This document shows positions 1 through 64,000 of a stretch of 64,000 nucleotides of DNA, in pieces. The notes beneath the pieces are model-generated. The model was not told the DNA's origin and made no database searches. It saw only the letters and a list, made by a program, of their open reading frames with translations. Source of the DNA: Parabacteroides sp. GTDB taxonomy: Bacteria > Bacteroidota > Bacteroidia > Bacteroidales > Tannerellaceae. Where the stretch lies: positions 1-64,000 of the forward strand of contig JAFUOJ010000020.1 in NCBI GenBank assembly GCA_017481945.1. Reading direction: 5' to 3'. The stretch's first letter is position 1. Each line of letters opens with the position of its first letter. Both the position numbers and the translations under genes were made by a program.

Positions 1-540
1 GCCGCTATCGATTGGGGTGGTGATACTTACTACCTGCAATTAAGTATGGACGTAGCCGGAGGTAGTAACTATCTGTTAGTATCAACAACACAGATGTTAC
101 CGGTTCCCTATGCGCTTTATGCGGCAAAGGCAGGAAGTGCGAAGACGGTAGAGAATGGAGGAAATAGTGGAGGAGAGGAAAGTTCAAGTGATATGCCTAA
201 GTTTGTAATAGTACCCGATGATGATACAACACATGCTGAGTTCTTTCACAGATTATTTACAGAAGGTAGAGCTAAATCAAGCAGTGGTACACTATATACA
301 ACTATAATTTTTCATTTTGTTTATTTAGATGGCATTAATCACGAATTAGATTATAGTTTTGAAGGGCTTCCTGAGACAGTCGAAGTATACCGAAAAGATA
401 CTCATTCTTCATTTATGGGGAAATATTGTAATATGACCATTTATGATATTCCGAGAGGAGAAACTAATGTAAAGTTCGTGATAAAGAATAAAGCAGGAGA
501 AGTTATACAGGAATATCCTTTTATATTAGAATGCGAATGA
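1..540 (+). CDS. C-terminal part of a surface/secreted protein (5' end outside window)
   Basis: The frame is open from base 1, so the gene starts upstream. The visible residues have the pattern 'TTQMLPVPYALYAAKAG' after an 'IDW...YYLQ..MD' stretch, which is typical of Bacteroidetes secreted fibre- or collagen-like proteins of unknown role. The final 110 residues are a small globular, probably beta-rich domain (FHFVYLDG, YNMTIYDIPRG-like text) that I do not recognise. It overlaps the next gene by four bases (ATGA), so the two are likely translated together. A surface location is inferred from the neighbour's sorting signal; the exact function is unknown. Confidence 0.7.
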   Translation, partial: AAIDWGGDTYYLQLSMDVAGGSNYLLVSTTQMLPVPYALYAAKAGSAKTVENGGNSGGEESSSDMPKFVIVPDDDTTHAEFFHRLFTEGRAKSSSGTLYTTIIFHFVYLDGINHELDYSFEGLPETVEVYRKDTHSSFMGKYCNMTIYDIPRGETNVKFVIKNKAGEVIQEYPFILECE

Positions 541-1583
541 AACACTATACTCTACTAACAATCCTTTCATGGTTTCTAATAACTCCCTTCCTTCAAGCCC
601 AGCAACTTGAAGGTTCTTTCTCCATTCAAGGAAAAGAGGAAGCTGAAGCCACAATGACATTAACAGCCATTGCCGGACAGCCTTTTGAGGGAACACAGGA
701 GGGGACAGCTCTGTCTTACGGCTTTATTGAAGTTGTTTCTACGAACCATGAAAGTGCTACGGTTACTGCCTTGCGCTTCCCACAGGAAAGCCTTGCATTG
801 AAAACCGGTGTGAGCCATACGCTCACAGCCGTCTTTAATCCGGAGGAGGTAGACAATCCTCTGTTGAACTGGTTCTCTTCCAATCCGAAAGTGGCTACCG
901 TTCAATCCGGTACACTCTCTGCGCTAAAAGCCGGAACAACAGTGATTACAGCTGTTTCCGCTTGTGGCATGTACTCTGCCCAGTGTCAAGTCACCGTCTC
1001 TGATCCCGAACCAGACCCAGAACCCGAGCCTGAGCCTGAGCCAACACCGGATCCAGAGCCGAAAGAACCAACGCTGGACCCAGAACCTGAACCGGATCCC
1101 GAACCAGACCCTATCTGGGTTACTGATGTGGAAATCACGCCTACAGAGGTAACACTTACAGTAGGAGAAACAGCGGTTCTCTCTGCCACTGTCTTCCCGA
1201 CAGACGCAGACAATCCGGCGGTTACTTGGTCAACTTCAGACGAAACGGTTGTAACTGTTCAGGAGGGTTTGATTACAGCCGTAATCAAAGTAACGACTGT
1301 AGACGGCAACTATACCGCCTCTTGCTTAGTTACTTTGGAGAAGGACGCAACCGGTATTGAGGGAATCAGTGCGGGCATAAAGGTATATCCGACTGTCACA
1401 ACTGATAATGTCAACATTGAGTTAGCAACTCCCAAGACTGTTTATCTCATAGATCTTTCGGGGAAAGTTCGTGCTATTGTTTCGTGTACTTCGGGTACCA
1501 ATGTTATCTCTTTGCATGCTTATCCTGCTGGAATCTACTTTATTCGTATAGATAAAGGAGTGACAAAAGTGGTAAAACGGTAA
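537..1583 (+). CDS. Secreted BIG2-domain protein with T9SS-type C-terminal sorting domain
   Basis: Signal peptide at residues 1-22 ending ...PFLQAQ. Two bacterial Ig-like group 2 domains follow (about residues 80-155 and 195-270; cores 'KVATVQSGTLSALKAGTT' and 'VTLTVGETAVLSATV'). They are separated by a Pro-Glu/Asp linker of PEPDPEP repeats at about 155-195. The last 75 residues (GIKVYPT...VYLIDLSGK...YPAGIYFIRI) form a Por-secretion-type C-terminal domain, which in this phylum sends proteins through the type 9 secretion system. The second BIG2 copy is a few residues shorter than usual. The ATG at 537 overlaps the previous stop; an ATG at 531 adds two residues. Role is adhesion or surface structure by inference. 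Confidence 0.8.
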   Translation: MKHYTLLTILSWFLITPFLQAQQLEGSFSIQGKEEAEATMTLTAIAGQPFEGTQEGTALSYGFIEVVSTNHESATVTALRFPQESLALKTGVSHTLTAVFNPEEVDNPLLNWFSSNPKVATVQSGTLSALKAGTTVITAVSACGMYSAQCQVTVSDPEPDPEPEPEPEPTPDPEPKEPTLDPEPEPDPEPDPIWVTDVEITPTEVTLTVGETAVLSATVFPTDADNPAVTWSTSDETVVTVQEGLITAVIKVTTVDGNYTASCLVTLEKDATGIEGISAGIKVYPTVTTDNVNIELATPKTVYLIDLSGKVRAIVSCTSGTNVISLHAYPAGIYFIRIDKGVTKVVKR

Positions 1584-1606
1584 GAGAAGCTTTTGGATTA
1601 TAAAAA

Positions 1607-1639
1607 GACGGTGGTCATTCTCTCTTGAATGTCACCGTC
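1607..1639. terminator. Bidirectional hairpin between convergent genes
   Basis: Arms GACGGTGGTCATTC and GAATGTCACCGTC pair with one bulge around a TCTCTT loop. It lies between the convergent ends of the BIG2 gene and maeB, where a shared terminator is expected. Confidence 0.6.
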
Positions 1640-1687
1640 CCCCTCGAATAAATTTAAAAGAAAAATAGTTAAGACTGGTATATCTTT

Positions 1688-3973
1688 TTATTCTCCTTTA
1701 TCAAGTTGTTCCTGAACAATTGCGTCTACGACTGCAACAGTTGTCAAATTGACAATATCGCGTGTAGAACTTTCAACGTCAGTAAAGTGAATCGGTTTAT
1801 TCAATCCCATTTGGATCGGGCCGATTGTTTCAGTGAAACCTAAAGTATCAAGTAACTTATAGGCACTGTTTGCTGAACTTAGATTCGGGAAAATTAATGT
1901 ATTTACGTCTTGTCCCTTTAACTTGTTAAACGGATACATTTCATCACGCAACTTTTTGTCCAAAGCAAAGTTTACTTGCATTTCACCGTCTACCATTAAA
2001 TCCGGATGATTCTTATGTAGGTATTCGATGGCGTCATGTACTTTCTGTGGACTTCCTTGTTTGTCAGAACCAAAGTTTGAGTAAGACAACATAGCCATAA
2101 CCGGTTCGTGAGCAAAGAATTTAACTGCGTGATTTGTTAATCGGGCAATATCAATTAAAACCTCTGTAGATGGATGACGATTAATTAATGTATCAGAGAT
2201 AAAGAAAGTTCCTTTCTTACAGGTTAGGATATTCATTGCTCCAAAATGTTTATATGGAGGACGAATACCAATGATTTGTTCCGCTAATTTTGTTACTTCT
2301 GAGTAACGGCTGTATACTCCGGTAACGAAAGCGTCAGCGTCTCCTGTTTCAACCATCATCATACCGAAGGCATTTCTACCAACCATTTTCTCGCAAGCCT
2401 CTGAATAAGTTACTCCCTCACGTGCTCTTTTTTCAGAAAGGATCTTAGCGTAACGATGGCGACGTTCTGTCTCCCGATCGTGACGTAAGTTTACGATTTC
2501 GATTCCTTCTAAGCTGAGATTCTCTTCTGCTGCGATTTTAGCTAAGCGTTCTTCATTTCCTAAAAGGATAGGGATACAGATTCCTTCAGCTTTGGCTTCG
2601 ACAGCAGCTTTCAACATATTGACATGGTTTGCTTCAGCAAATACGACACGTTTAGGATTGGCTTTTGCCATATCTGTAAATGAGCGGAGCAACTTATTGT
2701 CATATCCCATCATTTCACGTAGATGGTTAGCATAACCTTCCCAGTCTGTAATTGTTTTGCGGGCTACTCCTGATTTAATAGCTGCTTTTGCTACAGCACA
2801 AGAAACACGAGTCAATAAACGTGGATCCAGTGCCTTGGGTAATATATAATCACGACCAAAAGAGGTACGTTTAAGTTTGTATGCTGCATTTACTACATCA
2901 GGAACCGGTTCCTTAGCTAATTCAGCGATTGCATAAACAGCAGCAATTTTCATCTCTTCATTGATGGCTTTTGCGTGTGTATCCAAAGCTCCGCGGAAGA
3001 TGTAAGGGAATCCTAATACATTATTAATTTGGTTTGGATAGTCAGAACGGCCGGTAGCAAAGATGATGTCTTCACGTGAAGCCATTGCGTCTGCATAAGA
3101 TATTTCAGGATTAGGGTTCGCCAATGCGAATACAATTGGATTGTCATTCATGCTACGAACCATCTCTTGTGTTAATACATTTGCAACAGATAATCCTAAG
3201 AAAACATCCGCACCTACGACCGCTTCCTGTAATGTTTTGATGTTACGGTCTGTAGCAAAGAACTTCTTTGCTTCGTTTAGGTCTGTACGATGAGTAGAAA
3301 TAACTCCTTTACTGTCGCACATCACAATGTTTTCCTTCTTTGCACCTAATAGGATATATAGTTTAGTACAAGAGATAGAAGCTGCACCTGCACCGTTGAC
3401 TACAATCTTAACATCTTCAATCTTTTTCCCTGCCACTTCCAAAGCGTTTAGTAAACCTGCTCCGGAAATAATAGCTGTTCCATGCTGGTCGTCATGCATA
3501 ACAGGAATGTCTAATTCTTCTTTTAGACGAGATTCGATTTTGAAACATTCAGGAGCTTTGATGTCTTCCAGATTAATACCTCCGAAAGTAGGGGCAATCG
3601 CTTTAACTGTTTCGATGAATTTATCAGGATCTTTTTCATTTACTTCGATATCAAAAACGTCAATGCCTGCAAAGATTTTGAATAATAGACCTTTCCCTTC
3701 CATTACAGGTTTTCCGGCTAAAGGACCTATATCTCCTAAACCTAATACAGCTGTACCGTTTGAGATTACAGCGACTAAATTGCCTTTAGAAGTATATTTA
3801 TATGCATCAAGTGGTTGCTTTTCAATTTCGAGACAAGGTTCTGCTACACCAGGCGAATAGGCTAAGGACAAATCCGTTTGTGTACTGTAGGGCTTGGTGG
3901 GAATAACTTCTATCTTTCCCGGCTTGCCTTCCGCGTGATAACGAAGAGCTTCTTCTTTTGTAATTTTAGCCAT
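1688..3973 (-). CDS. maeB: NADP-dependent malic enzyme fused to phosphotransacetylase-like domain
   Basis: Oxidative decarboxylation of malate to pyruvate in the cytoplasm, giving NADPH. The 761-residue length matches MaeB (E. coli about 759). The N-terminal malic domain has 'SLAYSPGVAEPC' and 'GNLVAVISNGTAVLGLG', and the NAD(P) site has 'VVNGAGAASISC'. From about residue 430 a phosphate acetyl/butyryltransferase-like domain follows ('KRVVFAEANH', 'FVTGVYSRYSEV'), regulatory in known MaeB enzymes. The start is set at 3973 (MAKITKEEALRYH); the longer open frame to 4018 covers the promoter. A CAAAAGTA at 4018-4025 reads TACTTTTG on the minus strand, a good -7 box, giving a leader of about 40 bases. 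Confidence 0.93.
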   Translation of the reverse strand: MAKITKEEALRYHAEGKPGKIEVIPTKPYSTQTDLSLAYSPGVAEPCLEIEKQPLDAYKYTSKGNLVAVISNGTAVLGLGDIGPLAGKPVMEGKGLLFKIFAGIDVFDIEVNEKDPDKFIETVKAIAPTFGGINLEDIKAPECFKIESRLKEELDIPVMHDDQHGTAIISGAGLLNALEVAGKKIEDVKIVVNGAGAASISCTKLYILLGAKKENIVMCDSKGVISTHRTDLNEAKKFFATDRNIKTLQEAVVGADVFLGLSVANVLTQEMVRSMNDNPIVFALANPNPEISYADAMASREDIIFATGRSDYPNQINNVLGFPYIFRGALDTHAKAINEEMKIAAVYAIAELAKEPVPDVVNAAYKLKRTSFGRDYILPKALDPRLLTRVSCAVAKAAIKSGVARKTITDWEGYANHLREMMGYDNKLLRSFTDMAKANPKRVVFAEANHVNMLKAAVEAKAEGICIPILLGNEERLAKIAAEENLSLEGIEIVNLRHDRETERRHRYAKILSEKRAREGVTYSEACEKMVGRNAFGMMMVETGDADAFVTGVYSRYSEVTKLAEQIIGIRPPYKHFGAMNILTCKKGTFFISDTLINRHPSTEVLIDIARLTNHAVKFFAHEPVMAMLSYSNFGSDKQGSPQKVHDAIEYLHKNHPDLMVDGEMQVNFALDKKLRDEMYPFNKLKGQDVNTLIFPNLSSANSAYKLLDTLGFTETIGPIQMGLNKPIHFTDVESSTRDIVNLTTVAVVDAIVQEQLDKGE

Positions 3974-4017
3974 AACTATATATTTTATAATGTTATTTCT
4001 CCATTGAAAATCGGGCA

Positions 4018-4025
4018 CAAAAGTA
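4018..4025 (-). promoter_or_regulatory. -7 box of maeB promoter
   Basis: The minus strand reads TACTTTTG, an exact TAnnTTTG Bacteroidetes -7 element about 45 bases before the maeB ATG. No strong -33 TTTG is visible. Confidence 0.55.
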
Positions 4026-4084
4026 GTAAATTATTATGAAATAGCTGTCTGGCTCTAATGTTTAGTTGAGTTAAAAAAGAATGG

Positions 4085-4115
4085 TTGTAGATATAGATGA
4101 CTTTTTATATCTTTG
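4085..4115 (+). promoter_or_regulatory. Bacteroidetes-type promoter for the His-rich protein/TonB receptor pair
   Basis: TTGT at 4085-4088, 19 bases, then TATCTTTG at 4108-4115. This is a full-spacing match to the housekeeping sigma consensus, 28 bases before the ATG at 4144. Confidence 0.7.
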
Positions 4116-4143
4116 CGCCTTTGATTTTTAAATAGATAAGTAC

Positions 4144-4500
4144 GTGAAAGAGACAATCGTGAAATATATTAAATGGATACTGCCCATATTGTTTGTGGTA
4201 TATTACAGCAGTGTCTCTTTGTATACTCACGTACATATCAAAGATGGTGTAACGATTGTACATTCTCACCCTTTTAAGAATACCGAGGACGGAACTGTAC
4301 ATCAACATGCCTCACTTTCTGAAATCCAATTGTATCATGGACTATCTTCTGTACAGGTAGAGGATGGAGCTATTCACGCACTACAATTGAACTTCCATGC
4401 AATTCTAATTTATGATATAACAGAAAATCCGGTTTGCCCGGTTTATTTAGACTCAGTTCTCGGGGAATTGTCTCTTCGTGCCCCGCCGTTTCTTTCTTAA
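4144..4500 (+). CDS. Small membrane-anchored histidine-rich protein
   Basis: 118 residues. One hydrophobic helix at about residues 9-28 (WILPILFVVYYSSVSLY) is followed by a His-rich stretch (HVHIKDG, VHSHPF, VHQHA) that could bind metal. No family is recognised. It sits 110 bases upstream of a TonB-dependent receptor and has its own good promoter, so a role in uptake or sensing of a metal or metal complex together with that receptor is a reasonable inference, not shown by the sequence. Confidence 0.65.
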   Translation: MKETIVKYIKWILPILFVVYYSSVSLYTHVHIKDGVTIVHSHPFKNTEDGTVHQHASLSEIQLYHGLSSVQVEDGAIHALQLNFHAILIYDITENPVCPVYLDSVLGELSLRAPPFLS

Positions 4501-4609
4501 CATATAGCATTTATCTCTTGTGTCGAATGACATAAGGAGTTGATTACTATGGAAAAGAGTATGTTTTTCAGTGAAAGAAAGAACAAATAATTATTTGAAA
4601 GAAACTTGA

Positions 4610-6910
4610 ATGAACAAACTTGTAACGTTAATGATATGCCTAAGCTGTGCCCTTTTTTCAGCTTGGGCAGAGGGTTATCCGACTCTAAATTCGTCGGATG
4701 CTAATATTGTGGGTCATGTGATAGAGAAGGGAACACATGAACATTTGGCCGGAATTACTATCTTTTTAAAAGGTACAACCATTGGTACAACGACTGATGA
4801 TACCGGTCATTATTATTTAAAGAACCTACCGGAAGGGCAGTTTACGGTAGTAATGAAAGCGTTGGGCTTTAAAACAGTTGAGAAAACAGTTACTTTGAAA
4901 AAAGGAAAAACTGTAGAGGTTAATTTCGACGCCGAAGAGGAAAGCATGTCATTGGATGACGTCGTTGTTTCGGCTAATCGTAATGAAACCACTCGCCGTT
5001 TGGCTCCTTCTTTGGTGAATGTACTGGACTCAAAGATGTTTGAAACTGCACATACAACGACTTTGGCAGATGGCTTAAACTTCCAGCCAGGTGTGCGTGT
5101 TGAGAACAATTGTCAGAATTGTGGTTTCCAACAAGTGCGTATCAATGGCTTGGATGGTCCTTATACGCAGATTCTAATGGACAGTCGTCCTATCTTTAGT
5201 GCTTTGACTGGTGTATATGGTATTGAGCAGATTCCGGCGAACATGATTGAACGTGTAGAAGTCGTTCGTGGAGGAGGTTCTGCTCTGTTCGGCTCTTCTG
5301 CGGTAGCCGGTACGATTAATATCATTACCAAAGAGCCGTTGAAAAATTCAGCACAGATTGCTCATTCTCTGACCATGATAGGAGGAAGTCGTCCGGATAA
5401 TAATACGACCTTTAATGCCTCTTTGGTAACTGATGACCATAAAGCCGGTATTTATGTTTTTGGACAAAATCGTCATCGTGCTTCATACGACCATGATGGG
5501 GACGGCTTTACTGAGATGGGAAAGATTGATGCAAAGACTATCGGATTCCGTTCTTACATTAAGACCAGCAACTATTCTAAATTAACTTTTGAATATCACA
5601 ATATATCAGAGTTCCGTCGTGGTGGTAACCTCCTATGTTTACCCCCTCATGAAACCGATATTACGGAACAAACTGACCATGTTATTAACGGAGGAGGTCT
5701 GAAGTTTGACCTATTCTCTAAGGACTATAAACATCGGTTGAATGTTTATACCTCCGCTCAGCATACCAAGCGCAAGAGCTATTATGGTGCCGGTTTTGAC
5801 CCGAATGCTTACGGAAATACGACCGGATTGACTTATGTAGGTGGAGCTCAGTACTCTTATTCATGGGATAAATGTCTGTTTATGCCAGCTGAGTTTACCG
5901 GAGGAGCCGAATACAATTATGACGATTTACAGGATAAAATGTTAGGGTATAATCGTACGATTGAACAGACAGTCCATATCGGAAGTGCCTTTTTACAGAA
6001 CGAATGGAAGAATAAGTATTGGGGATTTTTGATTGGTGGTCGTTTTGACAAACATAATTTGATTGATCATGTGATTTTTAGTCCGCGTGCAAATCTACGA
6101 TATAATCCGTCGGAAGACATTAATTTCCGCCTATCTTATTCCAGCGGTTTCCGTGCTCCACAAGCATTTGATGAAGACTTACATATAACAGCTGTTGGAG
6201 GTGATGTTGCTTTGATCCAGTTAGATCCGGATTTGAAAGAGGAAAAATCACAGAGTTTAAGTGCTTCTGTTGACTTTTATCACCGTTGGGGACCGGTTCA
6301 ATTCAATTTCTTGGCAGAAGGTTTTTACAATGACTTGCGCAATGTCTTCGTTTTGGAACAAATGGGACGTGATGAGGGAGGAAACTTATTGTTGGAACGT
6401 CGTAATGGAGAAGGCGCTCGCGTGATGGGTATTAATATGGAAGCAAAAGCTGCATATTCTTGGATGCAGATTCAAGCCGGTGCAACTTTGCAGCGTAGCC
6501 GTTATAAAGAACCGGAAAAATGGAGTGAAAACGAAGCTGTGGCTCCTCAGAAAAAAATGTTCCGATCTCCGGACTTCTATGGTTATTTTACGGCTTCTTT
6601 AACACCGATTAAACCATTGAATATCTCCTTGACAGGTACCTATACAGGAAGTATGTTAATGCAACACTTCGCCGGTTATATCCCGGAAGATCGTGAAGAA
6701 GAGACTCCAAGCTTCTTCGATATGACCCTAAAGGCAGCGTATGATTTCAAACTATACAAATCGGTGACTTTACAAGTGAATGCAGGTGTACAAAACATCT
6801 TCGACGCTTATCAAGACGATTTTGACCAAGGTCCGAATCGTGACGCCGGATATATTTATGGTCCGGGAGTACCCAGAAGTTTCTTTGTCGGATGTAAGAT
6901 TAGTTATTAA
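4610..6910 (+). CDS. TonB-dependent outer-membrane receptor with N-terminal carboxypeptidase-regulatory-like domain
   Basis: 766 residues. Signal peptide ends ...FSAWA (about 20). A carboxypeptidase-D regulatory-like domain covers about 30-115 (IVGHVIEKGTHEHLAGITI). The plug domain follows, with 'LADGLNFQPGVRVENNC' and 'MIERVEVVRGGGSALFGSSAV', then a beta-barrel ending in ...SFFVGCKISY with the usual C-terminal aromatic. It is shorter than SusC proteins and lacks a SusD partner, so it belongs to the ordinary siderophore/haem/cobalamin-type receptors. The His-rich neighbour favours a metal or metal-chelate substrate. The plug carries a CQNC cysteine pair near residue 165, known in some receptors of this phylum. 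Confidence 0.88.
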   Translation: MNKLVTLMICLSCALFSAWAEGYPTLNSSDANIVGHVIEKGTHEHLAGITIFLKGTTIGTTTDDTGHYYLKNLPEGQFTVVMKALGFKTVEKTVTLKKGKTVEVNFDAEEESMSLDDVVVSANRNETTRRLAPSLVNVLDSKMFETAHTTTLADGLNFQPGVRVENNCQNCGFQQVRINGLDGPYTQILMDSRPIFSALTGVYGIEQIPANMIERVEVVRGGGSALFGSSAVAGTINIITKEPLKNSAQIAHSLTMIGGSRPDNNTTFNASLVTDDHKAGIYVFGQNRHRASYDHDGDGFTEMGKIDAKTIGFRSYIKTSNYSKLTFEYHNISEFRRGGNLLCLPPHETDITEQTDHVINGGGLKFDLFSKDYKHRLNVYTSAQHTKRKSYYGAGFDPNAYGNTTGLTYVGGAQYSYSWDKCLFMPAEFTGGAEYNYDDLQDKMLGYNRTIEQTVHIGSAFLQNEWKNKYWGFLIGGRFDKHNLIDHVIFSPRANLRYNPSEDINFRLSYSSGFRAPQAFDEDLHITAVGGDVALIQLDPDLKEEKSQSLSASVDFYHRWGPVQFNFLAEGFYNDLRNVFVLEQMGRDEGGNLLLERRNGEGARVMGINMEAKAAYSWMQIQAGATLQRSRYKEPEKWSENEAVAPQKKMFRSPDFYGYFTASLTPIKPLNISLTGTYTGSMLMQHFAGYIPEDREEETPSFFDMTLKAAYDFKLYKSVTLQVNAGVQNIFDAYQDDFDQGPNRDAGYIYGPGVPRSFFVGCKISY

Positions 6911-6932
6911 AAAATGAATTTATAATGTATTG

Positions 6933-6975
6933 AAAAAAAGTCCAGACTTTTTCAAAGAAAAGTCTGGACTTTTTT
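6933..6975 (+). terminator. Strong intrinsic terminator after TonB receptor
   Basis: AAAGTCCAGACTTTT and AAAAGTCTGGACTTT pair around a short loop and are followed by a T run. The arms also work on the minus strand, where engB ends. A further copy of the phrase GTTTAGACTTTTT occurs twice at about 6983-7015. Confidence 0.85.
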
Positions 6976-7017
6976 GTAAAAATGTTTAGACTTTTTAGAG
7001 AAAAAGTTTAGACTTTT

Positions 7018-7617
7018 TTATTGGAGTGATTTATTGATGTCTTCAATGTAAGTAAGGATCTCGTCTCGACCTTCTTTTTTCTCTGAAGAGGAGAATAGGA
7101 TAGGGGGAAGTTCTTCCCACGCCTCTAATAGTTTTGTTTGATAGACTTTGAGATTTTCTTGTAGGCGACCTTTACTGATTTTGTCAATCTTTGTGAAGAT
7201 AATTGAGAACGGAACTCCGTTTTCTCCTAACCATTCCATAAATTCTAAATCTATCTTTTGCGGCTCATGACGGCAATCTATTAGAACGAAAAGACAGGTA
7301 AGTTGTTCGCGTTCTAAGATGTAATTTTCGATGATTCGTTGGATATTTTCGCGTCCTTCTTTGCCTCGCTGAGCATAACCATAACCAGGAAGATCGACCA
7401 AATACCATTCTCCATTAATGATAAAATGGTTGATAAGCATGGTTTTACCTGGCTTCTGGGAGGTAAGTGCCAATCCTTTTTTATTGGTAAGCATATTGAT
7501 AAGAGAGGATTTGCCAACGTTACTGCGTCCGATGAAGGCATATTCCGGTAAATTTCCGGCAGGACATTTCTTTACATTCGTATTGCTAATAACAAATTCT
7601 GCACTTTTAATTTCCAT
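7018..7617 (-). CDS. engB: Ribosome biogenesis GTPase EngB/YsxC
   Basis: 199 residues, the normal length of this single-domain GTPase, which helps assemble the large ribosomal subunit. G1 loop GRSNVGKSS at about residues 30-38, G3 DLPGYGYA, G4 TKIDK, and G5 'FSSSEKKEG'. Cytoplasmic. It stands alone between a terminator and the symporter gene. TATCTTTA upstream on the minus strand is an imperfect -7 box. Confidence 0.95.
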
Positions 7618-7694
7618 TTTATAGTTGTGTTTATTGATTTATACTGTTACTTATCCGTTGATTTTCGGGATAAAGATAGTAAAAATAAAGAATC

Positions 7695-9155
7695 TTACAA
7701 TTGGACTTTTGCCTTGTGGATAGACGCTAACCATAATCCGAAGAAGGTAATACTTCCGTTTAACATCAGCATTTCATAGCCAAAAACATATCCGGTGTAC
7801 TGTTTTGTCAAATGATCTATCGTGAAACAAATCAGAGGAGATAGTAGACAAATGTAGGGAACATACTTATCTCTGGGTCTCTTTTGGGTAAATAAACCAA
7901 AGAGGAAAAGCCCTAATAAAGGTCCGTAGGTATAGGAAGCAATCATGTAAATGGCGTCGATGACACTCCGATTATTTACTGCTTTAAAGACAAGTATAAT
8001 GAGAGCGAATAGGGCAGAGATAAGTAAATGAACTGCTAAACGGGTACGTTTTGCCTGCTCTGCTTTCTCCTTTTCGATACCTAAAATATCAATACAGAAA
8101 GAGGTTGTCAGGGCTGTCAGTGCTGAATCTGCACTACTAAATGCTGCCGCAATGATTCCTATTGTAAAGAATATCAGAATAGAATGTCCCAAAATACCGG
8201 AGGTACAGAACATAGGAAGTATATCATCGTTCAGTGCTGGCAGCTCAATATGTTGCTGATAAGCCAGTGTCAGTAGGAGAACACCGAGTGAAAGAAAAAG
8301 AAAATTCACCGGAGTAAAGGCGAAACCATAGGCGTACATATTTTTTTGTGCGTCTTTTAGACTTTTACAAGAGAGATTCTTTTGCATCATATCTTGGTCG
8401 AGTCCGGTCATGACAATGGTAATAAAGATACCGCTAAAGAACTGTTTGACGAAATGTTGCGGACTATTCCAATCGTCAAACTCAAAGATTCGGAAGTGTG
8501 GACTGCTGTGTATGGTTTGTATCATATTACCGAAATCCAACCCCATTTTGTCTTTTACCTGCCAAATAATTACAACCAGCATGGCGATTAAGCATAGAGT
8601 CTGAAGCGTATCAGTCCAAATAATCGTTTTGATACCACTCCGATAAGTATATAACCATACTAAGAAAATACTGATGATTACGGTGATAAAGAAAGGAATG
8701 TTCCACGTATTGAAAACGTAATGTTGTAAAATAAGTACTACCAAGTAGAGACGTGCTGCTGCTCCTACTATCTTTGATAGCAGGAAAAATGAGGCTCCTG
8801 TTTTGTAACTGTGGGGACCTATTCGATCCCTCAGGTAGGAATAAATTGTTGTTAGTTGTAACTTATAATATAAAGGTAGGAGAATCTTTGCAATTAAGAT
8901 GTAACCAACAAAGAACCCTAATACTGTTTGCATATAGGTCATATCGATACTTCGTACCATTCCTGGGACGGAAATAAAGGTGACACCTGATAAAGACGCT
9001 CCGACCATACCGATAGAAACGATATACCAAGGCGATTTTCTATTTCCTAAAAAGAAAGCTTCATTATTCGAACTCTTTCTGCCCGTAATCCAAGCGATTA
9101 GCAATAGGATACCAAAGTAGGCGGCTATGATGAAAAGGATAATATAGCTGTTCAT
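7695..9155 (-). CDS. Sodium/solute symporter (SSS/SLC5 family)
   Basis: 486 residues with about 13 hydrophobic helices beginning MNSYIILFIIAAYFGILLLIAWITGR. Hallmarks include 'GASLSGVTFISVPG' in the first core helices and the SSS signature region 'IGIIAAAFSSADSALTALTTSFCIDIL'. It imports an organic solute with sodium across the inner membrane; the sequence does not tell the substrate. A TATATTTG -7 box lies just upstream on the minus strand. Confidence 0.9.
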   Translation of the reverse strand: MNSYIILFIIAAYFGILLLIAWITGRKSSNNEAFFLGNRKSPWYIVSIGMVGASLSGVTFISVPGMVRSIDMTYMQTVLGFFVGYILIAKILLPLYYKLQLTTIYSYLRDRIGPHSYKTGASFFLLSKIVGAAARLYLVVLILQHYVFNTWNIPFFITVIISIFLVWLYTYRSGIKTIIWTDTLQTLCLIAMLVVIIWQVKDKMGLDFGNMIQTIHSSPHFRIFEFDDWNSPQHFVKQFFSGIFITIVMTGLDQDMMQKNLSCKSLKDAQKNMYAYGFAFTPVNFLFLSLGVLLLTLAYQQHIELPALNDDILPMFCTSGILGHSILIFFTIGIIAAAFSSADSALTALTTSFCIDILGIEKEKAEQAKRTRLAVHLLISALFALIILVFKAVNNRSVIDAIYMIASYTYGPLLGLFLFGLFTQKRPRDKYVPYICLLSPLICFTIDHLTKQYTGYVFGYEMLMLNGSITFFGLWLASIHKAKVQL

Positions 9156-9177
9156 GTTTCTTTTGTTAGTTTTGGGA

Positions 9178-9185
9178 CAAATATA
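9178..9185 (-). promoter_or_regulatory. -7 box of the SSS symporter promoter
   Basis: The minus strand reads TATATTTG, an exact TAnnTTTG element about 23 bases before the symporter ATG. Confidence 0.6.
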
Positions 9186-9292
9186 CGGGATTTATTTAGG
9201 ATTTAAAACCGGTTGTGAGGAGAGGTGTTTAGGGGGGTATCGGGGTCTTCCTTTATTCCGAATAAAAAAAATTATTTTTTCTCTCTATTTTT

Positions 9293-9430
9293 TTGTGTAT
9301 GTAATAGTTTTTTTGTTCCTTTGTGCCAGCTGGAGCTCGTGAGAGTCAAGGCGACCGGTTCATAGGGCCGGAGACAAATAGGTAAACACAATTAAGAAAA
9401 GGGCGCGGTCGCAAGATTTGCGCCCTTTTT
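9293..9430 (+). ncRNA. Candidate small RNA with its own promoter and terminator
   Basis: TTGT (9293-9296), 19 bases, TTCCTTTG (9316-9323) resembles a promoter, so transcription would start near 9330. A perfect GGGCGC/GCGCCC hairpin (9401-9425) with flanking A and T runs ends it near 9430, giving about 100 nt. There is no open reading frame. Inside, GCGACCG at 9351-9357 is complementary to CGGTCGC at 9406-9412 within the terminator, so two alternative folds exist. CCGG at 9355 can also pair with CCGG at 9368. I cannot assign a known family (it does not look like SRP RNA, tmRNA or RNase P RNA). Confidence 0.5.
9397..9430. terminator. Terminator shared by the candidate RNA and the SpoIID-like gene
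   Basis: AAAAGGGCGC ... GCGCCCTTTTT. It is symmetrical, so it can also stop the minus-strand gene that ends at 9433. Confidence 0.75.
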
Positions 9431-9432
9431 GA

Positions 9433-10746
9433 TTAATATCGTTTTTCAATAATAGCTCCCGGATAATAATGGGAGAGGATTTGTCGATAGTTATAACCGG
9501 CCGTACTCATCATGGCGGCTCCGATTTGACAAAGTCCGACTCCATGTCCCCAACCAGCCCCAATTAGTAGAAACCGTCCGGGGATTCCTTCCTGTATATC
9601 TTCTTTCTCTACCACAAAAGCAGAACTATAAAGATGGCTTTCTGACAGAGTTCGGCGTATCTCTAATTCTTTTCCTATAATATATGTACGCTGTGTTCCT
9701 ATGATTTTTAATTGGTCGATACGTCCGGAAGTTCCTCGACTGACAGGAATCAAGTCTATAATTCTTCCAAAGTCAATACCACTCTTTTTGTAGATTAAAG
9801 CCGATAATTCTTCTTGTATATAAGTAACTTTCCAACGATAGAAATCCGTAGTTTCCTGATCGTAATTATTTAGAACCTGACAGAGAATGCCTTTGTCTTG
9901 GGTATTACAAAAGGCTTCGGGGGCTGTTCGGATCCATTTTTCTGCCTCTTTTTCTTGAGTCAAATCAGGAAAGGAGTTCTCTTTACTGTCTCGCAAAGCG
10001 ATGAGATAGGAGTGAGGAACCGGTTCCCAACAATATTCAAACTGCTCGGTAACTCCACCGCAACATTTGGAAAAACGGGCATCACAAATGCAATGATTTT
10101 CAGAAAGAATTTCTCCCCAAGTCTCTTGAATTACTTCTCTAACTATAGGGGTTGAGGCACGAGTGATTCCTTGATACCTTTGACAATGGTCATCCGCACA
10201 GACGTCAAAAAGAGTGTGATCCTCTCGGTCGTACCAGCGAATAAGTTGTTTTTCATCTTGGAAGTAGCTTTGCTGACTTTTCTCTTGGCTTTTTAATTGT
10301 TGGTTCTTCTCGATTTGTGCCAACAGCCAACTACGGGAAATAACGGCGTGTGCTTTTAAAAGTTCTTTCGAAGCGTGTGCACTCATCTCGGAAGAAATAA
10401 CGCTAGTCAAATAGGATTCTGTGTCTATTTGATTGATTACGGCAAGGTGTTCTCCGTCGATAACTATCCGTAGTGTACCCGAAAAGCATTGGTCTTCCTT
10501 CCGCTGCCAGTGAAATTTCAGACCGATGGTTACCGATTTTAACTCGAAAAAAGAATCGGGATGGAGCGGCTTAAAATGTAATTCTTGGTAGCCTTTTTCT
10601 TGATAAAGAATATGTTCGTTTTGAATTTCTGCCAGCTGCTCTCCGGTAATCTCAGCGCCCGTTTCGAGTAATTGATAGTTCCCATGAAGAATAAATGAGA
10701 CTGTTGTCTCGTTCATGATACCGACATTAACGATAGGTGTTTTCAT
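9433..10746 (-). CDS. SpoIID/LytB-domain protein
   Basis: 437 residues. The SpoIID/LytB core is clear: 'YLTSVISSEMSAHASKELLKAHAVISRSWLL' in the middle (split here as motif text: SSEMS, KAHAVISRSW) and a C-terminal 'GAGWGHGVGLCQIGA' with 'ILSHYYPGA'. Members bind or cleave peptidoglycan glycan chains, or enhance amidases. In Bacteroidales the role is unknown because these bacteria do not sporulate. No obvious signal peptide is seen at the chosen start (MKTPIVNVGIMNETTVSF), which is odd for a wall enzyme. It lies downstream of the OPT transporter with a terminator between. Confidence 0.85.
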   Translation of the reverse strand: MKTPIVNVGIMNETTVSFILHGNYQLLETGAEITGEQLAEIQNEHILYQEKGYQELHFKPLHPDSFFELKSVTIGLKFHWQRKEDQCFSGTLRIVIDGEHLAVINQIDTESYLTSVISSEMSAHASKELLKAHAVISRSWLLAQIEKNQQLKSQEKSQQSYFQDEKQLIRWYDREDHTLFDVCADDHCQRYQGITRASTPIVREVIQETWGEILSENHCICDARFSKCCGGVTEQFEYCWEPVPHSYLIALRDSKENSFPDLTQEKEAEKWIRTAPEAFCNTQDKGILCQVLNNYDQETTDFYRWKVTYIQEELSALIYKKSGIDFGRIIDLIPVSRGTSGRIDQLKIIGTQRTYIIGKELEIRRTLSESHLYSSAFVVEKEDIQEGIPGRFLLIGAGWGHGVGLCQIGAAMMSTAGYNYRQILSHYYPGAIIEKRY

Positions 10747-10771
10747 ACTTATGAGTCTATGAATAAATAAA

Positions 10772-10813
10772 ATGCCAATATGCCAATCTTTCTATTGGTT
10801 GGCATATTGGCAT
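10772..10813 (-). terminator. Long hairpin terminator after the OPT transporter
   Basis: A 15-bp perfect inverted repeat (ATGCCAATATGCCAA / TTGGCATATTGGCAT) with an inner G-C and wobble pair. On the minus strand it is followed by TTTTATTTATTC. Each arm contains TGCCAATA twice in part, so it may also be a protein site. Confidence 0.7.
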
Positions 10814-10836
10814 AGAATTGTTCTTAATCAATGAAG

Positions 10837-12834
10837 TTATTCTTTTTTAGCTTTTAGCGAACAGATAGTTAGGTAAGCGATTAAAGCGAGATAAACCACT
10901 ACTGCTACGATACCAGCTGCATTACTTTCCATCCATTCTGTATTGACTAAATTTAAACCGGCGAAGCGCATTGCTGCACTTACAACTCCCATTAAAGCAC
11001 CTCCTGCAATGAAACCGGAAGCTAATAAAGTTCCTTTTTCCAAACGAGCGTTGTTCAATGCTTGATCTTTGCTACGGCTTCCTACGTACCAGCTGATAGC
11101 ACCACCGATTAATAACGGAGTGTTTAGCTCCAACGGGATAAACATACCTAATGCGAATGCCAAGGCAGGTATTTTAAAATAGTTCAAGATTACAGCCAGA
11201 ACAGCACCAATACCATATAACAACCAAGGTGCACCGGAGCCACTCATTAAAGGTTCTATTACCGCAGCCATTGCATTTGCTTGGGGAGCTGCTAACTGTC
11301 CACTGGTAAATCCGTAGGTCTGATTTAAGATTAAGATTACACCACCAACAGTAGCTGCGGAAACTAAAGTCCCGAGAAATTTCCAAGTTTCTTGTTTGGC
11401 TGGCGTACTACCTAACCAATAACCAATCTTTAAGTCAGTGATGAAACCGCCTGCCATAGACAATGCAGTACAAACAACACCTCCGATAATCAAAGCAGAA
11501 ACCATACCGGCTGTACCTTTCAATCCCACTGTTACTAAGATGATAGAAGCTAAGATCAAAGTCATTAGAGTCATTCCTGATACTGGGTTTGTCCCGACAA
11601 TTGCAATTGCATTAGCAGCAACGGTTGTAAACAGGAAGGCGATTATACCAACGATCAATAAACCAACCAGTGCATAATACCAGTTTTCTACAACTCCAAA
11701 GTGGAAGAATAGGTAAGTGACCACTAAAGTAACAAGGATTCCAACTGCAATAAACTTCATGGAAAGATCCTTTTGTGTACGAACTTCTTCTGTCTGTGCA
11801 GCACTTGATTGACCTTTTAATTCCTTTGCGGCTAACCCCACAGCACCTTTAATAATTCCCCAAGATTTGATGATACCAATAACACCTGCCGTTGCAATAC
11901 CTCCGATACCGATATGACGAGCATACGTAGTAAAGATCTGCTCTGCGCTCATACTGCCAACGGTTGCTGTGATTGCGTCATTGCCAAATGTTAAGACTTC
12001 GTTTCCAAAGATGGCAGACATCAATGGGATGATGATTAACCATACTAAGAAAGAGCCGGCACAAATGATAGCTGAATATTTCAATCCGATGATGTATCCT
12101 AAACCTAATACGGCTGCTCCTGTATTTACTTTGAATACAAGTTTGGCTTTTTCGGCAAGCATGTCTCCCAAACCGATGATACGTGTGCTGACAGTTTCGC
12201 TCCACCAACCGAATGTAGAAACAATAAAATCATATAAACCTCCGATTAATCCGGCATAAACAAGCGGTTTTGCTTGGCTTCCTCCTTTTTCACCGGATAC
12301 TAAAACTTGTGTTGTTGCTGTTGCTTCCGGGAACGGATATTTACCGTGCATAGTGGAAACAAAATATTTCCGGAAAGGAATCAATAGTAAAATACCCAAA
12401 ATACCACCTAACAATGAACTCATAAATACTTCAAAGAAGTTAATGGTAATTTCGGGGTACTTGTCCTGTAAAATGTAAAGTGCAGGAAGCGTAAAGATAG
12501 CTCCGGCAACAATCACTCCACTGTTGGCACCAATGGACTGAATAATTACATTCTCCCCTAAAGCGTTCTTTCGTTTGAGACCACTGGATAAGCCGACTGC
12601 AATAATGGCAATAGGTATTGCTGCTTCGAATACTTGCCCAACCTTTAATCCTAAGAAAGCGGCTGCAGCACTAAAGATTACGGCCATTACTAAACCCCAA
12701 AAGACAGACCAAGGAGTTACCTCCTTATATTGTTTGTCCGGTGACATAATGGGTTGGTAAACTTCTCCTTCTTTCAATTCTCTATAGGCGTTTTCTGGTA
12801 GCCCACTCACCTTTTCCTCATTTTCTTTGCTCAT
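10837..12834 (-). CDS. OPT-family oligopeptide transporter
   Basis: 665 residues with about 16 hydrophobic helices, for example 'VFWGLVMAVIFSAAAAFLGLK'. 'FPEATATTQVLVSGEK' and 'ANSGVIVAGAIFTLPALYIL' match the bacterial OPT (EspB-like) transporters, which import small peptides or metal-peptide complexes with protons. A TAGATTTG -7 box lies at 12895-12902 on the minus strand. It lies next to a peptide-degrading SusC/D locus, which fits peptide use, though it is transcribed divergently. Confidence 0.9.
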   Translation of the reverse strand: MSKENEEKVSGLPENAYRELKEGEVYQPIMSPDKQYKEVTPWSVFWGLVMAVIFSAAAAFLGLKVGQVFEAAIPIAIIAVGLSSGLKRKNALGENVIIQSIGANSGVIVAGAIFTLPALYILQDKYPEITINFFEVFMSSLLGGILGILLLIPFRKYFVSTMHGKYPFPEATATTQVLVSGEKGGSQAKPLVYAGLIGGLYDFIVSTFGWWSETVSTRIIGLGDMLAEKAKLVFKVNTGAAVLGLGYIIGLKYSAIICAGSFLVWLIIIPLMSAIFGNEVLTFGNDAITATVGSMSAEQIFTTYARHIGIGGIATAGVIGIIKSWGIIKGAVGLAAKELKGQSSAAQTEEVRTQKDLSMKFIAVGILVTLVVTYLFFHFGVVENWYYALVGLLIVGIIAFLFTTVAANAIAIVGTNPVSGMTLMTLILASIILVTVGLKGTAGMVSALIIGGVVCTALSMAGGFITDLKIGYWLGSTPAKQETWKFLGTLVSAATVGGVILILNQTYGFTSGQLAAPQANAMAAVIEPLMSGSGAPWLLYGIGAVLAVILNYFKIPALAFALGMFIPLELNTPLLIGGAISWYVGSRSKDQALNNARLEKGTLLASGFIAGGALMGVVSAAMRFAGLNLVNTEWMESNAAGIVAVVVYLALIAYLTICSLKAKKE

Positions 12835-12894
12835 GGTATTCCCTTATTTAATTAATTTAATTTGAATCAACTTTTCATTTGTTTGTTAATATTG

Positions 12895-12902
12895 CAAATC
12901 TA
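12895..12902 (-). promoter_or_regulatory. -7 box of the OPT transporter promoter
   Basis: The minus strand reads TAGATTTG, an exact TAnnTTTG, about 61 bases before the ATG. Confidence 0.5.
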
Positions 12903-12985
12903 CATTATTTCTTTTAACGAAACAAGCCGAAGTTTGGATGAATCTATATTATTAAGGTAAGGATATAGGATGAGGAATAGAGAAA

Positions 12986-13056
12986 TACCAAAGATATGGT
13001 AGCTAATATGCCGTATCAGTGGGATTGTATGCGCAAGCGAAAATGCTGTACTTTGC
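12986..13056 (+). promoter_or_regulatory. Shared regulatory element and promoter of the SusCD operon
   Basis: ATACC-N7-TGGTA (an inverted repeat), then AATATGCCG, then TGGGATTG ending at 13026. Nearly the same text recurs at 20925-20966 before the M20 gene (20 of 23 bases in the AATATGCCG...GGGATTG part). Here a -33-like ATTG is followed by TACTTTG near 13050. The first gene starts only at 13287, so the message has a leader of about 230 bases with no gene in it. The rest of 12835-13286 shows nothing else clear. Confidence 0.6.
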
Positions 13057-13286
13057 TTCCGTAAAACAAAAGGAAAAAGGTAGTATAAATTGTAAAAGTA
13101 AAAAGACAATGAAAACGATTAGAGTTATGAAAAGTTTAGGTTGCAGAGTGGATTATATATGTTGTGGGTGGATGCGAATGTGCCGTTGAGGCACGAATAA
13201 GAAAATGTGCAAAGTATAGAAGCTATACTTACATAAATAAGAATATGAATAAGAATCTTGGAATAAACGAAAAAAAGAAAATTAAG

Positions 13287-14213
13287 ATGAAAACTATAAC
13301 AACTATTAAAAATATATCTATTGCAATCGCTTTGCAGTTTACAGCTGTCTCTTTATATGCAGCCAATAATCCTCAAGAGTTTATTACTATTAATTCTGCT
13401 AAGTTTGGAAGTTCTTTAGTAAAAGTATGGGTGGAAAAATATACAGAAAAACATCCGGAGGTGCAGATCCGTTTAGTGGAGAATCAAAAAGAGGAGACAG
13501 ACCTTCGTTTGATTCCGAATAATATAAAGAGTGAAGAAGGCGAATCTATTGTTAATGTGGGACGCTATGCTTTACTTCCTGTTACTACTGTTGAAAATCC
13601 TTTGTATGAACGAATCGCTAAACAACGTTTTAACGAAAAGAAATTAAAGGCTTTATTCTTCCAAAGTGATGTTTTAGATACGGACGAGAGTAAAAAGAAA
13701 GATGAGTTTACAGAGAAGTTGACAATTTACTCTGGCGCAAATCAAGTATCGGGTGCTGAAACATTTGCTACTCATTTTGGATATACTACGGCACAACTTC
13801 GCGGAAAGAAAATAGCAGGTGATGATATTTTTCTTTTGACAGCTATAGGAAAAGATCATTCGGGTATTACATTTAATAATTTAGCTTACTTGTATGACTT
13901 ACAAAGTCGTAATTTAAAATCAAAGATAGCTTTATTGCCTCTCGATTTGAAAAAGAAAGAACAAGAGGAAGCTTTACTTTCAGGTAATTTGGATAAAGCA
14001 TTGGATGTTTTGGAAGAGAGCGAAGTTGAATTGGTTCCTGTAGAAGAAATAGGTTTTTCTTATAAAGAAAAAAGTGGAGTTACTGCTTTTCTTCAATGGA
14101 TTTTAAATGAGGGACAACAATATAACCATGATTTCGGATTCTTGACATTGGAACAGAGTCAAGTGAAGAAAGAACAGAAAAAATTGGATACTCGCTTATC
14201 CTCCAATCGTTAA
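13287..14213 (+). CDS. Periplasmic substrate-binding-like (PstS-like fold) protein
   Basis: 308 residues from the ATG at 13287, which gives a clean signal peptide (MKTITTIKNIS...SLYA). The longer open frame to 13164 has no such start. The mature part begins 'FITINSAKFGSSLVKVWVEKYTEKHPEVQI', like the first strand-helix of phosphate/solute-binding PBP-II proteins. No ABC permease is nearby; instead SusC/SusD genes follow after 30 bases. It could capture a ligand in the periplasm for the SusCD system or be a structural relative with another role. The C-terminal third is Lys/Glu rich. Confidence 0.65.
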   Translation: MKTITTIKNISIAIALQFTAVSLYAANNPQEFITINSAKFGSSLVKVWVEKYTEKHPEVQIRLVENQKEETDLRLIPNNIKSEEGESIVNVGRYALLPVTTVENPLYERIAKQRFNEKKLKALFFQSDVLDTDESKKKDEFTEKLTIYSGANQVSGAETFATHFGYTTAQLRGKKIAGDDIFLLTAIGKDHSGITFNNLAYLYDLQSRNLKSKIALLPLDLKKKEQEEALLSGNLDKALDVLEESEVELVPVEEIGFSYKEKSGVTAFLQWILNEGQQYNHDFGFLTLEQSQVKKEQKKLDTRLSSNR

Positions 14214-14243
14214 ATTTAAATCATAAAAAAACTCTAACTTATT

Positions 14244-17200
14244 ATGCGAAATATATATCGTTTATGGTTCGTTCTGGTTTTAATATCCGGAACGATAGGG
14301 GAGGCTTTTGCCCAGATTCAGATAAAAGGGAAGGTTTTAGACTCAAATACAAAAGAACCTATTATTGCTGCAACAGTTTCTGTAATAGAAGAGCTTTCTG
14401 GTAGTTTGACCGATGTAGATGGAGCTTTTACTGTACCTGTAAAGGAGTTACCAGCTGTTATTAAAATTAGTTATTTAGGTTATCGAGAACAACAGGTGGA
14501 TGTGTATGACGCAAGTGAACCAATTCTCGTTGAATTAGTTGAGAATAATAATTTTCTTAAAGAGGTGGTTATAGTTGGTTATGGTACACAAAAGAGAAAG
14601 GAATTAACTGGTTCTGTTGCTTCTATAGGAAAAGAATCACTTCAGCAGATATCAACTTCGTTTGATAATTTATTAGGTGGAACTGTTTCAGGTTTGAATG
14701 TATCACAAAGTTCTGGGCTTCCTGGTGCAACTTCTAATATTCGTATTCGTGGAGGTAATTCTATCACAGGGGGAAATGAACCATTATATGTAATAGATGG
14801 AGTATTGGTTTACAACGACAATGCTGCAACCAGCACAGGAGTGACCAGAGCTACTTCTGATTTCAATCCGTTGGCTACTATTAACCCGAATGATATAGAA
14901 AGTATTGAAGTACTGAAAGATGTATCAGCTTCAGCTATTTATGGAAGTCGAGGTGCAAATGGTGTTATAATTGTTACTACAAAGAGTGGTAAGAAAGGAC
15001 GTAACAATATTGAGTACCAATATACAATAGGCTGGCAGAGTAGCCGAAAGAAGCTGGATTTGATGAATGCCAGTGACTGGGGAAAGCTTTATTTAGAAAT
15101 AGCGACTCCGAATCAAATTGAAGCAAATGGATTAACTGATGAGATTGTTGCTTCATGGGGAGAAGGTTCCGATTGGCAAGAGGCTGCTTTACGTACAGCT
15201 TTAACTCAAAACCATCAGTTAAGTATTAGCGGAGGGGATGAAAAGACTCGTTATTTAGTAAGTGGTAATTTTAGCGATCAAGATGGTATTTTGTTGAATA
15301 CTGGTTTTAAAAGATATAGTGGACGATTAAATTTTGAACGTGATTTATTTTCTAATTTTACAGTAGGTGTAAACTTGACAGCTAGTAAATCTCTTCAGAA
15401 TGGTATTACGGATTTTAATAGTTATAATTCCTATGTAGGAGGAAATAGTAATGCTTTTGAATATGTGTTACGCATACCTCAGGCGGTTCCAATCTATAAT
15501 GCAGATGGTAGTTATAACTATGTTAACCCTTATGAAGTAGGTGATATTCGAAATGGAACACAGACTCCAAATGCGATTGCTGACTTAACAGAGGTTGTTT
15601 CAGAGACAAAAAACAATACTTTAATTGGAAAGGCTTTTGCAAAATGGACTATTCTACAGGATTTTGTATTGAAATTGAGTGCTTCAACTAATTTAGTCAA
15701 TACAACACAGAACTACTATGCTCCTTCTACTTCAGCTGCCGGTATTACTGTTGGTGGATACGGTACAGTGGGTAATAAGAGATATGATTCTTATCAGTAT
15801 GAAGCTACTTTAAACTGGACAAAAACGTTAGGAAAACATGCTTTTGATATTTTAGCTGGGTATACGACACAAGTGACAAATATAGAGTATGCGACAGCTA
15901 CTTCAGAGAAGTTTGCGAATGAAAGTTTGACTTATCATAGTTTGCAATCAGGTTCATTATTGGTATCTCCTCAAACAGGAGCGTTAGTTTCTACATTACA
16001 TTCAGCTTTGGGACGTATAAATTATACGTATAAAGATAGATACCATTTGACTGCAACACTTCGTGCGGATGGTTCAAGTCGTTTCGCAGTAAATAACCGA
16101 TGGGGATATTTTCCTTCAGTAGGACTTTCCTGGAACTTAGAAGAAGAAAGTTTTCTTCGTGGAAACAAGGTGATTGATGAACTGAAGTTACGTGGAAGTT
16201 TCGGTACAGTTGGTAATCAGGAAATAGGTGATTATAAAGCATTAGCTACTTATGGTACTGTTCGTAGCTATTTTGGGAATACAGGAGTAACTGGGTATGT
16301 CCGTAACAATTTAGAAAATCCAGATCTGAAATGGGAAACAACGACTCAGTATAATGTAGGTTTTGATTTGAGCATATTAAAGCGTAGATTGAATTTTGTA
16401 TTTGATATATACTCAAAGAAGACCAGTGATTTATTGTTGAGTATTCCTGTAGAACAAACAACCGGTTTCTCTTATCAATTAAAGAATGTAGGTAATGTTA
16501 CCAATAAAGGTATCGAGTTTGCAGTGAATGCTTCTGTCATAGAAAATAAAGATTTCTCTTGGAATCTGTCAGCTAATATTGCCCATAATAAGAATGAGGT
16601 AACAAATATTGGTTCATTGGATGCAATTAAAAGTACCTATACCATTATTAAAAAAGGAGAGTCTTTAGGTTCTTTTTATGGCTGGGTATTTGATGGTATT
16701 GTACAAAAAGGAGATGATTTGAATGTTGTACCGAAACCATCTCCTAAACCAACAGTTGAGTATGGAGATGCAAAATTTGTAGATCAGAATGGAGATGGAG
16801 AAATTGATCAGGACAATGATCGTGTAGTGTTAGGCTCTATTCAACCTGATTTTACTTATGGCTTTTCAACCACATTGCGTTATAAAGATTGGAGTCTTTT
16901 CGCAGCATTTCAAGGTAGTCAAGGAAATGAAATATATAATAGTTTAAGACAACGTTTGGAAACAGCAAGTACAAGTTACAACGTATCGACAGCTTTATTG
17001 AATCGTTGGAGTGAAACCAATCCTTCAACAACGATTGCTAAGCCCTATGCTTCTAATAACTATACTAATTATTTGGATAGTCGTTATGTAGAAGATGCCT
17101 CTTATCTTCGTTTGAAAAACGTTACATTGAGTTATGTTCTTCCGATTCGATTTAACAAAGCTCCTTCAGCACGTATACGGGCATTTGTCTCTGGACAAAA

Positions 17201-17315
17201 TCTGTTGACTGTTACTGGATATAAAGGATATGATCCGGAAGTCGCCAGTGGTATTGATTCTGGTGTCTATCCAACAGCTCGTACTTATTCTTTAGGTGTA
17301 AATATATCTTACTAA
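14244..17315 (+). CDS. SusC/RagA-type TonB-linked outer-membrane transporter
   Basis: 1023 residues. Signal peptide ends ...GEAFAQ. Carboxypeptidase-regulatory-like domain about 25-110, then the SusC signature 'VVIVGYGTQKRKELTGSVA', plug with 'IRIRGGNSITGGNEPLYVIDG' and 'DVSASAIYGSRGANGVIIVTTK', and a barrel ending 'TYSLGVNISY'. With the SusD lipoprotein that follows, it forms a TonB-powered import complex in the outer membrane. The peptidases downstream suggest oligopeptides as substrate, as known for RagAB of Porphyromonas; this is inference. Many unclustered A/T codons give lower GC than the prophage genes. Confidence 0.95.
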   Translation: MRNIYRLWFVLVLISGTIGEAFAQIQIKGKVLDSNTKEPIIAATVSVIEELSGSLTDVDGAFTVPVKELPAVIKISYLGYREQQVDVYDASEPILVELVENNNFLKEVVIVGYGTQKRKELTGSVASIGKESLQQISTSFDNLLGGTVSGLNVSQSSGLPGATSNIRIRGGNSITGGNEPLYVIDGVLVYNDNAATSTGVTRATSDFNPLATINPNDIESIEVLKDVSASAIYGSRGANGVIIVTTKSGKKGRNNIEYQYTIGWQSSRKKLDLMNASDWGKLYLEIATPNQIEANGLTDEIVASWGEGSDWQEAALRTALTQNHQLSISGGDEKTRYLVSGNFSDQDGILLNTGFKRYSGRLNFERDLFSNFTVGVNLTASKSLQNGITDFNSYNSYVGGNSNAFEYVLRIPQAVPIYNADGSYNYVNPYEVGDIRNGTQTPNAIADLTEVVSETKNNTLIGKAFAKWTILQDFVLKLSASTNLVNTTQNYYAPSTSAAGITVGGYGTVGNKRYDSYQYEATLNWTKTLGKHAFDILAGYTTQVTNIEYATATSEKFANESLTYHSLQSGSLLVSPQTGALVSTLHSALGRINYTYKDRYHLTATLRADGSSRFAVNNRWGYFPSVGLSWNLEEESFLRGNKVIDELKLRGSFGTVGNQEIGDYKALATYGTVRSYFGNTGVTGYVRNNLENPDLKWETTTQYNVGFDLSILKRRLNFVFDIYSKKTSDLLLSIPVEQTTGFSYQLKNVGNVTNKGIEFAVNASVIENKDFSWNLSANIAHNKNEVTNIGSLDAIKSTYTIIKKGESLGSFYGWVFDGIVQKGDDLNVVPKPSPKPTVEYGDAKFVDQNGDGEIDQDNDRVVLGSIQPDFTYGFSTTLRYKDWSLFAAFQGSQGNEIYNSLRQRLETASTSYNVSTALLNRWSETNPSTTIAKPYASNNYTNYLDSRYVEDASYLRLKNVTLSYVLPIRFNKAPSARIRAFVSGQNLLTVTGYKGYDPEVASGIDSGVYPTARTYSLGVNISY

Positions 17316-17331
17316 TTAAAAAATGATCGTT

Positions 17332-18885
17332 ATGAAAAAGATTATATATAGCATACTTTTAGTTACTTCAACTTCTTTTCTTTCCTGTGAAGATTCGCTC
17401 GATCAAGCTCCTTTAGGAGTTTTGGCTCAAGGAAATCTACCTGCTTCGGATGCAGACGCAATCGCTTTAGTTAATTCTGCTTATCAAGTGAATACAGGTA
17501 AAAGTACAGCGTTTGGTTATATGACAGACTTGGTTACGGAGACTACTATATCAGGAGAAAATCCAAATGGTGGTGGCGGTTTATTAGGTCTTTTAAAATG
17601 GGATGGAAACAATTCTTATATTGTTGGTATGTGGCAAGATTTAAATAAAGGTATTGCAGCAGCCAATGATGCGATTGATAATGTCCAAGGTAATAGTAAA
17701 ATTTCGGAGTCAATTCAAAAGCGAGTTATTGGTGAGGCTCAATTCCTTCGAGCTTATTATTTAAATTATGCAGTACAGTTTTGGGGTGATTTCCCTATAG
17801 TTTTACATAATGTAGATGGTAGTAATGTTATCCGTAACTCTGTAGATGAGGTTTATACGCAGATTGTAAAAGATTTAAATGAAGCGACTGATAATCTTCC
17901 TACGGAATATGGTTCTACCGATAAAGGACGAGCTACTCAGGGAGCTGCTTATGCTTTATTATCAAAAGTATATTTGACATGGGGACAGGTCTCTCCAACT
18001 TTTAATGATTCAGAAAGAACTGAAAAATATCGTTTGTCAGTTGAAGCTGCTAATAAAGTTACTGGATATGAATTAGAAGAAGACTTTTTAGCCAATTGGG
18101 ATAATAACAACCGTAATGGTAAAGAAAGTATCTTTGCTACACAACATAATACTGGAACAGCTTCTGATGGAACAGGAGGAAACCATCTTTGCCATTGTGC
18201 TTTTTCAAGTGGTTTCTCAGATGAACTACCTCATGTGGTTCCTGCCAATCGAGATGTTGTAGATTCTTATGAAAAGGGAGATCAACGTAAAGAGGGCTCT
18301 TTTGCCGATAGTTTATATAATCCTAAAACTGGTGAATATTATCATTTTAAGTTACCTCGTTTCCGTAAATACATTGATAGTAGTGATCCTTCAGGAAGTG
18401 CAAATAACCGAAATGTCAATCGTTCCGTTTTACGTTATGCTGAAGTTTTGTTGATTAAAGCGGAAGCAATTAATGAACGTGACAAGAAACCGAATGAAGA
18501 AGCTTATGAAGCAATAAATCAGGTCCGTCGTAGAGCTTTTAAGAGTTTTCCTGTGACAGAAAAATCTGCTCATGATTTACCAACAGGATTAGATTATGAA
18601 GGATTCAAGCAGGCAATACAACAGGAGCGTACTTGGGAGTTTGTTTATGAACAGAAACATTGGTTGGATTTAGTACGTTGGAAAGTATTAGTAAAAACAA
18701 TTAAAAACAGTACCGTCGCACAAGATCCACAATATAATAAACAAACGATTGAGCTTAAACATTATCGTTATCCTATTCCACAATCACAGCGGGATATAAA
18801 TCCGGAAGGGTTATGGCAAAATTGGGGATACGAAGGATATGATGAAAGTAAGACGGGTACAAATCCGTATGCAGGTCTTGAATAA
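17332..18885 (+). CDS. SusD/RagB-type surface lipoprotein
   Basis: 517 residues from ATG 17332 (an in-frame ATG at 17323 adds three). Lipobox TSFLSC puts the lipid-anchored Cys near residue 19. The TPR-like SusD core shows 'RVIGEAQFLRAYYLNYAVQFWGDFPIV' early, and the C-terminal SusD signature shows 'QQERTWEFVYEQKHWLDLVRWK' followed by 'YPIPQSQRDINP'. It caps the SusC barrel and captures ligand at the cell surface. Seventeen bases separate it from SusC. Confidence 0.93.
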   Translation: MKKIIYSILLVTSTSFLSCEDSLDQAPLGVLAQGNLPASDADAIALVNSAYQVNTGKSTAFGYMTDLVTETTISGENPNGGGGLLGLLKWDGNNSYIVGMWQDLNKGIAAANDAIDNVQGNSKISESIQKRVIGEAQFLRAYYLNYAVQFWGDFPIVLHNVDGSNVIRNSVDEVYTQIVKDLNEATDNLPTEYGSTDKGRATQGAAYALLSKVYLTWGQVSPTFNDSERTEKYRLSVEAANKVTGYELEEDFLANWDNNNRNGKESIFATQHNTGTASDGTGGNHLCHCAFSSGFSDELPHVVPANRDVVDSYEKGDQRKEGSFADSLYNPKTGEYYHFKLPRFRKYIDSSDPSGSANNRNVNRSVLRYAEVLLIKAEAINERDKKPNEEAYEAINQVRRRAFKSFPVTEKSAHDLPTGLDYEGFKQAIQQERTWEFVYEQKHWLDLVRWKVLVKTIKNSTVAQDPQYNKQTIELKHYRYPIPQSQRDINPEGLWQNWGYEGYDESKTGTNPYAGLE

Positions 18886-18912
18886 TTTAACTAATTAGGA
18901 AGGGTTTTGGAT

Positions 18913-20916
18913 ATGATAAAGAGATTGATTTCATTACTTTTTATAATCTTAGTTTATCAGTATGGATATGCTCAACAGCCAATTGATATTGATTTCTTTG
19001 CAAAAGTAAAAGGTATTTCTTCTTTACAGGAGAAAAATGGAAATATATTTTTTATCCTGCGACAGGCTGATCTGTCGCAGGATACTTATAAAAGTGATCT
19101 TTATCAATTGATCGATGGTCGAGCTGTTGCTCTAACTTCAACTGGAAATGTTTCTTCTTTTTTGTTGTTAGATGACACTATTCTTTTGCGTAAGTCTCAG
19201 AAAAGGGTGAATAAAGATATGACTGTATTTTATAAACTTACTAAAGGATATGGAGAGGCTATGGAATGGTTACATTTACCTTATTGTGTAAAAGATATAG
19301 AATTTATAGATACTAATCACTTCTTTTTTACAGCTCAGCAAAAACTTTCGGTAACAAAGGATAATTTACCAGATAGTTTAATTGCGGTAGATGCTTCAGT
19401 CCGTTATCGTATTTTTGATGAATTACCATTTTGGAGTAATGGTAGAGGTGATATTAATGGATTGCGATCCTATCTTTATTACTATGATAAAGGAAAAATA
19501 ACATTACTTTCAGACACTCTTTCTTCGGTTTCAAATATCGTGCTTAGTCCTGATAAAAAGTCATTGGCTTATACTTTGAAGGAACATAGCAATCGAGTTT
19601 ATGAAAAAAATAGACTTTATGTATTGGATGTTGTTTCAAAACGGTATAAAGAATGGCAAGTTATGGATGAAGCAAATTATGGGCAGTTACACTTTATAGA
19701 CGATAATCATCTATTTGTTTCTGTACATAAAAGATTGAAAGAGAATCCACAAAGTAATGCACTTTTATATCAGTTAAATATTAAAACTGGAGAATATAAG
19801 GATTTGTATGATGGTGATTTATATGCACCCGGAAATTCAGTTTTAAGTGATATAAAATATGGTAATCGTAGTAAAATAACATTTGATAAGACGGGGATAC
19901 ATTATGTATCTACAGTTATTGATTATGCTCCTTTAATACATCTCAATTATTCAGATCATTCAGTTTCGTATCTTACACCAAAGAATGTAAATGTTGATGA
20001 ATATATCCCATATAAAAAGGGATTTTTATTGATTGCTTCTGAAGATCAGCAAGGACAAGAGATTTATTATCTTGATGAAAAGAGAAAGTTAGTAAGGCAA
20101 ACACACATTAATATTGATCTGTTTGCTTCTCATCAAATTGTAGCTCCTCAACTGGTTATCTTTACAAATCGGAATGGATTACAATTAAAAGGATACGTTC
20201 TTCCTCCTACTAATATGGAAACTGGTAAAAAATATCCGACGATACTGGATATTCATGGAGGACCGAGAACGGTTTATGGAACTTCCTTCTTTCATGAAAT
20301 GCAATATTGGGCTAATCTTGGTTATGCTGTTATCTTTACGAATCCAACAGGTAGTAGTGGAAGAGGTAGTGATTTTGCCAAGTTGGAAGGTGATTTTGGA
20401 GGTATTGATTATGACGATTTAATGTGTTTTGTTGATACCGTCATAGAACGTGTAAATTATATAGATAAAGAGCGGTTGGGTGTAACTGGTGGGTCGTATG
20501 GAGGAATAATGACTAATTGGATTATAGGACATACAAACCGTTTTCGGGCTGCAGTGTCACAGAGAAGTATCTCATCATGGATCTCATTTACTACTTTAAG
20601 TGATATAGGTTACTCTTTTGGTTTGTCTTATTCCGGTAGTGATCCTTGGAACGATTTACCAAAATTGTGGAAGCAGTCTCCATTGGCTTATGCGGATCAA
20701 GTGAAAACGCCAACTTTATTTATTCATAGTGAAGAAGACTATCGCTGTCCGTTGCCAGAAGGTTTACAAATGTATAGTGCTTTACGTCATTTTGGAGTTC
20801 CTTCACGAATTGTAATATTTAAACGTGAGAACCATGAACTTTCTCGTGGGGGCAAACCGTTAAATCGCATAAAGCGACTATATGAAATTACAAATTGGTT
20901 CCAATCCTATTTATAA
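18913..20916 (+). CDS. S9-family prolyl oligopeptidase-like serine peptidase
   Basis: 667 residues. Signal peptide (MIKRLISLLFIILVYQYGYAQ). The N-terminal 400 residues are beta-propeller like. The C-terminal alpha/beta hydrolase has 'LDIHGGPRTVYG', the nucleophile elbow GGSYGG, 'HSEEDYRCPLPEG' with the Asp, and 'ENHELSRGGKP' with the His. It cleaves short peptides in the periplasm or at the surface. It follows SusD closely, so an operon serving peptide import is likely. The ATG at 18913 is preferred over an upstream TTG. Confidence 0.9.
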   Translation: MIKRLISLLFIILVYQYGYAQQPIDIDFFAKVKGISSLQEKNGNIFFILRQADLSQDTYKSDLYQLIDGRAVALTSTGNVSSFLLLDDTILLRKSQKRVNKDMTVFYKLTKGYGEAMEWLHLPYCVKDIEFIDTNHFFFTAQQKLSVTKDNLPDSLIAVDASVRYRIFDELPFWSNGRGDINGLRSYLYYYDKGKITLLSDTLSSVSNIVLSPDKKSLAYTLKEHSNRVYEKNRLYVLDVVSKRYKEWQVMDEANYGQLHFIDDNHLFVSVHKRLKENPQSNALLYQLNIKTGEYKDLYDGDLYAPGNSVLSDIKYGNRSKITFDKTGIHYVSTVIDYAPLIHLNYSDHSVSYLTPKNVNVDEYIPYKKGFLLIASEDQQGQEIYYLDEKRKLVRQTHINIDLFASHQIVAPQLVIFTNRNGLQLKGYVLPPTNMETGKKYPTILDIHGGPRTVYGTSFFHEMQYWANLGYAVIFTNPTGSSGRGSDFAKLEGDFGGIDYDDLMCFVDTVIERVNYIDKERLGVTGGSYGGIMTNWIIGHTNRFRAAVSQRSISSWISFTTLSDIGYSFGLSYSGSDPWNDLPKLWKQSPLAYADQVKTPTLFIHSEEDYRCPLPEGLQMYSALRHFGVPSRIVIFKRENHELSRGGKPLNRIKRLYEITNWFQSYL

Positions 20917-20924
20917 TGTTTATA

Positions 20925-20996
20925 TACCTTATTAGTGGTATGAAATATGCCGAATAAATGGGATTGCCGCTAAATTAAGGTTCTACTACTTTTGTA
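20925..20996 (+). promoter_or_regulatory. Second copy of the shared element plus promoter of the M20/DAACS operon
   Basis: ATACC-N7-TGGTAT, AATATGCCG and TGGGATTG as at 12986. Here a promoter overlaps directly: TTGC at about 20964-20967, 19 bases, then TACTTTTG. The start codon follows 42 bases later. The element covers the -33 region, so a bound protein could activate or block polymerase. Confidence 0.65.
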
Positions 20997-21037
20997 CAAA
21001 ATAAAAAAACAGATGATTTCTATTAAAAGTGTAGTTT

Positions 21038-22498
21038 ATGAAAAGAATTATTAGTCTATTATTGGTGTCAGGAGTATTTTTAGCACAACCTGTACTGGCA
21101 CAAAAAAAGAACAAAAAAGAAAAGAATAATGTAGCTATTGAATATTTGGATCAGTCTTTTAGTCTATATGATGGACTCCAGAAAAAGATTTGGCAGAATC
21201 CAGAATTGGGATTTTTGGAAACAAAAAGCTCAGAGTTATTACAAAATCATTTGAAAGAAAATGGTTTTAAGGTTGAAGCAGGAGTTGCAGATATGCCGAC
21301 CGCTTTTGTTGCTACCTATGGAACAGGTTCACCTGTCATTGGTATATTAGCTGAGTTTGACGCTCTTCCCGGACTTTCACAAGATACGGTTCCTTATCGT
21401 AAACCGTTGGAAGAAGGTGGTAATGGACATGGTTGTGGACATAATTTGTTTGGTGTTGGATCTGTATCAGGTGCTGTTGCTATTAGTAAATGGTTAGCAA
21501 ATAGCGGTCATCAAGGTACGATTAAAGTTTTTGGTTCTCCTGCTGAAGAAGGCGGTGGTGGTAAAGTTTATTTGGTACGAGAGGGTTTCTTTCAAGGTGT
21601 AGATGTTGTGTTAGATTGGCATCCTGGTAGTGGAAACGGTGTTAGTGTAGGTGGTGGAACAGCTATTCAAATGGTTGATTTTCATTTCTATGGAAAGAGT
21701 GCTCATGCTGCAGGCTCACCTTGGCGAGGACGTTCTGCTTTGGATGGTGTAGAAGCATTGAACTATATGGTAAATCTTTTGCGTGAACACGTTCCCACCT
21801 ATTCTCGTATCCATTATGTAATACCTAATGGAGGAGAAGCTCCAAATGTTGTTCCTGATTATGCTCGTGTCTCTTATTATATTCGTAGTCCGAAACGAAA
21901 AGATTTAAAAGAATTGAAAGAATGGATATATGCTGCTGCAGAAGGAGCTGCAGCCGGTACTCAAACTCGAGTAGAACCAGAAATTATTGCAGGATTTTAT
22001 GAACGTCTTTATAACAAGAAATTGGCAGAAGTACTTCAAAGAAATCTTGAGAAAGTAGGAGGTGTTATTTATGACGAACGTGAACGTAAATTTGCACAAG
22101 AAATAGTAAAAGGTTTAGGTGAAGACGATTCTATCCTTATTCATGCTGCAACTGTAAGACCTTTGGCAGAGGAGCGTCCTTCTAATGGGGGTGGTTCTTC
22201 GGATGTAGGTGATGTAAGTTGGACTGTTCCTACTGCCAGTTTCGGTACTGCTGGATTCATACCAGGAAGTGCGGGACATAGTTGGCAAAATGTAGCAAGT
22301 GATGGTACTACTATTGGAACAAAAGCCTTGATAAATGCAGGTAAAGTATTTGCTCTAAGTGCAATAGAATTGTTCAATAATACGGCTCTTATAGGAGAAA
22401 TAAAAGCTGAATTTGAAAAACGACGTGGTCCGAATTTTAAATATGAACCGTTGTTAGGCGATCGAAAACCTGCATTAAATTATCGGTTGAAAAAATAA
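21038..22498 (+). CDS. M20-family amidohydrolase/peptidase (AbgB-like), secreted
   Basis: 486 residues. Signal peptide (MKRIISLLLVSGVFLAQPVLAQ). Metal-binding motifs of the M20 family: 'GILAEFDALPG', 'GHGCGHNLFG', 'GSPAEEGGGGK' and 'DVVLDWHPG'. It hydrolyses an amide bond, as in N-acyl or p-aminobenzoyl-glutamate amino acids and dipeptides. The dimerisation lid lies at about 215-320. It heads a two-gene unit with a DAACS symporter, fitting periplasmic release of amino acids followed by import. Confidence 0.88.
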   Translation: MKRIISLLLVSGVFLAQPVLAQKKNKKEKNNVAIEYLDQSFSLYDGLQKKIWQNPELGFLETKSSELLQNHLKENGFKVEAGVADMPTAFVATYGTGSPVIGILAEFDALPGLSQDTVPYRKPLEEGGNGHGCGHNLFGVGSVSGAVAISKWLANSGHQGTIKVFGSPAEEGGGGKVYLVREGFFQGVDVVLDWHPGSGNGVSVGGGTAIQMVDFHFYGKSAHAAGSPWRGRSALDGVEALNYMVNLLREHVPTYSRIHYVIPNGGEAPNVVPDYARVSYYIRSPKRKDLKELKEWIYAAAEGAAAGTQTRVEPEIIAGFYERLYNKKLAEVLQRNLEKVGGVIYDERERKFAQEIVKGLGEDDSILIHAATVRPLAEERPSNGGGSSDVGDVSWTVPTASFGTAGFIPGSAGHSWQNVASDGTTIGTKALINAGKVFALSAIELFNNTALIGEIKAEFEKRRGPNFKYEPLLGDRKPALNYRLKK

Positions 22499-22516
22499 TT
22501 ATCCTAATTATTTGAT

Positions 22517-23683
22517 ATGATTAAGAAGATCTTTTCGAACACAATCATTATACTATTATTTTCTGTCATAGTTGGAATATTAGTAGGTTTCTTCATTCCC
22601 GAAAAGGGAATGAAGATTGTGTTAGTAATAAAGCAGATATGTGGACAGATTATCTTTTTTCTGGTTCCGTTAATTATTGTAGGCTTTGTTGCTCCGTCTA
22701 TTGCTTCATTAAAAGGGAATGTTTCCCGTCTGATAATTTTAGCTTTTTTCTTAGCTTATATATCTTCGATTGGTGCAGCTTTTTTTGCTTCGTTCCTAAG
22801 TTACCAGATAATTCCTTGGTTGAATATTCAATCTGTAACTGAACCGGCACGACATTTACCCAATGTTTTGTTTAATTTAGAGATACCTCCTGTTTTGAAT
22901 GTGATGTCCGCTCTCTTACTCTCTGTATTTTTAGGATTAGGATGTATTTGGATTCATTCAAAAGAGATTACAACTATACTTATACAATTTCAAAATATAG
23001 TTTTACAATTGGTAAAACGTATTTTGATTCCTATACTTCCTTTGTATGTTGTTGCTAACTTTTGCGCGTTGGCTTATGAAGGTAATATTTCTCGTTTAAG
23101 AGTGTTCCTTCCTGTGATATTGATTGTTATAGTATGTCATTATTTATGGCTATTGTTATTATATCTGTTAGCTACTTTTTATTCAGGTAAAAATAGTTGG
23201 TTCATATTGAAATATTATGCTCCTGCTTATTTTACAGCATTAGGCACAATGTCTTCTGCTGCTACATTAGGGGTGGCTTTGGAATGTGCTCGGAAGAGTC
23301 CTATTTTGGATAAAAAGATTACGGATTTCTCTGTTCCTCTGTTCGCAAATATTCATTTGTGTGGTTCCGTCCTGACAGAAGTCTTTTTTGTCTGTGTTGT
23401 ATCACAATTACTTTATGGACATTTACCTGATTTATCTACTATGATTTTGTTTATATTGTTATTAGGTGTATTTGCAGTTGGTGCTCCGGGAGTTCCGGGG
23501 GGAACAGTCTTGGCTTCTTTGGGAATAGTTGTTTCTGTATTAGGATTTAATGACGCAGGGACAGCACTGCTTATTGCGATATTTGCTTTGCAAGATAGTT
23601 TTGGTACGGCTTGTAATGTGACGGGAGATGGTGCTTTAACTTTGATTGTTAATGCGTATTCTAAACGTCATTCTGTAGATTAA
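22517..23683 (+). CDS. Dicarboxylate/amino acid:cation symporter (DAACS)
   Basis: 388 residues, all hydrophobic helices except short loops. Family marks: 'SVIVGILVGFFIPEKGMKIV' at the N-terminus, 'LGTMSSAATLGVALECA' (the Ser-rich re-entrant loop), 'GAPGVPGGTVLASLGIV' and 'CNVTGDGALTLIVNAY'. It imports glutamate/aspartate-like or dicarboxylate solutes with sodium or protons. Located 18 bases after the M20 amidohydrolase and followed by a terminator, so it probably takes up that enzyme's product. Confidence 0.9.
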   Translation: MIKKIFSNTIIILLFSVIVGILVGFFIPEKGMKIVLVIKQICGQIIFFLVPLIIVGFVAPSIASLKGNVSRLIILAFFLAYISSIGAAFFASFLSYQIIPWLNIQSVTEPARHLPNVLFNLEIPPVLNVMSALLLSVFLGLGCIWIHSKEITTILIQFQNIVLQLVKRILIPILPLYVVANFCALAYEGNISRLRVFLPVILIVIVCHYLWLLLLYLLATFYSGKNSWFILKYYAPAYFTALGTMSSAATLGVALECARKSPILDKKITDFSVPLFANIHLCGSVLTEVFFVCVVSQLLYGHLPDLSTMILFILLLGVFAVGAPGVPGGTVLASLGIVVSVLGFNDAGTALLIAIFALQDSFGTACNVTGDGALTLIVNAYSKRHSVD

Positions 23684-23721
23684 TAAAAGATGAGAACTTT
23701 GTAAAGATTGTTTATGTATCT

Positions 23722-23775
23722 AAAAGGAATATTTTTCTTTTCTGGACTTTTACAGTAGAAAAATATTCCTTTTTT
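23722..23775 (+). terminator. Intrinsic terminator after DAACS symporter
   Basis: AAAAGGAATATTTTTC pairs with GAAAAATATTCCTTTT, then a T run. Confidence 0.8.
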
Positions 23776-23887
23776 GTTTGAAGTATACCTTATTTGTAGA
23801 ACTTTTTTCTGTATTTTATTTGGTTATTGTCTGTTTTTACCACCCTCTTTAAATTTGCCTTAGAAATAATATAACACTTGAGTGACG

Positions 23888-24541
23888 ATGAAAACAAATA
23901 CGACATTTATTATAGCAGACAATCAAGATATAACTCGGATGGGGTTACATGGATATATTTCAATGATATTTGATGAATGTCCGGTTATAGATGTTACAGA
24001 TAAGAAGTCTTTAATACAAGCCTTGATGGGATGTGATAAAAGTATTGTTATCATGATAGATTATACTTTGTTTGATCTAAATGGGGTAGAAGAATTACTT
24101 ATTATAGAGAAACGTTTCCCTAATGCTCGTTGGATTTTGTTTTCAAATGATTTGAGTGATGATTTTATTCGCCGGTTGAGTTCAGAAAAAAACATAAGTA
24201 TGATCTTAAAGGAAAACTCAGGAGAAGAGATTCGCTCTGCTTTGCTTTGTGCTGTTAAAGGAGAACGCTTTCTTTGTCATCAGATTACTAATTTATTGAT
24301 AGTAGGATCTAATTCATCTGAAGTTCAGCCAAAACTAACAGCAACAGAAATAGAAATATTGAAATTGATAGCACGTGGAAAATCCGTAAAAGAAATAGCG
24401 ACGGAAAGAACTTCCAGTATTCATACAATTATTACTCATAAAAAGAATATTTTTCGGAAATTAGGCATAAATAATGTATATGAAGCAACCAAGTATGCCT
24501 TACGTGCCGGATTGATAGAGATGGTTGAATATTATATTTAG
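23888..24541 (+). CDS. LuxR/NarL-type DNA-binding response regulator-like protein
   Basis: 217 residues from ATG 23888 (a GTG at 23882 adds two). N-terminal receiver-like domain: 'IIADNQDITRMG' and 'IMIDYTLFDLNG' give the expected acidic residue and Asp. C-terminal LuxR helix-turn-helix: 'LTATEIEILKLIARGKSVKEIA' and 'SSIHTIITHKKNIFRKLGI'. No histidine kinase gene is adjacent. It follows the peptide-use genes and is a good candidate to bind the shared 41-bp element; ATACCTTATTTGTAG at about 23787 upstream resembles half of that element, hinting at self-control. This link is inferred. Confidence 0.85.
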   Translation: MKTNTTFIIADNQDITRMGLHGYISMIFDECPVIDVTDKKSLIQALMGCDKSIVIMIDYTLFDLNGVEELLIIEKRFPNARWILFSNDLSDDFIRRLSSEKNISMILKENSGEEIRSALLCAVKGERFLCHQITNLLIVGSNSSEVQPKLTATEIEILKLIARGKSVKEIATERTSSIHTIITHKKNIFRKLGINNVYEATKYALRAGLIEMVEYYI

Positions 24542-24568
24542 GTTATGTTTGTGTAAGGGTGTTTTAAT

Positions 24569-24618
24569 AAAAAAGAATAGCAGTTGTCACTAATGAATGG
24601 CAACTGCTATTCTTTTTT
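24569..24618. terminator. Bidirectional terminator
   Basis: AAAAGAATAGCAGTTG pairs perfectly with CAACTGCTATTCTTTT, between the LuxR gene and the convergent WYL pseudogene. Confidence 0.85.
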
Positions 24619-24627
24619 TATTGAAAT

Positions 24628-25524
24628 CTATTTGTATCTATCAAGTATTTGTTTTAAAATAGACTTTATTTCTTCTCTTAAAGAATTGGGCTGTATAACT
24701 TCTATATTTTCACGATGCCATAAAAGGTGTTGTATGAAATCAAAAGAGGGACGTAAATAATATTGAAAAATAGCGTAATTATCTCCTGTCTCAATTTCTG
24801 TTTGAGATTGATGAATCGGAACAGAACGCACGTAATCAACCTGTTTGTTATATACTTTTAGTAAAATATATTCGGGTTGTTTATCATCACGAATAATTCC
24901 AAAACAGTCATGATAATAGGTTTGAGGTGTAATTTGAGAGGAAGGAATTAGTTCTTGTTTTCCTATTCTTAAGTTTTACATACGTTCTAATGCTAACACT
25001 CGAGTTTTTGTCCGATCTACATATTCACAAATCAGATACCAACGATGTTCAAACAATCGGATGAAGCAGGGAATTACCTCATACGAATAAGGTGTTTCCT
25101 TTGTATAATAAGAGGTATAATTAAAACAAACGGTTTGTTTTCGATCAATAGCGTCTAATAGAATTGAAAGTTTTTCTACTCCGGTGTTGATATCTTGTAT
25201 CATTACTTTATTTCGATGTTTAAGTGCCATCGATGAAAGATTATTGATGTGAAAACTTCCCAATAAGTATTTGTAAAGAGAAGATTCTTTAATATCATCC
25301 GCATTTGTTAATTCATACTTTTTGAGCCGATTGTCATATTCAATATCCAATTGGAATGTAGAAGCAATAAATTCTTTATCCCGAGCAAAAGTACGCGGAA
25401 GAATTTCTTCCCCTTCATAATTTAAACAGGATCGAATCCACCGATCGTTTAATTCTTTTAAAGAGGCTTTCCCATACTCATTCAATGTATTGACTATCCA
25501 TAGACAGCGTTCATATTTATTCAT
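24628..25524 (-). pseudogene. WYL-domain transcriptional regulator broken by one in-frame stop
   Basis: The gene would encode about 298 residues: N-terminal winged-helix region (MNKYERCLWIVNTLNEYG...), then a WYL domain ('QTVCFNYTSYYTKETPYSYEVIP', 'RWYLICEYVDRTKTRVLALERM') and a C-terminal extension domain. The codon at 24976-24978 reads TAA on the minus strand directly after '...LALERM', and the same frame continues 'NLRIGKQELIPSSQ...' to a normal stop at 24628. Thus one base change ended it; a truncated 182-residue protein could still be made. WYL proteins bind nucleic-acid-like ligands and often regulate defence or DNA-damage genes. Confidence 0.8.
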
Positions 25525-25687
25525 AATACGATTGATTTTTGTTTTTGCAAAGATAAAAGATTTGGTCAGACAGATTTTGTCTGACAGCTTGTTTTCCTTT
25601 GCAGTTCAACGGAAATAACTTAAATAAAAAAGTAGATATGATGAAAAGAAGAACCTCATGTACCGGGTGGGTAGAAAGTTTCAGGCG

Positions 25688-25770
25688 AGAAACTTTGAGT
25701 TTCATCGTTAGAAACTTCGAGTTTCATGGTTAGAAACTTCAAGTTTCATCACCAGAAACTTTTAGAAACA
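25688..25770. repeat. 22-bp tandem repeat of small palindromes
   Basis: Three full units begin at 25688, 25710 and 25732, with a partial fourth at 25754. Each contains GAAACT-NNN-AGTTTC, so each can form its own hairpin; only the loop and spacer vary. It lies in the 287-base gap between the WYL pseudogene and the next gene, where I see no other feature except an AT-rich start region. Confidence 0.8.
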
Positions 25771-25811
25771 GGGTAATAAAATAGATTTTATCAAGTGACT
25801 CATTCCCCTTT

Positions 25812-26123
25812 ATGTTTCAAAGAGATACTTTATATCATTTGTTAGGAAATACAGACTATACTTTTTATCATGGAACAATGCGAGAGGCAACTAAAATATT
25901 GAAAAAAGAAGTTGAAGGTAATTTGCTTCTTCAAAAACGGTTTTCTGTGCAACAATTAGAAGATATAAAAAAAGAAAAAGAGCGAATAACTGGAATGATT
26001 TGGCATCATTATGAGGAGCTTACAATTGAAGGATTTCCAATTATGCAGTTAGTAGATGAAAATTTACATTCAAAATGTAAACATACAGGTGTAGTTATAC
26101 TTGGAATCCTAAACATTTTATGA
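25812..26123 (+). CDS. Hypothetical protein
   Basis: 103 residues, starting MFQRDTLYHLLGNTDYTFYHG. The central part is Lys/Glu rich and probably helical (LEDIKKEKERITGMIWHHYEEL). No signal peptide, membrane helix or known motif. It stands 44 bases before the AAA ATPase gene on the same strand. It may be the remnant of a longer gene because the last residues (VVILGILNIL) look unlike the rest. Confidence 0.4.
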   Translation: MFQRDTLYHLLGNTDYTFYHGTMREATKILKKEVEGNLLLQKRFSVQQLEDIKKEKERITGMIWHHYEELTIEGFPIMQLVDENLHSKCKHTGVVILGILNIL

Positions 26124-26166
26124 GAATGTAAATTCTGATTAGAATTATGTATAAAAGAGAAAAAAT

Positions 26167-27108
26167 ATGATTTACTTAAAAAGTTTTGATATACCGAAAG
26201 ATTCTTGGGTGGATTTTTATTTTAATCGTCCTCCTGCGATGTTTTGCGAAGAGATTCGTATTCGAGAAAATATTCCGGATAATATTTCTCAAGTTACACC
26301 AATGACGGATTGTGATATTTCGTATCCTTGGAATGTTTTTTATGGTAAAGGTAGAAGTCATTTTGAGTTTGGTGATATTACTATTTTCTATGGAGGTAAT
26401 GGCTCTGGAAAAAGTACATTATTGAATGTGATAACTCAAAAACTAAACCTTTTTAGAAATAATAGGTATAATAAAAGTAATGGTTTTGATGATTATGTTG
26501 AAATTTGTCAACATAACGAGTTGAATAGAAATGAAGTGAGTACGGTACAACGAGGAAAAATAATCACGAGTGAGGATGTATTTGATATAATTCTAAAAAA
26601 AAGAAAGTCTAATGAAGACCGAGAAAATATAAGAGATAAGTTAATAGATAAGTATTATGATCCAAAAGAGCTACCCTGGGAAAATTTAACTGATCCTGAA
26701 ATATTGAAACAGTATAAAGATATTCTGAATATGGGAAAGAAATCATGTTCAAGTTATGTTCGCTCTCAATTGGAATCAGCTAAACAAGAGTTGTCTAATG
26801 GGGAAACAGCTTTTAATTATTTTGTGGAGACAATAAAAGAAAATAGTTTGGTTTTGTTAGATGAACCGGAAAATAGTTTGTCTGCGAAATGGCAAGTAGA
26901 GCTGTCTTATTTTTTATTGGGAACAGTACTTGAAAATAATTGTCAGTTGATAATCTCGACTCATTCTCCTTTTCTTCTTTCTTTGAGAGGTGCTCGCGTG
27001 TATGATTTAGATACTATGCCCATAATGGAAAAGAAATGGAATGAATTGGAGAATGTGCAGTGTTATTATGACTTATTTAAACGGTATGAATATTTATTTA
27101 GTGAATAA
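26167..27108 (+). CDS. AAA-family ATPase (SMC/ABC-like ATP-binding protein)
   Basis: 313 residues. Walker A GGNGSGKST at about 76-84 and Walker B 'LVLLDEPENSLS' at about 234-245 with the D-loop 'NSLSAKWQ'. An H-loop follows in 'LIISTHSPFLLS'. ABC-type signature text 'LSNGETAF' lies before Walker B. This is a soluble ATP-binding protein of the type annotated as AAA family ATPase, not a transporter. It precedes ravA by about 130 bases; a functional link is not shown. Confidence 0.8.
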   Translation: MIYLKSFDIPKDSWVDFYFNRPPAMFCEEIRIRENIPDNISQVTPMTDCDISYPWNVFYGKGRSHFEFGDITIFYGGNGSGKSTLLNVITQKLNLFRNNRYNKSNGFDDYVEICQHNELNRNEVSTVQRGKIITSEDVFDIILKKRKSNEDRENIRDKLIDKYYDPKELPWENLTDPEILKQYKDILNMGKKSCSSYVRSQLESAKQELSNGETAFNYFVETIKENSLVLLDEPENSLSAKWQVELSYFLLGTVLENNCQLIISTHSPFLLSLRGARVYDLDTMPIMEKKWNELENVQCYYDLFKRYEYLFSE

Positions 27109-27240
27109 TAAAGTGCAGATAATAAAAAGGTAGGTTACTATTCATGATACTATGGAAGGGTGTATAAAATAGAAAGAGGTCGGTCAAATTATGACTGTCC
27201 ATTTATTTTCTTTTGCGTAGAGAATTTAAACCGTATAAAG

Positions 27241-28782
27241 ATGGAAGTAATAGTGAAAAAACAGATAAGTTCTTTATTAAAGAAAATGAATGAAGGAATT
27301 TGGGAGAAAGAACAGATTATTGCTTTAAGTTTACTGTGTAGCGTTACTGGTGAAAGTATTTTCCTTTTAGGACCTCCGGGAACGGCTAAGAGTTTGGTTG
27401 CACGAAGGCTTAAAGAAATTTTTAAGGATAAAATATCTTTTGAATATTTAATGTCTCGATTTAGTACCCCGGATGAAATTTTTGGTCCTGTTTCTATCTC
27501 TAAATTGAAAAATGAAGATGTTTATGAGCGAAGAACAGAAAGATATCTTCCTTCTGCTACAATTGTTTTTTTGGATGAGATTTGGAAGGCAGGACCTGCT
27601 ATTCAAAATGCCCTACTTACTGCTATCAATGAAAAGATTTATCAGAACGGAACTGAAACGATTCATTTACCAATGAAAGGATTGATTGCGGCTTCTAATG
27701 AGTTACCCAAAGAAGATGAAGGATTAGAAGCGTTATGGGATCGTTTTTTAGTTCGGGTTGTCTCTAATTGTATATCGAATGAAAAGACCTTTTATAAAAT
27801 GTTACAACAAAGGCAATTGGCCGCTGTGAATATTTCTGAGGATTTATGTATTACGAATGAAAAATATGAGACTTGGCAGAGACAGATAGAATCCATAGAA
27901 ATTCCGGAAACAATATTGAAGATGATTACATTAGTACGAGGAGGACTTAAAGAGATTTCAAAAGGAGAGAATGTTGCTCCTTTTGATTATTATATATCGG
28001 ATCGTCGATGGAAAAAGATTGTTCATTTATTACAGGCTTCTGCTTTTTTGAATGATTGTTCTTGTATAGATCTTTCTGATTTATATCTGTTGGTTCATAC
28101 GTTATGGAATCAAGTAGATTGTATCATGGTTGTATGGAAACTAGTGGTGGATAGTTTTTTTAATGATATAGATAAAAAGTTGGATAGTATGGAAAAAGAA
28201 TTGGAAGCAATGAGTCAATCTCTTTTAAATACAGAAATTACAAGTATGGAGTCTGAATATCGAATCTATAATTATTTCTATTTGAAAGTTCTTGATTATC
28301 CTGGGAAAGATTGCTATATATTCATGTCTGATTATAAGCATCTTGATTTCAATACTTATACGGATGGAATAATTTATTGGGATGATATACAGAATGCTTA
28401 TTTGATTCGACGGATTGATACCTCTCAACCTTTTTCTGGTATTAGTTCTACTAAAAATCTTCAAACAGTAAAATTACGTAAGTGTCCTGGATGGATTGAT
28501 GTGAATGGTCATAGTTATCTCATTGAAAAGGGAAATACGAAAACGGAAAGATATGATATAAGGAAACTGGAATGTGAAAAAAATTTGGAGCTGACAGAGA
28601 TTGAAAAGGTATTAGCTTCTGAAAGTGAAAAATTAAAAGATAGAATAGAACTCTTTAAAAGTAATTTGTTTATAGCTTCAGATGATTTCAAACAAGTAAA
28701 AAAGAGGGCTGATAAACGACATAAACGAATCAATGAATTGGAGATAAAAAGAAGTAGTTTATTGGAATCTGCAGTAAAGTGA
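27241..28782 (+). CDS. ravA: MoxR-type AAA+ ATPase RavA-like
   Basis: 513 residues from ATG 27241 (an upstream in-frame ATG at 27160 lacks homology). Walker A GPPGTAKS at 44-51, Walker B IVFLDE at 108-113, sensor-type 'LIAASNELPKEDEGLEALWDRF'. The C-terminal half holds the lid and a long coiled region. RavA works with the VWA protein ViaA in a MoxR-VWA chaperone pair. The next gene is viaA, overlapping by the leader only, and it is interrupted by the prophage, so RavA here has probably lost its partner. Confidence 0.85.
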   Translation: MEVIVKKQISSLLKKMNEGIWEKEQIIALSLLCSVTGESIFLLGPPGTAKSLVARRLKEIFKDKISFEYLMSRFSTPDEIFGPVSISKLKNEDVYERRTERYLPSATIVFLDEIWKAGPAIQNALLTAINEKIYQNGTETIHLPMKGLIAASNELPKEDEGLEALWDRFLVRVVSNCISNEKTFYKMLQQRQLAAVNISEDLCITNEKYETWQRQIESIEIPETILKMITLVRGGLKEISKGENVAPFDYYISDRRWKKIVHLLQASAFLNDCSCIDLSDLYLLVHTLWNQVDCIMVVWKLVVDSFFNDIDKKLDSMEKELEAMSQSLLNTEITSMESEYRIYNYFYLKVLDYPGKDCYIFMSDYKHLDFNTYTDGIIYWDDIQNAYLIRRIDTSQPFSGISSTKNLQTVKLRKCPGWIDVNGHSYLIEKGNTKTERYDIRKLECEKNLELTEIEKVLASESEKLKDRIELFKSNLFIASDDFKQVKKRADKRHKRINELEIKRSSLLESAVK

Positions 28783-28796
28783 GGAGGGTAAGACTA

Positions 28797-29623
28797 ATGC
28801 AGGAAAGACTGGATGAATATTCTAAACTTTTTGATGTTTATTTGTCAGAAAGAAAGTTTCCTGAGACTTATCAGAAGGATGTGTTGGCTTGTTATATTAA
28901 AGAGGTTTTGGATGACCCTGGAAATTATCATTTATGTTCAACAAATCAGGTCTGGAAAGATTTGCTTAAAGATTCTCTATTGAATTTTATACGTCAATTG
29001 TTACCCTATATTATGAAATTAGAGGCAGAAGAGGCGGAAGAAAAGAAATATATAAAGAGATTTAAAGAGGCCAGTTTAATTGAGAAGCGGAAAGCTTGGA
29101 TTGGTTTAAATGAATATATTGTTCGCCATTATTCTCCTTCTGAAGTTCATATGGAAGGATATATTTCTCTTTTGAAAAAAGGAAGTGCTTCTAAGGATGT
29201 TGTTTTTGAAACAATGACTAAAGAGTGGAAAAAGGCTTGTGAAAAGAGAATTGAAAAGGAGAAGAAAAGATTGTTGGATAGAAATAAGGCGAAGTATAAA
29301 GAATGGTTCTCACAAGCGGGTAAAGTGGATTATCAGATGGTTAAGAATACGGAACTTATTTTTCATAAATATCCTCAACTAAAAGAAATCGTTCAGTTAA
29401 TGGGGAGAGAAAAGGAAAATAAAAACGAAGAGAAAGATAGTTTGATGGCTCGTTATATTCCTTTATTATTATCACATAGTACCTCTAAAGAAGAGATAGA
29501 GGGAATACGAACTGGTAATGCGTTAAACAACTTATTACCAACGGAAATTACTTGGCTATCTGATTTTCATACGGAACTTCTTTTTTATCAAAAATTTGCT
29601 TCGAATCAATTACAATTATTTGC
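28797..29623 (+). pseudogene. viaA: 5' part of viaA, VWA-domain partner of RavA, cut by prophage
   Basis: The ATG at 28797 follows an AGGAGGG. About 276 codons of host sequence encode the helical N-terminal region of a ViaA-like protein, ending '...FYQKFASNQLQLF'. The frame then runs 18 codons into the prophage and stops at 29678. The missing VWA domain is at 61140-61668. Joining the two at the TTTGC copies gives one continuous frame reading LQLFADYTSKSP, with about 26 residues between LQLF and the 'GPIIMSIDTSASM' MIDAS start, close to the spacing in E. coli ViaA. The interruption should abolish function. Confidence 0.85.
29619..29623. repeat. Left copy of 5-bp target duplication (TTTGC)
   Basis: TTTGC lies in frame in the viaA codons F-A and recurs at 61135-61139. 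Bases on both sides of the two copies differ, so the duplication is exactly five, as for Mu-type transposition. Confidence 0.65.
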
Positions 29624-29638
29624 AAGTACCGGGCACAG

Positions 29639-29743
29639 AACGAAGCGTAAATGTGTGATACCACTGAAAATGAGATGAAGCCTTTGTTTATCAATAGGTT
29701 AGGAGTTGGATAAGGAATGGGCGACACAAAACGAAACGTTTAC
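29639..29743. repeat. Left-end transposase-site-like motifs
   Basis: ACGAAGCGTA at 29640 and ACGAAACGTT at 29731 resemble ACGAAATGTT, which is repeated inversely at the right end. In Mu, three MuA sites lie at each end with unequal spacing on the left; the pattern is similar here. The outermost left copy starts 17 bases inside the inferred boundary. Confidence 0.45.
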
Positions 29744-30006
29744 ATGGGTTTAATTTCGGTTTACTTTTGAGGGTAAAAGGGTAGGGGGTAAGTTTACTCC
29801 TGCTTTAATTATAAGGGCTGTAGATTTGCGTCTGCGGCCTTTTTTGTATTGTGGTGGTAAAACCCTTTGTAAATGCGTTCTGGGGCTGTTTTAGGGGCTT
29901 ATTGGGGCTTCTTTCTATGCTTATTTGAATGGTCTTTTAATTCCGCTTTAAGCCTGTTGTAATGGGGTAGGGTGGGGGAGTACCTAAAATGTCCATTTTG
30001 GGGTTT

Positions 30007-30062
30007 AGGGATACATTTAGGGTTACAGTTTAGGGTTACAATCTCAAAAGTTAAGGGTTACA
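30007..30062 (+). repeat. Iterated AGGGTTACA motif in the left-end non-coding region
   Basis: AGGGATACA at 30007, then AGGGTTACA at 30019, 30032 and 30054. The whole 29642-30257 stretch has no gene; it is G-rich on the plus strand and poor in cytosine, with several GGGGCTT phrases near 29880-29920. It could hold binding sites for a phage or host protein, or the internal activation sequence known from Mu; this is inference. Confidence 0.5.
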
Positions 30063-30257
30063 AAAGTGGGTTTTTAGGGGGCTTCATAGAGGGGGAAAAA
30101 TACCACTTTTTTAAGATAGGTGGCAAAATATAGGGGTATAAGTATAGGAAAAAACTCGGATTTTCGTTTTGTTCTTTATTTGATATCTCTGAAAATCAAT
30201 CCTTTACAATATTTGCAGATAGGCTTTAAGGGGGTAACCCTCCTCTTTGAGCCCATT

Positions 30258-30830
30258 TTAAGGCTTTAGGGAGGGTTGGGGATGTTCGTATTCTATATAT
30301 ACGAGTGTTCCATCTTGTGGCCCCAATGCTCCTACGATTCGTGTTATGTTTTTATCGAAATAGAAGGTGCCAGATTCTAGTCTGTGTTTTTTAGTCCTTT
30401 TATCGTAAAGTTGAAATGTTACATCCAACATTACTCGTGTAGTATCTGGTTTGAAACGGGCTTTTTCGTGTTCAATAGAATCTCCAAGTAATTGAATCAT
30501 GTTAATGTGTTCTTGCATTTGCTTGATGTCATTCTTTAGTCCGGCTGGGTATATATCCTTCCATTTATCAATGAATTCTTTCTTCTCTTTCATGGCATCA
30601 GAATGATGTTTCATTTGTTTTAGCAACTGATGAGCCGGATATGTCAGCTCGTATTCTAATACGGCCTTCTCAAGTTGTCCGAATTCTAATTCATCGTATT
30701 TGGAATTCGGGTCACTTTGGGAAATTGCATCCATTGTTTTACGGATCAGGTCTTCGGCTTTCTCTTGATTGCTCTTCTGACATGAAACGAATGCCATAGC
30801 ACTTATTAGGATGATGATAAATTTTCTCAT
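30258..30830 (-). CDS. Prophage lipoprotein, possible lysogenic conversion gene
   Basis: 190 residues with a lipoprotein signal (MRKFIIILISAMAFVSC). The mature part is mostly charged helix (about 25-125) and then a short beta segment with 'LDVTFQLYDKRTKKHRLESG'. It begins one base after the repressor stop and is on the same strand, so it is probably made in the lysogen together with the repressor. Such placement suits a surface or periplasmic protein that changes the lysogen, for example by blocking other phages. No family recognised. Confidence 0.7.
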   Translation of the reverse strand: MRKFIIILISAMAFVSCQKSNQEKAEDLIRKTMDAISQSDPNSKYDELEFGQLEKAVLEYELTYPAHQLLKQMKHHSDAMKEKKEFIDKWKDIYPAGLKNDIKQMQEHINMIQLLGDSIEHEKARFKPDTTRVMLDVTFQLYDKRTKKHRLESGTFYFDKNITRIVGALGPQDGTLVYIEYEHPQPSLKP

Positions 30831-30831
30831 A

Positions 30832-31536
30832 TTATTCTAATCTTATTACACCGAGGACTAAAGCAACGGCATGGATTGCTGAAAATGGCAGTTCAAACGG
30901 ATCGTATTTCTCGTTGTCGGAAACAAGAAGAACATGATCCTTGTCGCTGCCTGGTTTAATACGTTTGATTAAAGCTCCTTGATTGGTGTCAATTACATAT
31001 ACTTTATTCCATTGGAAAAATAGGTTGGACATGGGGACACGCTGGCAAGCTACAATGTCTCCAGAACTATATTTGGGGTACATACTCGAACCTTTCACAG
31101 GGATAAGGAAGTCTGCTCCTTTGAATACTGGTACAACATAGCGTTCGCATTCGTATTCAAGAACTGTTTGTTCGCAAGTCAATGCTCCGGCCATTGCTTC
31201 AATTGGAATCAGGGGAATTCCCTCTTGGGGATTGTCGGTTTGTTGAGCAATGGGGAGATTATCGACACTTTTTTGTTCTTTTTTTTGCATGGTGGCGAAA
31301 TCTTTTGTTGTTTTCTGCATTTCTCCCCTCCCAGTCATAAGCCATTCAATGCTAATTGTAGGATATGTTGCTATAAATTTTGTAATAACATCTTCAGTAA
31401 TACCTGTTTTGCTCTCCAATGTTCCTCTTGATACCCCTATTTGGGCGTAAAACTCCCGCTTGCTAATACCTAAAGTATCAGCAAAAAGCAAAATTCTTTG
31501 CTTTATTGGCGAAGTCTTTTGTTCTTTTTCTTGCAT
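30832..31536 (-). CDS. Prophage repressor with N-terminal HTH and S24 peptidase domain
   Basis: 234 residues. N-terminal helix-turn-helix at about 12-65 ('KREFYAQIGVSRGTLESKTG'). C-terminal LexA/CI-type peptidase: catalytic Ser151 in GSSMYPKYSSGD, Lys191 in ALIKRIKPG, and a possible self-cleavage pair Ala116-Gly117 in EAMAGALT. RecA-stimulated self-cleavage would induce the phage. It faces the rightward promoter with a GTTCA-N4-TGAAC palindrome. Residues 79-90 (DFATMQKKEQKS) repeat the text of its own translation start region (see the 38-bp repeat). Confidence 0.9.
   Translation of the reverse strand: MQEKEQKTSPIKQRILLFADTLGISKREFYAQIGVSRGTLESKTGITEDVITKFIATYPTISIEWLMTGRGEMQKTTKDFATMQKKEQKSVDNLPIAQQTDNPQEGIPLIPIEAMAGALTCEQTVLEYECERYVVPVFKGADFLIPVKGSSMYPKYSSGDIVACQRVPMSNLFFQWNKVYVIDTNQGALIKRIKPGSDKDHVLLVSDNEKYDPFELPFSAIHAVALVLGVIRLE
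31271..31308. repeat. 38-bp direct repeat, copy inside repressor gene
   Basis: Identical except for one base to 31517-31554, which spans the repressor start codon and the -33 and spacer region of the rightward promoter. This copy lies in the linker-coding part of the repressor and lacks the TATCTTTG box. It supplies an internal ATG (MQKKEQKSVD) that could start a peptidase-only protein. Confidence 0.85.
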
Positions 31537-31554
31537 GGTGGCGAAATCTTTTGT
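31517..31554. repeat. 38-bp direct repeat, copy at repressor start and promoter
   Basis: Second member of the pair with 31271-31308, 246 bases apart, one mismatch. Confidence 0.85.
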
Positions 31555-31581
31555 ATCTTTGCACCGTGTTCAAATTTGAAC
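31531..31581 (+). promoter_or_regulatory. Rightward early promoter with repressor-type operator
   Basis: TTGC at 31531-31534, 19 bases, TATCTTTG at 31554-31561, then the perfect palindrome GTTCAAATTTGAAC at 31568-31581, where transcription should begin. The same -7 box, spacing and half-sites recur at 34078-34105. The location between repressor and first rightward gene makes it the likely main lytic promoter. Confidence 0.8.
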
Positions 31582-31584
31582 AGG

Positions 31585-31609
31585 CGGCCAAAAATACAAA
31601 AATTGGCCG
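31585..31609 (+). promoter_or_regulatory. Leader stem-loop before DUF3164 gene
   Basis: CGGCCAA (31585-31591) pairs with TTGGCCG (31603-31609) around an A-rich loop, just downstream of the operator. It may stabilise the message or act in attenuation; no T run follows. Confidence 0.45.
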
Positions 31610-31647
31610 AGATGAACGAATTTTAGAACTAATAAATAAGTGAGATT

Positions 31648-32445
31648 ATGGAGAACAAGATTCTTGAAAAGTTGCAAGGACGCATGAAGCGTAGAATTGC
31701 AGGAGTGGAGAGTGACATTGCCACGTGTACTGAGAAGTTCAGTGAGGACTACGAGAAGTTCTTGAACTGGTATGCAGAGGATTTATATAAGCACAAGCAG
31801 GTGCTTGGTTACTACAACAGTATCCTTACTTCTATTGAGACGGACGATTTGGATTTCGTGAAGAATACTTTATGTAGTAGAATAGAGTCCTTGGGCGAGG
31901 AACTCCTGCGTGGTTCACTTCGTCGGAGCAGTTCCAATAGTTTTGCCAACCTTGCTCATGTGCTTGACCTTGAGGTAAAGCAGAAGGTGCTGGATAACTT
32001 CAAGGCTATCCTTGAAATGAAGGGCGAATTGTTCAAGACCAAGGTTAAGGATGACCAGCGTTCGCATACCTTTACCAATTCAAAGGGCGACAAGCGTATT
32101 ACCTTAGGCGTGTATGTAACGGACGGATACCGTGATACGGTGGAAGACGGTATCGCCATTGTAAAGGAATACATATCCAGCCTTGCCAACGATGAGAAGA
32201 CCGAGGCATTGGTAAACATGGTATTCCGTTTGTTGGCTCGTGATGCGAAAGGAACACTCAAGGCAAGCCGTATCATGCAGCTTCGCAAGTTGGCCCAAGA
32301 TACAGGTGATGAACGCTTCCTTGAAGGTGTACGCATCATTGAGGAATCCTATCAGCCGGAAATCAGCAAGCAGTTTATCCGTGCTGAAATGAAGAATGAA
32401 AACGGAATGTGGAAACCCATTCCGCTTGGTATGACAGAATCCTAA
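31648..32445 (+). CDS. DUF3164 family protein (Mu-like early gene)
   Basis: 265 residues, helix-rich, with 'DVEKF'-type features replaced here by 'VYVTDGYRDTVEDGIAIVKEYI' and 'LKASRIMQLRKLAQDTGDERFLEGVRIIEE', which match the DUF3164 family found in Mu-like phages. Function unknown; in Mu-like genomes it lies well downstream of the transposase genes A and B. Here it is the first gene after the repressor-controlled promoter, which shows that the transposition genes are absent between them. Confidence 0.75.
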   Translation: MENKILEKLQGRMKRRIAGVESDIATCTEKFSEDYEKFLNWYAEDLYKHKQVLGYYNSILTSIETDDLDFVKNTLCSRIESLGEELLRGSLRRSSSNSFANLAHVLDLEVKQKVLDNFKAILEMKGELFKTKVKDDQRSHTFTNSKGDKRITLGVYVTDGYRDTVEDGIAIVKEYISSLANDEKTEALVNMVFRLLARDAKGTLKASRIMQLRKLAQDTGDERFLEGVRIIEESYQPEISKQFIRAEMKNENGMWKPIPLGMTES

Positions 32446-32497
32446 GTCGTCGGTAGGACCGACACCCAAGTTTTAGAAATTCAAAACAAAGAAGAAT

Positions 32498-32704
32498 ATG
32501 ATTCAGGAAGTAGAGAAAGAACCGAAGGTAGCCCTGTGCCGCAATTGTCGCGGCACGGGTAAGGTTGCCGTGAAGAAGTTGCTCCGTAAAACAACGGAGA
32601 TTTGCCCCCAGTGCAATGGTAGTGGCCGTGTTACGGTGAGTTGCAAGATGACACTTGACATTCGTCCGTATAACCCGAAAGTAGTACAGTCAGCGAACGA
32701 GTAG
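32498..32704 (+). CDS. Small DnaJ-type zinc-finger protein
   Basis: 68 residues with two CxxCxGxG repeats (CRNCRGTG and CPQCNGSG), the zinc-binding motif of DnaJ cysteine-rich domains. It probably binds one zinc ion and a protein or nucleic acid partner. Cytoplasmic. It lies in the rightward early operon, 52 bases after DUF3164. Confidence 0.7.
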   Translation: MIQEVEKEPKVALCRNCRGTGKVAVKKLLRKTTEICPQCNGSGRVTVSCKMTLDIRPYNPKVVQSANE

Positions 32705-32710
32705 CAGTCT

Positions 32711-32938
32711 ATGGCGAAGAGGCACGGTGTAAGCTATCAGAAGCGAGTAACGGATATAAATAGGATATACGACCAGTACGCAAAGCTCGGTGTTCCGAAC
32801 CGGGAAATATGGCGTCGGTACGTGTATCCTGTTTATGCTATATCCGAACGGACCTTCTATAACATACTGAATGCTTCTTCGAATCCCAAGAATGAGTTTC
32901 CGGAAGACACTCAGATGTTTTTGAAATTTGACATATAA
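32711..32938 (+). CDS. Small putative DNA-binding protein
   Basis: 75 residues, basic, with a likely helix-turn-helix: 'IYDQYAKLGVPNREIWRRY' then 'AISERTFYNILNA'. It overlaps the next start by two bases. The 'ISER..Y' pattern also occurs in the small protein at 59093, so both could belong to one regulator type, perhaps like Mor/C activators of Mu. This is a weak similarity. Confidence 0.5.
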   Translation: MAKRHGVSYQKRVTDINRIYDQYAKLGVPNREIWRRYVYPVYAISERTFYNILNASSNPKNEFPEDTQMFLKFDI

Positions 32939-33468
32939 TGAATAAGGATGTGCAAAAGTTGTTCCGATTGATAGTCCAGGATATCGGTGTGGATATGAAG
33001 GACGAATTCGATTTGAACTTTGAACGGCAGGCTTTCTTCAGCGAAGCGTGGCAGCGACGCAAAAGTCCGATACGCAATGAAGATCGGGCGATATTGACAG
33101 ACAGCGGACAACTGCGTAGCAGTATCGGCTTCCGAACGACAGAAAACAGTGTTACATTTTTCAGTAACTTGCCTTATGCAGGTATTCATAACGACGGTGG
33201 TGAAATAGTTGTGACCAAGCGAATGAAGATGTTCTTCAGACGCAAGTTCTATGAAGCTGCCAAATCGGCCTTGGAACGGAAGAAGCAGGATACTTCATCT
33301 GTCAAACGCTCCCGAAGAAAAGGCAATTTGTCAGACGGCGGTTTTTATGCCTGGACCCGTGATATGCCGCTTACTCCTGAAGCCGAGTTCTGGCGAAATA
33401 TGGCACTGATGAAGGAAGGTACACACAATCAAGATTCCCCGTCGCCGTTTCTTGGGATACTCTCCTGA
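32938..33468 (+). CDS. gpG-like virion morphogenesis protein, probably frameshifted near its end
   Basis: 176 residues in the present frame. 'FERQAFFSEAWQRRKSP', 'LTDSGQLRSSIGFRTTENSVTF' and 'YAGIHNDGG' identify the Mu gpG-type protein that helps join or complete the tail. From about 33421 the natural continuation is in another frame: 'KIPRRRFLGYSPDVEKKVRAI...' ending at 33547, where it would overlap the next ATG (TAATG). The current frame instead ends '...DSPSPFLGILS'. One extra base in ACACAC would explain it. The truncated protein is likely damaged. Confidence 0.7.
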   Translation: MNKDVQKLFRLIVQDIGVDMKDEFDLNFERQAFFSEAWQRRKSPIRNEDRAILTDSGQLRSSIGFRTTENSVTFFSNLPYAGIHNDGGEIVVTKRMKMFFRRKFYEAAKSALERKKQDTSSVKRSRRKGNLSDGGFYAWTRDMPLTPEAEFWRNMALMKEGTHNQDSPSPFLGILS

Positions 33469-33546
33469 TGTTGAAAAGAAAGTGCGGGCAATCATCAAAG
33501 AGAATTTGAATGAATATTTTAATGTGGAATATAAAATCAATGGATA

Positions 33547-33993
33547 ATGAGAAGAGAGATATACGAAATACTGTGTGAACGCCTGAAACATGTGGGCGGT
33601 GGAGCCATCAAGCATATCGACTTGTGGAACCACAATGTGGAGTTCATCGAGCAGGAAGAAAACTGGGAACGCCCAGCTGTGTTCGTGGAGTTCTGCCCGA
33701 TACATTGGGAGGCCATTGTGCCGGGCTACCGATATAAGAGTGAAACGCAAGTGAAGCTACATGTGGTGACGGACTGGGCGGGCAGTTGCTCGGCAGACAG
33801 CCAATTTCAGGCAGAAGCTTTGCAGGTGCTCGACCTCAGCCAACAGATACATGAGGCGTTAAGCGGTATGAGCGGCGAGCTGTTTATGGCGTTTGACTTG
33901 GTGGAGACACAGACCAACCACAACTATGAGGACATTGTGGAAAACATCGAAGTTTATGAATGTGTGGCGGTGAGAAAGCTGCCTGAAAAGTAG
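33547..33993 (+). CDS. gp37-like phage protein (tail completion)
   Basis: 148 residues. 'MRREIYEILCERLKHVGGGAIKHIDLWN' followed by 'ERPAVFVEFCPIHWEAI' and a C-terminal 'YEDIVENIEVYECVAVR' resembles the gp37/tail-terminator-like proteins that follow gpG in Mu-like phages. Its ATG overlaps the end of the restored gpG frame, so translational coupling existed before the frameshift. The operon ends here with a terminator. Confidence 0.6.
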   Translation: MRREIYEILCERLKHVGGGAIKHIDLWNHNVEFIEQEENWERPAVFVEFCPIHWEAIVPGYRYKSETQVKLHVVTDWAGSCSADSQFQAEALQVLDLSQQIHEALSGMSGELFMAFDLVETQTNHNYEDIVENIEVYECVAVRKLPEK

Positions 33994-34033
33994 GTAGATT
34001 GGTGGAAATTGGGAACAAAAGTAGCCGAACAAT

Positions 34034-34075
34034 GAAAAAAGTCCGCTGTTAATATATTAACAACGGATTTTTTGT
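34034..34075 (+). terminator. Intrinsic terminator of the rightward early operon
   Basis: AAAAAAGTCCGCTGTTAAT pairs with ATTAACAACGGATTTTTT, with a short TATA loop. It directly precedes the second repressor-type promoter. Confidence 0.75.
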
Positions 34076-34077
34076 TG

Positions 34078-34105
34078 TATCTTTGAGGCGTGTTCAAAAA
34101 TGAAC
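34078..34105 (+). promoter_or_regulatory. Second repressor-type promoter/operator
   Basis: TATCTTTG at 34078-34085, then six bases, then GTTCAAAAATGAAC at 34092-34105. Box, spacing and half-sites GTTCA-N4-TGAAC copy the early promoter at 31554. The repressor therefore probably controls the next gene separately. Confidence 0.75.
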
Positions 34106-34110
34106 GAGAA

Positions 34111-34869
34111 ATGGAAGGAAATACTTTGGAATTGATAGGTATAGCTGTAGCTATTGTGGCATCCGTTCTTGGTGGAGTGTGGTTTATCTTCAGCAAGGTT
34201 TTTGGTATGGGACGTTTTTCCCAACGTGTTGAAGAATTGGACAAACGTACCAGCAACGCTGCATGTGAAGCTCACGGTAGGGAAATTTACGGAATGAGGG
34301 ATGATGTGAAAGCAGTCAGGAATGATATATCGACCATTAAGTCCCAACTTTCCGTTCATGACAAAGACATTGAGTGTATAAAGAGTGACATGTCTACCGT
34401 GAAGAGTGAATTGACTTTTGTGAAGAATGATATGGCCTCCGTGAAGAATGAATTGATTAAAGTAACCTCTTTGCTGTCCGTCAAGTATAAGAATGTAGCT
34501 CCTATGTTTGCTTTGAAGAACAGTCCCCGTCGGCTTAATGATTTCGGTCTTCGGGTGTTGGAAGACATTATGGGTATGGAATTCCTGCAAACAAACAAGG
34601 ATTTCTTCTTTGCCCAAATAGATGCTTGTTCGCCCAAGACGGCATACGATGTGGAGAATGCGGCACATACGGTCTGCCTTACATCCATAGACAACGAAAT
34701 CTTTAACCGTCTGAAGAATTTCGTCTATAATTCACCGTCGTATGACATCAAGGATGATGAAGGAAAGGAAAAGAAATATGATTTGTCGCTTCCGGATGTA
34801 TGCTTTGTGTTGAGTTTGCCATTACGGGATATGTATTTGGCTGCACATCCTGAGATTGTTTCGGAGTAA
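34111..34869 (+). CDS. Membrane-anchored coiled-coil protein under repressor-type promoter
   Basis: 252 residues from ATG 34111; an upstream GTG at 34090 lies before the predicted transcription start. One membrane helix at about 4-25 (LELIGIAVAIVASVLGGVWFIF), then 11 repeats of a pattern like 'DMSTVKSELTFVKNDMASVKNEL' forming a long coiled coil (about 40-125), then a globular C-terminal domain. Function unknown; it stands alone between a terminator on each side. Single-helix anchors with coiled coils occur in superinfection-exclusion, lysis and abortive proteins, so a moron role is possible. Confidence 0.7.
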   Translation: MEGNTLELIGIAVAIVASVLGGVWFIFSKVFGMGRFSQRVEELDKRTSNAACEAHGREIYGMRDDVKAVRNDISTIKSQLSVHDKDIECIKSDMSTVKSELTFVKNDMASVKNELIKVTSLLSVKYKNVAPMFALKNSPRRLNDFGLRVLEDIMGMEFLQTNKDFFFAQIDACSPKTAYDVENAAHTVCLTSIDNEIFNRLKNFVYNSPSYDIKDDEGKEKKYDLSLPDVCFVLSLPLRDMYLAAHPEIVSE

Positions 34870-34888
34870 GAACTTGCAGATGATATAA

Positions 34889-34919
34889 GGGGCTGAATTG
34901 GGATTCAGCCCTCTTTGTT
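34889..34919 (+). terminator. Terminator after the coiled-coil gene
   Basis: GGGCTGAAT (34890-34898) pairs with ATTCAGCCC (34903-34911), followed by TCTTTGTTT. Confidence 0.8.
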
Positions 34920-34952
34920 TACCAGAACTGGGCTTATTTTTTGCTTCAGTAT

Positions 34953-35070
34953 GTTGTTATTTGAAAAAAAGTTCTTACCTTTGTAGCATCTCACTTAGAA
35001 AGATAAAAGTATTGAGGGAATGACGACCAGACGCTTTAGTTCAAACTGTCGCCCTTGATGCTTTTGTCTT
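34953..35070 (+). ncRNA. Candidate small hairpin RNA with its own promoter
   Basis: GTTG (34953-34956), 19 bases, TACCTTTG (34976-34983) is a good promoter, but no plus-strand gene follows. From about 34990 the RNA would hold a 14-pair helix (35005-35018 with 35052-35065, three wobble pairs), a 33-base loop with an inner GAC/GTC pairing, and a TTTTGTCTTTATT end. It runs up to the convergent gpF gene stop at 35070. The hairpin may also terminate the minus-strand operon. Confidence 0.5.
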
Positions 35071-36377
35071 TATTCTACTATATCGTTCACGGAGTATAGA
35101 AAGTATTTGATGCGGAAATATCCATTATCCTTTCTTATAACTTGCTTTGCCACATTCAATCTTACCCACTTTTCATGAATCCGAACCTTGAAATAATAGA
35201 AATGCTCTATGTTCAGGTCGTTGGTATGTGTCAAGTCGGCATGTTCTATGTATGTGGCTTGCTCCAAGTATTTGCCCAGTTCTTTCAAGTCCTCCTTACT
35301 GACAATTCTGGTTCTTCCGAACGTGTCTGAAAAGAGGTGCTTGTTGCCTTCCTTGCTGAAGCCGATATTCATGTTTTTACCTTCCACCACTTTTGCGACT
35401 TTCTTCTTCAGTAGCGGTTCCATTTCGTGCAGGTAATGGGTGCGTTCTATGGCCCGTTCTGATTTGGCTTTATCGGCAGCACACTTCTGTAATATGGCGC
35501 AAGCTGCACACAGTTCGTTGTCCGGTACGAATGCCAGCTTCAGCTTGTCGTTTGCTATGTCGCAATCTCGGCAACGGCTGATGGTGTACGGGTTATAGTC
35601 CGGAACGGCCTTTTCCTGCTTGCCTGAATTGAATCGGAAGATACCTTTGGTGTCCTTGCCTGTGGCCAGTTCTCCCAGCGACATGGCTTCGTCGTGGTCG
35701 GTGGCGGGGTATTTGGACTTGCGTACCTGTACCACCGTACAACGGCAGCCCCAACCGTTCGGCGGGTAGAACTCCTCCCAGAACTTGTCGGTGATGGGCA
35801 GCGTTACCCTGTTGAGTGCCGCATGTTCCGGACGTACCTTGTCGTCGCCGACCGTTCGGTACTGGAGATTGTAGCGGTCGCCGTATCGGCTGAACTCTTC
35901 CCATTTGGCTGCCATAGTAGCCGATGCCTGGACAAAGTTATATTCAGCACGCAGGTAGTTGCTGTTATAGGTTTCGTCAATCTTCCGAACGTCATTCAAG
36001 AAGCGTTCGAATGGCTTTCTATTGCCGTTCTCATCGATGAGGGAAGGGAACGCCTCGTTCAGTTCATGGAATGCCTTGAATCCGGAAAAGATGTAATTGG
36101 ACCGTTCCAACCGACGGCGCATGATGTCGGACATTTCCACTTGAGTGAATGAGGAGTTCAGTGCTGAAGAGTGACCTTCGATGAATTCCTGTATCTGTGG
36201 CTTTTCCAACAGCTCAATCCGAAATTCCGAACCCTTTTCCTTGTAGAGAGCCTCCATCATACCGTCAAAAGGGCGGGAAATCTCCTTGCGGATATTTTCC
36301 ACATCCGCATTGTCTGCGGCAAGTTGCATTACCGGCTGACCTTCCAACAGACGGGCATACCTTTGGTGCAGCCCCAC
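35070..36377 (-). CDS. gpF-like head morphogenesis protein with C-terminal nuclease-toxin-like domain
   Basis: 435 residues. The N-terminal two-thirds is Mu gpF-like ('ATMAAKWEEFSRYGDRYNLQYRTVGDDKVRPEHAALNRVTLP' region, then 'FYPPNGWGCRCTVVQV'), needed for capsid assembly near the portal. Four CxxC-type cysteines follow at about 265-300. The last 115 residues ('KVAKVVEGKNMNIGFS...FSDTFGRTRIVSKEDLKELGKYLEQ...YFKVRIHEKWVRLNVAKQ') look like the phage Barnase-EndoU-ColicinE5-RelE-type nuclease domains often fused here. The first residue is a GTG; in the same frame translation could begin a little upstream. It overlaps the shifted portal tail by 113 bases. Confidence 0.8.
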   Translation of the reverse strand: MGLHQRYARLLEGQPVMQLAADNADVENIRKEISRPFDGMMEALYKEKGSEFRIELLEKPQIQEFIEGHSSALNSSFTQVEMSDIMRRRLERSNYIFSGFKAFHELNEAFPSLIDENGNRKPFERFLNDVRKIDETYNSNYLRAEYNFVQASATMAAKWEEFSRYGDRYNLQYRTVGDDKVRPEHAALNRVTLPITDKFWEEFYPPNGWGCRCTVVQVRKSKYPATDHDEAMSLGELATGKDTKGIFRFNSGKQEKAVPDYNPYTISRCRDCDIANDKLKLAFVPDNELCAACAILQKCAADKAKSERAIERTHYLHEMEPLLKKKVAKVVEGKNMNIGFSKEGNKHLFSDTFGRTRIVSKEDLKELGKYLEQATYIEHADLTHTNDLNIEHFYYFKVRIHEKWVRLNVAKQVIRKDNGYFRIKYFLYSVNDIVE

Positions 36378-37536
36378 ATAAGCCGTGGGGCTCAGTCGAA
36401 AAAAGGGTGTGCGTTCTTCTGCTGATTACCCTTGCCTTTCTTGTCGTCCGGGTCGTTACCGTCTTCCGGATCTTCTTTCGGTGGAGCTGCTTGTTCACGA
36501 TGTCGCGAAGCATGTCGCAGTCGCTTTCCACCAAGTTCTCGAACACTTCAAGGTGAGTCTGCGACTGTGAAAGGCTGCTTCCGTCCTCAATGGTCATGGT
36601 CTGTCCGATGATGAGTTTGGAGAGTTCCGAGTTGGCACGGTCCACCCGTTTGTCGTACACATTGTATGCATCGCCCTTTCCGCTTTCCACGAATTCAATT
36701 TCCGTATCCATTCCGGTAATGGCATAGAGACTGGCTGCTGCATTACGCATCATGTTGTCCAGCTTGCTGATTTCCTTCGGGTCACGTGTGGTGGTCTTGG
36801 CAATACGCATAGGCATTCCGAAGATTTCCCCGAATGTGTCCCAGAATGAAAGCATGTTCTTCTTGGGTATGGTCTGTGTGGCTGCCTTCAGCAACAGGCC
36901 GAGGTCCTCGGGCTGTCCGGCTTCGATGAGCCAGTCGGTAAACGGCGGCTTACGGTATTCCATTCCGGTTGTCCAGTTCTGGCCGAGGTCGCTGATGACC
37001 CTGCCATATTCCGGTATGACATGCTTGCGTGGAATGAGTTTTACCCCGTCGTAACAGATACACCCGTCGCCATCCAAAGCGACATCCCCCAGTTCGATGA
37101 GTGAATGTCCCCAATAAATGGAATCAAGCGCGTACTTGAGCAGCTGCTTGAACCATGCCTGCTGGAAGTAGTGCAATGCCTCCTCCTGTTCGTAGCCTTT
37201 GGTGTCTACTATCTTGAATGAACGCGACATGACGAAACCCTTCCGCTGCTCGATACAGCCCGAAAGGTGCAGGTCAATCTGTGCGTCCCGGTAGATGTCG
37301 TAAAGGGGCTGACGGTTCGGATAGTCCATATTGATGGCGAGTTGCCAGGCATTCCGCCAGTCCTGTATATCCTTGCGTGTCAGTGCGTCCGTTGTGCGTT
37401 GCAGTTCCACTACCATTTTCTGTACCCGCTTGCGGTCGCTTTCCTTTGCCAGATTGAAATCGCCGTATGCCGTGTGCAACATACCGTTCTCCGGCTTGCG
37501 TGTGAAACCTGAAAAAATGTCCTTGAGTATTCCCAT
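36265..37536 (-). CDS. Portal protein (DUF935, Mu gp29-like), C-terminus apparently deleted and frameshifted
   Basis: 423 residues as read. The portal core is normal to about residue 350 ('IEQRKGFVMSRSFKIVD', 'YWGHSLIELGDV', 'LIPRKHVIPEYGRV', 'SLSQSQTHLEVFENLVESDCDMLRDIVNKQL'). After NKQL (near 36487) the frame runs into improbable Arg/Cys-rich text. In a different frame the sequence reads 'APPKEDPEDGNDPDDKKG' and ends '...HPFFD' with a stop at 36392-36394, a typical portal tail. The residues usually lying between are absent. I infer a small deletion that fused out of frame. The portal forms the DNA entry ring of the capsid. Confidence 0.8.
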   Translation of the reverse strand: MGILKDIFSGFTRKPENGMLHTAYGDFNLAKESDRKRVQKMVVELQRTTDALTRKDIQDWRNAWQLAINMDYPNRQPLYDIYRDAQIDLHLSGCIEQRKGFVMSRSFKIVDTKGYEQEEALHYFQQAWFKQLLKYALDSIYWGHSLIELGDVALDGDGCICYDGVKLIPRKHVIPEYGRVISDLGQNWTTGMEYRKPPFTDWLIEAGQPEDLGLLLKAATQTIPKKNMLSFWDTFGEIFGMPMRIAKTTTRDPKEISKLDNMMRNAAASLYAITGMDTEIEFVESGKGDAYNVYDKRVDRANSELSKLIIGQTMTIEDGSSLSQSQTHLEVFENLVESDCDMLRDIVNKQLHRKKIRKTVTTRTTRKARVISRRTHTLFSTEPHGLCGAAPKVCPSVGRSAGNATCRRQCGCGKYPQGDFPPF

Positions 37537-37540
37537 AGCG

Positions 37541-37960
37541 TTACCAGTTATGTCTTAGTTTCGGCTGACAGCCGTAAATGATAGAGTTTTCGGTTGGTTC
37601 CCCTTCCTCATCGGTTGCGACAGGCAGATCCGGTACAATCTTTCCGGCCTGTACCCCTTCCAACCACTTGATGGCACGTTCGTAACGTTCCTTGCGGATT
37701 TCCATGCCCATTTTCTGGGGGACGGATGATGTCATGTGATAGAGTGCGATGTCGCAGGCATACATGACAATCTGCCTGTTGCGTCCGTTACCTTCCGCTG
37801 TGAATATGGCGTTGCAATCATATTTCGGGCGTAGATAGCCGGCAATTTCCTCCAGTGCTTCCGCTTCCGCATTGGCACGGTTCTCCTCGCTGGTCTGTGA
37901 AACGACCTTGAGAGCCGTTTCCCCGATGACCACCCTATAGTCCTCTTCTGTGATGAACAT
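37541..37960 (-). CDS. DUF1320 / Mu gp36-like head-tail protein
   Basis: 139 residues. 'MFITEEDYRVVIGETALKVVSQ', 'AEALEEIAGYLRPKYDCNAIF' and 'DIALYHMTSSVP' match the gp36-type connector protein of Mu-like phages, also called DUF1320. It joins head and tail. Four bases separate it from the portal gene, same strand. The C-terminal 25 residues are variable. Confidence 0.8.
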   Translation of the reverse strand: MFITEEDYRVVIGETALKVVSQTSEENRANAEAEALEEIAGYLRPKYDCNAIFTAEGNGRNRQIVMYACDIALYHMTSSVPQKMGMEIRKERYERAIKWLEGVQAGKIVPDLPVATDEEGEPTENSIIYGCQPKLRHNW

Positions 37961-37973
37961 AAAGCCTCCTTCC

Positions 37974-38204
37974 TTATCTGGTTACGAACAAAGCCATTTT
38001 CTCAATGTCCTGAATGGTTGTTCCCTTGTTGAAACGATGTTTGGCTATCAACTCCTTGAAGGCTTTCTTCGGTGCCACCTTCAAGCCACCGTTCATGTAA
38101 ACGACATAATACTTCAGTCCTGTTGCACCGGCCAATGTAATGGCCTCCTTGACGGCACGCTTGTACCTCCAAGCGAAAATGAGTTCCTTGATATACTTGA
38201 TCAT
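37974..38204 (-). CDS. Small hypothetical protein of the packaging operon
   Basis: 76 residues from the ATG at 38204, right after the terminase stop; the longer open frame upstream lies inside the terminase gene. Basic, with 'ELIFAWRYKRAVKEAITLAGATGLKYYVVYMNGG' in the middle. No known family; conserved position between terminase and gp36 suggests a minor packaging or head role. Confidence 0.6.
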   Translation of the reverse strand: MIKYIKELIFAWRYKRAVKEAITLAGATGLKYYVVYMNGGLKVAPKKAFKELIAKHRFNKGTTIQDIEKMALFVTR

Positions 38205-38205
38205 G

Positions 38206-39768
38206 TTACCATGTATTTTTTGATGTCGGGCGTGCCCCGAACATCGGTTTGAATGATTCCTGTCTTGTATTCCTCTGCAGATACCATATAGCCCCTTCAT
38301 CCGCGTCGGGTGCGTCATCATGTACCCGGCTCCCGCGTTCCAGGGCAAGTGTCTGCTCAATGCCGACTTCCATGTCGGCCGTACCTTTCAGGGTCTCGTT
38401 GTAGAATACGAATCCCCGTTCCCAAAGTGCGGATATGGCCTCTATACGCTGCAGCTTTTCCGGTTTCTTCCGCTTGTCCGGCATAAGCGGCAGCTGGTAG
38501 CCCCTGATGTTCCCTTCCGTTGTGAATTCGTCCAATATGATGTCCTGCATGAAGTTCGCTTCCATATAGAATGTAACGGCCACATTTTTCGCAGTGGTAC
38601 GTTCGTAGAGATTGTACAGCCACCGTACCATTCCTCCGGTCGTGTCCTGCCGGACGTAGCAGTCTATCAGGTGGAGTTCCGTTCCGATCTTTCCCCAAAG
38701 GCGTGAAGCCTTGTAGTCGTTTGCCGTCGTGGACTTGAAAGAGGGGTCGGTGTAACAAACCAACATCTCGTATTTCTTTAACGGTGGCAATTTCTTGTAG
38801 CGTATCCATTCGTGGCGGAATATGGTGCCGTCCTTGATAGGATTGTGCATCATTTCCTTCTGCCAGGACCGATAACCCATGAATGCAGCCGCTTCCTCGG
38901 CCTCCTCCTTTGTCCATTTCTCTTTCCATACCGGTTCCCCGTCCTTGTCCACTGCCTTGATTTCGGACACGTAGACCCCTTTTGTTGCGGCTATGTTGGC
39001 CAATACGGAGTTTTTGGATATGAGGTTGCCCACCATGATGAAGCGTCCACGACCGACGTCAAGTGCCCCGAAAAGGGCTTCCTTTACCCAGTCGGTAAGA
39101 TCCTTTACCCGCTTTTCATTCCGGCAGAGTTCGTCATCGTCCAAGTCATCGATGACGATGTAGTCCGGACGTGCCTCCTTATATCGTAGACCACGCGGGG
39201 ACTGTCCGCGTCCTCTTGCGAAGAATGCCACTCCAGACTGGGATACGAATTCACCTTCCTGCCAATTGCCGAGATTCTTCTGTTCCCCGAAGTCGGCAAT
39301 GATACGCTGGTTGTATTCCAGTTCCGCCTGAATGTCGGAAAGCAGCCCTTTGGCACTGTCTTCCGATTTACCTACCACTACCATGACATTGATAAGCCGT
39401 TTCGGCTGGAACATCATCCAAAGCGGCAGGAATATGTCAAAGTGGGTGGATTTCGCGTGCACTCTCGGCCATTTGAATACGGCTTTCAGATTGGGTGTAT
39501 TCTTTACCTTCAGAGCTGCAGCATTATGAAACGGTGCGTTGTGTACGGTACGCAATACCTCGCCTGTGGTCTTGTCCCTCAGGGTAAGGAAGTGCGGGAA
39601 ATAGTATTCGCAGAATGCGGCATAGTCCTTCTGTAGCCGTGTGATACGTTTCTCCTTCTGTACCGGTGTTTCTTCCACCAATGCAGAAAGGTCCGTCAAC
39701 GACTGGATGCGTTTGCAGTGTTCCTGCCATTCGGCATAGCTCCTCTTCAATTCGCTGATACCTGCCAT
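38206..39768 (-). CDS. terL: Terminase large subunit
   Basis: 520 residues. The ATPase half has a variant Walker A 'WPRVHAKSTH' near 100 and Walker B 'YIVIDDLDDDE' near 200. The nuclease half has 'VCYTDPSFK' and 'HDDAPDADEGAIWYL', the acidic cluster of the RNase H-like domain. It is the motor that packages DNA, in Mu-like phages by headful from the inserted prophage. Two bases separate it from the small-subunit gene. Confidence 0.88.
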   Translation of the reverse strand: MAGISELKRSYAEWQEHCKRIQSLTDLSALVEETPVQKEKRITRLQKDYAAFCEYYFPHFLTLRDKTTGEVLRTVHNAPFHNAAALKVKNTPNLKAVFKWPRVHAKSTHFDIFLPLWMMFQPKRLINVMVVVGKSEDSAKGLLSDIQAELEYNQRIIADFGEQKNLGNWQEGEFVSQSGVAFFARGRGQSPRGLRYKEARPDYIVIDDLDDDELCRNEKRVKDLTDWVKEALFGALDVGRGRFIMVGNLISKNSVLANIAATKGVYVSEIKAVDKDGEPVWKEKWTKEEAEEAAAFMGYRSWQKEMMHNPIKDGTIFRHEWIRYKKLPPLKKYEMLVCYTDPSFKSTTANDYKASRLWGKIGTELHLIDCYVRQDTTGGMVRWLYNLYERTTAKNVAVTFYMEANFMQDIILDEFTTEGNIRGYQLPLMPDKRKKPEKLQRIEAISALWERGFVFYNETLKGTADMEVGIEQTLALERGSRVHDDAPDADEGAIWYLQRNTRQESFKPMFGARPTSKNTW

Positions 39769-39769
39769 A

Positions 39770-40243
39770 TCATTTCAGTGCGTTTGCCCCCATTGATTCG
39801 ATGAGGTATTTGTCCTGGTACTTGTTTATGGCCTTGATAAGTTCGGGCGTGATTTCACGGTCGGTCTGTGAACGGTATTCCAACCAACGTGAGAAAGCCA
39901 TGAAGACCTCGATAGCGTCCACCACGTTGGCTTTCTTGTCGAGCTTTTCAATGACCGATGAAAGTTTGGAGAGTTTGTCCCCGAGTCCTGCAATCAAGTT
40001 CGGATCTTCCGAACCGTTGACCTGCTCGATGAGTTTGTCGATAGTCAACAACAGCTTGTTTACCAACTCCGGTCGGGTTATATTCTTGGCTGCCCGTGCC
40101 TCCTTCCAGCCGTCCGCTACGCACCATTTGGAGATGGTGACACGGGAAACGCCTACCTTATCGGCAATTTCCGTCTGCTCCATTCCGGCGAGGAACAGCG
40201 TCCTTGCCAGTGATTTTTTCTTTTCTATATCTGCCTTTGTCAT
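39770..40243 (-). CDS. Terminase small subunit-like HTH protein (gp27-type)
   Basis: 157 residues. N-terminal helix-turn-helix 'GMEQTEIADKVGVSRVTISKWCVADGW' (residues about 19-46) and a helical C-terminal part. Directly upstream of the large terminase gene, so it most likely recognises DNA for packaging. First gene of the minus-strand packaging operon. Confidence 0.75.
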   Translation of the reverse strand: MTKADIEKKKSLARTLFLAGMEQTEIADKVGVSRVTISKWCVADGWKEARAAKNITRPELVNKLLLTIDKLIEQVNGSEDPNLIAGLGDKLSKLSSVIEKLDKKANVVDAIEVFMAFSRWLEYRSQTDREITPELIKAINKYQDKYLIESMGANALK

Positions 40244-40326
40244 ATATGATAAAGTTTTGTGAACATCTATCGCGAAATATGGGCAAAGTTGCAGTATTTC
40301 AGTCCGCTTTCAAAAATAGCGTGAAG

Positions 40327-40420
40327 CGGTTTCATAGAAGTGTGCAACCGTTTCATACATTTTTGGTACGGCCGAAATCCGGGTGTAATATTGCAGCGTA
40401 AATGCCGTAGGAAACGGCAT
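40327..40420. promoter_or_regulatory. Divergent control region of packaging and capsid operons
   Basis: CGGTTTCATA (40327-40336) and CCGTTTCATA (40348-40357) are direct repeats exactly 21 bases apart, two helix turns. ATGCCGT (40402-40408) and ACGGCAT (40414-40420) form an inverted repeat with a 5-base spacer, 29 bases before the capsid-operon ATG. No perfect TAnnTTTG promoter is seen, so these may be sites for a late activator. Confidence 0.6.
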
Positions 40421-40448
40421 ACGGAATGTTTTATTCAACCAATTTCAA

Positions 40449-41384
40449 ATGAGCAAAAGAATTCGAATTTCAAATGACAGCCTGAACAGTTACGGTACCC
40501 GTCTGCTGACCTCCGGGCTGGACATCGAGCAGTATTGCCGGAATCCGGTATTGCTGTACATGCACCGGCGTGGCGAAGTCATCGGCTACGTGAAGGACTT
40601 GAAGGTGGAGGGTGACGAGGTGACCGGTGAACTTGTCTTTGACGAGGCGACGGATCTCTCGAAACGATGCAAGAAACAGTACGAGTTCGGAAGTCTCCGC
40701 ATGGTAAGTGTCGGGGCTGATGTGCTTGAACTGAGTGAAGACAAGAAGTACCTTGTACCCGGACAGACCAGACCTACGGTCGTGAAGAGCAAACTCTTTG
40801 AAGTTTCGCTGGTGGATGTCGGGTCCAATGACGATGCCATCGTGCTTCATAAGGACGGCGTGAGAATCACACTCGGCAAGGATGGCGAATGCCAGTTGCC
40901 CTTGCTTAATAACAATTCAAAAAATCAACAAATGGAAAAGACCAAGATTGCCTTATTGTTAGGCTTGCCGGAAACGGCGGAGGAAGCTGTCATTACAGCT
41001 AAAATTGGAGAGTTGAAAGCCGCAAAGGAAGAAAATGAGACTCTCAAGAGGGAAAAGGATTCTCTGGTTTTGGCAAGTATCACGACCATTGTGGATACAG
41101 CCATATCAGAAAAGCGTATCAATGCAGAAAAGAAGGACCAATTTGTCGAGCTCGGCAAAAAGGTAGGTGCGGAAGAGTTGAAGAACATCTTCTCAGCCAT
41201 GTCGCCGCAGGTCAAGCTGAGCCAGACTCTCGGACACCAGGGTGGTGCCCCTACCGGTGCTCCTGTGGCTTACAAGAAGCTGAGTGATGTCCCCTCCGAC
41301 AAGATAATGGCTCTCCGTGATGACAATCCGGATGAGTACAAGAGACTTTACAAAGCCGAGTACGGAATGGAATGTGAACTTTAG
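40449..41384 (+). CDS. Head maturation protease with nested scaffold protein
   Basis: 311 residues. The N-terminal 150 residues look like a prohead protease ('RRGEVIGYVKDLKVEGDEVTGELVFDE', 'EFGSLRMVSVGADVLEL', 'LFEVSLVDVGSN'), and the C-terminal half is a charged coiled scaffold. An in-frame ATG at 40932 after an A-rich stretch begins 'MEKTKIALLLGLPETAEEA', so a scaffold of about 150 residues can also be made alone, as in the nested I/Z genes of Mu. First gene of the rightward structural operon. Confidence 0.75.
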   Translation: MSKRIRISNDSLNSYGTRLLTSGLDIEQYCRNPVLLYMHRRGEVIGYVKDLKVEGDEVTGELVFDEATDLSKRCKKQYEFGSLRMVSVGADVLELSEDKKYLVPGQTRPTVVKSKLFEVSLVDVGSNDDAIVLHKDGVRITLGKDGECQLPLLNNNSKNQQMEKTKIALLLGLPETAEEAVITAKIGELKAAKEENETLKREKDSLVLASITTIVDTAISEKRINAEKKDQFVELGKKVGAEELKNIFSAMSPQVKLSQTLGHQGGAPTGAPVAYKKLSDVPSDKIMALRDDNPDEYKRLYKAEYGMECEL

Positions 41385-41411
41385 TATGAACCATAAAAAC
41401 GTAGAAAACAG

Positions 41412-42470
41412 ATGAAGACATTTTTTTCAATGCTTGCGGCAATCCTGTTCAATGCAGTAATGGGAGCCGCTTTTGCTTCGGTGGCCGGTTTTTCCCCCAT
41501 GACCGGTGCTTTGGGTATGAATGCCGTTGCAGCCGTGATGGGTGATACTCTTCCGGCCGGTGTGTTCCGTGCCGGTGTCCTGAAAGAAATCTGGACAGGT
41601 GAAGTGGTGAAGACCTTGAGAGGGTTTATGGAAGGAACCTGGCTTGACGGTATTCCTGACAGCTCATCCCTTGTCAATAACGATGTCATCCATTTGGTGG
41701 AGGTCGGTGTGGACCCTGATGTATTGATTAACAATACGACCTATCCCATTGCCCTGCAGTCCTTGGATGACGCGGACATTGCCATCAGCCTTGACAAGTT
41801 CCAGACCAAGGTAACGCCCATTACCGATGATGAGCTGTATGCCATCAGCTATGACAAGATTGCCCGTGTGAAGGAGAGCCATTCCAATGCCATCAATGAC
41901 GCCAAGTTCGCCAAAGCCGCCCATGCGCTTTGTGCCAATTCAAACACGGCCAAAACTCCGGTACTTACCGCTACAGGGGAGGCGGACGCAGTTACCGGCC
42001 GTCTGAAGCTGACGGTAAAGGATGTTGTAGCGATGAAGCGTGCCCTTGACAACTTGAAGGTTCCGACGGACAACCGACGCCTTGTCCTGTGTCCTGACCA
42101 TGTGAACGACCTGCTGGAAGCAGACCAGAATTTCAAGGAGCAGTACAACATCAACCGTGCGGAGGGTAAGGTCGGCAGACTGTATGGCTTTGACATCTAC
42201 GAATTCGGCAACACCCCGCTTTATACTACGGCCGGCGTGAAGAAGGAAGTAGGTTCCACAGCTGAGACGGGAGAATTCCAGTGCTCGTTTGCCTTCTATA
42301 CCAAACGTGTATTCAAGGCTACAGGTTCGACCAAGATGTACTGGAGTGCCGCCGAAAACGATCCGGAATACCAGCGTAACAAGGTGAATTTCCGCCACCA
42401 CTTCATTTGTATACCTAAAAAGGCAGATGCCGGTGTGGTGATGATGAGTGGTTATGAGGCTGTCGGTTAA
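41412..42470 (+). CDS. Major capsid protein
   Basis: 352 residues. 'FMEGTWLDGIPDSSSLVNNDVIHLVEVGVDPDVLINN', 'IALQSLDDADIAISLDKFQTKVTPITDDEL' and 'PEYQRNKVNFRHHF' are typical of the capsid proteins of Mu-like phages in Bacteroidetes. The position after protease/scaffold agrees. Unusually, the first 45 residues are hydrophobic (MLAAILFNAVMGAAFASVAGF); this may be a pro-region removed by the protease. Confidence 0.8.
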   Translation: MKTFFSMLAAILFNAVMGAAFASVAGFSPMTGALGMNAVAAVMGDTLPAGVFRAGVLKEIWTGEVVKTLRGFMEGTWLDGIPDSSSLVNNDVIHLVEVGVDPDVLINNTTYPIALQSLDDADIAISLDKFQTKVTPITDDELYAISYDKIARVKESHSNAINDAKFAKAAHALCANSNTAKTPVLTATGEADAVTGRLKLTVKDVVAMKRALDNLKVPTDNRRLVLCPDHVNDLLEADQNFKEQYNINRAEGKVGRLYGFDIYEFGNTPLYTTAGVKKEVGSTAETGEFQCSFAFYTKRVFKATGSTKMYWSAAENDPEYQRNKVNFRHHFICIPKKADAGVVMMSGYEAVG

Positions 42471-42511
42471 TTGAAGCATCCATAGTAACAATCAATCAAA
42501 AAAATGAAAAT

Positions 42512-42751
42512 ATGGGAAAGACAGACGATGTGAATCAGAAGGAACTCGTGGCAGCAGCTGCCACAGAGCAAAGAGAATCTGTAGAGACTGCGGCTACTGA
42601 AAAGAAGAAAATCAAGGTGCTGCAAGTCTTTCGGGACAAGTACAACAAGACCGTCCGCTACAAGGTTGGTCAGGAATTGGAATTTGACCCGGAACGTGCT
42701 GAAGACCTGGTAAAGCGTAAGCTTGCGGAATATGTAGATCCGTCCAAGTAA
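42512..42751 (+). CDS. Small head-associated hypothetical protein
   Basis: 79 residues, acidic then basic; 'KIKVLQVFRDKYNKTVRYKVGQELEFD' and 'ERAEDLVKRKLAEYV' look like the small proteins that follow capsid genes in these phages. Its stop overlaps the next ATG by one base (TAATG). Function unknown. Confidence 0.6.
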   Translation: MGKTDDVNQKELVAAAATEQRESVETAATEKKKIKVLQVFRDKYNKTVRYKVGQELEFDPERAEDLVKRKLAEYVDPSK

Positions 42752-43215
42752 TGGCAACCTTGAAACGATTGGTCCTGCACTGCACAGCCACGCCGGAAGG
42801 CCGTGAAGTTACCTCCGACGAGATACGTGCATGGCACACCAACCCGGTAAGCAGGGGTGGGCGTGGCTGGAAGCAGGTAGGATATACGGACCTGATACAT
42901 CTGGACGGACAGGTGGAACGCCTGGTGGAGAATAACGAGGACGCAAAAGTTGATCCTTGGGAAGTGACCAACGGTGCATCCGGCTACAACTCCACAAGCA
43001 GACATGTGGTGTATGCCGGCGGTTGTGGCAAGGACGGGAAAACCGCGAAAGATACCCGGACACCGGCACAGAAAAAGGCTATGGAAACCTACGTGAAGGA
43101 TTTCCACAGGCGTTTCCCGAACGTCCGTATCGTGGGGCACAATGAACTGGCGGCCAAGGACTGCCCGAGTTTCAATGTGCAGGAATGGTTGGAATCAATC
43201 GGTATAAACCAATAA
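42751..43215 (+). CDS. N-acetylmuramoyl-L-alanine amidase-type endolysin
   Basis: 154 residues. Amidase_2 fold: zinc ligands His10 in 'LVLHCTATPEG', a His near 131 and Cys near 140 in 'VGHNELAAKDCPSF', with 'GYTDLIHLDGQVERLVE' in between. It cleaves the peptide from the glycan in peptidoglycan, releasing virions. It lacks a signal peptide, so it needs a holin; the next gene has two membrane segments. Confidence 0.85.
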   Translation: MATLKRLVLHCTATPEGREVTSDEIRAWHTNPVSRGGRGWKQVGYTDLIHLDGQVERLVENNEDAKVDPWEVTNGASGYNSTSRHVVYAGGCGKDGKTAKDTRTPAQKKAMETYVKDFHRRFPNVRIVGHNELAAKDCPSFNVQEWLESIGINQ

Positions 43216-43227
43216 GACGAGTGGATT

Positions 43228-43788
43228 ATGGAGTTCAGCGAAATACTCAATCTGATACTGGGAGGTGGTTTGCTTGCTGCTGTCATTGGCGTAGTTACAT
43301 TCAAGGCGACAGTCCGCAAGGCCAATGCTGAAGCGGAACGTGCCAAAGCGGAGGCAGAAAAGGCGAAAGCCGAAGCCGAAACGGTGCGTATTGACAACGC
43401 TGAACATGCCACCCGGATATTGATAGAAAACATTGTAGAACCATTAAAGAAGGAATTGCATGAAACCAGGGAAGAACTGCGTGAGACCAAGAAGGAGTTC
43501 GGCTCCACCAAACGGGAAATGGCACGTCTTCGCAAGGCTACGGCTGTCGTCAGGCGTGAGGCAAATGCCGTTGTCGTTTATGCAACGTGCGACAGCCTGC
43601 AGCGGATGTGTGAGTTCTATGAACGTAATGCAGCCATCTATCAAGAGAAATACGACCGCCTTGTGGACTTGGTGGAGGAAGAAAGAGAACAGCGTTATAA
43701 CCCCGTTAAAACGTTTTTCGTAGGACTTGCGATAGGGCTTGTATTGGGCTTTCTAATAATCATCTTATTAAAACTGAAATTGAAATGA
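43228..43788 (+). CDS. Two-helix membrane protein, possible holin/spanin
   Basis: 186 residues. Membrane helix at about 7-26 (LILGGGLLAAVIGVVTF), a long Ala/Glu/Lys coiled coil (about 30-110), a second helix near the end (FFVGLAIGLVLGFLIIILL) and a basic tail. It follows the endolysin and overlaps the next gene by four bases. The layout suits a lysis protein acting in the inner membrane; this is inferred from position. Confidence 0.6.
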   Translation: MEFSEILNLILGGGLLAAVIGVVTFKATVRKANAEAERAKAEAEKAKAEAETVRIDNAEHATRILIENIVEPLKKELHETREELRETKKEFGSTKREMARLRKATAVVRREANAVVVYATCDSLQRMCEFYERNAAIYQEKYDRLVDLVEEEREQRYNPVKTFFVGLAIGLVLGFLIIILLKLKLK

Positions 43789-44267
43789 GCAAATTTATTT
43801 ATGGGATTGGGGCTGTCTATTTCAATGCGGCACTAATCGGTTACATCGAAAAGAATTCATGGGATTGGGGCGGTACGAAGCCCGAGAGTGTGGATGTAGA
43901 GGCTGAACAGGTTCCTGACGCACCGGTATTGACCTTACTGACCAAGAACGGCAGTATCAGTCCGACCTTCAACCTTATCCAGCTGGACTATGAGAACCTG
44001 CACACAGTTCAAGGTGGCACCCTTGTAGGTACGGAGGGAGCCTATACCGGCTGGAAAGCCCCCACTGACCTTGTGCAGCTCAGTGGCGAGTGGACCATTG
44101 AGTTTGTCAGCGGCCAGACCATGACGATTCCGAACGGTACCATCCTGGCCAACCTGGGCGGCAAGCTGACCTTGACCGAGGTGTCCAAGCTGGAATGTCA
44201 GCTGAAGGTGAACAAACCGGCCGACGGCGGTTCTCCTTACGAAATCAATGACACGGTAGAGGGTTGA
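43785..44267 (+). CDS. Probable major tail tube protein
   Basis: 160 residues, beta-rich. 'KFIYGIGAVYFNAALIGYIEKNSWDWGG', 'LLTKNGSISPTFNLIQLDYENL' and 'LSGEWTIEFVSGQTMTIPNGTI' resemble tail-tube proteins, and the gene precedes the tail-assembly chaperones and tape measure, the usual position. No sheath gene is seen, consistent with a long non-contractile tail. Confidence 0.65.
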   Translation: MSKFIYGIGAVYFNAALIGYIEKNSWDWGGTKPESVDVEAEQVPDAPVLTLLTKNGSISPTFNLIQLDYENLHTVQGGTLVGTEGAYTGWKAPTDLVQLSGEWTIEFVSGQTMTIPNGTILANLGGKLTLTEVSKLECQLKVNKPADGGSPYEINDTVEG

Positions 44268-44273
44268 TAGCGT

Positions 44274-44765
44274 ATGGATGATGCCGTTATCAGACGGATA
44301 CAGAAAGAGGGTGCGGAAGCCCTGCTGAATGCGGGTGTTTCCGTTCCCCTTAAAGAATTCCGTATTCCGTTCCGGAAAAAGCCCGTGCAGCTCCGTGTTA
44401 CAATGAAGCGGCCCTATCTGAGCGGACAGCTCCGGATTGCCCGGATCTATCTTTCGATGGGCGTGACCAGTGCCGAGATGAAGAAGTACACCAAGGAGGA
44501 ACAGATGAAGTTCATCCTGGAGCACGGAAAGTCCGTGAGCCGTATTGTGGCATACGCCATCTGCCAAGGATATTTGTCCCGGCACCTGATGGTCGGCCCC
44601 ATGGCGTGGTTTGTACGGAACTTTGTCGAGCACCGTTACCTGATGGTCGCTTTCCGGACGTTTGTCCGGCTGATGGGAACGGACCCTTTTATAAGTATTA
44701 TCAGATCCGTAGAGAGGGCAAATCCGATGAAGCTACGTCTGAGCCAACGAAGAAAGGGGAGTTAA
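44274..44765 (+). CDS. Tail assembly chaperone (short form)
   Basis: 163 residues, helical and basic, ending '...KLRLSQRRKGS'. It lies between tube and tape-measure genes. A canonical -1 slip heptamer A AAG GGG sits in frame at 44753-44759, two codons before the stop, and the -1 frame stays open to 44995. So a minor long form is expected, as for lambda gpG/gpGT. No sequence family is recognised by eye. Confidence 0.7.
   Translation: MDDAVIRRIQKEGAEALLNAGVSVPLKEFRIPFRKKPVQLRVTMKRPYLSGQLRIARIYLSMGVTSAEMKKYTKEEQMKFILEHGKSVSRIVAYAICQGYLSRHLMVGPMAWFVRNFVEHRYLMVAFRTFVRLMGTDPFISIIRSVERANPMKLRLSQRRKGS
44753..44759 (+). other. Programmed -1 ribosomal frameshift site (A AAG GGG)
   Basis: The heptamer is in the right phase (codons AGA AAG GGG AGT TAA). 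After slipping, reading continues GAG TTA AGA ACC into the next open frame. Confidence 0.75.
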
Positions 44766-44995
44766 GAACCCGGTATGAAGGTTCACATAGCCCCTTCGGT
44801 TTTATCTGGCAGATAGCCACCGCCACCGGATGGAGTGTGCAGTACATCTTGAACAAGGTCAATTACCAGACCCTTATCATGATGCTGAGTGATGCTCCCC
44901 GGTATATCAAAGTCAAGGACGACGGAGAGGAAAAGGATGTGGTGGATGAAGCCAACGAAATTGTATCATTCTTCCAATCGAATCTAAAGCAATGA
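44760..44995 (+). CDS. Tail assembly chaperone extension read by -1 frameshift
   Basis: About 78 codons in the -1 frame: 'ELRTRYEGSHSPFGFIWQIATATGWSVQ' to '...EIVSFFQSNLKQ'. It has no good start of its own (the open frame extends back to 44606 without a ribosome site), and its stop overlaps the tape-measure ATG (ATGA). It is made as the C-terminal part of a fusion with the preceding gene, giving about 240 residues. Confidence 0.7.
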
Positions 44996-47919
44996 GTAAA
45001 CCTGTAGAAATAGAATTCCTGATGAAAGACCGGCTGACACCCGGACTGGACAAAGCGGCCAAGGGTGTGGACAGCGTTACGGGCAAGGCTTCATCCGCCA
45101 ATGCCGAGCTGGAAAAGACGAAGCAGCAGGCGATGGACCTCCGTAATCTCATTGCATTGCTTGAAAACCAATTGGAGGAGCTGCGCCTGGTCGGGGAAAA
45201 TGCTTCCCCCGATTTGGACCAGAGCCGGAACATCGCCCATATAGAGAACCTGCAGAAGCAGATTGAGGAACTGAAGGAACAGTTGAAGCAGCTTGAGAAC
45301 GTGTCGGAGCATACGAATGTGGTACCGCCGGAACTTCCTCAAGCCAAGAAACAGTTCAACGGCCTGCACAACAGTATCCAGCAGATGGCCCGTGAAATGC
45401 CGTCACTTGCTATGGGGCCGCAGATGTTCTTTCTGGCCATCAGCAATAACCTTCCGATATTTACGGACGAGCTGGTCCGTGCCCGGAAAGAATATGACGC
45501 ATTGATTAAGACCGGTCAGAAAGCCACCCCTGTGTGGAAGCAGATACTATCCTCCTTGTTTTCCTGGCAAACGGCTATTACTACAGGTATCATGCTGCTT
45601 GTGATGTATGGGGATGAATTTGTGGAGTGGTGCAGCAACCTATTCAAAGGAGAAAAACAACTCTCGGCCACCGAACGGGCACAGAGGGGGCTGACCGAGG
45701 CGATAAAGAAAAACGGTTATGGCATCGGCAATGAGATTGTAGCACTCAGAAAGTTAAGCGATGAATGGTTGACATTGGGCGACAATATGGATGCCAAAAA
45801 GAAGTTCATTACGGATAATCAGACTGCGTTCGAGAAACTTGGGGTGGCCGTAACAACTACTGAGGAAGCAGAGAATCTGCTTGTGCGAAATACGCAAGCC
45901 TTTGTGGACTCGTTGACAAAGAGGGCAAGAGCCGCTGCAGGCATGAAACTTGCGGCAGACGCTTATGAAGAAGCCTTAAAGAAGCAGGTGGAAGCGGATA
46001 AAATGTCGGACAAAGTTCAGAAACAGGATGTGATTGTAATGAACACTTCGGCCGGGGCTGTCACGATGGGAACGGGGAAATTCTATGAAGTGGACAACGA
46101 AGAAAAGAAGCGTCTGAAAAAAGAAGTCGATGACTTGAATGCATTGGCTGAAAGCTATATAAAGGTTTCGGAAGAGCTGGAGAAAAATGCAGAAAAAGGT
46201 CTTTCGGATGTAGGCATAAAAGAAAAAGAAGAAAAGCAGGACAAGAATGCCCAAAAAGAAGCCGAGAAAGCAGCAGATAACCTTGAAAAGGCGAATGAAA
46301 TGCTGCTTGCCATGAGAGAACAGAATACTCGGGCTGAAATCGGCCTCATGGAGGAGGGAACAAAGAAGAAACTTGCCCAAATAGCATTGGACTATGATAC
46401 CCGCAAGGCAGAAATAGCCCGTAGGGAAAAGGAACTTGCGGAATTGAACAAAAAAGCCGGTGGCGACGGAACACTGACCGAAGAACAACAGACGGAGATT
46501 GATGAAGCCAACCGCCTGAACGCGGAGAACCGCAAGCAGGAGGAGCTTGCCGTTTACCGGGCTGAAACTGACGCCATGCGTGAGTTCCTGAAGGAATACG
46601 GCACCTACCAGCAGCAGAAACTTGCCATTGCGGAGGAATATGCCGAAAAGATAGGCAAGGCTGAAACCGAAGGTGAACGGATGATTCTGGCCAAGCAGCG
46701 TGACAAAGCTTTGGCCGGTATAGATATAAAGGCTGCCAAAGAACAGGTGGACTGGCAGAGTGTGTTCAGTGGTTTTGGCGGTGTGCTGCAGGAACAGATA
46801 CAGCCTACCATTGAGAACCTGAAGCGGATAACCCGGTCGGAAGAGTTCAAGAATGCCCCTGTCCGGGACCAGCAGGAACTTTACAACATCATAGCGGAAC
46901 TTGAACGCGACAACGCCAAGCTGGATTCGGAATCCTTCAAGAAGGTGGCCGACGACCTGGAACTGTTCCGCAACAGCCTGAACCGTTACAATGAAGCGTT
47001 GGAACGGCGTGATGAAGCGGAAGAAAGGCTGAGCGTTGCCAAAGCTACCCTGAAACAAGCCGAGGGGGACGGTGCCGATACATCGGAATTCCAGGCGGAG
47101 GTTGATGCCGCACAGGAAGCCTATGACCGTGCCAATGAAAGTGTGGAGACGTTCTCGGACATCCTGAATGAAAACAGCAAGGACTTGAACGAGTCAGCCA
47201 CCCGTATAAGCAATTCCTTGAATGGTGTAGCCGGCGGACTTTCCAAACTGAAGTCCGGTTCCCTGCAGACTTCCTTTGAGGGACTGCAGGACTTGGGCGG
47301 TATCATCGGCGGAAAAGTGGGTGACGCACTGGCCAACATGGATCCGACGGGTATCATCAGCGGTGTGCTCGGAATCGTGGACGTGCTGAAGGGTGGTGTC
47401 TCTTCCATTTTCGTGGATCTGCAGGATATGGTCTTCGGTGCCGTAGACGGAATATTGAGTGACATATTCAGCGGGGACATTCTCGTGAAGACGTTGGAAA
47501 GTACCGTAAAGGGTGTCGGCGGTATCCTTGACACCGTGACGTTCGGCGGCTTCTCCTCCCTGTTCGGCAGCGGTGAAAGCGACAAGAATCTGGAAAGGGA
47601 CATTGAATACCTGACCGCTTCCAACGACAACCTCCGGCAGTCCATAGACAATCTGGCAGACAAGATGGAAGATACAGCCGTTTCCGAGGCCTCCGGCGTG
47701 TATGAAAGACAAAAGGAGCTTCTGGAACAGCAGATGGCGAACACGCAGGAAATGATGCAACGTTCCGGTGCGGCTTATAGCAACGGTTTTCTGGGTATCG
47801 GCGGTTCGCATTCGTCAAACCATAAGATAAACGAAGGAATGTCTTCCGCAGACTGGAAGCTCAGCAGTGAGGAAATGGCCAAGGTTGCCGATGAAGCCCG
47901 ACCTCTATTCCAAGATTGA
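44992..47919 (+). CDS. Tape measure protein, N-terminal part; frameshift near the end
   Basis: 975 residues as read, mostly long coiled-coil (for example about 400-540 and 620-740), with hydrophobic segments near 180-205 and 760-880 (Gly/Ile/Val rich: 'ANMDPTGIISGVLGIVDVLKGG'). It sets tail length. After 'LSSEEMAKVADEA' at about 47898 the natural text 'PDLYSKIESLADDGHKNAAQ' continues in the +1 frame, while this frame stops after 'RPLFQD'. A lost or gained base or two in GCCCGA explains it. Confidence 0.85.
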   Translation: MSKPVEIEFLMKDRLTPGLDKAAKGVDSVTGKASSANAELEKTKQQAMDLRNLIALLENQLEELRLVGENASPDLDQSRNIAHIENLQKQIEELKEQLKQLENVSEHTNVVPPELPQAKKQFNGLHNSIQQMAREMPSLAMGPQMFFLAISNNLPIFTDELVRARKEYDALIKTGQKATPVWKQILSSLFSWQTAITTGIMLLVMYGDEFVEWCSNLFKGEKQLSATERAQRGLTEAIKKNGYGIGNEIVALRKLSDEWLTLGDNMDAKKKFITDNQTAFEKLGVAVTTTEEAENLLVRNTQAFVDSLTKRARAAAGMKLAADAYEEALKKQVEADKMSDKVQKQDVIVMNTSAGAVTMGTGKFYEVDNEEKKRLKKEVDDLNALAESYIKVSEELEKNAEKGLSDVGIKEKEEKQDKNAQKEAEKAADNLEKANEMLLAMREQNTRAEIGLMEEGTKKKLAQIALDYDTRKAEIARREKELAELNKKAGGDGTLTEEQQTEIDEANRLNAENRKQEELAVYRAETDAMREFLKEYGTYQQQKLAIAEEYAEKIGKAETEGERMILAKQRDKALAGIDIKAAKEQVDWQSVFSGFGGVLQEQIQPTIENLKRITRSEEFKNAPVRDQQELYNIIAELERDNAKLDSESFKKVADDLELFRNSLNRYNEALERRDEAEERLSVAKATLKQAEGDGADTSEFQAEVDAAQEAYDRANESVETFSDILNENSKDLNESATRISNSLNGVAGGLSKLKSGSLQTSFEGLQDLGGIIGGKVGDALANMDPTGIISGVLGIVDVLKGGVSSIFVDLQDMVFGAVDGILSDIFSGDILVKTLESTVKGVGGILDTVTFGGFSSLFGSGESDKNLERDIEYLTASNDNLRQSIDNLADKMEDTAVSEASGVYERQKELLEQQMANTQEMMQRSGAAYSNGFLGIGGSHSSNHKINEGMSSADWKLSSEEMAKVADEARPLFQD

Positions 47920-48604
47920 ATCGCTGGCCGATGACGGGCACAAGAACGCGGCCCAGTATATGGATGAATACATATCCTACTACAAGGAACTGGAGGAACT
48001 TCAGGAAGCCTACTATGAGAAGCTGACCGGCATGTCGTTTGACAGTGTGCGCAGCAGCTTCAAGAGTACCCTCCTTGACATGGAATCGGATGCTTCCACC
48101 TTTTCCGAGAATATCGGTGAAACGATGAAGGAGGGTATCATCGAGGGCTTGATGAGTGAGAAATATGATGCCTTGCTGAAAGAGTGGTACAGGAACTTCG
48201 CCGAATCCATGGAGGACGGCAGCATGTCCGAGGATGAGATAGAAGCCCTGCGTTCCCAGTATCAGGACATCGTGGATGACGCACTGGCCGACAGGGAGGC
48301 GCTTGTCAAGGCTTTGGGACTGGAGGGTACCGTTTCCGAAACGGGTACCACTCAGACGGGGAAAGCCGGTGCTTTTACCACCATGACACAGGAACAGGGG
48401 ACGAAGCTGGAAGGGCTGTTCACTTCCGGACAGATGCATTGGGCTTCCATAGATGACCATGTGGAGGACGTGTCGGCAAAGATGGACATCGCTTCCGAGC
48501 ACCTCCGCAAGATCGAGGAGAATACCGGTGATTGCAAGGATTCCCTTTCAGCGATCAAGGAAGATATTAAGAAGATTATTCGTGACGGACTAAAGATGAA
48601 GTGA
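47891..48604 (+). CDS. Tape measure protein, C-terminal part
   Basis: 237 residues from ATG 47891, but more likely the separated end of the tape measure. 'FTTMTQEQGTKLEGLFTSGQMHWASIDDHV' near the end is typical of Bacteroides-phage tape measure C-termini, and the overlap with the upstream frame is only 29 bases. If no frameshift occurred in the original phage the whole protein would have about 1210 residues. Free translation from the ATG could give the fragment alone. Confidence 0.75.
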   Translation: MKPDLYSKIESLADDGHKNAAQYMDEYISYYKELEELQEAYYEKLTGMSFDSVRSSFKSTLLDMESDASTFSENIGETMKEGIIEGLMSEKYDALLKEWYRNFAESMEDGSMSEDEIEALRSQYQDIVDDALADREALVKALGLEGTVSETGTTQTGKAGAFTTMTQEQGTKLEGLFTSGQMHWASIDDHVEDVSAKMDIASEHLRKIEENTGDCKDSLSAIKEDIKKIIRDGLKMK

Positions 48605-48605
48605 T

Positions 48606-49070
48606 ATGGACAAGATATTAGGCGGACTGGTATTGATAAACGGTGTGGATATATGGACCGAATACGGTGCTTTCCTGACAGAAGAAAAGAAAGGCGGCCG
48701 TGAGAACCAGACATCCATACTCAAGCCGTCCAAAGTGAAGAAGCATACGGCGGTCGATATCCGGGAAGAGAACGGGAAGAAGTATTCGCAGAAGCTGGAG
48801 GTGGCCAATGACGAACGTGAGGTGACGCTTCACTTCGCCCTGTTTGCCGACACCCAAGCCGGCTGGCTGGAAAGATACCGGGCGTTTATCGCCTTCCTCA
48901 AGCAAGGGAATGACGGCTGGCTGGACGTGAACTTCACGGAACTGGGGCTTACCCTGCGGATGTTCTATGCGGACAGCACCAAGTTCGAGCCGCTTACCTA
49001 CTTGTGGAAGGAAGGCAAACAGGCCAGCCGTTTCAAGGTCAAGTTTACGGAACCTGCCCCCATTATATAA
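48606..49070 (+). CDS. Distal tail-type protein
   Basis: 154 residues starting MDKILGGLVLINGVDIWTEYGAFL. 'LHFALFADTQAGWLERYRAFIAFLKQGNDGWLDVNF' and 'RMFYADSTKFEPLTYLW' are features of small baseplate/distal-tail proteins located between tape measure and tail-hub genes. Role inferred from position and partial similarity. Confidence 0.6.
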   Translation: MDKILGGLVLINGVDIWTEYGAFLTEEKKGGRENQTSILKPSKVKKHTAVDIREENGKKYSQKLEVANDEREVTLHFALFADTQAGWLERYRAFIAFLKQGNDGWLDVNFTELGLTLRMFYADSTKFEPLTYLWKEGKQASRFKVKFTEPAPII

Positions 49071-49091
49071 CCATTAGAATGACATTGGAAT

Positions 49092-52000
49092 ATGCTTATA
49101 ACTCTATATAACAGCAGCAAGGAAAAGAAAGCGGTCTTCGGTGTGAACGACAGCAGCTCCCAGGTGAAGGAAATCCATTCGGATAACGTCCTCAGCCTTT
49201 CCTTTACCCTGTATGAGCATATTGAACTTGACGTGAACGACTACGTGGACTTTGAGGGGGAACGCTACCGGATGACCGAACAGTACAAGCCGACGCAGAA
49301 GTCCATGCAGGAATGGGTGTATGACGTGAAGCTGTACGGTATCGAGAGCCTTATCAAGCGTTTCCTCGTGTTGAAGACCGTTGACGGCGAGAACGAGCCG
49401 GTCTTTTCCCTGACCGCCCCGGCACGCGACCATGTGGCCCTGATAGTGGAATGCATCAACCTGGGCATGGGAACTACGGACTGGAAGGTCGGGGAAGTGG
49501 CCGACACCGGAAACATTACCATAGACTATGAAGGGACCTACTGCCATGAAGGGCTGAAGAAGGTGGCCGAAGCGGCCGGTACCGAATGGTGGTTTGACGG
49601 CATGACGGTGAACGTATGCCGTTGCGAACATGGCGGGGAACTGGCCCTCGGCTACGGGAACGGTATCCTGTCCATTGAACGGGGAACCGCCGACAACGTG
49701 AAGTTCTATACCCGTCTGTTCCCGGTGGGAAGCAGCCGTAACATTGACCCGGCACGTTATGGATACAGCCGTCTGCAACTGCCCGACGGAGCCAAGTATG
49801 TGGACGTGAATACGGACAAATACGGCATCATCCACCATTATGAGCAGGACGCCTTTTCACATATATATCCGAAACGTACCGGTACGGTAAGCAGTGTACG
49901 CAGTGAGGAGGTGACCGACGAGGACGGGAATCCGTTCACCGTCTATTACTTCCAGGATTCCGGACTGGACTTTGACCCCAACAGCTATGAGATAGCCGGG
50001 CTTGTCAAGCAGGTCACCTTCCAGAACGGGGAACTGAACGGCCGGGAGTTTGAAGTGAACTATGACAGCGAAACCAAGGAGTTTGAAATCATAACCGTCT
50101 GGCCCTACGATGACGGTACCCAACTGCCCGGGGGTGCGTTTGTCCCCGAAGCCGGGGATGAATACATCCTTTGGAATATCCGTATGCCGGACGAGTATTA
50201 CCCCATAGCGGAGGCCGAATATCTGGCAGCCGTGAACGAGTATAATGCCGCCCATGGCGTTGATGTATCCGTGTATAAATGCCCGACTGACCATGTATGG
50301 GTGGAGGATAACGGTGCGGAATTCTATCTCGGCAGAAGAATCCGTCTGGAAAGTGCCGAGTATTTTCCGGAAACGGGGTATCGCAGCAGCCGTATCACCA
50401 AGATGACACGGCGGGTGAACCTGCCTTCCTATGTGGAACTTGAGATAAGTGATGCCGTTTCCAAAAGCGGCATGGAAAACATCGAGGACAGCATTGACGA
50501 GGTAAGGAACATCGTACAGACTTCCAACGCCTCTTTCCCGGATGTGGTCCGTACTTGGGAAAGCACTCCGGCAAGCGACTATAACGTGTTCTCTTCCAAG
50601 CGTACCTTGAAAGAGATAGCGAACCGTGCCCTTTCCCGTCTGAATCCTGACGTTGCCCAGGGGTTGATACAGTTCCTTGACGGCATACAGACAGGAACCT
50701 ATAAGGAAGGGGTTTCCGGTTCCCGTATCGATAAGGACGGCAATGCCGAGTTCGGGAAGATTATAACCCGTCTTCGTGCCATACTTGCGGAACTCCAGGT
50801 GAACGGTTCCGCCGAGTTCAGGGGGCAGCTCTCTTCTGAGGAGTTTGTTTCCGGATTCCTGAACGGGAAAGGTTGGGCCATACTGAAGAAGGAAGTCCTC
50901 AATGCCCTCGGTGTTTCCGAAACGAAATATACCGGGGAGTTTGACGAGATAGTGGTGCGTGGAATGCTCCGCGTGTTTTCCCTTGTGGCCAGCCAGATGC
51001 TTGGGGAGAATGACAACCGTGTTTTTACCGGGATGATGGAGGTTGACCATTTCGAGGAAAGCAGCGGAAAGGTCTGGCTCCGCACTCAGGACGGCAAACT
51101 CTACAATCCTTTCCGCAAGGGCGACTATATCATGGTACAGCAGTACAACGGTATGCCTTCAGCGGAAAATGAATACTATATAACCAAGCACTATGAACTG
51201 ATAGTAGAATCCGCCGGAATCGGTAATACCGATGACGGGGAGGACCGTCTGGATTGGATAACCTTTTCCGGTTTCCTCTCTGCAGACGGGAAACCGGCTT
51301 CAGAAACCATAGCTTCGGGTGATACCTTTACCCGTGTTGACAATGCGACCGACGCTGACCGCAAGGGTTTGATACAGATTATTACGGTCGGAACCGCCAC
51401 TCCATATATGGATATCGTGTACGGCATGAAGACCGACCCGGACAATTCGTTGAAGGGCCGTATCGGTAACCTTCAAGGTGTCTACCACCACCTTTTCGGC
51501 TGGCTGGAAGGTTTCGGTGAACTTCTGATGAACCTGTATGCGGTCGGTGATTTCCGTCTCCGGCGTACCGGTGAGAGCCTTGACGCGAAGATTGAAATGC
51601 TGAAGGGGTTATTCTCCACTTCCTACCAGCGTGTGTCATACGATCTGACCGAAGAAGACAACTACCTGAAGAATGCGACCTTTTCCGAATCAATGGAAGG
51701 GTGGAGTACGCAAAATGACACGTCCGTGCTGATGAGCAACGGGGAGCCCCTTCTTGTCAACGGTGCGATATTGAACACGACGGGCAAGGTGGCTGCAATC
51801 GCGGAGTATGAAGGCCGTAACATGCTCCATATAAACGACAGCTATGTAAGCCAGGCCAATGCGGATATCCGTAAGCCGGGTACCCATAAGGAATATATCC
51901 AGGCAGAGGACGGTACGCTGACCGATGAGTATGTGGAGGTGGATGACACCCTTTTCCTTTCCGTCAAGTTCCTTGCGAAGACGGACGGCACGCTGACCAT

Positions 52001-53570
52001 CGGAATGCAGGGTTCTTCCTCGGAAGACGGTTCGCTTCCGTTTGCCCAGGTTGCCGTGTCTTCCTCTACGGACTGGCAGATATTCCAATGGAGCGGCACC
52101 TGGGACGGTGTGGGAGATTTCCTCCTTCAATATACGGGTGAGATGTATGTCTCCCTTCTTTCGTTGACCGACAAGGCTCTTGATGACTTCAAGAAATCCG
52201 TATCCACCCGTATTGAACAGACGGACAGCAATATCCGGCTGTTGGGGACCAACGTGGACAATCTGAACGGAACGGTTACCGAACTTGGAATAGAGCTTGA
52301 CGCGGCCGAAGAGGACATTTCCATCTATGCGGCCAAGACGGATGAAAATACGTCTTCCATTTCAGCCCTGAAGGTGGAGGTCTCCTCGATCAGCTCCACC
52401 GTTACCTCCGTACAGGGCGACCTTGCAGCGGCTGAAAAGACGGCTGCCGCTGCGGCACAGGCCGCCCATGACCGTGCCGACGAAGCCTACAGCGAAGCCT
52501 CCAGTGCCTGGTGGAAAGCCTACTATGCCCAGCAGGACGCTGACAGTGCCCAGTCCACCGCTGATGACGCCTACGCCCAATCAGTGGCGAATGCAACAGC
52601 GATAGAACAGAACGCAACAAGTATCAGTGCCATTGCCGGGCTTTTTGACAGCGACGGGCATTTGCTGGAAGGCAGCGGTTGGGTTACTACTACCAACTAT
52701 AATTCCCTCTATTCAAAGGTCTATTCGATGGACGGACAGCTGGCGGCAAAGGCCGAGCTGAGTACCAGTGTACAGTATGATCCGGATACCGGTCTTGTTA
52801 CCAGTGACATCAAGCTGACTGCCGACAAGATAAGCATTGAAGGTATTACGACCATCAACAATTCCTTCAGTGTGGATACGGACGGCACTACCCGTATTGC
52901 CGGATTCACCGTTTCCGGCAACGGGCTGGTCAATTCAGGGTTTGACAATGACGCTTATGTGATATTCCGTAATGATACCTACAAGACTTTTGCCGGCATT
53001 GGCGGCAATGTCCTTCCTGCATCTACGGGACTACGCGCTGTGGCAAGATTTGAAAATCATGACACTACTGACCAATGGGGATTTGGTGCAAACTATGCGA
53101 TGCTGGTTTCCGCTCAAGGAGGACGTGACAATGTGGCAATCGGTTTCAATGGCGGTAGCATATATGGTATGGCGATGAAGAATACAATCATCGGTACAGA
53201 CATAACTTCGAAGACCCTTGAGAGGAGTGACTACAATGTCATAGCCATCAATACAAGCGATTGTACGCTGACACTCCCGACCATGCAACTGTATGATGAC
53301 GGGCACGTCATCCGTATCAAGAGGCTGGGTAGTGGAGGGTTGAGTATCAAGATGGGGTATTGCTATACATGGAATGGAACCAGTTACCGCTATACAAGGC
53401 CTGTTCTGATTTACAACCAGAATTCCAAACTTACAGGAACAAACACATTATCATTCAGCAGTATCTGTGATGCTTTTGAATTGGTATGGTGCCGTGATAT
53501 AAACTATACGGTGGACGGCACTCAGTATTACGGTGCCTGGGTGCAGTACAAACTGCCGAGAGACTGGTAA
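49092..53570 (+). CDS. Large tail tip/hub protein with fibre-like C-terminus
   Basis: 1492 residues. The first 450 resemble tail-associated hub proteins ('DYVDFEGERYRMTEQYKPTQKS', 'YDVKLYGIESLIKRF', 'GYGNGILSIERGTADNVKFYTRLFPVGSSRNI'). Middle repeats hold beta-rich domains ('GNAEFGKIITRLRAILAELQVNGSAEF'). At about 1060-1200 there is an Ala-rich coiled coil ('AAEKTAAAAAQAAHDRADEAY') and then a fibre-type domain ('GLVNSGFDNDAYVIFRND'). It probably joins the tail tube to the receptor-binding parts outside the cell. Confidence 0.75.
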   Translation: MLITLYNSSKEKKAVFGVNDSSSQVKEIHSDNVLSLSFTLYEHIELDVNDYVDFEGERYRMTEQYKPTQKSMQEWVYDVKLYGIESLIKRFLVLKTVDGENEPVFSLTAPARDHVALIVECINLGMGTTDWKVGEVADTGNITIDYEGTYCHEGLKKVAEAAGTEWWFDGMTVNVCRCEHGGELALGYGNGILSIERGTADNVKFYTRLFPVGSSRNIDPARYGYSRLQLPDGAKYVDVNTDKYGIIHHYEQDAFSHIYPKRTGTVSSVRSEEVTDEDGNPFTVYYFQDSGLDFDPNSYEIAGLVKQVTFQNGELNGREFEVNYDSETKEFEIITVWPYDDGTQLPGGAFVPEAGDEYILWNIRMPDEYYPIAEAEYLAAVNEYNAAHGVDVSVYKCPTDHVWVEDNGAEFYLGRRIRLESAEYFPETGYRSSRITKMTRRVNLPSYVELEISDAVSKSGMENIEDSIDEVRNIVQTSNASFPDVVRTWESTPASDYNVFSSKRTLKEIANRALSRLNPDVAQGLIQFLDGIQTGTYKEGVSGSRIDKDGNAEFGKIITRLRAILAELQVNGSAEFRGQLSSEEFVSGFLNGKGWAILKKEVLNALGVSETKYTGEFDEIVVRGMLRVFSLVASQMLGENDNRVFTGMMEVDHFEESSGKVWLRTQDGKLYNPFRKGDYIMVQQYNGMPSAENEYYITKHYELIVESAGIGNTDDGEDRLDWITFSGFLSADGKPASETIASGDTFTRVDNATDADRKGLIQIITVGTATPYMDIVYGMKTDPDNSLKGRIGNLQGVYHHLFGWLEGFGELLMNLYAVGDFRLRRTGESLDAKIEMLKGLFSTSYQRVSYDLTEEDNYLKNATFSESMEGWSTQNDTSVLMSNGEPLLVNGAILNTTGKVAAIAEYEGRNMLHINDSYVSQANADIRKPGTHKEYIQAEDGTLTDEYVEVDDTLFLSVKFLAKTDGTLTIGMQGSSSEDGSLPFAQVAVSSSTDWQIFQWSGTWDGVGDFLLQYTGEMYVSLLSLTDKALDDFKKSVSTRIEQTDSNIRLLGTNVDNLNGTVTELGIELDAAEEDISIYAAKTDENTSSISALKVEVSSISSTVTSVQGDLAAAEKTAAAAAQAAHDRADEAYSEASSAWWKAYYAQQDADSAQSTADDAYAQSVANATAIEQNATSISAIAGLFDSDGHLLEGSGWVTTTNYNSLYSKVYSMDGQLAAKAELSTSVQYDPDTGLVTSDIKLTADKISIEGITTINNSFSVDTDGTTRIAGFTVSGNGLVNSGFDNDAYVIFRNDTYKTFAGIGGNVLPASTGLRAVARFENHDTTDQWGFGANYAMLVSAQGGRDNVAIGFNGGSIYGMAMKNTIIGTDITSKTLERSDYNVIAINTSDCTLTLPTMQLYDDGHVIRIKRLGSGGLSIKMGYCYTWNGTSYRYTRPVLIYNQNSKLTGTNTLSFSSICDAFELVWCRDINYTVDGTQYYGAWVQYKLPRDW

Positions 53571-53597
53571 ATGTTGAACCATTAAATATATGACATT

Positions 53598-53918
53598 ATG
53601 AAAGTGAATTTCAAGAAAGAATTTGTGGATTGCTTCGGCAAGACGATTACGGAAAAGAAGAACGGTAAGGAAACAGCCCTCCAGATTTGGGAGAGCCTTG
53701 CCCGTAACCTGTTCAATCTCTCCATCCTTGGAGGTACTCCTATATCCCAGGATGAGAAATATACGGCCTACAGCCTGAGCATGCGCATTGCAGGCAATCC
53801 ATCGGAGGTGGAAGTCAGTACAGAAGAGGCGAGCTTCCTGAAACGTGTATGTGCTGAACAACTTTCGGCCGGTGCATACGGTATTGTGGCCGATATAGTG
53901 GAAGGAAAAGAATGTTGA
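53598..53918 (+). CDS. Small hypothetical tail-region protein
   Basis: 106 residues, 'MKVNFKKEFVDCFGKTITEKKNGKE', mainly helical. Seen between large tail gene and fibre genes; no motif recognised. The stop at 53918 overlaps a possible start of the next frame. Confidence 0.55.
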   Translation: MKVNFKKEFVDCFGKTITEKKNGKETALQIWESLARNLFNLSILGGTPISQDEKYTAYSLSMRIAGNPSEVEVSTEEASFLKRVCAEQLSAGAYGIVADIVEGKEC

Positions 53919-53938
53919 ACCATAAAAACAGAAACAGT

Positions 53939-54217
53939 ATGAAAAAGAAATCATCGAATTCGTCGGTCAGTTATGACCCCGTTGTGTTGAGTGAGAATGC
54001 TTCAATCAACTTTACCCGTGTGAGCAACGCCAACGGTACCACCGTCTATGGAAAGATAGTGAAGGACGGTGCCGAAGTCGGCAATGTGGCCTATGACAGC
54101 CGGGGCGGTTACATGAATACCAGCCTGAAGCCTTTTGCCGCACTTACTCAGGAAGAGGTGTCGGCTGTCTATGCGACCGTTCCGGGCTGTATCAATGAAA
54201 TTCTTTCAGAAGAATAA
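53939..54217 (+). CDS. Small hypothetical tail-region protein
   Basis: 92 residues from ATG 53939 (an in-frame ATG at 53912 lies inside the previous gene). 'SENASINFTRVSNANGTTVYGKIVKDGAEVGNVAYDSRGGY' suggests a small beta-rich protein. Function unknown; twelve bases before the next gene. Confidence 0.55.
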   Translation: MKKKSSNSSVSYDPVVLSENASINFTRVSNANGTTVYGKIVKDGAEVGNVAYDSRGGYMNTSLKPFAALTQEEVSAVYATVPGCINEILSEE

Positions 54218-54229
54218 ACGGACTGGATT

Positions 54230-55264
54230 ATGGGAGCTATACAGACCAGCCAACGTGAACTGGAGGCGTTCTATGCCCTCGCCCTTCCGGGTTTCCTTGA
54301 ATACTTGAGGACACACGGTACGAGTGTCGGCAATGTAGAGCTTGCCACCACGCTGGAGGGGATAACCTCCCTTCCGGCACGTTATATGCTCGGTGGTGTT
54401 GAGAAGACGGTACTTGCCCCCCTTTCGCTTCTGACAAAGGAGGTTGACGCCCAGATCATAGCGTGCATTGAAGCCACGACGGCTGCTAACAGTGCCGCTT
54501 CTGACGCCAATGCCGCAGCCAAGAAAGTTACTGATGCCATAACGGATATCAGTACACAGAAACAGGCGGCACTGGATGCCGCAGCCAGTGCGAACGCTGC
54601 CGCTACTGCTGCCACCAACGCCAGGGTAACATGTGAAAGTGTCACCCAAGCCTGTAAGGAGGCCACCGATTATTGTCAGACAAAGACCGCAGAATGTGTG
54701 GATGTCATAGCGTCGTGCCGTGCCGCCACCCAGGAATGTGTGAACGAAACGGCCAACAGCAAGGTGGCCACAGCGGCCGCCAATACGGCTGCGGCCAAAG
54801 CCAACAGCGAGGCTTCCAACCTCTCTACGTTGAAGAACGCCTGCCAGGACGTTACCACCCGTTGCGAAAGCACCAACCAGACCGCCGAGGAGAAGGTCGT
54901 TGAGATGGATACGCTGATGAAGAACTTTTCCGGCGAATCCCAGGCTTCCCCTGTCCGGATGGTGGTTGAAGCTCCGGCGGAAATCAGTACGTCCAACAAG
55001 GTCGCCCAGAAGATAGGTGTACAGCTTTATCCCGGTTACGTGATGAAGAATGTACTCTACCGCAGAGAGGAGGGGGATTCCCTCCGCGCTGATCCTTCCG
55101 GTAACCTGAAGGTAACCGGTACCGGTACCAGCACTTTCTATGTAATCCCCACACAGAACACGGAGCTTTGGCAGGAAGTGAAGATAAATGTCCGTACCCC
55201 TCTGATCCGCCTGACGGGTGACGGCAAGATACGTTTGAACGGCGGTAGAATGCGAATCGTATAA
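54230..55264 (+). CDS. Alanine-rich coiled-coil tail fibre-type protein
   Basis: 344 residues. After a helical start (MGAIQTSQRELEAFYALALPG), a long Ala/Thr-rich coiled region (about 75-235: 'AASDANAAAKKVTDAITDISTQKQAALDAAASANAAA') with regular cysteines, then a beta domain of about 100 residues ('RMVVEAPAEISTSNKVAQKIGVQLYPGYV'). The form suits a trimeric fibre shaft that presents the receptor-binding protein encoded 19 bases downstream. Confidence 0.65.
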   Translation: MGAIQTSQRELEAFYALALPGFLEYLRTHGTSVGNVELATTLEGITSLPARYMLGGVEKTVLAPLSLLTKEVDAQIIACIEATTAANSAASDANAAAKKVTDAITDISTQKQAALDAAASANAAATAATNARVTCESVTQACKEATDYCQTKTAECVDVIASCRAATQECVNETANSKVATAAANTAAAKANSEASNLSTLKNACQDVTTRCESTNQTAEEKVVEMDTLMKNFSGESQASPVRMVVEAPAEISTSNKVAQKIGVQLYPGYVMKNVLYRREEGDSLRADPSGNLKVTGTGTSTFYVIPTQNTELWQEVKINVRTPLIRLTGDGKIRLNGGRMRIV

Positions 55265-55282
55265 CAATCAAAAACAGAAAAT

Positions 55283-56764
55283 ATGGCTTTTACAAGTGAT
55301 GAAGAAACCAGACTGAGGACGATGCTCAGTGCCTTTGAATCCGGTCAGCAGATTGACGATCTCGACCTTGCCACGAATGAAATCCAGGACAAGGAAATAG
55401 AGGTCTTTGACAAGACTACCGGTGCTTCCGGACGTATGGGTATCCGTGATGCGGTAAACATGGCCAATGCCCCATATTTTGCCCGTGTCTGGAACCTTGA
55501 CAATTCAACCCCGACGGCTGCCACATGGGCAGGCAGCCTTGAATTCGGTCGTAACCTTCCGGATGAACTCGGTCTCGGCTGTTATCTCGTGAAGAATGAC
55601 CACAGCCGCAGGAAACTTGATCCGACCAACCATTACCGTTTTGCCAACGGTGAAACCGCCAAACTGGACGGCAGTATGGGGCATTACCAATGGGGTTGGG
55701 GCAAGAAGTTCTACCTTGCGTTCTGGACGGTCGGCCGTCTTTTCTACAAGGCTGTGTCGCTTTCCCCTATACCGGGCCAATACAACTATTGCATTCCTGT
55801 TGGCAGTATGTCCGCTGCCGGTCATGCCTGTATGGAACGCAGTACGGGTACTTTGGTAAGCTATGTCAATGAAGACGCGGATTATCGCGGCGGCAATAAC
55901 AATGCCGATTATGACGGCACTTACCGGACTTTCTGCGGCAAGGCTGTAACGGCCATAGCCAATGAAACTGCCCGTGCTGCCGCCCGAAAGAACGGCACGG
56001 GCTGGCTTGGCGGTACCATGCGGCACGGTTTCGTCGTTGCGGTATTGTTTGAAATTATTTTCGGTACCAGTAATGTACAGGCTGCCTATAACTCTTCCAA
56101 AGACAGTGACGGTTTGTATCAAGGTGGGCTTGGTACCGGTGTTACAACCTGGGACTGGACTTCCTGGAGTAATTATAACGGAAATTACCCATTCCTTCCG
56201 ACGAGTGCAGGTGTTGAGCTGGGTGATTCCTGCGGTATATCCAACTATGAAGTGCTTGGTGAGGACGGCAGCGTCGTCTATACCGCCCCCGTTCCGGTAT
56301 TCTTCGGTTTGAAGAACATGCACGGCTATCTGTGGCGTCTTCAGGATGACGAGTTCGCGAAAATAAACGAGGATACTTCCGTAACCCATCTTGTCGCCCC
56401 GTCCATTTATGGAACTTGGACTTGTGGCGTTGAAACGGGTATGGTCGCTTATTCCACTTCTCCGACTCAAACAAGCGGCAGCTATATCAAGAAGGTCAGT
56501 TATGACCATCTCGAACTGTTCCCGACAGAAGTCGGCGGTACGGCGAGTACCTGGCATTGTGATATGTTCTGGAACAATTCCGGTCTTACTTCCGGCTTCC
56601 GTCTGGTGCTGCGTGGTTGTAGTGCGAACAACGGTTCCAATTCGGGCGTTTTCGACGTCAATGTGAACAATGCTGTCTCGAATTCCAATGCGAACATCGG
56701 CTCGCCTCTCAACTTTGAAGACATTACAACGGGGGATGGGGCCTCGCCCCATGGCGGAACATGA
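55283..56764 (+). CDS. Receptor-binding protein, probable DGR target (C-type-lectin-like C-terminus)
   Basis: 493 residues. The final 150 residues show a DGR variable-protein pattern: 'GFRLVLRGCSANNGSNSGVF' then 'NNAVSNSNANIGSPLNFED'. The 'RGG..NNGS.AGVF' and 'NN..SNSN.NIG' text with many AAC/AAT codons is what variable repeats of Bacteroides DGR targets look like, in a formylglycine-enzyme/C-type-lectin fold. It should sit at the tail tip and choose the host surface receptor. A perfect hairpin lies at the 3' end of the gene. The stop is TGA at 56762; the frame reopens after it for 35 codons. Confidence 0.75.
   Translation: MAFTSDEETRLRTMLSAFESGQQIDDLDLATNEIQDKEIEVFDKTTGASGRMGIRDAVNMANAPYFARVWNLDNSTPTAATWAGSLEFGRNLPDELGLGCYLVKNDHSRRKLDPTNHYRFANGETAKLDGSMGHYQWGWGKKFYLAFWTVGRLFYKAVSLSPIPGQYNYCIPVGSMSAAGHACMERSTGTLVSYVNEDADYRGGNNNADYDGTYRTFCGKAVTAIANETARAAARKNGTGWLGGTMRHGFVVAVLFEIIFGTSNVQAAYNSSKDSDGLYQGGLGTGVTTWDWTSWSNYNGNYPFLPTSAGVELGDSCGISNYEVLGEDGSVVYTAPVPVFFGLKNMHGYLWRLQDDEFAKINEDTSVTHLVAPSIYGTWTCGVETGMVAYSTSPTQTSGSYIKKVSYDHLELFPTEVGGTASTWHCDMFWNNSGLTSGFRLVLRGCSANNGSNSGVFDVNVNNAVSNSNANIGSPLNFEDITTGDGASPHGGT
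56600..56735 (+). repeat. Probable DGR variable repeat
   Basis: Codes for the Asn/Ser-rich C-terminal segment. Eleven Asn codons occur within about 35 codons. I could not find a matching template repeat anywhere in the prophage by eye. Confidence 0.55.
56736..56752 (+). promoter_or_regulatory. DGR target hairpin
   Basis: ATGGGGC, loop CTC, GCCCCAT: a perfect 7-bp GC-rich stem directly after the variable region. DGR targets such as Bordetella phage BPP-1 mtd need a hairpin at this place for retrohoming. Confidence 0.65.
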
Positions 56765-56833
56765 ACTGGGGTGGAAGTACCGGTAGACCGGCCATGCCGG
56801 GCCGACGGTAACGAAACCACAAGAAAAGCAGAC

Positions 56834-56870
56834 TTTGACACTGTTTTTAGACACTGAAAATTTGACACTG
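56834..56870 (+). repeat. Repeated TTTGACACTG in the RT leader
   Basis: TTTGACACTGTT occurs at 56834 and 56861, 27 bases apart, with GACACTG between them at 56850. All lie within 40 bases of the RT start codon, so they may be binding sites or form alternative RNA pairs with TTTT/AAAA. Confidence 0.55.
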
Positions 56871-56872
56871 TT

Positions 56873-58039
56873 ATGAAACGTAGAGGACACATTTCTCCGC
56901 TGATTGAGACAATGCGGAACTTTGAACTTGCCTATGACGGATTTTCCGAGGACAAACGTTCCCGGAACTCCGTCCACGAGTTCGAGTCCGGTTTGTCTGC
57001 CAGGCTTGAATCGCTACTCCAAGCCTACGCCAATGAAACCTGGCATACTTCCCCCTATCGGAATGAGACCATCCATGAACGTAAGACAAGGGTCATCAGC
57101 AAGCTCCCCATTGCCGACCATGTAATCCAGTGGGCTGCCTGCCTTCATGTGGAACCGCTTCTTTGCGATACCTTCATCCGACGGAGCTGTTCATGTGTCA
57201 AGGGACGTGGAACCCATGATTTTGTAGACCTGCTCAGGAAAGACATGCAGGACAACAAGGGGACATATTACTATGTCCAGCTTGATGCACACCATTTCTT
57301 CCAGCAAATCCGGCATGACCTCAAGAAGCGGCGTGTCCGGACGAAGATAAAGGATCCCAAGCTGCTCCGTTTCCTGGATGAGTTTATTGACAGCTATTAT
57401 CAAGGCCTCCCTTTGGGTGTGAAGATTTCACAGATACTTGCCAATTTCTTCCTAGCCGGTTTTGACCATGAAGCCATTGCCCTGTTCCGTATCCGTGATG
57501 ACAGGGACAAAATGGCCTATTGGTGCGACCGTTATGTAACGGACAGTTTCGTCACTTGCCGGACAAGGGAACAGGCGGAGGAACTTTCCAAAGGTGTAGC
57601 CTACATGAAGGCCAAATTTGAACGTTATGTGAGCGAGGGATTGAGGCATTACAGCCGTTTTGCCGACAATATCGTCATCCAGCATGAGGACAAGACCTTC
57701 CTCCATATCGTTACCGAGATGGCAATCATGGTACTTGCCCGTGATTATTACATCGATGTGAACAAGGACTGGAATGTACGCCCCGTCCATAACGGGGGTA
57801 TTGATGTATGCGGTTATGTGTCCTATCATGACCACCGTCGGTTGCGTAAGCGTAACAAGGTGGCTTTGTGCCGTCAAGTGGCCAAGTACAGGAAGAAAGG
57901 CCTTTCTCCGGAGGAAATCCGTTTGAAATGTGCCAGCCGTATCGGTTTTGCCACCCATGCGGATTGCAGGAACTTATTAAGGAAATTAGATATAAATATG
58001 GAAAAGAGACTTGGAACGGTAATAAGAACCGTAAAGTGA
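56873..58039 (+). CDS. DGR-type reverse transcriptase
   Basis: 388 residues. RT motif text: 'SCVKGRGTHDFV' (108-118), catalytic Asp138 in VQLDAHHFF, motif 4 LPLGVKISQ (179-187; LGxxxSQ is the mark of DGR enzymes), motif 5 RFADNIVI (262-269), and 'GGIDVCGYVS' (308-317). The usual YxDD is FADN, so the second Asp is Asn. About 60 extra residues separate motifs 4 and 5. It would copy the template RNA into mutated cDNA for the target gene 109 bases upstream. No Avd accessory gene is recognised. Confidence 0.75.
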   Translation: MKRRGHISPLIETMRNFELAYDGFSEDKRSRNSVHEFESGLSARLESLLQAYANETWHTSPYRNETIHERKTRVISKLPIADHVIQWAACLHVEPLLCDTFIRRSCSCVKGRGTHDFVDLLRKDMQDNKGTYYYVQLDAHHFFQQIRHDLKKRRVRTKIKDPKLLRFLDEFIDSYYQGLPLGVKISQILANFFLAGFDHEAIALFRIRDDRDKMAYWCDRYVTDSFVTCRTREQAEELSKGVAYMKAKFERYVSEGLRHYSRFADNIVIQHEDKTFLHIVTEMAIMVLARDYYIDVNKDWNVRPVHNGGIDVCGYVSYHDHRRLRKRNKVALCRQVAKYRKKGLSPEEIRLKCASRIGFATHADCRNLLRKLDINMEKRLGTVIRTVK

Positions 58040-58512
58040 ACATCCCTTTCAAGGGTATGCGTTTTGACCAGAAAAGGGCTTTCTCTGAAATCGTCTGCAA
58101 GGACGGGGAGGACGAAAGCAAGTACAAGATCCTTCTGATTGATTTTGCTGTGGAAGACAGCAAGGTCGAAAAGGAAGATGTCATAGTCGAGGTGCCGGAC
58201 GGCAACGGCGGTACCCGCTCAGAACGGCAGACCCGTCCGAAGAAATGCCTTGTAATCCGTTACAAGCGTATTCTGAAGACGGTCGTACAGACTTCCGTTG
58301 ATGGCGAAGAAACGGAAATCTACGAGTTTGAAAAGGAGAAAGACAAGAACGGTAATCTTACGGCCAGAGAGGCGGAGTATTACTCTTATACCGGAAGCAC
58401 GGTCATGTTGGAACAAGCCGGTAATGACTTCATGAAGGAAGATTTGCCTTGTCCGACCGTGATAACGGAATTTACGAACAAGTTAAACAAGAAATTCTAT
58501 AAATTCACTTGA
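58036..58512 (+). CDS. Hypothetical protein coupled to the reverse transcriptase
   Basis: 158 residues from GTG 58036, which overlaps the RT stop (GTGA), giving translational coupling; an internal ATG at 58054 is the alternative. 'VNIPFKGMRFDQKRAFSEIV', many Lys/Glu, and 'RPKKCLVIRYKRILKTVVQTS'. No family recognised. Too long and of different composition to be a normal Avd protein, but its tight coupling suggests a role with the RT or tail. Confidence 0.65.
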   Translation: MNIPFKGMRFDQKRAFSEIVCKDGEDESKYKILLIDFAVEDSKVEKEDVIVEVPDGNGGTRSERQTRPKKCLVIRYKRILKTVVQTSVDGEETEIYEFEKEKDKNGNLTAREAEYYSYTGSTVMLEQAGNDFMKEDLPCPTVITEFTNKLNKKFYKFT

Positions 58513-58513
58513 T

Positions 58514-58912
58514 ATGAACAAAGCGATTTATACAGAACCGAGAACATTTGAAAAGTACGATGACAAGCGTTACATGGTGTATTTGAACGAGGAGATTATC
58601 CCTGACTATGTACCGGAAGTAATGCAGTCGGAGCAAGTACCTGAGCCTATAACCGCCTATGCCTATACCGGTACGGAGGTTGACGGTGGTACGTTGGTAG
58701 AAACAACCTCGTCAGACCGTGATTCGCTGATAAACGGTATCATTCGAAGCCGTTATACGCAATCAGAGGAGGACGCAATCAAGACACATCAGATAGAGTT
58801 GCTACGCAATTCCGGCATAGAGAAAGCCGCCGATTATGAAGCTGAGTGGATTGAATTCAATGCAGTCCGTGAAATGGCAAAGTCAACAGTTGACGGCTGG
58901 TTGAACTTATGA
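58514..58912 (+). CDS. Hypothetical protein, possibly tail fibre assembly
   Basis: 132 residues, acidic: 'NKAIYTEPRTFEKYDDKRYMVYLNEEIIPDYVPEVM' and a helical end 'IIRSRYTQSEEDAIKTHQIELLRNS'. The end resembles fibre-assembly chaperones found after fibre genes. One base after the preceding stop. It closes the rightward structural operon. Confidence 0.55.
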   Translation: MNKAIYTEPRTFEKYDDKRYMVYLNEEIIPDYVPEVMQSEQVPEPITAYAYTGTEVDGGTLVETTSSDRDSLINGIIRSRYTQSEEDAIKTHQIELLRNSGIEKAADYEAEWIEFNAVREMAKSTVDGWLNL

Positions 58913-58934
58913 CAATCTCTTTCGGGGGGGGGAG

Positions 58935-59065
58935 GAAATAAAAAAGCCCCCGGCCTGTTAATATAGACGCCAATCATTTATTAACAAAATAACCCAAGTA
59001 GTGCGCAACCGGGGGCGATGCCCTCTGTCACACTACTTGGGTTATTTTGTTCATAAATGATTGGC
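58935..59065 (-). ncRNA. Candidate structured RNA with 35-bp hairpin and loop-tail complementarity
   Basis: Arms 58969-59003 and 59031-59065 are complementary at 34 of 35 positions, with a 27-base loop (59004-59030). On the minus strand TACTTTTG (59070-59077) is an exact -7 box, placing the RNA start at the first arm. After the hairpin comes CCGGGGGC then TTTTTT (about 58941-58953), a terminator whose 5' half would be GCCCCCGG in the hairpin loop. Hence the loop and the tail are complementary over 8 bases, a pseudoknot or terminator switch. Length about 130 nt; no coding potential. Confidence 0.6.
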
Positions 59066-59069
59066 AGTG

Positions 59070-59077
59070 CAAAAGTA
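59070..59077 (-). promoter_or_regulatory. -7 box for the candidate structured RNA
   Basis: TACTTTTG on the minus strand, ending five bases before the hairpin. No clear -33 TTTG is seen upstream. Confidence 0.5.
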
Positions 59078-59092
59078 ATAAAATGATTGGAT

Positions 59093-59335
59093 ATGACTGT
59101 ATTTGAAATACTTAAATTTAACAGGGAACTGATAAATCGGCTTTGTAGGATAGGATTCAAGCCGGAAGATTGCCGTTTTATAGACTTATATTCGGATTAC
59201 GAACGGATGAAGAACGCTGGTGAGAAAGTAACCTATATCGTCAGCCATCTTTCTTCCAAGTATGGGATTAGCGAGCGCAAGGTCTATGATGTGAAAAAAC
59301 GTTTTGAAAAGCACTGCACGACTGATGCAGTGTGA
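59093..59335 (+). CDS. Small putative HTH regulator
   Basis: 80 residues from ATG 59093 (TTG 59087 adds two). 'LFNRELINRLCRIGFKPEDCRFIDLYSDYERMKNAGEK' like text leads to 'VSHLSSKYGISERKVYDVKKRFEKHC', a probable helix-turn-helix similar in form to the Mor/C activators of Mu. It stands alone between the hairpin and the next promoter, so it may activate the late genes. The region before the ATG (AAAATGATTGG) can pair with the hairpin's outer arm. Confidence 0.55.
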   Translation: MTVFEILKFNRELINRLCRIGFKPEDCRFIDLYSDYERMKNAGEKVTYIVSHLSSKYGISERKVYDVKKRFEKHCTTDAV

Positions 59336-59372
59336 TTTGTGCCCATTTTTCTTCCAACGATTAGGGAGTACC

Positions 59373-59380
59373 TACCTTTG
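59373..59380 (+). promoter_or_regulatory. -7 box before the 212-residue gene
   Basis: TACCTTTG, an exact TAnnTTTG, 21 bases before the ATG at 59402; the -33 region is weak. Confidence 0.5.
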
Positions 59381-59401
59381 CCGGAGAAAAATGATTAGGC
59401 A

Positions 59402-60040
59402 ATGAACAAATATTATCAGATGTTAGAAAAGGTGCTCTCTTCAGGAAAGGTGCAGCACAACAAGAAGGGAAATATAAAGTACCTTCTGAACGAGCAACTT
59501 TCGCTTACTCCGGCTGACCTGCTCGATATTTTCGAGGGGCATAACATAGCCCGTAAGAAATTACGTAATGAATTGCAGTTGTTCATGCAGGGTGAACGCT
59601 GTGTGGAGAAGTACCGGGAGGCAGGTATCAACTGGTGGGATTATTGCGGGGCCATTCTCGTGAATTCTTATCCCACCTATTTTGAGAAGCTCCCGCCGCT
59701 TATAGCGAAAATCAACAGGGAGAAACGAAACAGCAAGAACTATGTATTGTTTCTTGGCTCAACGGATGCAGAGAGTAACCAAGCCCCATGCTTGAGCCTT
59801 GTACAGTTCCAGATAGATGAAGATGAACTTGTCGTTTCTGCTTACCAACGCAGTTCCGATGCCAATCTCGGTCTACCGGCGGACATATATCATTTGTATC
59901 TCATGGCAAGGCAAATAGAACTTCCGTTGAAATCCATAACCCTGAATCTGGGTAATGTGCATATCTATGAAAGCAATCTGGAAAAGACAGACAGTCTCCT
60001 TTCCGGTAATGATGATGTTAAATTTGAACTGAACGTATAA
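59402..60040 (+). CDS. Hypothetical phage protein
   Basis: 212 residues, 'MNKYYQMLEKVLSSGKVQHNKKGNIKYLLNEQLSLTPADLLDIFEGHNIARKKLRNELQLF' then 'YGAILVNSYPTYFEKLPPLIAKINREKRNSKNYVLFLGSTDAESNQAPCLSLVQFQ'-like text. The part from 60 to 170 recalls thymidylate-synthase-like proteins (QRSSDANLGLPADIYHLYLMA), where 'QRSxD...G.P.N' is the substrate-binding motif. It could be a diverged thymidylate synthase relative. One base before the methylase gene. Confidence 0.55.
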   Translation: MNKYYQMLEKVLSSGKVQHNKKGNIKYLLNEQLSLTPADLLDIFEGHNIARKKLRNELQLFMQGERCVEKYREAGINWWDYCGAILVNSYPTYFEKLPPLIAKINREKRNSKNYVLFLGSTDAESNQAPCLSLVQFQIDEDELVVSAYQRSSDANLGLPADIYHLYLMARQIELPLKSITLNLGNVHIYESNLEKTDSLLSGNDDVKFELNV

Positions 60041-60041
60041 G

Positions 60042-60899
60042 ATGAGAAAGCAGTATTTATCGGCCCCCCTTCCTTTTGTAGGACAGAAACGCATGTTTGC
60101 GAAAGAGTTTATCAAGGTATTGGAACAATTCCCCGAAGATACCGTATTCGTGGATTTGTTCGGTGGTTCCGGACTGTTGTCCCATATCACCAAATGCCAA
60201 AAACCGGGCGCAACGGTCATATATAATGACTTCGACAATTACCGGAAGCGTCTGGAAAATATACCGAACACCAATGCGTTATTGGCGGAACTCCGTGAGA
60301 TTGTAAAAGATGTCCCGAGGCATAAACCAATTAAGGGGAATGTGAGGGAAAAGGTGTTTGAATGTATCAATAGGGCTGAAAAGAAATACGGTTATATTGA
60401 TTTCATTACATTGTCTTCCTCCATTATGTTTTCAATGAAATACAAACTGAGTGTGGAGGAAATGCGTAAGGAAGCCCTTTATAACAACATTCGGACAACG
60501 GACTATCCGTTATGTCTGGATTATTTGGACGGGCTGGTCATTACTTCCTGTGATTACAAGGAGTTGTTCCAACGATACAAGGATGTACCTAATGTGGTGT
60601 TTCTTGTCGATCCCCCTTATTTGAGTACAGAAGTCGGTACCTATAAGATGTATTGGCGAATGTCGGACTATTTGGATGTACTGACAATTTTGGTCGAAAA
60701 GGATTTTGTTTACTTCACGTCAAACAAGTCATCCATTTTGGAATTGTGTGAATGGATTGGTCGGAACAAATCAATCGGCAATCCGTTTGAAGACTGCCGG
60801 AAAGTTGAGTTCAATGCCCACATGAACTACAATGCCAAATACACAGATATGATGCTGTATAAGAAACATGCGGAAACCTTCGGGAAAGAAGTTGCTTAG
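60042..60899 (+). CDS. DNA adenine methylase (Dam/D12 class)
   Basis: 285 residues. 'APLPFVGQKRMFAKEF' is the SAM-binding motif I variant, 'FVDLFGGSGLLSH' continues it, 'YNDFDNYR' follows, and the catalytic DPPY motif is in 'VFLVDPPYLSTEVG'. N6-adenine methylation may protect phage DNA from restriction or control genes. It follows the previous gene after one base. Confidence 0.85.
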   Translation: MRKQYLSAPLPFVGQKRMFAKEFIKVLEQFPEDTVFVDLFGGSGLLSHITKCQKPGATVIYNDFDNYRKRLENIPNTNALLAELREIVKDVPRHKPIKGNVREKVFECINRAEKKYGYIDFITLSSSIMFSMKYKLSVEEMRKEALYNNIRTTDYPLCLDYLDGLVITSCDYKELFQRYKDVPNVVFLVDPPYLSTEVGTYKMYWRMSDYLDVLTILVEKDFVYFTSNKSSILELCEWIGRNKSIGNPFEDCRKVEFNAHMNYNAKYTDMMLYKKHAETFGKEVA

Positions 60900-61007
60900 G
60901 CTAAATAATAATATAGGAATATGGTTTTAATGGTATTCAAACGGTGTTATACTGCCACGTTATAAATGTCAGTAGTTTTATGATTTACCATAGAAAAAGC
61001 AATAAAG

Positions 61008-61046
61008 AAATGTGCTGGGAATTATTACATTCCAGCACATTTTTAT
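61008..61046 (+). terminator. Terminator at the right end of the prophage
   Basis: AAATGTGCTGG pairs with CCAGCACATTT (61032-61042), then TTATTAT. It protects the host gene from phage transcription or the reverse. Confidence 0.8.
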
Positions 61047-61079
61047 TATCTACTAAGGAGGGAATAACGTAACCTGAAG

Positions 61080-61134
61080 AACATTTCGTTTTTTGAAAAA
61101 AGTCAGTTCGTTTGAAAATGCTGTAACATTTCGT
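61080..61134. repeat. Right-end transposase-site ladder
   Basis: On the minus strand ACGAAATGTT begins at the inferred end (61134), ACGAACTGAC 23 bases in (61111), and ACGAAATGTT again 22 bases further (61089). The regular spacing and inverted motif match three MuA-type sites at Mu's right end. Confidence 0.6.
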
Positions 61135-61139
61135 TTTGC
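61135..61139. repeat. Right copy of 5-bp target duplication (TTTGC)
   Basis: Directly abuts the outermost end motif and is in frame with viaA (F-A codons). Confidence 0.65.
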
Positions 61140-61668
61140 GGATTATACAAGTAAATCACCAAATGTTCAACGAATGAAGACAGAATTACAAAGACAAAAG
61201 GAACCTCGTTTGCAGGAAGGTCCTATCATTATGAGTATAGATACCAGTGCTTCGATGAATGGAACTCCAGAAAAGATAGCTAAATCTATAATGATGCAAA
61301 TTCTTCAAATGGCTAAACAAAAGCATAGAAAGTGCTTTTTGATTACCTATTCAGTTCGATCGCAAACGTTGGAAATCTCTAAGTCTGAACATTGGGAGGA
61401 AGTGAAATCTTTTGTGAAAAATGTTTTTACAGGTGGTACGGATGGCGAGTCTATGCTTGCAGATGTTTTAGAAGCTTTACAAACAGATAACTATTTGATG
61501 GCTGATGTTTTGGTTATTAGCGACTTTGAATTTGAAGAACCGATGAGCAATACTTTAAAGAGAATACAAGAGGAACAGAAAAAAGGAACTCGCTTTTATG
61601 GGCTGCAAATCGGAAACAGTTATAATGTCTATGAAAAGATTCTGAACAAGATTTGGGTTGTAAAATAG
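61140..61668 (+). pseudogene. viaA: 3' part of viaA with VWA domain
   Basis: About 175 codons of the VWA domain: MIDAS 'SIDTSASMNGT' and 'GGTDGES', ending '...KILNKIWVVK'. A TTG at 61093 in prophage DNA could start a short product, reading 'KKVSSFENAVTFRFADY'; 'FRFADY' arises at the junction. Joined to 29623 it restores about 450 residues. It has lost its promoter to the prophage and is probably silent. Confidence 0.8.
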
Positions 61669-61726
61669 TTTGGGATGATTGATTCTTAGGTAAAAGAATT
61701 TTTATGAGATTATAAACTAAAAAAGC

Positions 61727-61958
61727 CTTTGAACAACTGCAAAATGGGTTTTAAGACGCTAAAAAGGGCTTTGCGCCGTTGTAAGTTCATTTTTCGCCTC
61801 CTAAAAATGCCTTTGCAGTGGTGTAAGTTCTGATTTAGGGGTGTAAAAATGGCTTTGCACTACTGCAAAACGGTTTTTAGGGGGCTAAACCCCATTTTGC
61901 AGTACTGAATAGGTATTTTTAGCTTCTTAAAAATGAACTTGCAGCACTCTTAAGCCTG
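61727..61958. repeat. Diverged tandem array with exact 42-bp period
   Basis: CTTTGC-like starts at 61727, 61769, 61811, 61853, 61895 and 61937, each 42 bases from the last. A unit has TTTGCAGTACTGYAA near its start and TTTTTAG...CTAAAAATGG near its end, with about 40 percent divergence. It fills the 300-base gap between viaA and the next gene; both flanking genes end here. On the minus strand the units are partly readable but hold stops. Confidence 0.8.
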
Positions 61959-61973
61959 TTTGATCAGTTTAAA

Positions 61974-62639
61974 TTACTTGAATAAAGGCATCAAATAGGA
62001 AATCTTTGCTGAAAAGACCTGGGAAGCAGATTTGGAAAAATAGTCTTCTTGACGGCTGTTGAAAATATCACCGAGTGCGTAGTAGTAACGTCCTTCCAAA
62101 AGGAAAGAACCGATTCCTGTACGGATTTCAATCCCCGGACCGCCACACAATCCCCAGTCAAATTTCTTCTCAATCGCCATGTCGTGCTGCGTGTTTTCTG
62201 TGTTGGGGCTGGCACCGTTGAGATTCTCATCTGTCTTTTCTCCAAGGGCATATCCGATTTTGGGGCCTAAGTTTATGAAGAATCGAAAGTTCTTATTACC
62301 AAAATAGATATGGGTCAGAATCGGGAGTTCGAGGTAATTAATTGTGCGGCTGTACTTATACTCCGGTTGATCTTCAAACATTTCATTCCAACCCTGCTGT
62401 GCAAAGTTCAATTCGGCTTGCAGTCCTAAGTTTTTCTCTGTTACCCAGCGGAGAGTGACTCCTCCGGTGTATCCCAACTTCATTTTCTGCTGTACTTTGG
62501 TAGGGGAGAAGCTGACGGTAGAGAAAGTCGTACCGAAAGAGGCTCCGACCGAGAGTTCTTGTTGGAACTTTTTTTGTGCAACGGCACTTCCTAATGTCGT
62601 TGCACAGATTATGGCTGTAATTAAAACTTTCTTGATCAT
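61974..62639 (-). CDS. Outer-membrane beta-barrel protein (PorT-like)
   Basis: 221 residues. Signal peptide (MIKKVLITAIICATTLGSAVAQ). Alternating beta strands with 'LSVGASFGTTFSTVSFSPTKVQQKMKLGYTGGVTL', 'TINYLELPILTHIYFGN' and 'FFINLGPKIGYAL' match small outer-membrane porin-like proteins of Bacteroidetes. A partner of surface assembly or secretion is possible. It overlaps the upstream gene by four bases. Confidence 0.8.
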   Translation of the reverse strand: MIKKVLITAIICATTLGSAVAQKKFQQELSVGASFGTTFSTVSFSPTKVQQKMKLGYTGGVTLRWVTEKNLGLQAELNFAQQGWNEMFEDQPEYKYSRTINYLELPILTHIYFGNKNFRFFINLGPKIGYALGEKTDENLNGASPNTENTQHDMAIEKKFDWGLCGGPGIEIRTGIGSFLLEGRYYYALGDIFNSRQEDYFSKSASQVFSAKISYLMPLFK

Positions 62640-64000
62640 TTCACTTCGCTACGGGTTACTTTAAAGTCACTCTGATAATGAACAATAAATATGTTTGTAT
62701 TGATGAATCCACCCCAGTTGTTTACCCGATGGAAATCGAAGCCTGTTTGTAGACCTTGATAATTGATTCGATCCAGATTATTCTCGAAATTGACTCCATA
62801 TTTGTTGATGGCGCCCAAAAAGAACATGCCGGTGTCAAAACCTAAAATGCCGTATTTAGGATACGTGTTTGTCAATGTCTTGCTGTACCAATATTTATAT
62901 TTATTGTAGAAGTCAGCTACCCCTTCAGATAAGTTGTCGGCGTAAAAATTACTGTAAATATAGGTGTTAAGCGTATAGAAATCGTCCAGGCATTCGCGGG
63001 TGTAGGTTTGCCATTCCGGATAGCCGAATAGCGTCAGAACAAACTCCGGTTTTGTCTCGACGATCGTGCGTAGCGGTGACTTAATGTTGTTCAATGCGTC
63101 CAAGGTCCCGGAAGTCGGTACGATTACGTTTCGTTTTTCCGCTGTCAAGAGTGCTTCCACGTCGGTAGTCAATGTCTCAGCATTGTAGCTTATTTCTTGG
63201 AATGGGATGTTACGCCCTTTCATCTCTTCTTTGAAAGCTTTGATGAAATCGGTCTTATCTTTACCGTCATTGATCTTCAAAAGAATGATGTTGTCTTCTG
63301 CGAATAGATCACATCCTGCTTGAGCCGCCTTGTCGTATAGATAGGAGTGCGGTGTGTTTACTTGATACACGTATGCATTCGACAGAACATCATCGTTTTT
63401 AGACGTGAAAGGAATTACATACTTGATGTTATGCTTTTGAGCGAAGTCTGCCACTGGTTTAATCTGGTTGTTTTGGACAGCCCCGATGATTAGATTCGCG
63501 TTTTTCAATGCGTCGTCTTTGAGAATCTCTTTCAGTTTGCTTGTTCCTTTTCCTGTATCATAGACGGAAAGGTCAATCGAGCAGCCTAAGCTACGTAAAC
63601 TGTCTATGGCGATCAACATCCCTTCATAATATTCGATGAAACGTTGTGTCTCTGCCGACGGAGTGGTTTCATTTGTCATAAACGGAAGAAGCAGTGCGAC
63701 TTTAATTTGATTTACGTATTTAATTCTTTTGTCTTCTGAAAGTAAAGCATTGACTTCTCTTTCAGATAAAGACGGTGTTGCTGTTTCAGTAATTATATTT
63801 TCTTCTGTCTGTACCGGAATCTTGATGACCATACCAGCTTTCACCCCATTCTTCAATTGCGGGTTGCGTTTCAATAATTCATAGCTGGAAATATTAAATT
63901 TCCGGCAGATTCGATACATCGTTTCCTTTTTTTCAATCGTGTATTCAATCTCTTTCGTGACGCTTTGAGTCTTTGTTGTGGCTAAATCCTCTATTTGAGT
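62636..64000 (-). CDS. LysM plus periplasmic-binding-fold protein (5' end outside window)
   Basis: The frame is open from the window edge, 455 codons. A LysM domain comes first ('YTIEKKETMYRICRKFNISSYELL', 'NPQLKNGVKAGMVIKIP'), followed by a type 1 periplasmic-binding-protein fold ('QIKVALLLPFMTNETT', 'LIIGAVQNNQIKPVADFAQKHNIKYVIPFTSK', 'GYPEWQTY'). Related Bacteroidetes proteins bind peptidoglycan and are thought to act in cell-envelope assembly; no amino-acid transporter is nearby. It overlaps the next gene (ATGA), so the pair is an operon. Confidence 0.8.
   Translation of the reverse strand, partial: TQIEDLATTKTQSVTKEIEYTIEKKETMYRICRKFNISSYELLKRNPQLKNGVKAGMVIKIPVQTEENIITETATPSLSEREVNALLSEDKRIKYVNQIKVALLLPFMTNETTPSAETQRFIEYYEGMLIAIDSLRSLGCSIDLSVYDTGKGTSKLKEILKDDALKNANLIIGAVQNNQIKPVADFAQKHNIKYVIPFTSKNDDVLSNAYVYQVNTPHSYLYDKAAQAGCDLFAEDNIILLKINDGKDKTDFIKAFKEEMKGRNIPFQEISYNAETLTTDVEALLTAEKRNVIVPTSGTLDALNNIKSPLRTIVETKPEFVLTLFGYPEWQTYTRECLDDFYTLNTYIYSNFYADNLSEGVADFYNKYKYWYSKTLTNTYPKYGILGFDTGMFFLGAINKYGVNFENNLDRINYQGLQTGFDFHRVNNWGGFINTNIFIVHYQSDFKVTRSEVK

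Follow-up and report, generated by a model that had tools for sequence, protein, structure and literature searches.

A predicted small RNA gene with a hypervariable stem in Mu-like phages of Bacteroidales

What is encoded by the long inverted repeat between the DGR operon and a small regulator-like gene in a prophage of Parabacteroides sp.? The window analysed here spans 64,000 nucleotides (positions 1 to 64,000 of contig JAFUOJ010000020.1, assembly GCA_017481945.1), with frames matching Phage_Mu_F, DUF3164 and an S24-type repressor domain, identifying a Mu-like prophage; no transposase was found among the seven frames scanned, and we call the prophage transposable because of its relatives only. 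The initial annotation had proposed an undescribed phage RNA, comprising a 34/35-bp hairpin with its own minus-strand −7 box and a terminator built partly from the hairpin loop. The inverted repeat was borne out, with arms of 35 nt (58969-59003 and 59031-59065) that are 97% complementary and 27 nt apart, but in place of a single hairpin there are two stems, P1 and P2, with different evolution. The box TACTTTTG precedes the hairpin as described, although the spacer between box and arm is four bases long instead of five. The partner strand of the terminator does lie within the hairpin loop (GCCCCCGG/CCGGGGGC; tail 58946-58953, loop 59009-59016), and the reported six-T end is present as U6 (Table 1).

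Folded as the minus strand, the region reaches −66.1 kcal/mol against −31.5 ± 3.9 in 200 shuffles (z −8.9; 0/200 as good), and the plus strand is equally stable (−65.8; z −9.6); since both strands fold far below their shuffles, the fold alone carries no information on the coding strand. Its own genome has just one copy of the RNA, a further hit being the same site read on the opposite strand, and weak R1 matches elsewhere in the window (29794-29893, 18.4 bits, with no loop-tail helix by eye; 24562-24626, 11.5 bits) were taken as chance. Beside the terminator is a run of nine G (58924-58932, plus strand), of which many relatives have five, possibly reflecting slippage or an assembly error.

Table 1. 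Features of the predicted RNA gene and its neighbours (window coordinates)
Feature	Position	Strand	Basis
RNA gene, ~127 nt, P1 to U-tract	58939..59066	-	R1 match 59065-58939, 123.2 bits; fold z −8.9; start inferred from −7 box
−7 box TACTTTTG	59070..59077	-	TAnnTTTG in 48/51 distinct upstreams of relatives
P1 5′ arm GCCAATCATTTAT	59053..59065	-	12 P1 pairs, each with some two-sided change
P1 3′ arm, also inside P4 hairpin loop	58969..58981	-	Pairing in relatives
P2 5′ arm, hypervariable	59031..59043	-	P2 and extension: two-sided changes in 14/15 pairs; 102/518 differences, close pairs
P2 3′ arm, hypervariable	58991..59003	-	As for P2 5′ arm
L, loop strand GCCCCCGGTT pairing with tail	59007..59016	-	Own score 26.3 vs 17.4 permuted
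L′, tail partner GGCCGGGGGC of L, 3′ strand of terminator helix	58946..58955	-	Pairing in relatives
U6 tract	58940..58945	-	Sequence
P4 5′ arm GTTAATA	58979..58985	-	4/5 pairs with two-sided changes; 13.7 vs 9.0 permuted
P4 3′ arm TATTAAC	58957..58963	-	As for P4 5′ arm
79-aa HTH-like protein, divergent from RNA	59096..59335	+	Pfam HTH_28 E 7e-4 (below cut-off); phrog_17790, unknown function
Thymidylate-synthase-like protein (TS), 212 aa	59402..60040	+	PF00303 4e-19
D12-class DNA adenine methyltransferase	60042..60899	+	PF02086 1e-7
132-aa ORF, last before RNA, convergent with RNA	58514..58912	+	No Pfam or PHROG match

No Rfam 15 family covers the RNA at gathering scores in the window, in 12 relatives or in 12 divergent relatives, in agreement with the claim that it is undescribed; a permissive scan of 58900-59110 returned 20 matches, all below the gathering score and mostly to hairpin models such as miRNAs. 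No description was found in literature titles and the starts of abstracts, a listing in a supplementary table being possible, nor in the passages available from PMC12135933 and PMC6199706. By comparison of loci, it appears to be a new structured RNA family, widespread in relatives.

Relatives were collected in several ways. A DNA search matched 22 phage records and three plasmid-labelled records, and hits to a pattern of loop and tail numbered at least 117 in contigs of genomes and 88 in those of viruses, with chance matches (Streptomyces and others) in the genome list removed by requiring a −7-like box and a complement between 5′ and 3′ parts. Among 681 overlapping raw matches, 245 failed; the filter yielded 175 places and 112 distinct RNAs, 109 of which were kept (three lacked P1 as cut). 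Alignment A1 holds 60 RNAs out of 74 representatives at 88% identity, the 14 omitted mostly having an extra 5′ hairpin; in many GTCTCAC-type RNAs an additional hairpin, short and rich in GC, separates P1 from the A-rich linker (L050, L058, L070, L107, L110, L137, L154, L179, L207 and others). Seeding by protein, independently of the RNA, gave a minus-strand covariance-model match (E ≤ 0.01) in 72 of the best 80 of 204 TS-like loci and in 67 of the best 80 of 102 methyltransferase loci, and a pattern detector added one locus (L433). Methyltransferases in the best 80 reach down to 38% identity, with the RNA present down to 48%. Near copies are frequent, the 67 methyltransferase-seeded loci representing 51 distinct upstream stretches. 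Set A2 comprised 44 rows, reduced to 41 divergent members by dropping three opposite-strand matches; its covariance model holds the pairs of P1 and P2 and neither L:L′ nor P4, and its sequence positions cover both.

At E 0.001, R1 matched 17/123 genomes of the host's own family (six below 40 bits, one being L247 and five unchecked), 17/393 at order level (L247 and L248 judged false), 7/395 at class level (L282 true; L247, L283 and L284 false) and 3/395 at phylum level (one unchecked), counts to be read with overlapping genome sets, filters that lose weak matches and one uninspected match (G900). R1 also scores, more weakly, on the reverse strand of each palindrome, and such matches were left uncounted; the low-scoring matches L247, L248, L251, L283 and L284 were rejected as GC hairpins or other sequence. 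The L004-type RNA sequence (10 loci) occurs in records of several host genera. Copies in contigs of metagenome-assembled genomes (MAGs) titled Ruminococcus (L035) and Clostridium (L099) reflect either binning errors or hosts outside Bacteroidota.

A covariation search had been suggested as a check, and in relatives the pairing is retained through many two-sided changes, those in the loop-tail helix included. The 39 pairs of A1 (12 in P1, 15 in P2 with its extension, 7 in L:L′ and 5 in P4) have 90.9% of cells paired, against 72.1% when shuffled and 36-44% when slid; 30 show two-sided change, with a score of 0.500 vs 0.174 (0/500). Changes recur on both sides of P1, P2 and P4, as in one P2 pair found as AU (15), CG (14), GC (12) and UA (10), and P1 falls into few types among the 109 RNAs (38 GCCAATCA, 25 GTCTCACTTA, 15 ATCTCAC[C/T]TA). 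L:L′ is nearly invariant in A1, but the search pattern required most of L and L′, and a place passed the filter only with a −7-like box and 7 nt of complementarity linking its 5′ end to its 3′ part; this near-invariance and part of the P1 pairing were therefore selected for. In the A2 members, the loop-tail helix can be drawn in 41/41, in some with other letters (GCCUCCGCUG/CAGCGGAGGC, GGCCAUCGGC/GCCGAUGGCC, GUCCUCCAACG/UGUUGGAGGAC), and the mean score of a loop with its own tail is 26.3 vs 17.4 with permuted tails (0/2000 as high). Loop by loop, the own tail ranks in the top 5% of swaps for 18/41, most others being limited by members of the same type; pairing is individually weak and no better than many swaps in L237, L238 and L423. 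In L008, L:L′ stays paired by way of G-U wobbles. P4 likewise scores 13.7 with its own partner vs 9.0 permuted (0/2000). The structural link between hairpin and terminator drawn by the initial annotation is thus upheld by a helix kept through two-sided changes. G-U cells outnumber A-C cells 170 to 49 overall (without a composition control), an excess favouring the minus strand; it is marked where the P2 extension, P4 and L:L′ are counted together (100 vs 6) and slight in P1 (29 vs 20) and P2 (41 vs 23). Comparative alignment shows covarying stems P1, P2 and P4 and a covarying loop-tail helix, and a structured RNA gene almost certainly exists at this locus.

The promoter recurs as well. The Bacteroidales −7 consensus is TAnnTTTG, and of the 51 distinct upstream stretches from methyltransferase-seeded relatives 48 carry this motif (3.9% expected from shuffles), its position varying by no more than seven bases in 46 of them, showing that the minus-strand box ascribed to the RNA is conserved between genomes. 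On the plus strand, TAnnTTTG occurs in the RNA region of 3/58 loci, matching the shuffle expectation of 2.9, and no promoter of that type is therefore seen for the module itself. At the other end, four or more T occur in the last 12 nt of 34/41 divergent members, directly after the helix. Like intrinsic terminators, most members thus have a GC-rich helix followed by a U-tract; unlike them, they draw the 5′ strand of this helix from a different hairpin, whose apical loop contains it, and a pseudoknot results. No simple local hairpin with a short loop was found as terminator among the 41 divergent members, whose helix strands are 43-62 nt apart and enclose the 3′ arms of P2 and P1, plus hairpin P4. 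Structure and −7 promoter are, as predictions from comparison, well supported. The long inverted repeat, and the position of the RNA in Bacteroides phage p00 (hankyphage) ~2 kb from the right end of the record, could instead suit an element acting as DNA, such as a cruciform, phage end or recombination site; yet a conserved promoter, a usual U-tract, the loop-tail helix, the prevalence of G-U over A-C cells and chromosomal copies away from phage genes make this highly improbable.

P4 places the 3′ arm of P1 in a loop of 8-17 nt in 38/41 divergent members, and zero nucleotides separate the P1 and P4 3′ arms in L427, L429, L430, L237 and L238. In ordinary pseudoknot geometry a complete P1 and a complete P4 are incompatible without a spacer, and from its lack we infer two alternative folds: P1 and P4 are probably mutually exclusive, and the RNA looks bistable. 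Such exclusivity would suit a conditional terminator, or attenuator, in which forming or dissolving the loop-tail helix decides leftward read-through. The same could be said of a chromosomal form of the RNA, found in 5/5 genomes of one Bacteroidales family (L240, L241, L243, L245, L246), which ends 19-40 nt (to the first ATG) upstream of a co-oriented small sigma-factor-like gene. In the phages, however, minus-strand transcription past the RNA would mostly run antisense to plus-strand frames (55/58), and we regard attenuation as quite improbable. Rubrerythrin is encoded near the chromosomal form and Fur in some loci (Pfam on L240 proteins only). In P1 the chromosomal form resembles two of the phage types by its letters, but not in P2, L or L′. 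A general role as leader of sigma-factor genes was rejected, 30 loci of sigma homologues giving one GC-repeat match with a detector that found only 7/10 positive controls.

The phage RNA mostly keeps the same company. A match to the HTH, TS or methyltransferase protein lies within 1.5 kb on the divergent side of 165/175 RNA places, and of 131/135 places whose locus spans 1.5 kb (exceptions L176, L074, L140 and L168); the RNA start is 16-69 nt from the methyltransferase start in 16/51 distinct loci. The right-end module resembles that of p00 (84% identity for TS, 59% for HTH, 71% for the methyltransferase), and the DGR reverse transcriptase (RT) of p00 is only 29% identical to that of the window. 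Across phages, the TS-like protein is ~75-90% identical where the adjoining HTH is mostly 40-60%. By analogy, the TS-like protein and the D12 methyltransferase may form a DNA-modification module, a pair that we liken, as an assumption, to the Mu mom region. The RNA had been placed between the DGR operon and a regulator-like gene, and this position stands, but its association is with the HTH/TS/methyltransferase module and not with the DGR. In RT-seeded searches the RNA was present in 8/12 loci; L007, L012 and L018 lacked both module and RNA match, for which reason a link to the DGR was rejected, and L009 ends too early. An RT like that of the window lies upstream in 33/52 RNA loci with at least 6 kb of upstream sequence (the search covered that RT type alone). 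Across these loci, the DGR RT is neither needed nor sufficient for the RNA. Retron msr-msd RNAs are phage-linked and often lie near a reverse transcriptase, and in them an outer stem encloses a long hairpin of variable sequence; unlike them, the RNA here tracks the methyltransferase module, the nearby RT is that of the DGR, and no link to a retron RT of its own was found. Rfam RT-17 and RT-3 occur in the same phages a few kb away, differing in place and strand and without a match to the RNA: RT-17 is at 56740-56835 (plus strand) of the window, flanked by the target gene of the DGR and its RT, and RT-3 is near the RT of hankyphage-type relatives. Two frames after the DGR RT (57868-58509 and 58514-58912, plus strand) are kept in close relatives without a Pfam or PHROG match.

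Neighbouring frames were assigned crudely, by taking the longest ORF, at 58 loci; these are the 67 methyltransferase-seeded hits less nine presumed copies. To the left of the RNA lies a converging plus-strand frame in 55/58, a minus-strand frame in one and none in two; 40/55 of the converging frames end within 37 nt of the RNA 3′ end. Locus comparison shows the RNA as antisense in the gap between a plus-strand gene and the plus-strand HTH/TS/methyltransferase module.

Of the two stems, P2 is the hypervariable one. Close pairs were defined by flanks at least 88% and at least 85% identical; 20 pairs qualified, and 15 remained once each locus was allowed only one pair. Over these 15, P2 differs at 102/518 positions (19.7%), against 229/4867 (4.7%) and 294/4482 (6.6%) in the upstream and downstream flanks, and 29/324 (9.0%), 36/412 (8.7%) and 28/763 (3.7%) in the loop, 5′ side and 3′ side of the RNA. 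P2 changes are bimodal, with 8-17 in eight pairs and 0-1 in seven, at flanks that are both 86-100% identical. In several pairs with near-identical flanks (13 pairs shown), P2 and the linker are swapped as a block, and between L010 and L075 the RNA difference is almost confined to P2. Pairwise alignment shows P2 being exchanged as a block between close relatives with its arms still complementary. P2 words common to RNAs of different P1 type were seen in 22 pairs (10 between two similar types; without a chance control), and this recurrence suggests that P2 blocks move by recombination. It also suits a neutral account of P2 alone, compatible with any function of the RNA, in which a rod of indifferent sequence is remade by template-switch repair and recombination. 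Template switching at imperfect palindromes gives compensated changes in one step, which would make paired changes cheap; steady drift, however, would not produce two modes at flanks so alike, and we consider neutrality possible but somewhat doubtful. Specification of P2 by the HTH protein was rejected, HTH being 94-98% identical (76/80 to 81/83) in six pairs with P2 replaced; in four further pairs identity is 66/84 to 75/80, partly from start choice.

A guide function of P2 towards another site was set aside, matches elsewhere giving it no support. Within their own loci, P2 words of 9-12 nt recur elsewhere within the permuted range, and one P2 13-mer found two places elsewhere in its own genome at one mismatch, where the reversed control found one; neither comparison yields the matches of a variable part that an RNA-guided element would have. 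This result fits a target on the opposite strand of the same site. Ten groups of loci share an assembly, and coexisting P2s differ in eight and, by a partial copy, in a ninth; given the very high diversity of P2, such differences say little.

We favour, tentatively and short of an even chance, a reading of this locus as a free-standing predicted small RNA gene of a Mu-like Bacteroidales phage group, which would regulate the read-through mRNA of the module as an antisense. In the lysogen, the host polymerase would transcribe the gene; the apical loop would pair with the tail, which would end transcription and lock the 3′ end; and the RNA would toggle between P1, a closed rod, and P4, which holds the purine-rich 3′ arm of P1 in a loop. 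By position, the RNA is complementary to a plus-strand transcript reading through into the modification module, which it may thereby restrain; the converging neighbours and the chance-level plus-strand −7 box fit such a position. P2 would be the specificity part, deciding whose phage transcripts the RNA silences in trans, and its change would thus be rewarded. There are precedents in lambda OOP and similar phage cis-antisense RNAs, which are short, have their own promoter and terminator and lie against an operon. The RNA is likewise short, with promoter and terminator, opposite to the gene train and in or near an intergenic gap; unlike OOP, it overlaps the upstream frame by nil or at most six bases, and we know of no covarying knotted fold or hypervariable stem in OOP. 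In CopA/CopT, RNAI/RNAII and IS10 RNA-OUT, long stem-loop antisense RNAs, changing sequence sets compatibility groups. Such classical antisense RNAs vary in their loops, in contrast to the RNA here, in which the stem varies and the loop builds the terminator. That close relatives share L and differ in the stem is a point against the antisense reading. Another is the G-U excess, which speaks for selection acting on the fold of the minus strand, a fold that plain antisense pairing could do without. The chromosomal form, lying in line with a sigma-factor gene, means that antisense control cannot be the only role.

In the main rival, a possible though rather unlikely one, the RNA acts in trans on the host or a rival phage. 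Here the purine-rich P1 3′ arm in the P4 loop would be a seed or protein-binding site, a presentation seen in nearly all divergent members, and the knotted rod a handle or decoy against RNA-sensing or nuclease defence of the host, with an arms race changing P2. Its own promoter and terminator, the recurrence of some of the few P1 types in chromosomal RNAs that differ in L, L′ and P2, and the spread of the L004-type RNA over several host genera would all suit such a role, and P1 letters common to phages and that host family hint at a trans partner; acting in trans, however, leaves the frequent antisense position before the modification module unexplained. A further reading, which we consider speculative and unlikely as a whole, would have a bistable, self-knotting RNA with P2 as a compatibility tag, a cassette that phages would exchange so that resident prophages cannot silence them, creating RNA immunity groups over the protein repressor, and with a domesticated or ancestral chromosomal form controlling a sigma factor. 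Two contigs with an identical RNA in one MAG (RGIG9024) speak weakly against exclusion based on P2.

The RNA family accompanies most examined loci of a widespread gut-phage module without a matching Rfam entry. If expressed, it would offer a terminator in which loop and tail form a pseudoknot, two covarying folds that may act as a switch, and a stem that outpaces its surroundings in change but stays paired. It would also give access to how hankyphage-like prophages control a DNA-modification module.

Around the prophage, a gene for a MoxR-type ATPase (bpMoxR, 27160-28782) lies to the left and a VWA gene (61093-61668) to the right, as if insertion of the prophage, at about 30-61 kb, had separated genes of one MoxR-VWA set. 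Near its likely right end, AACATTTCGTTTT occurs twice, 45 bases apart (61080-61137), and these copies are perhaps putative transposase-binding sites.
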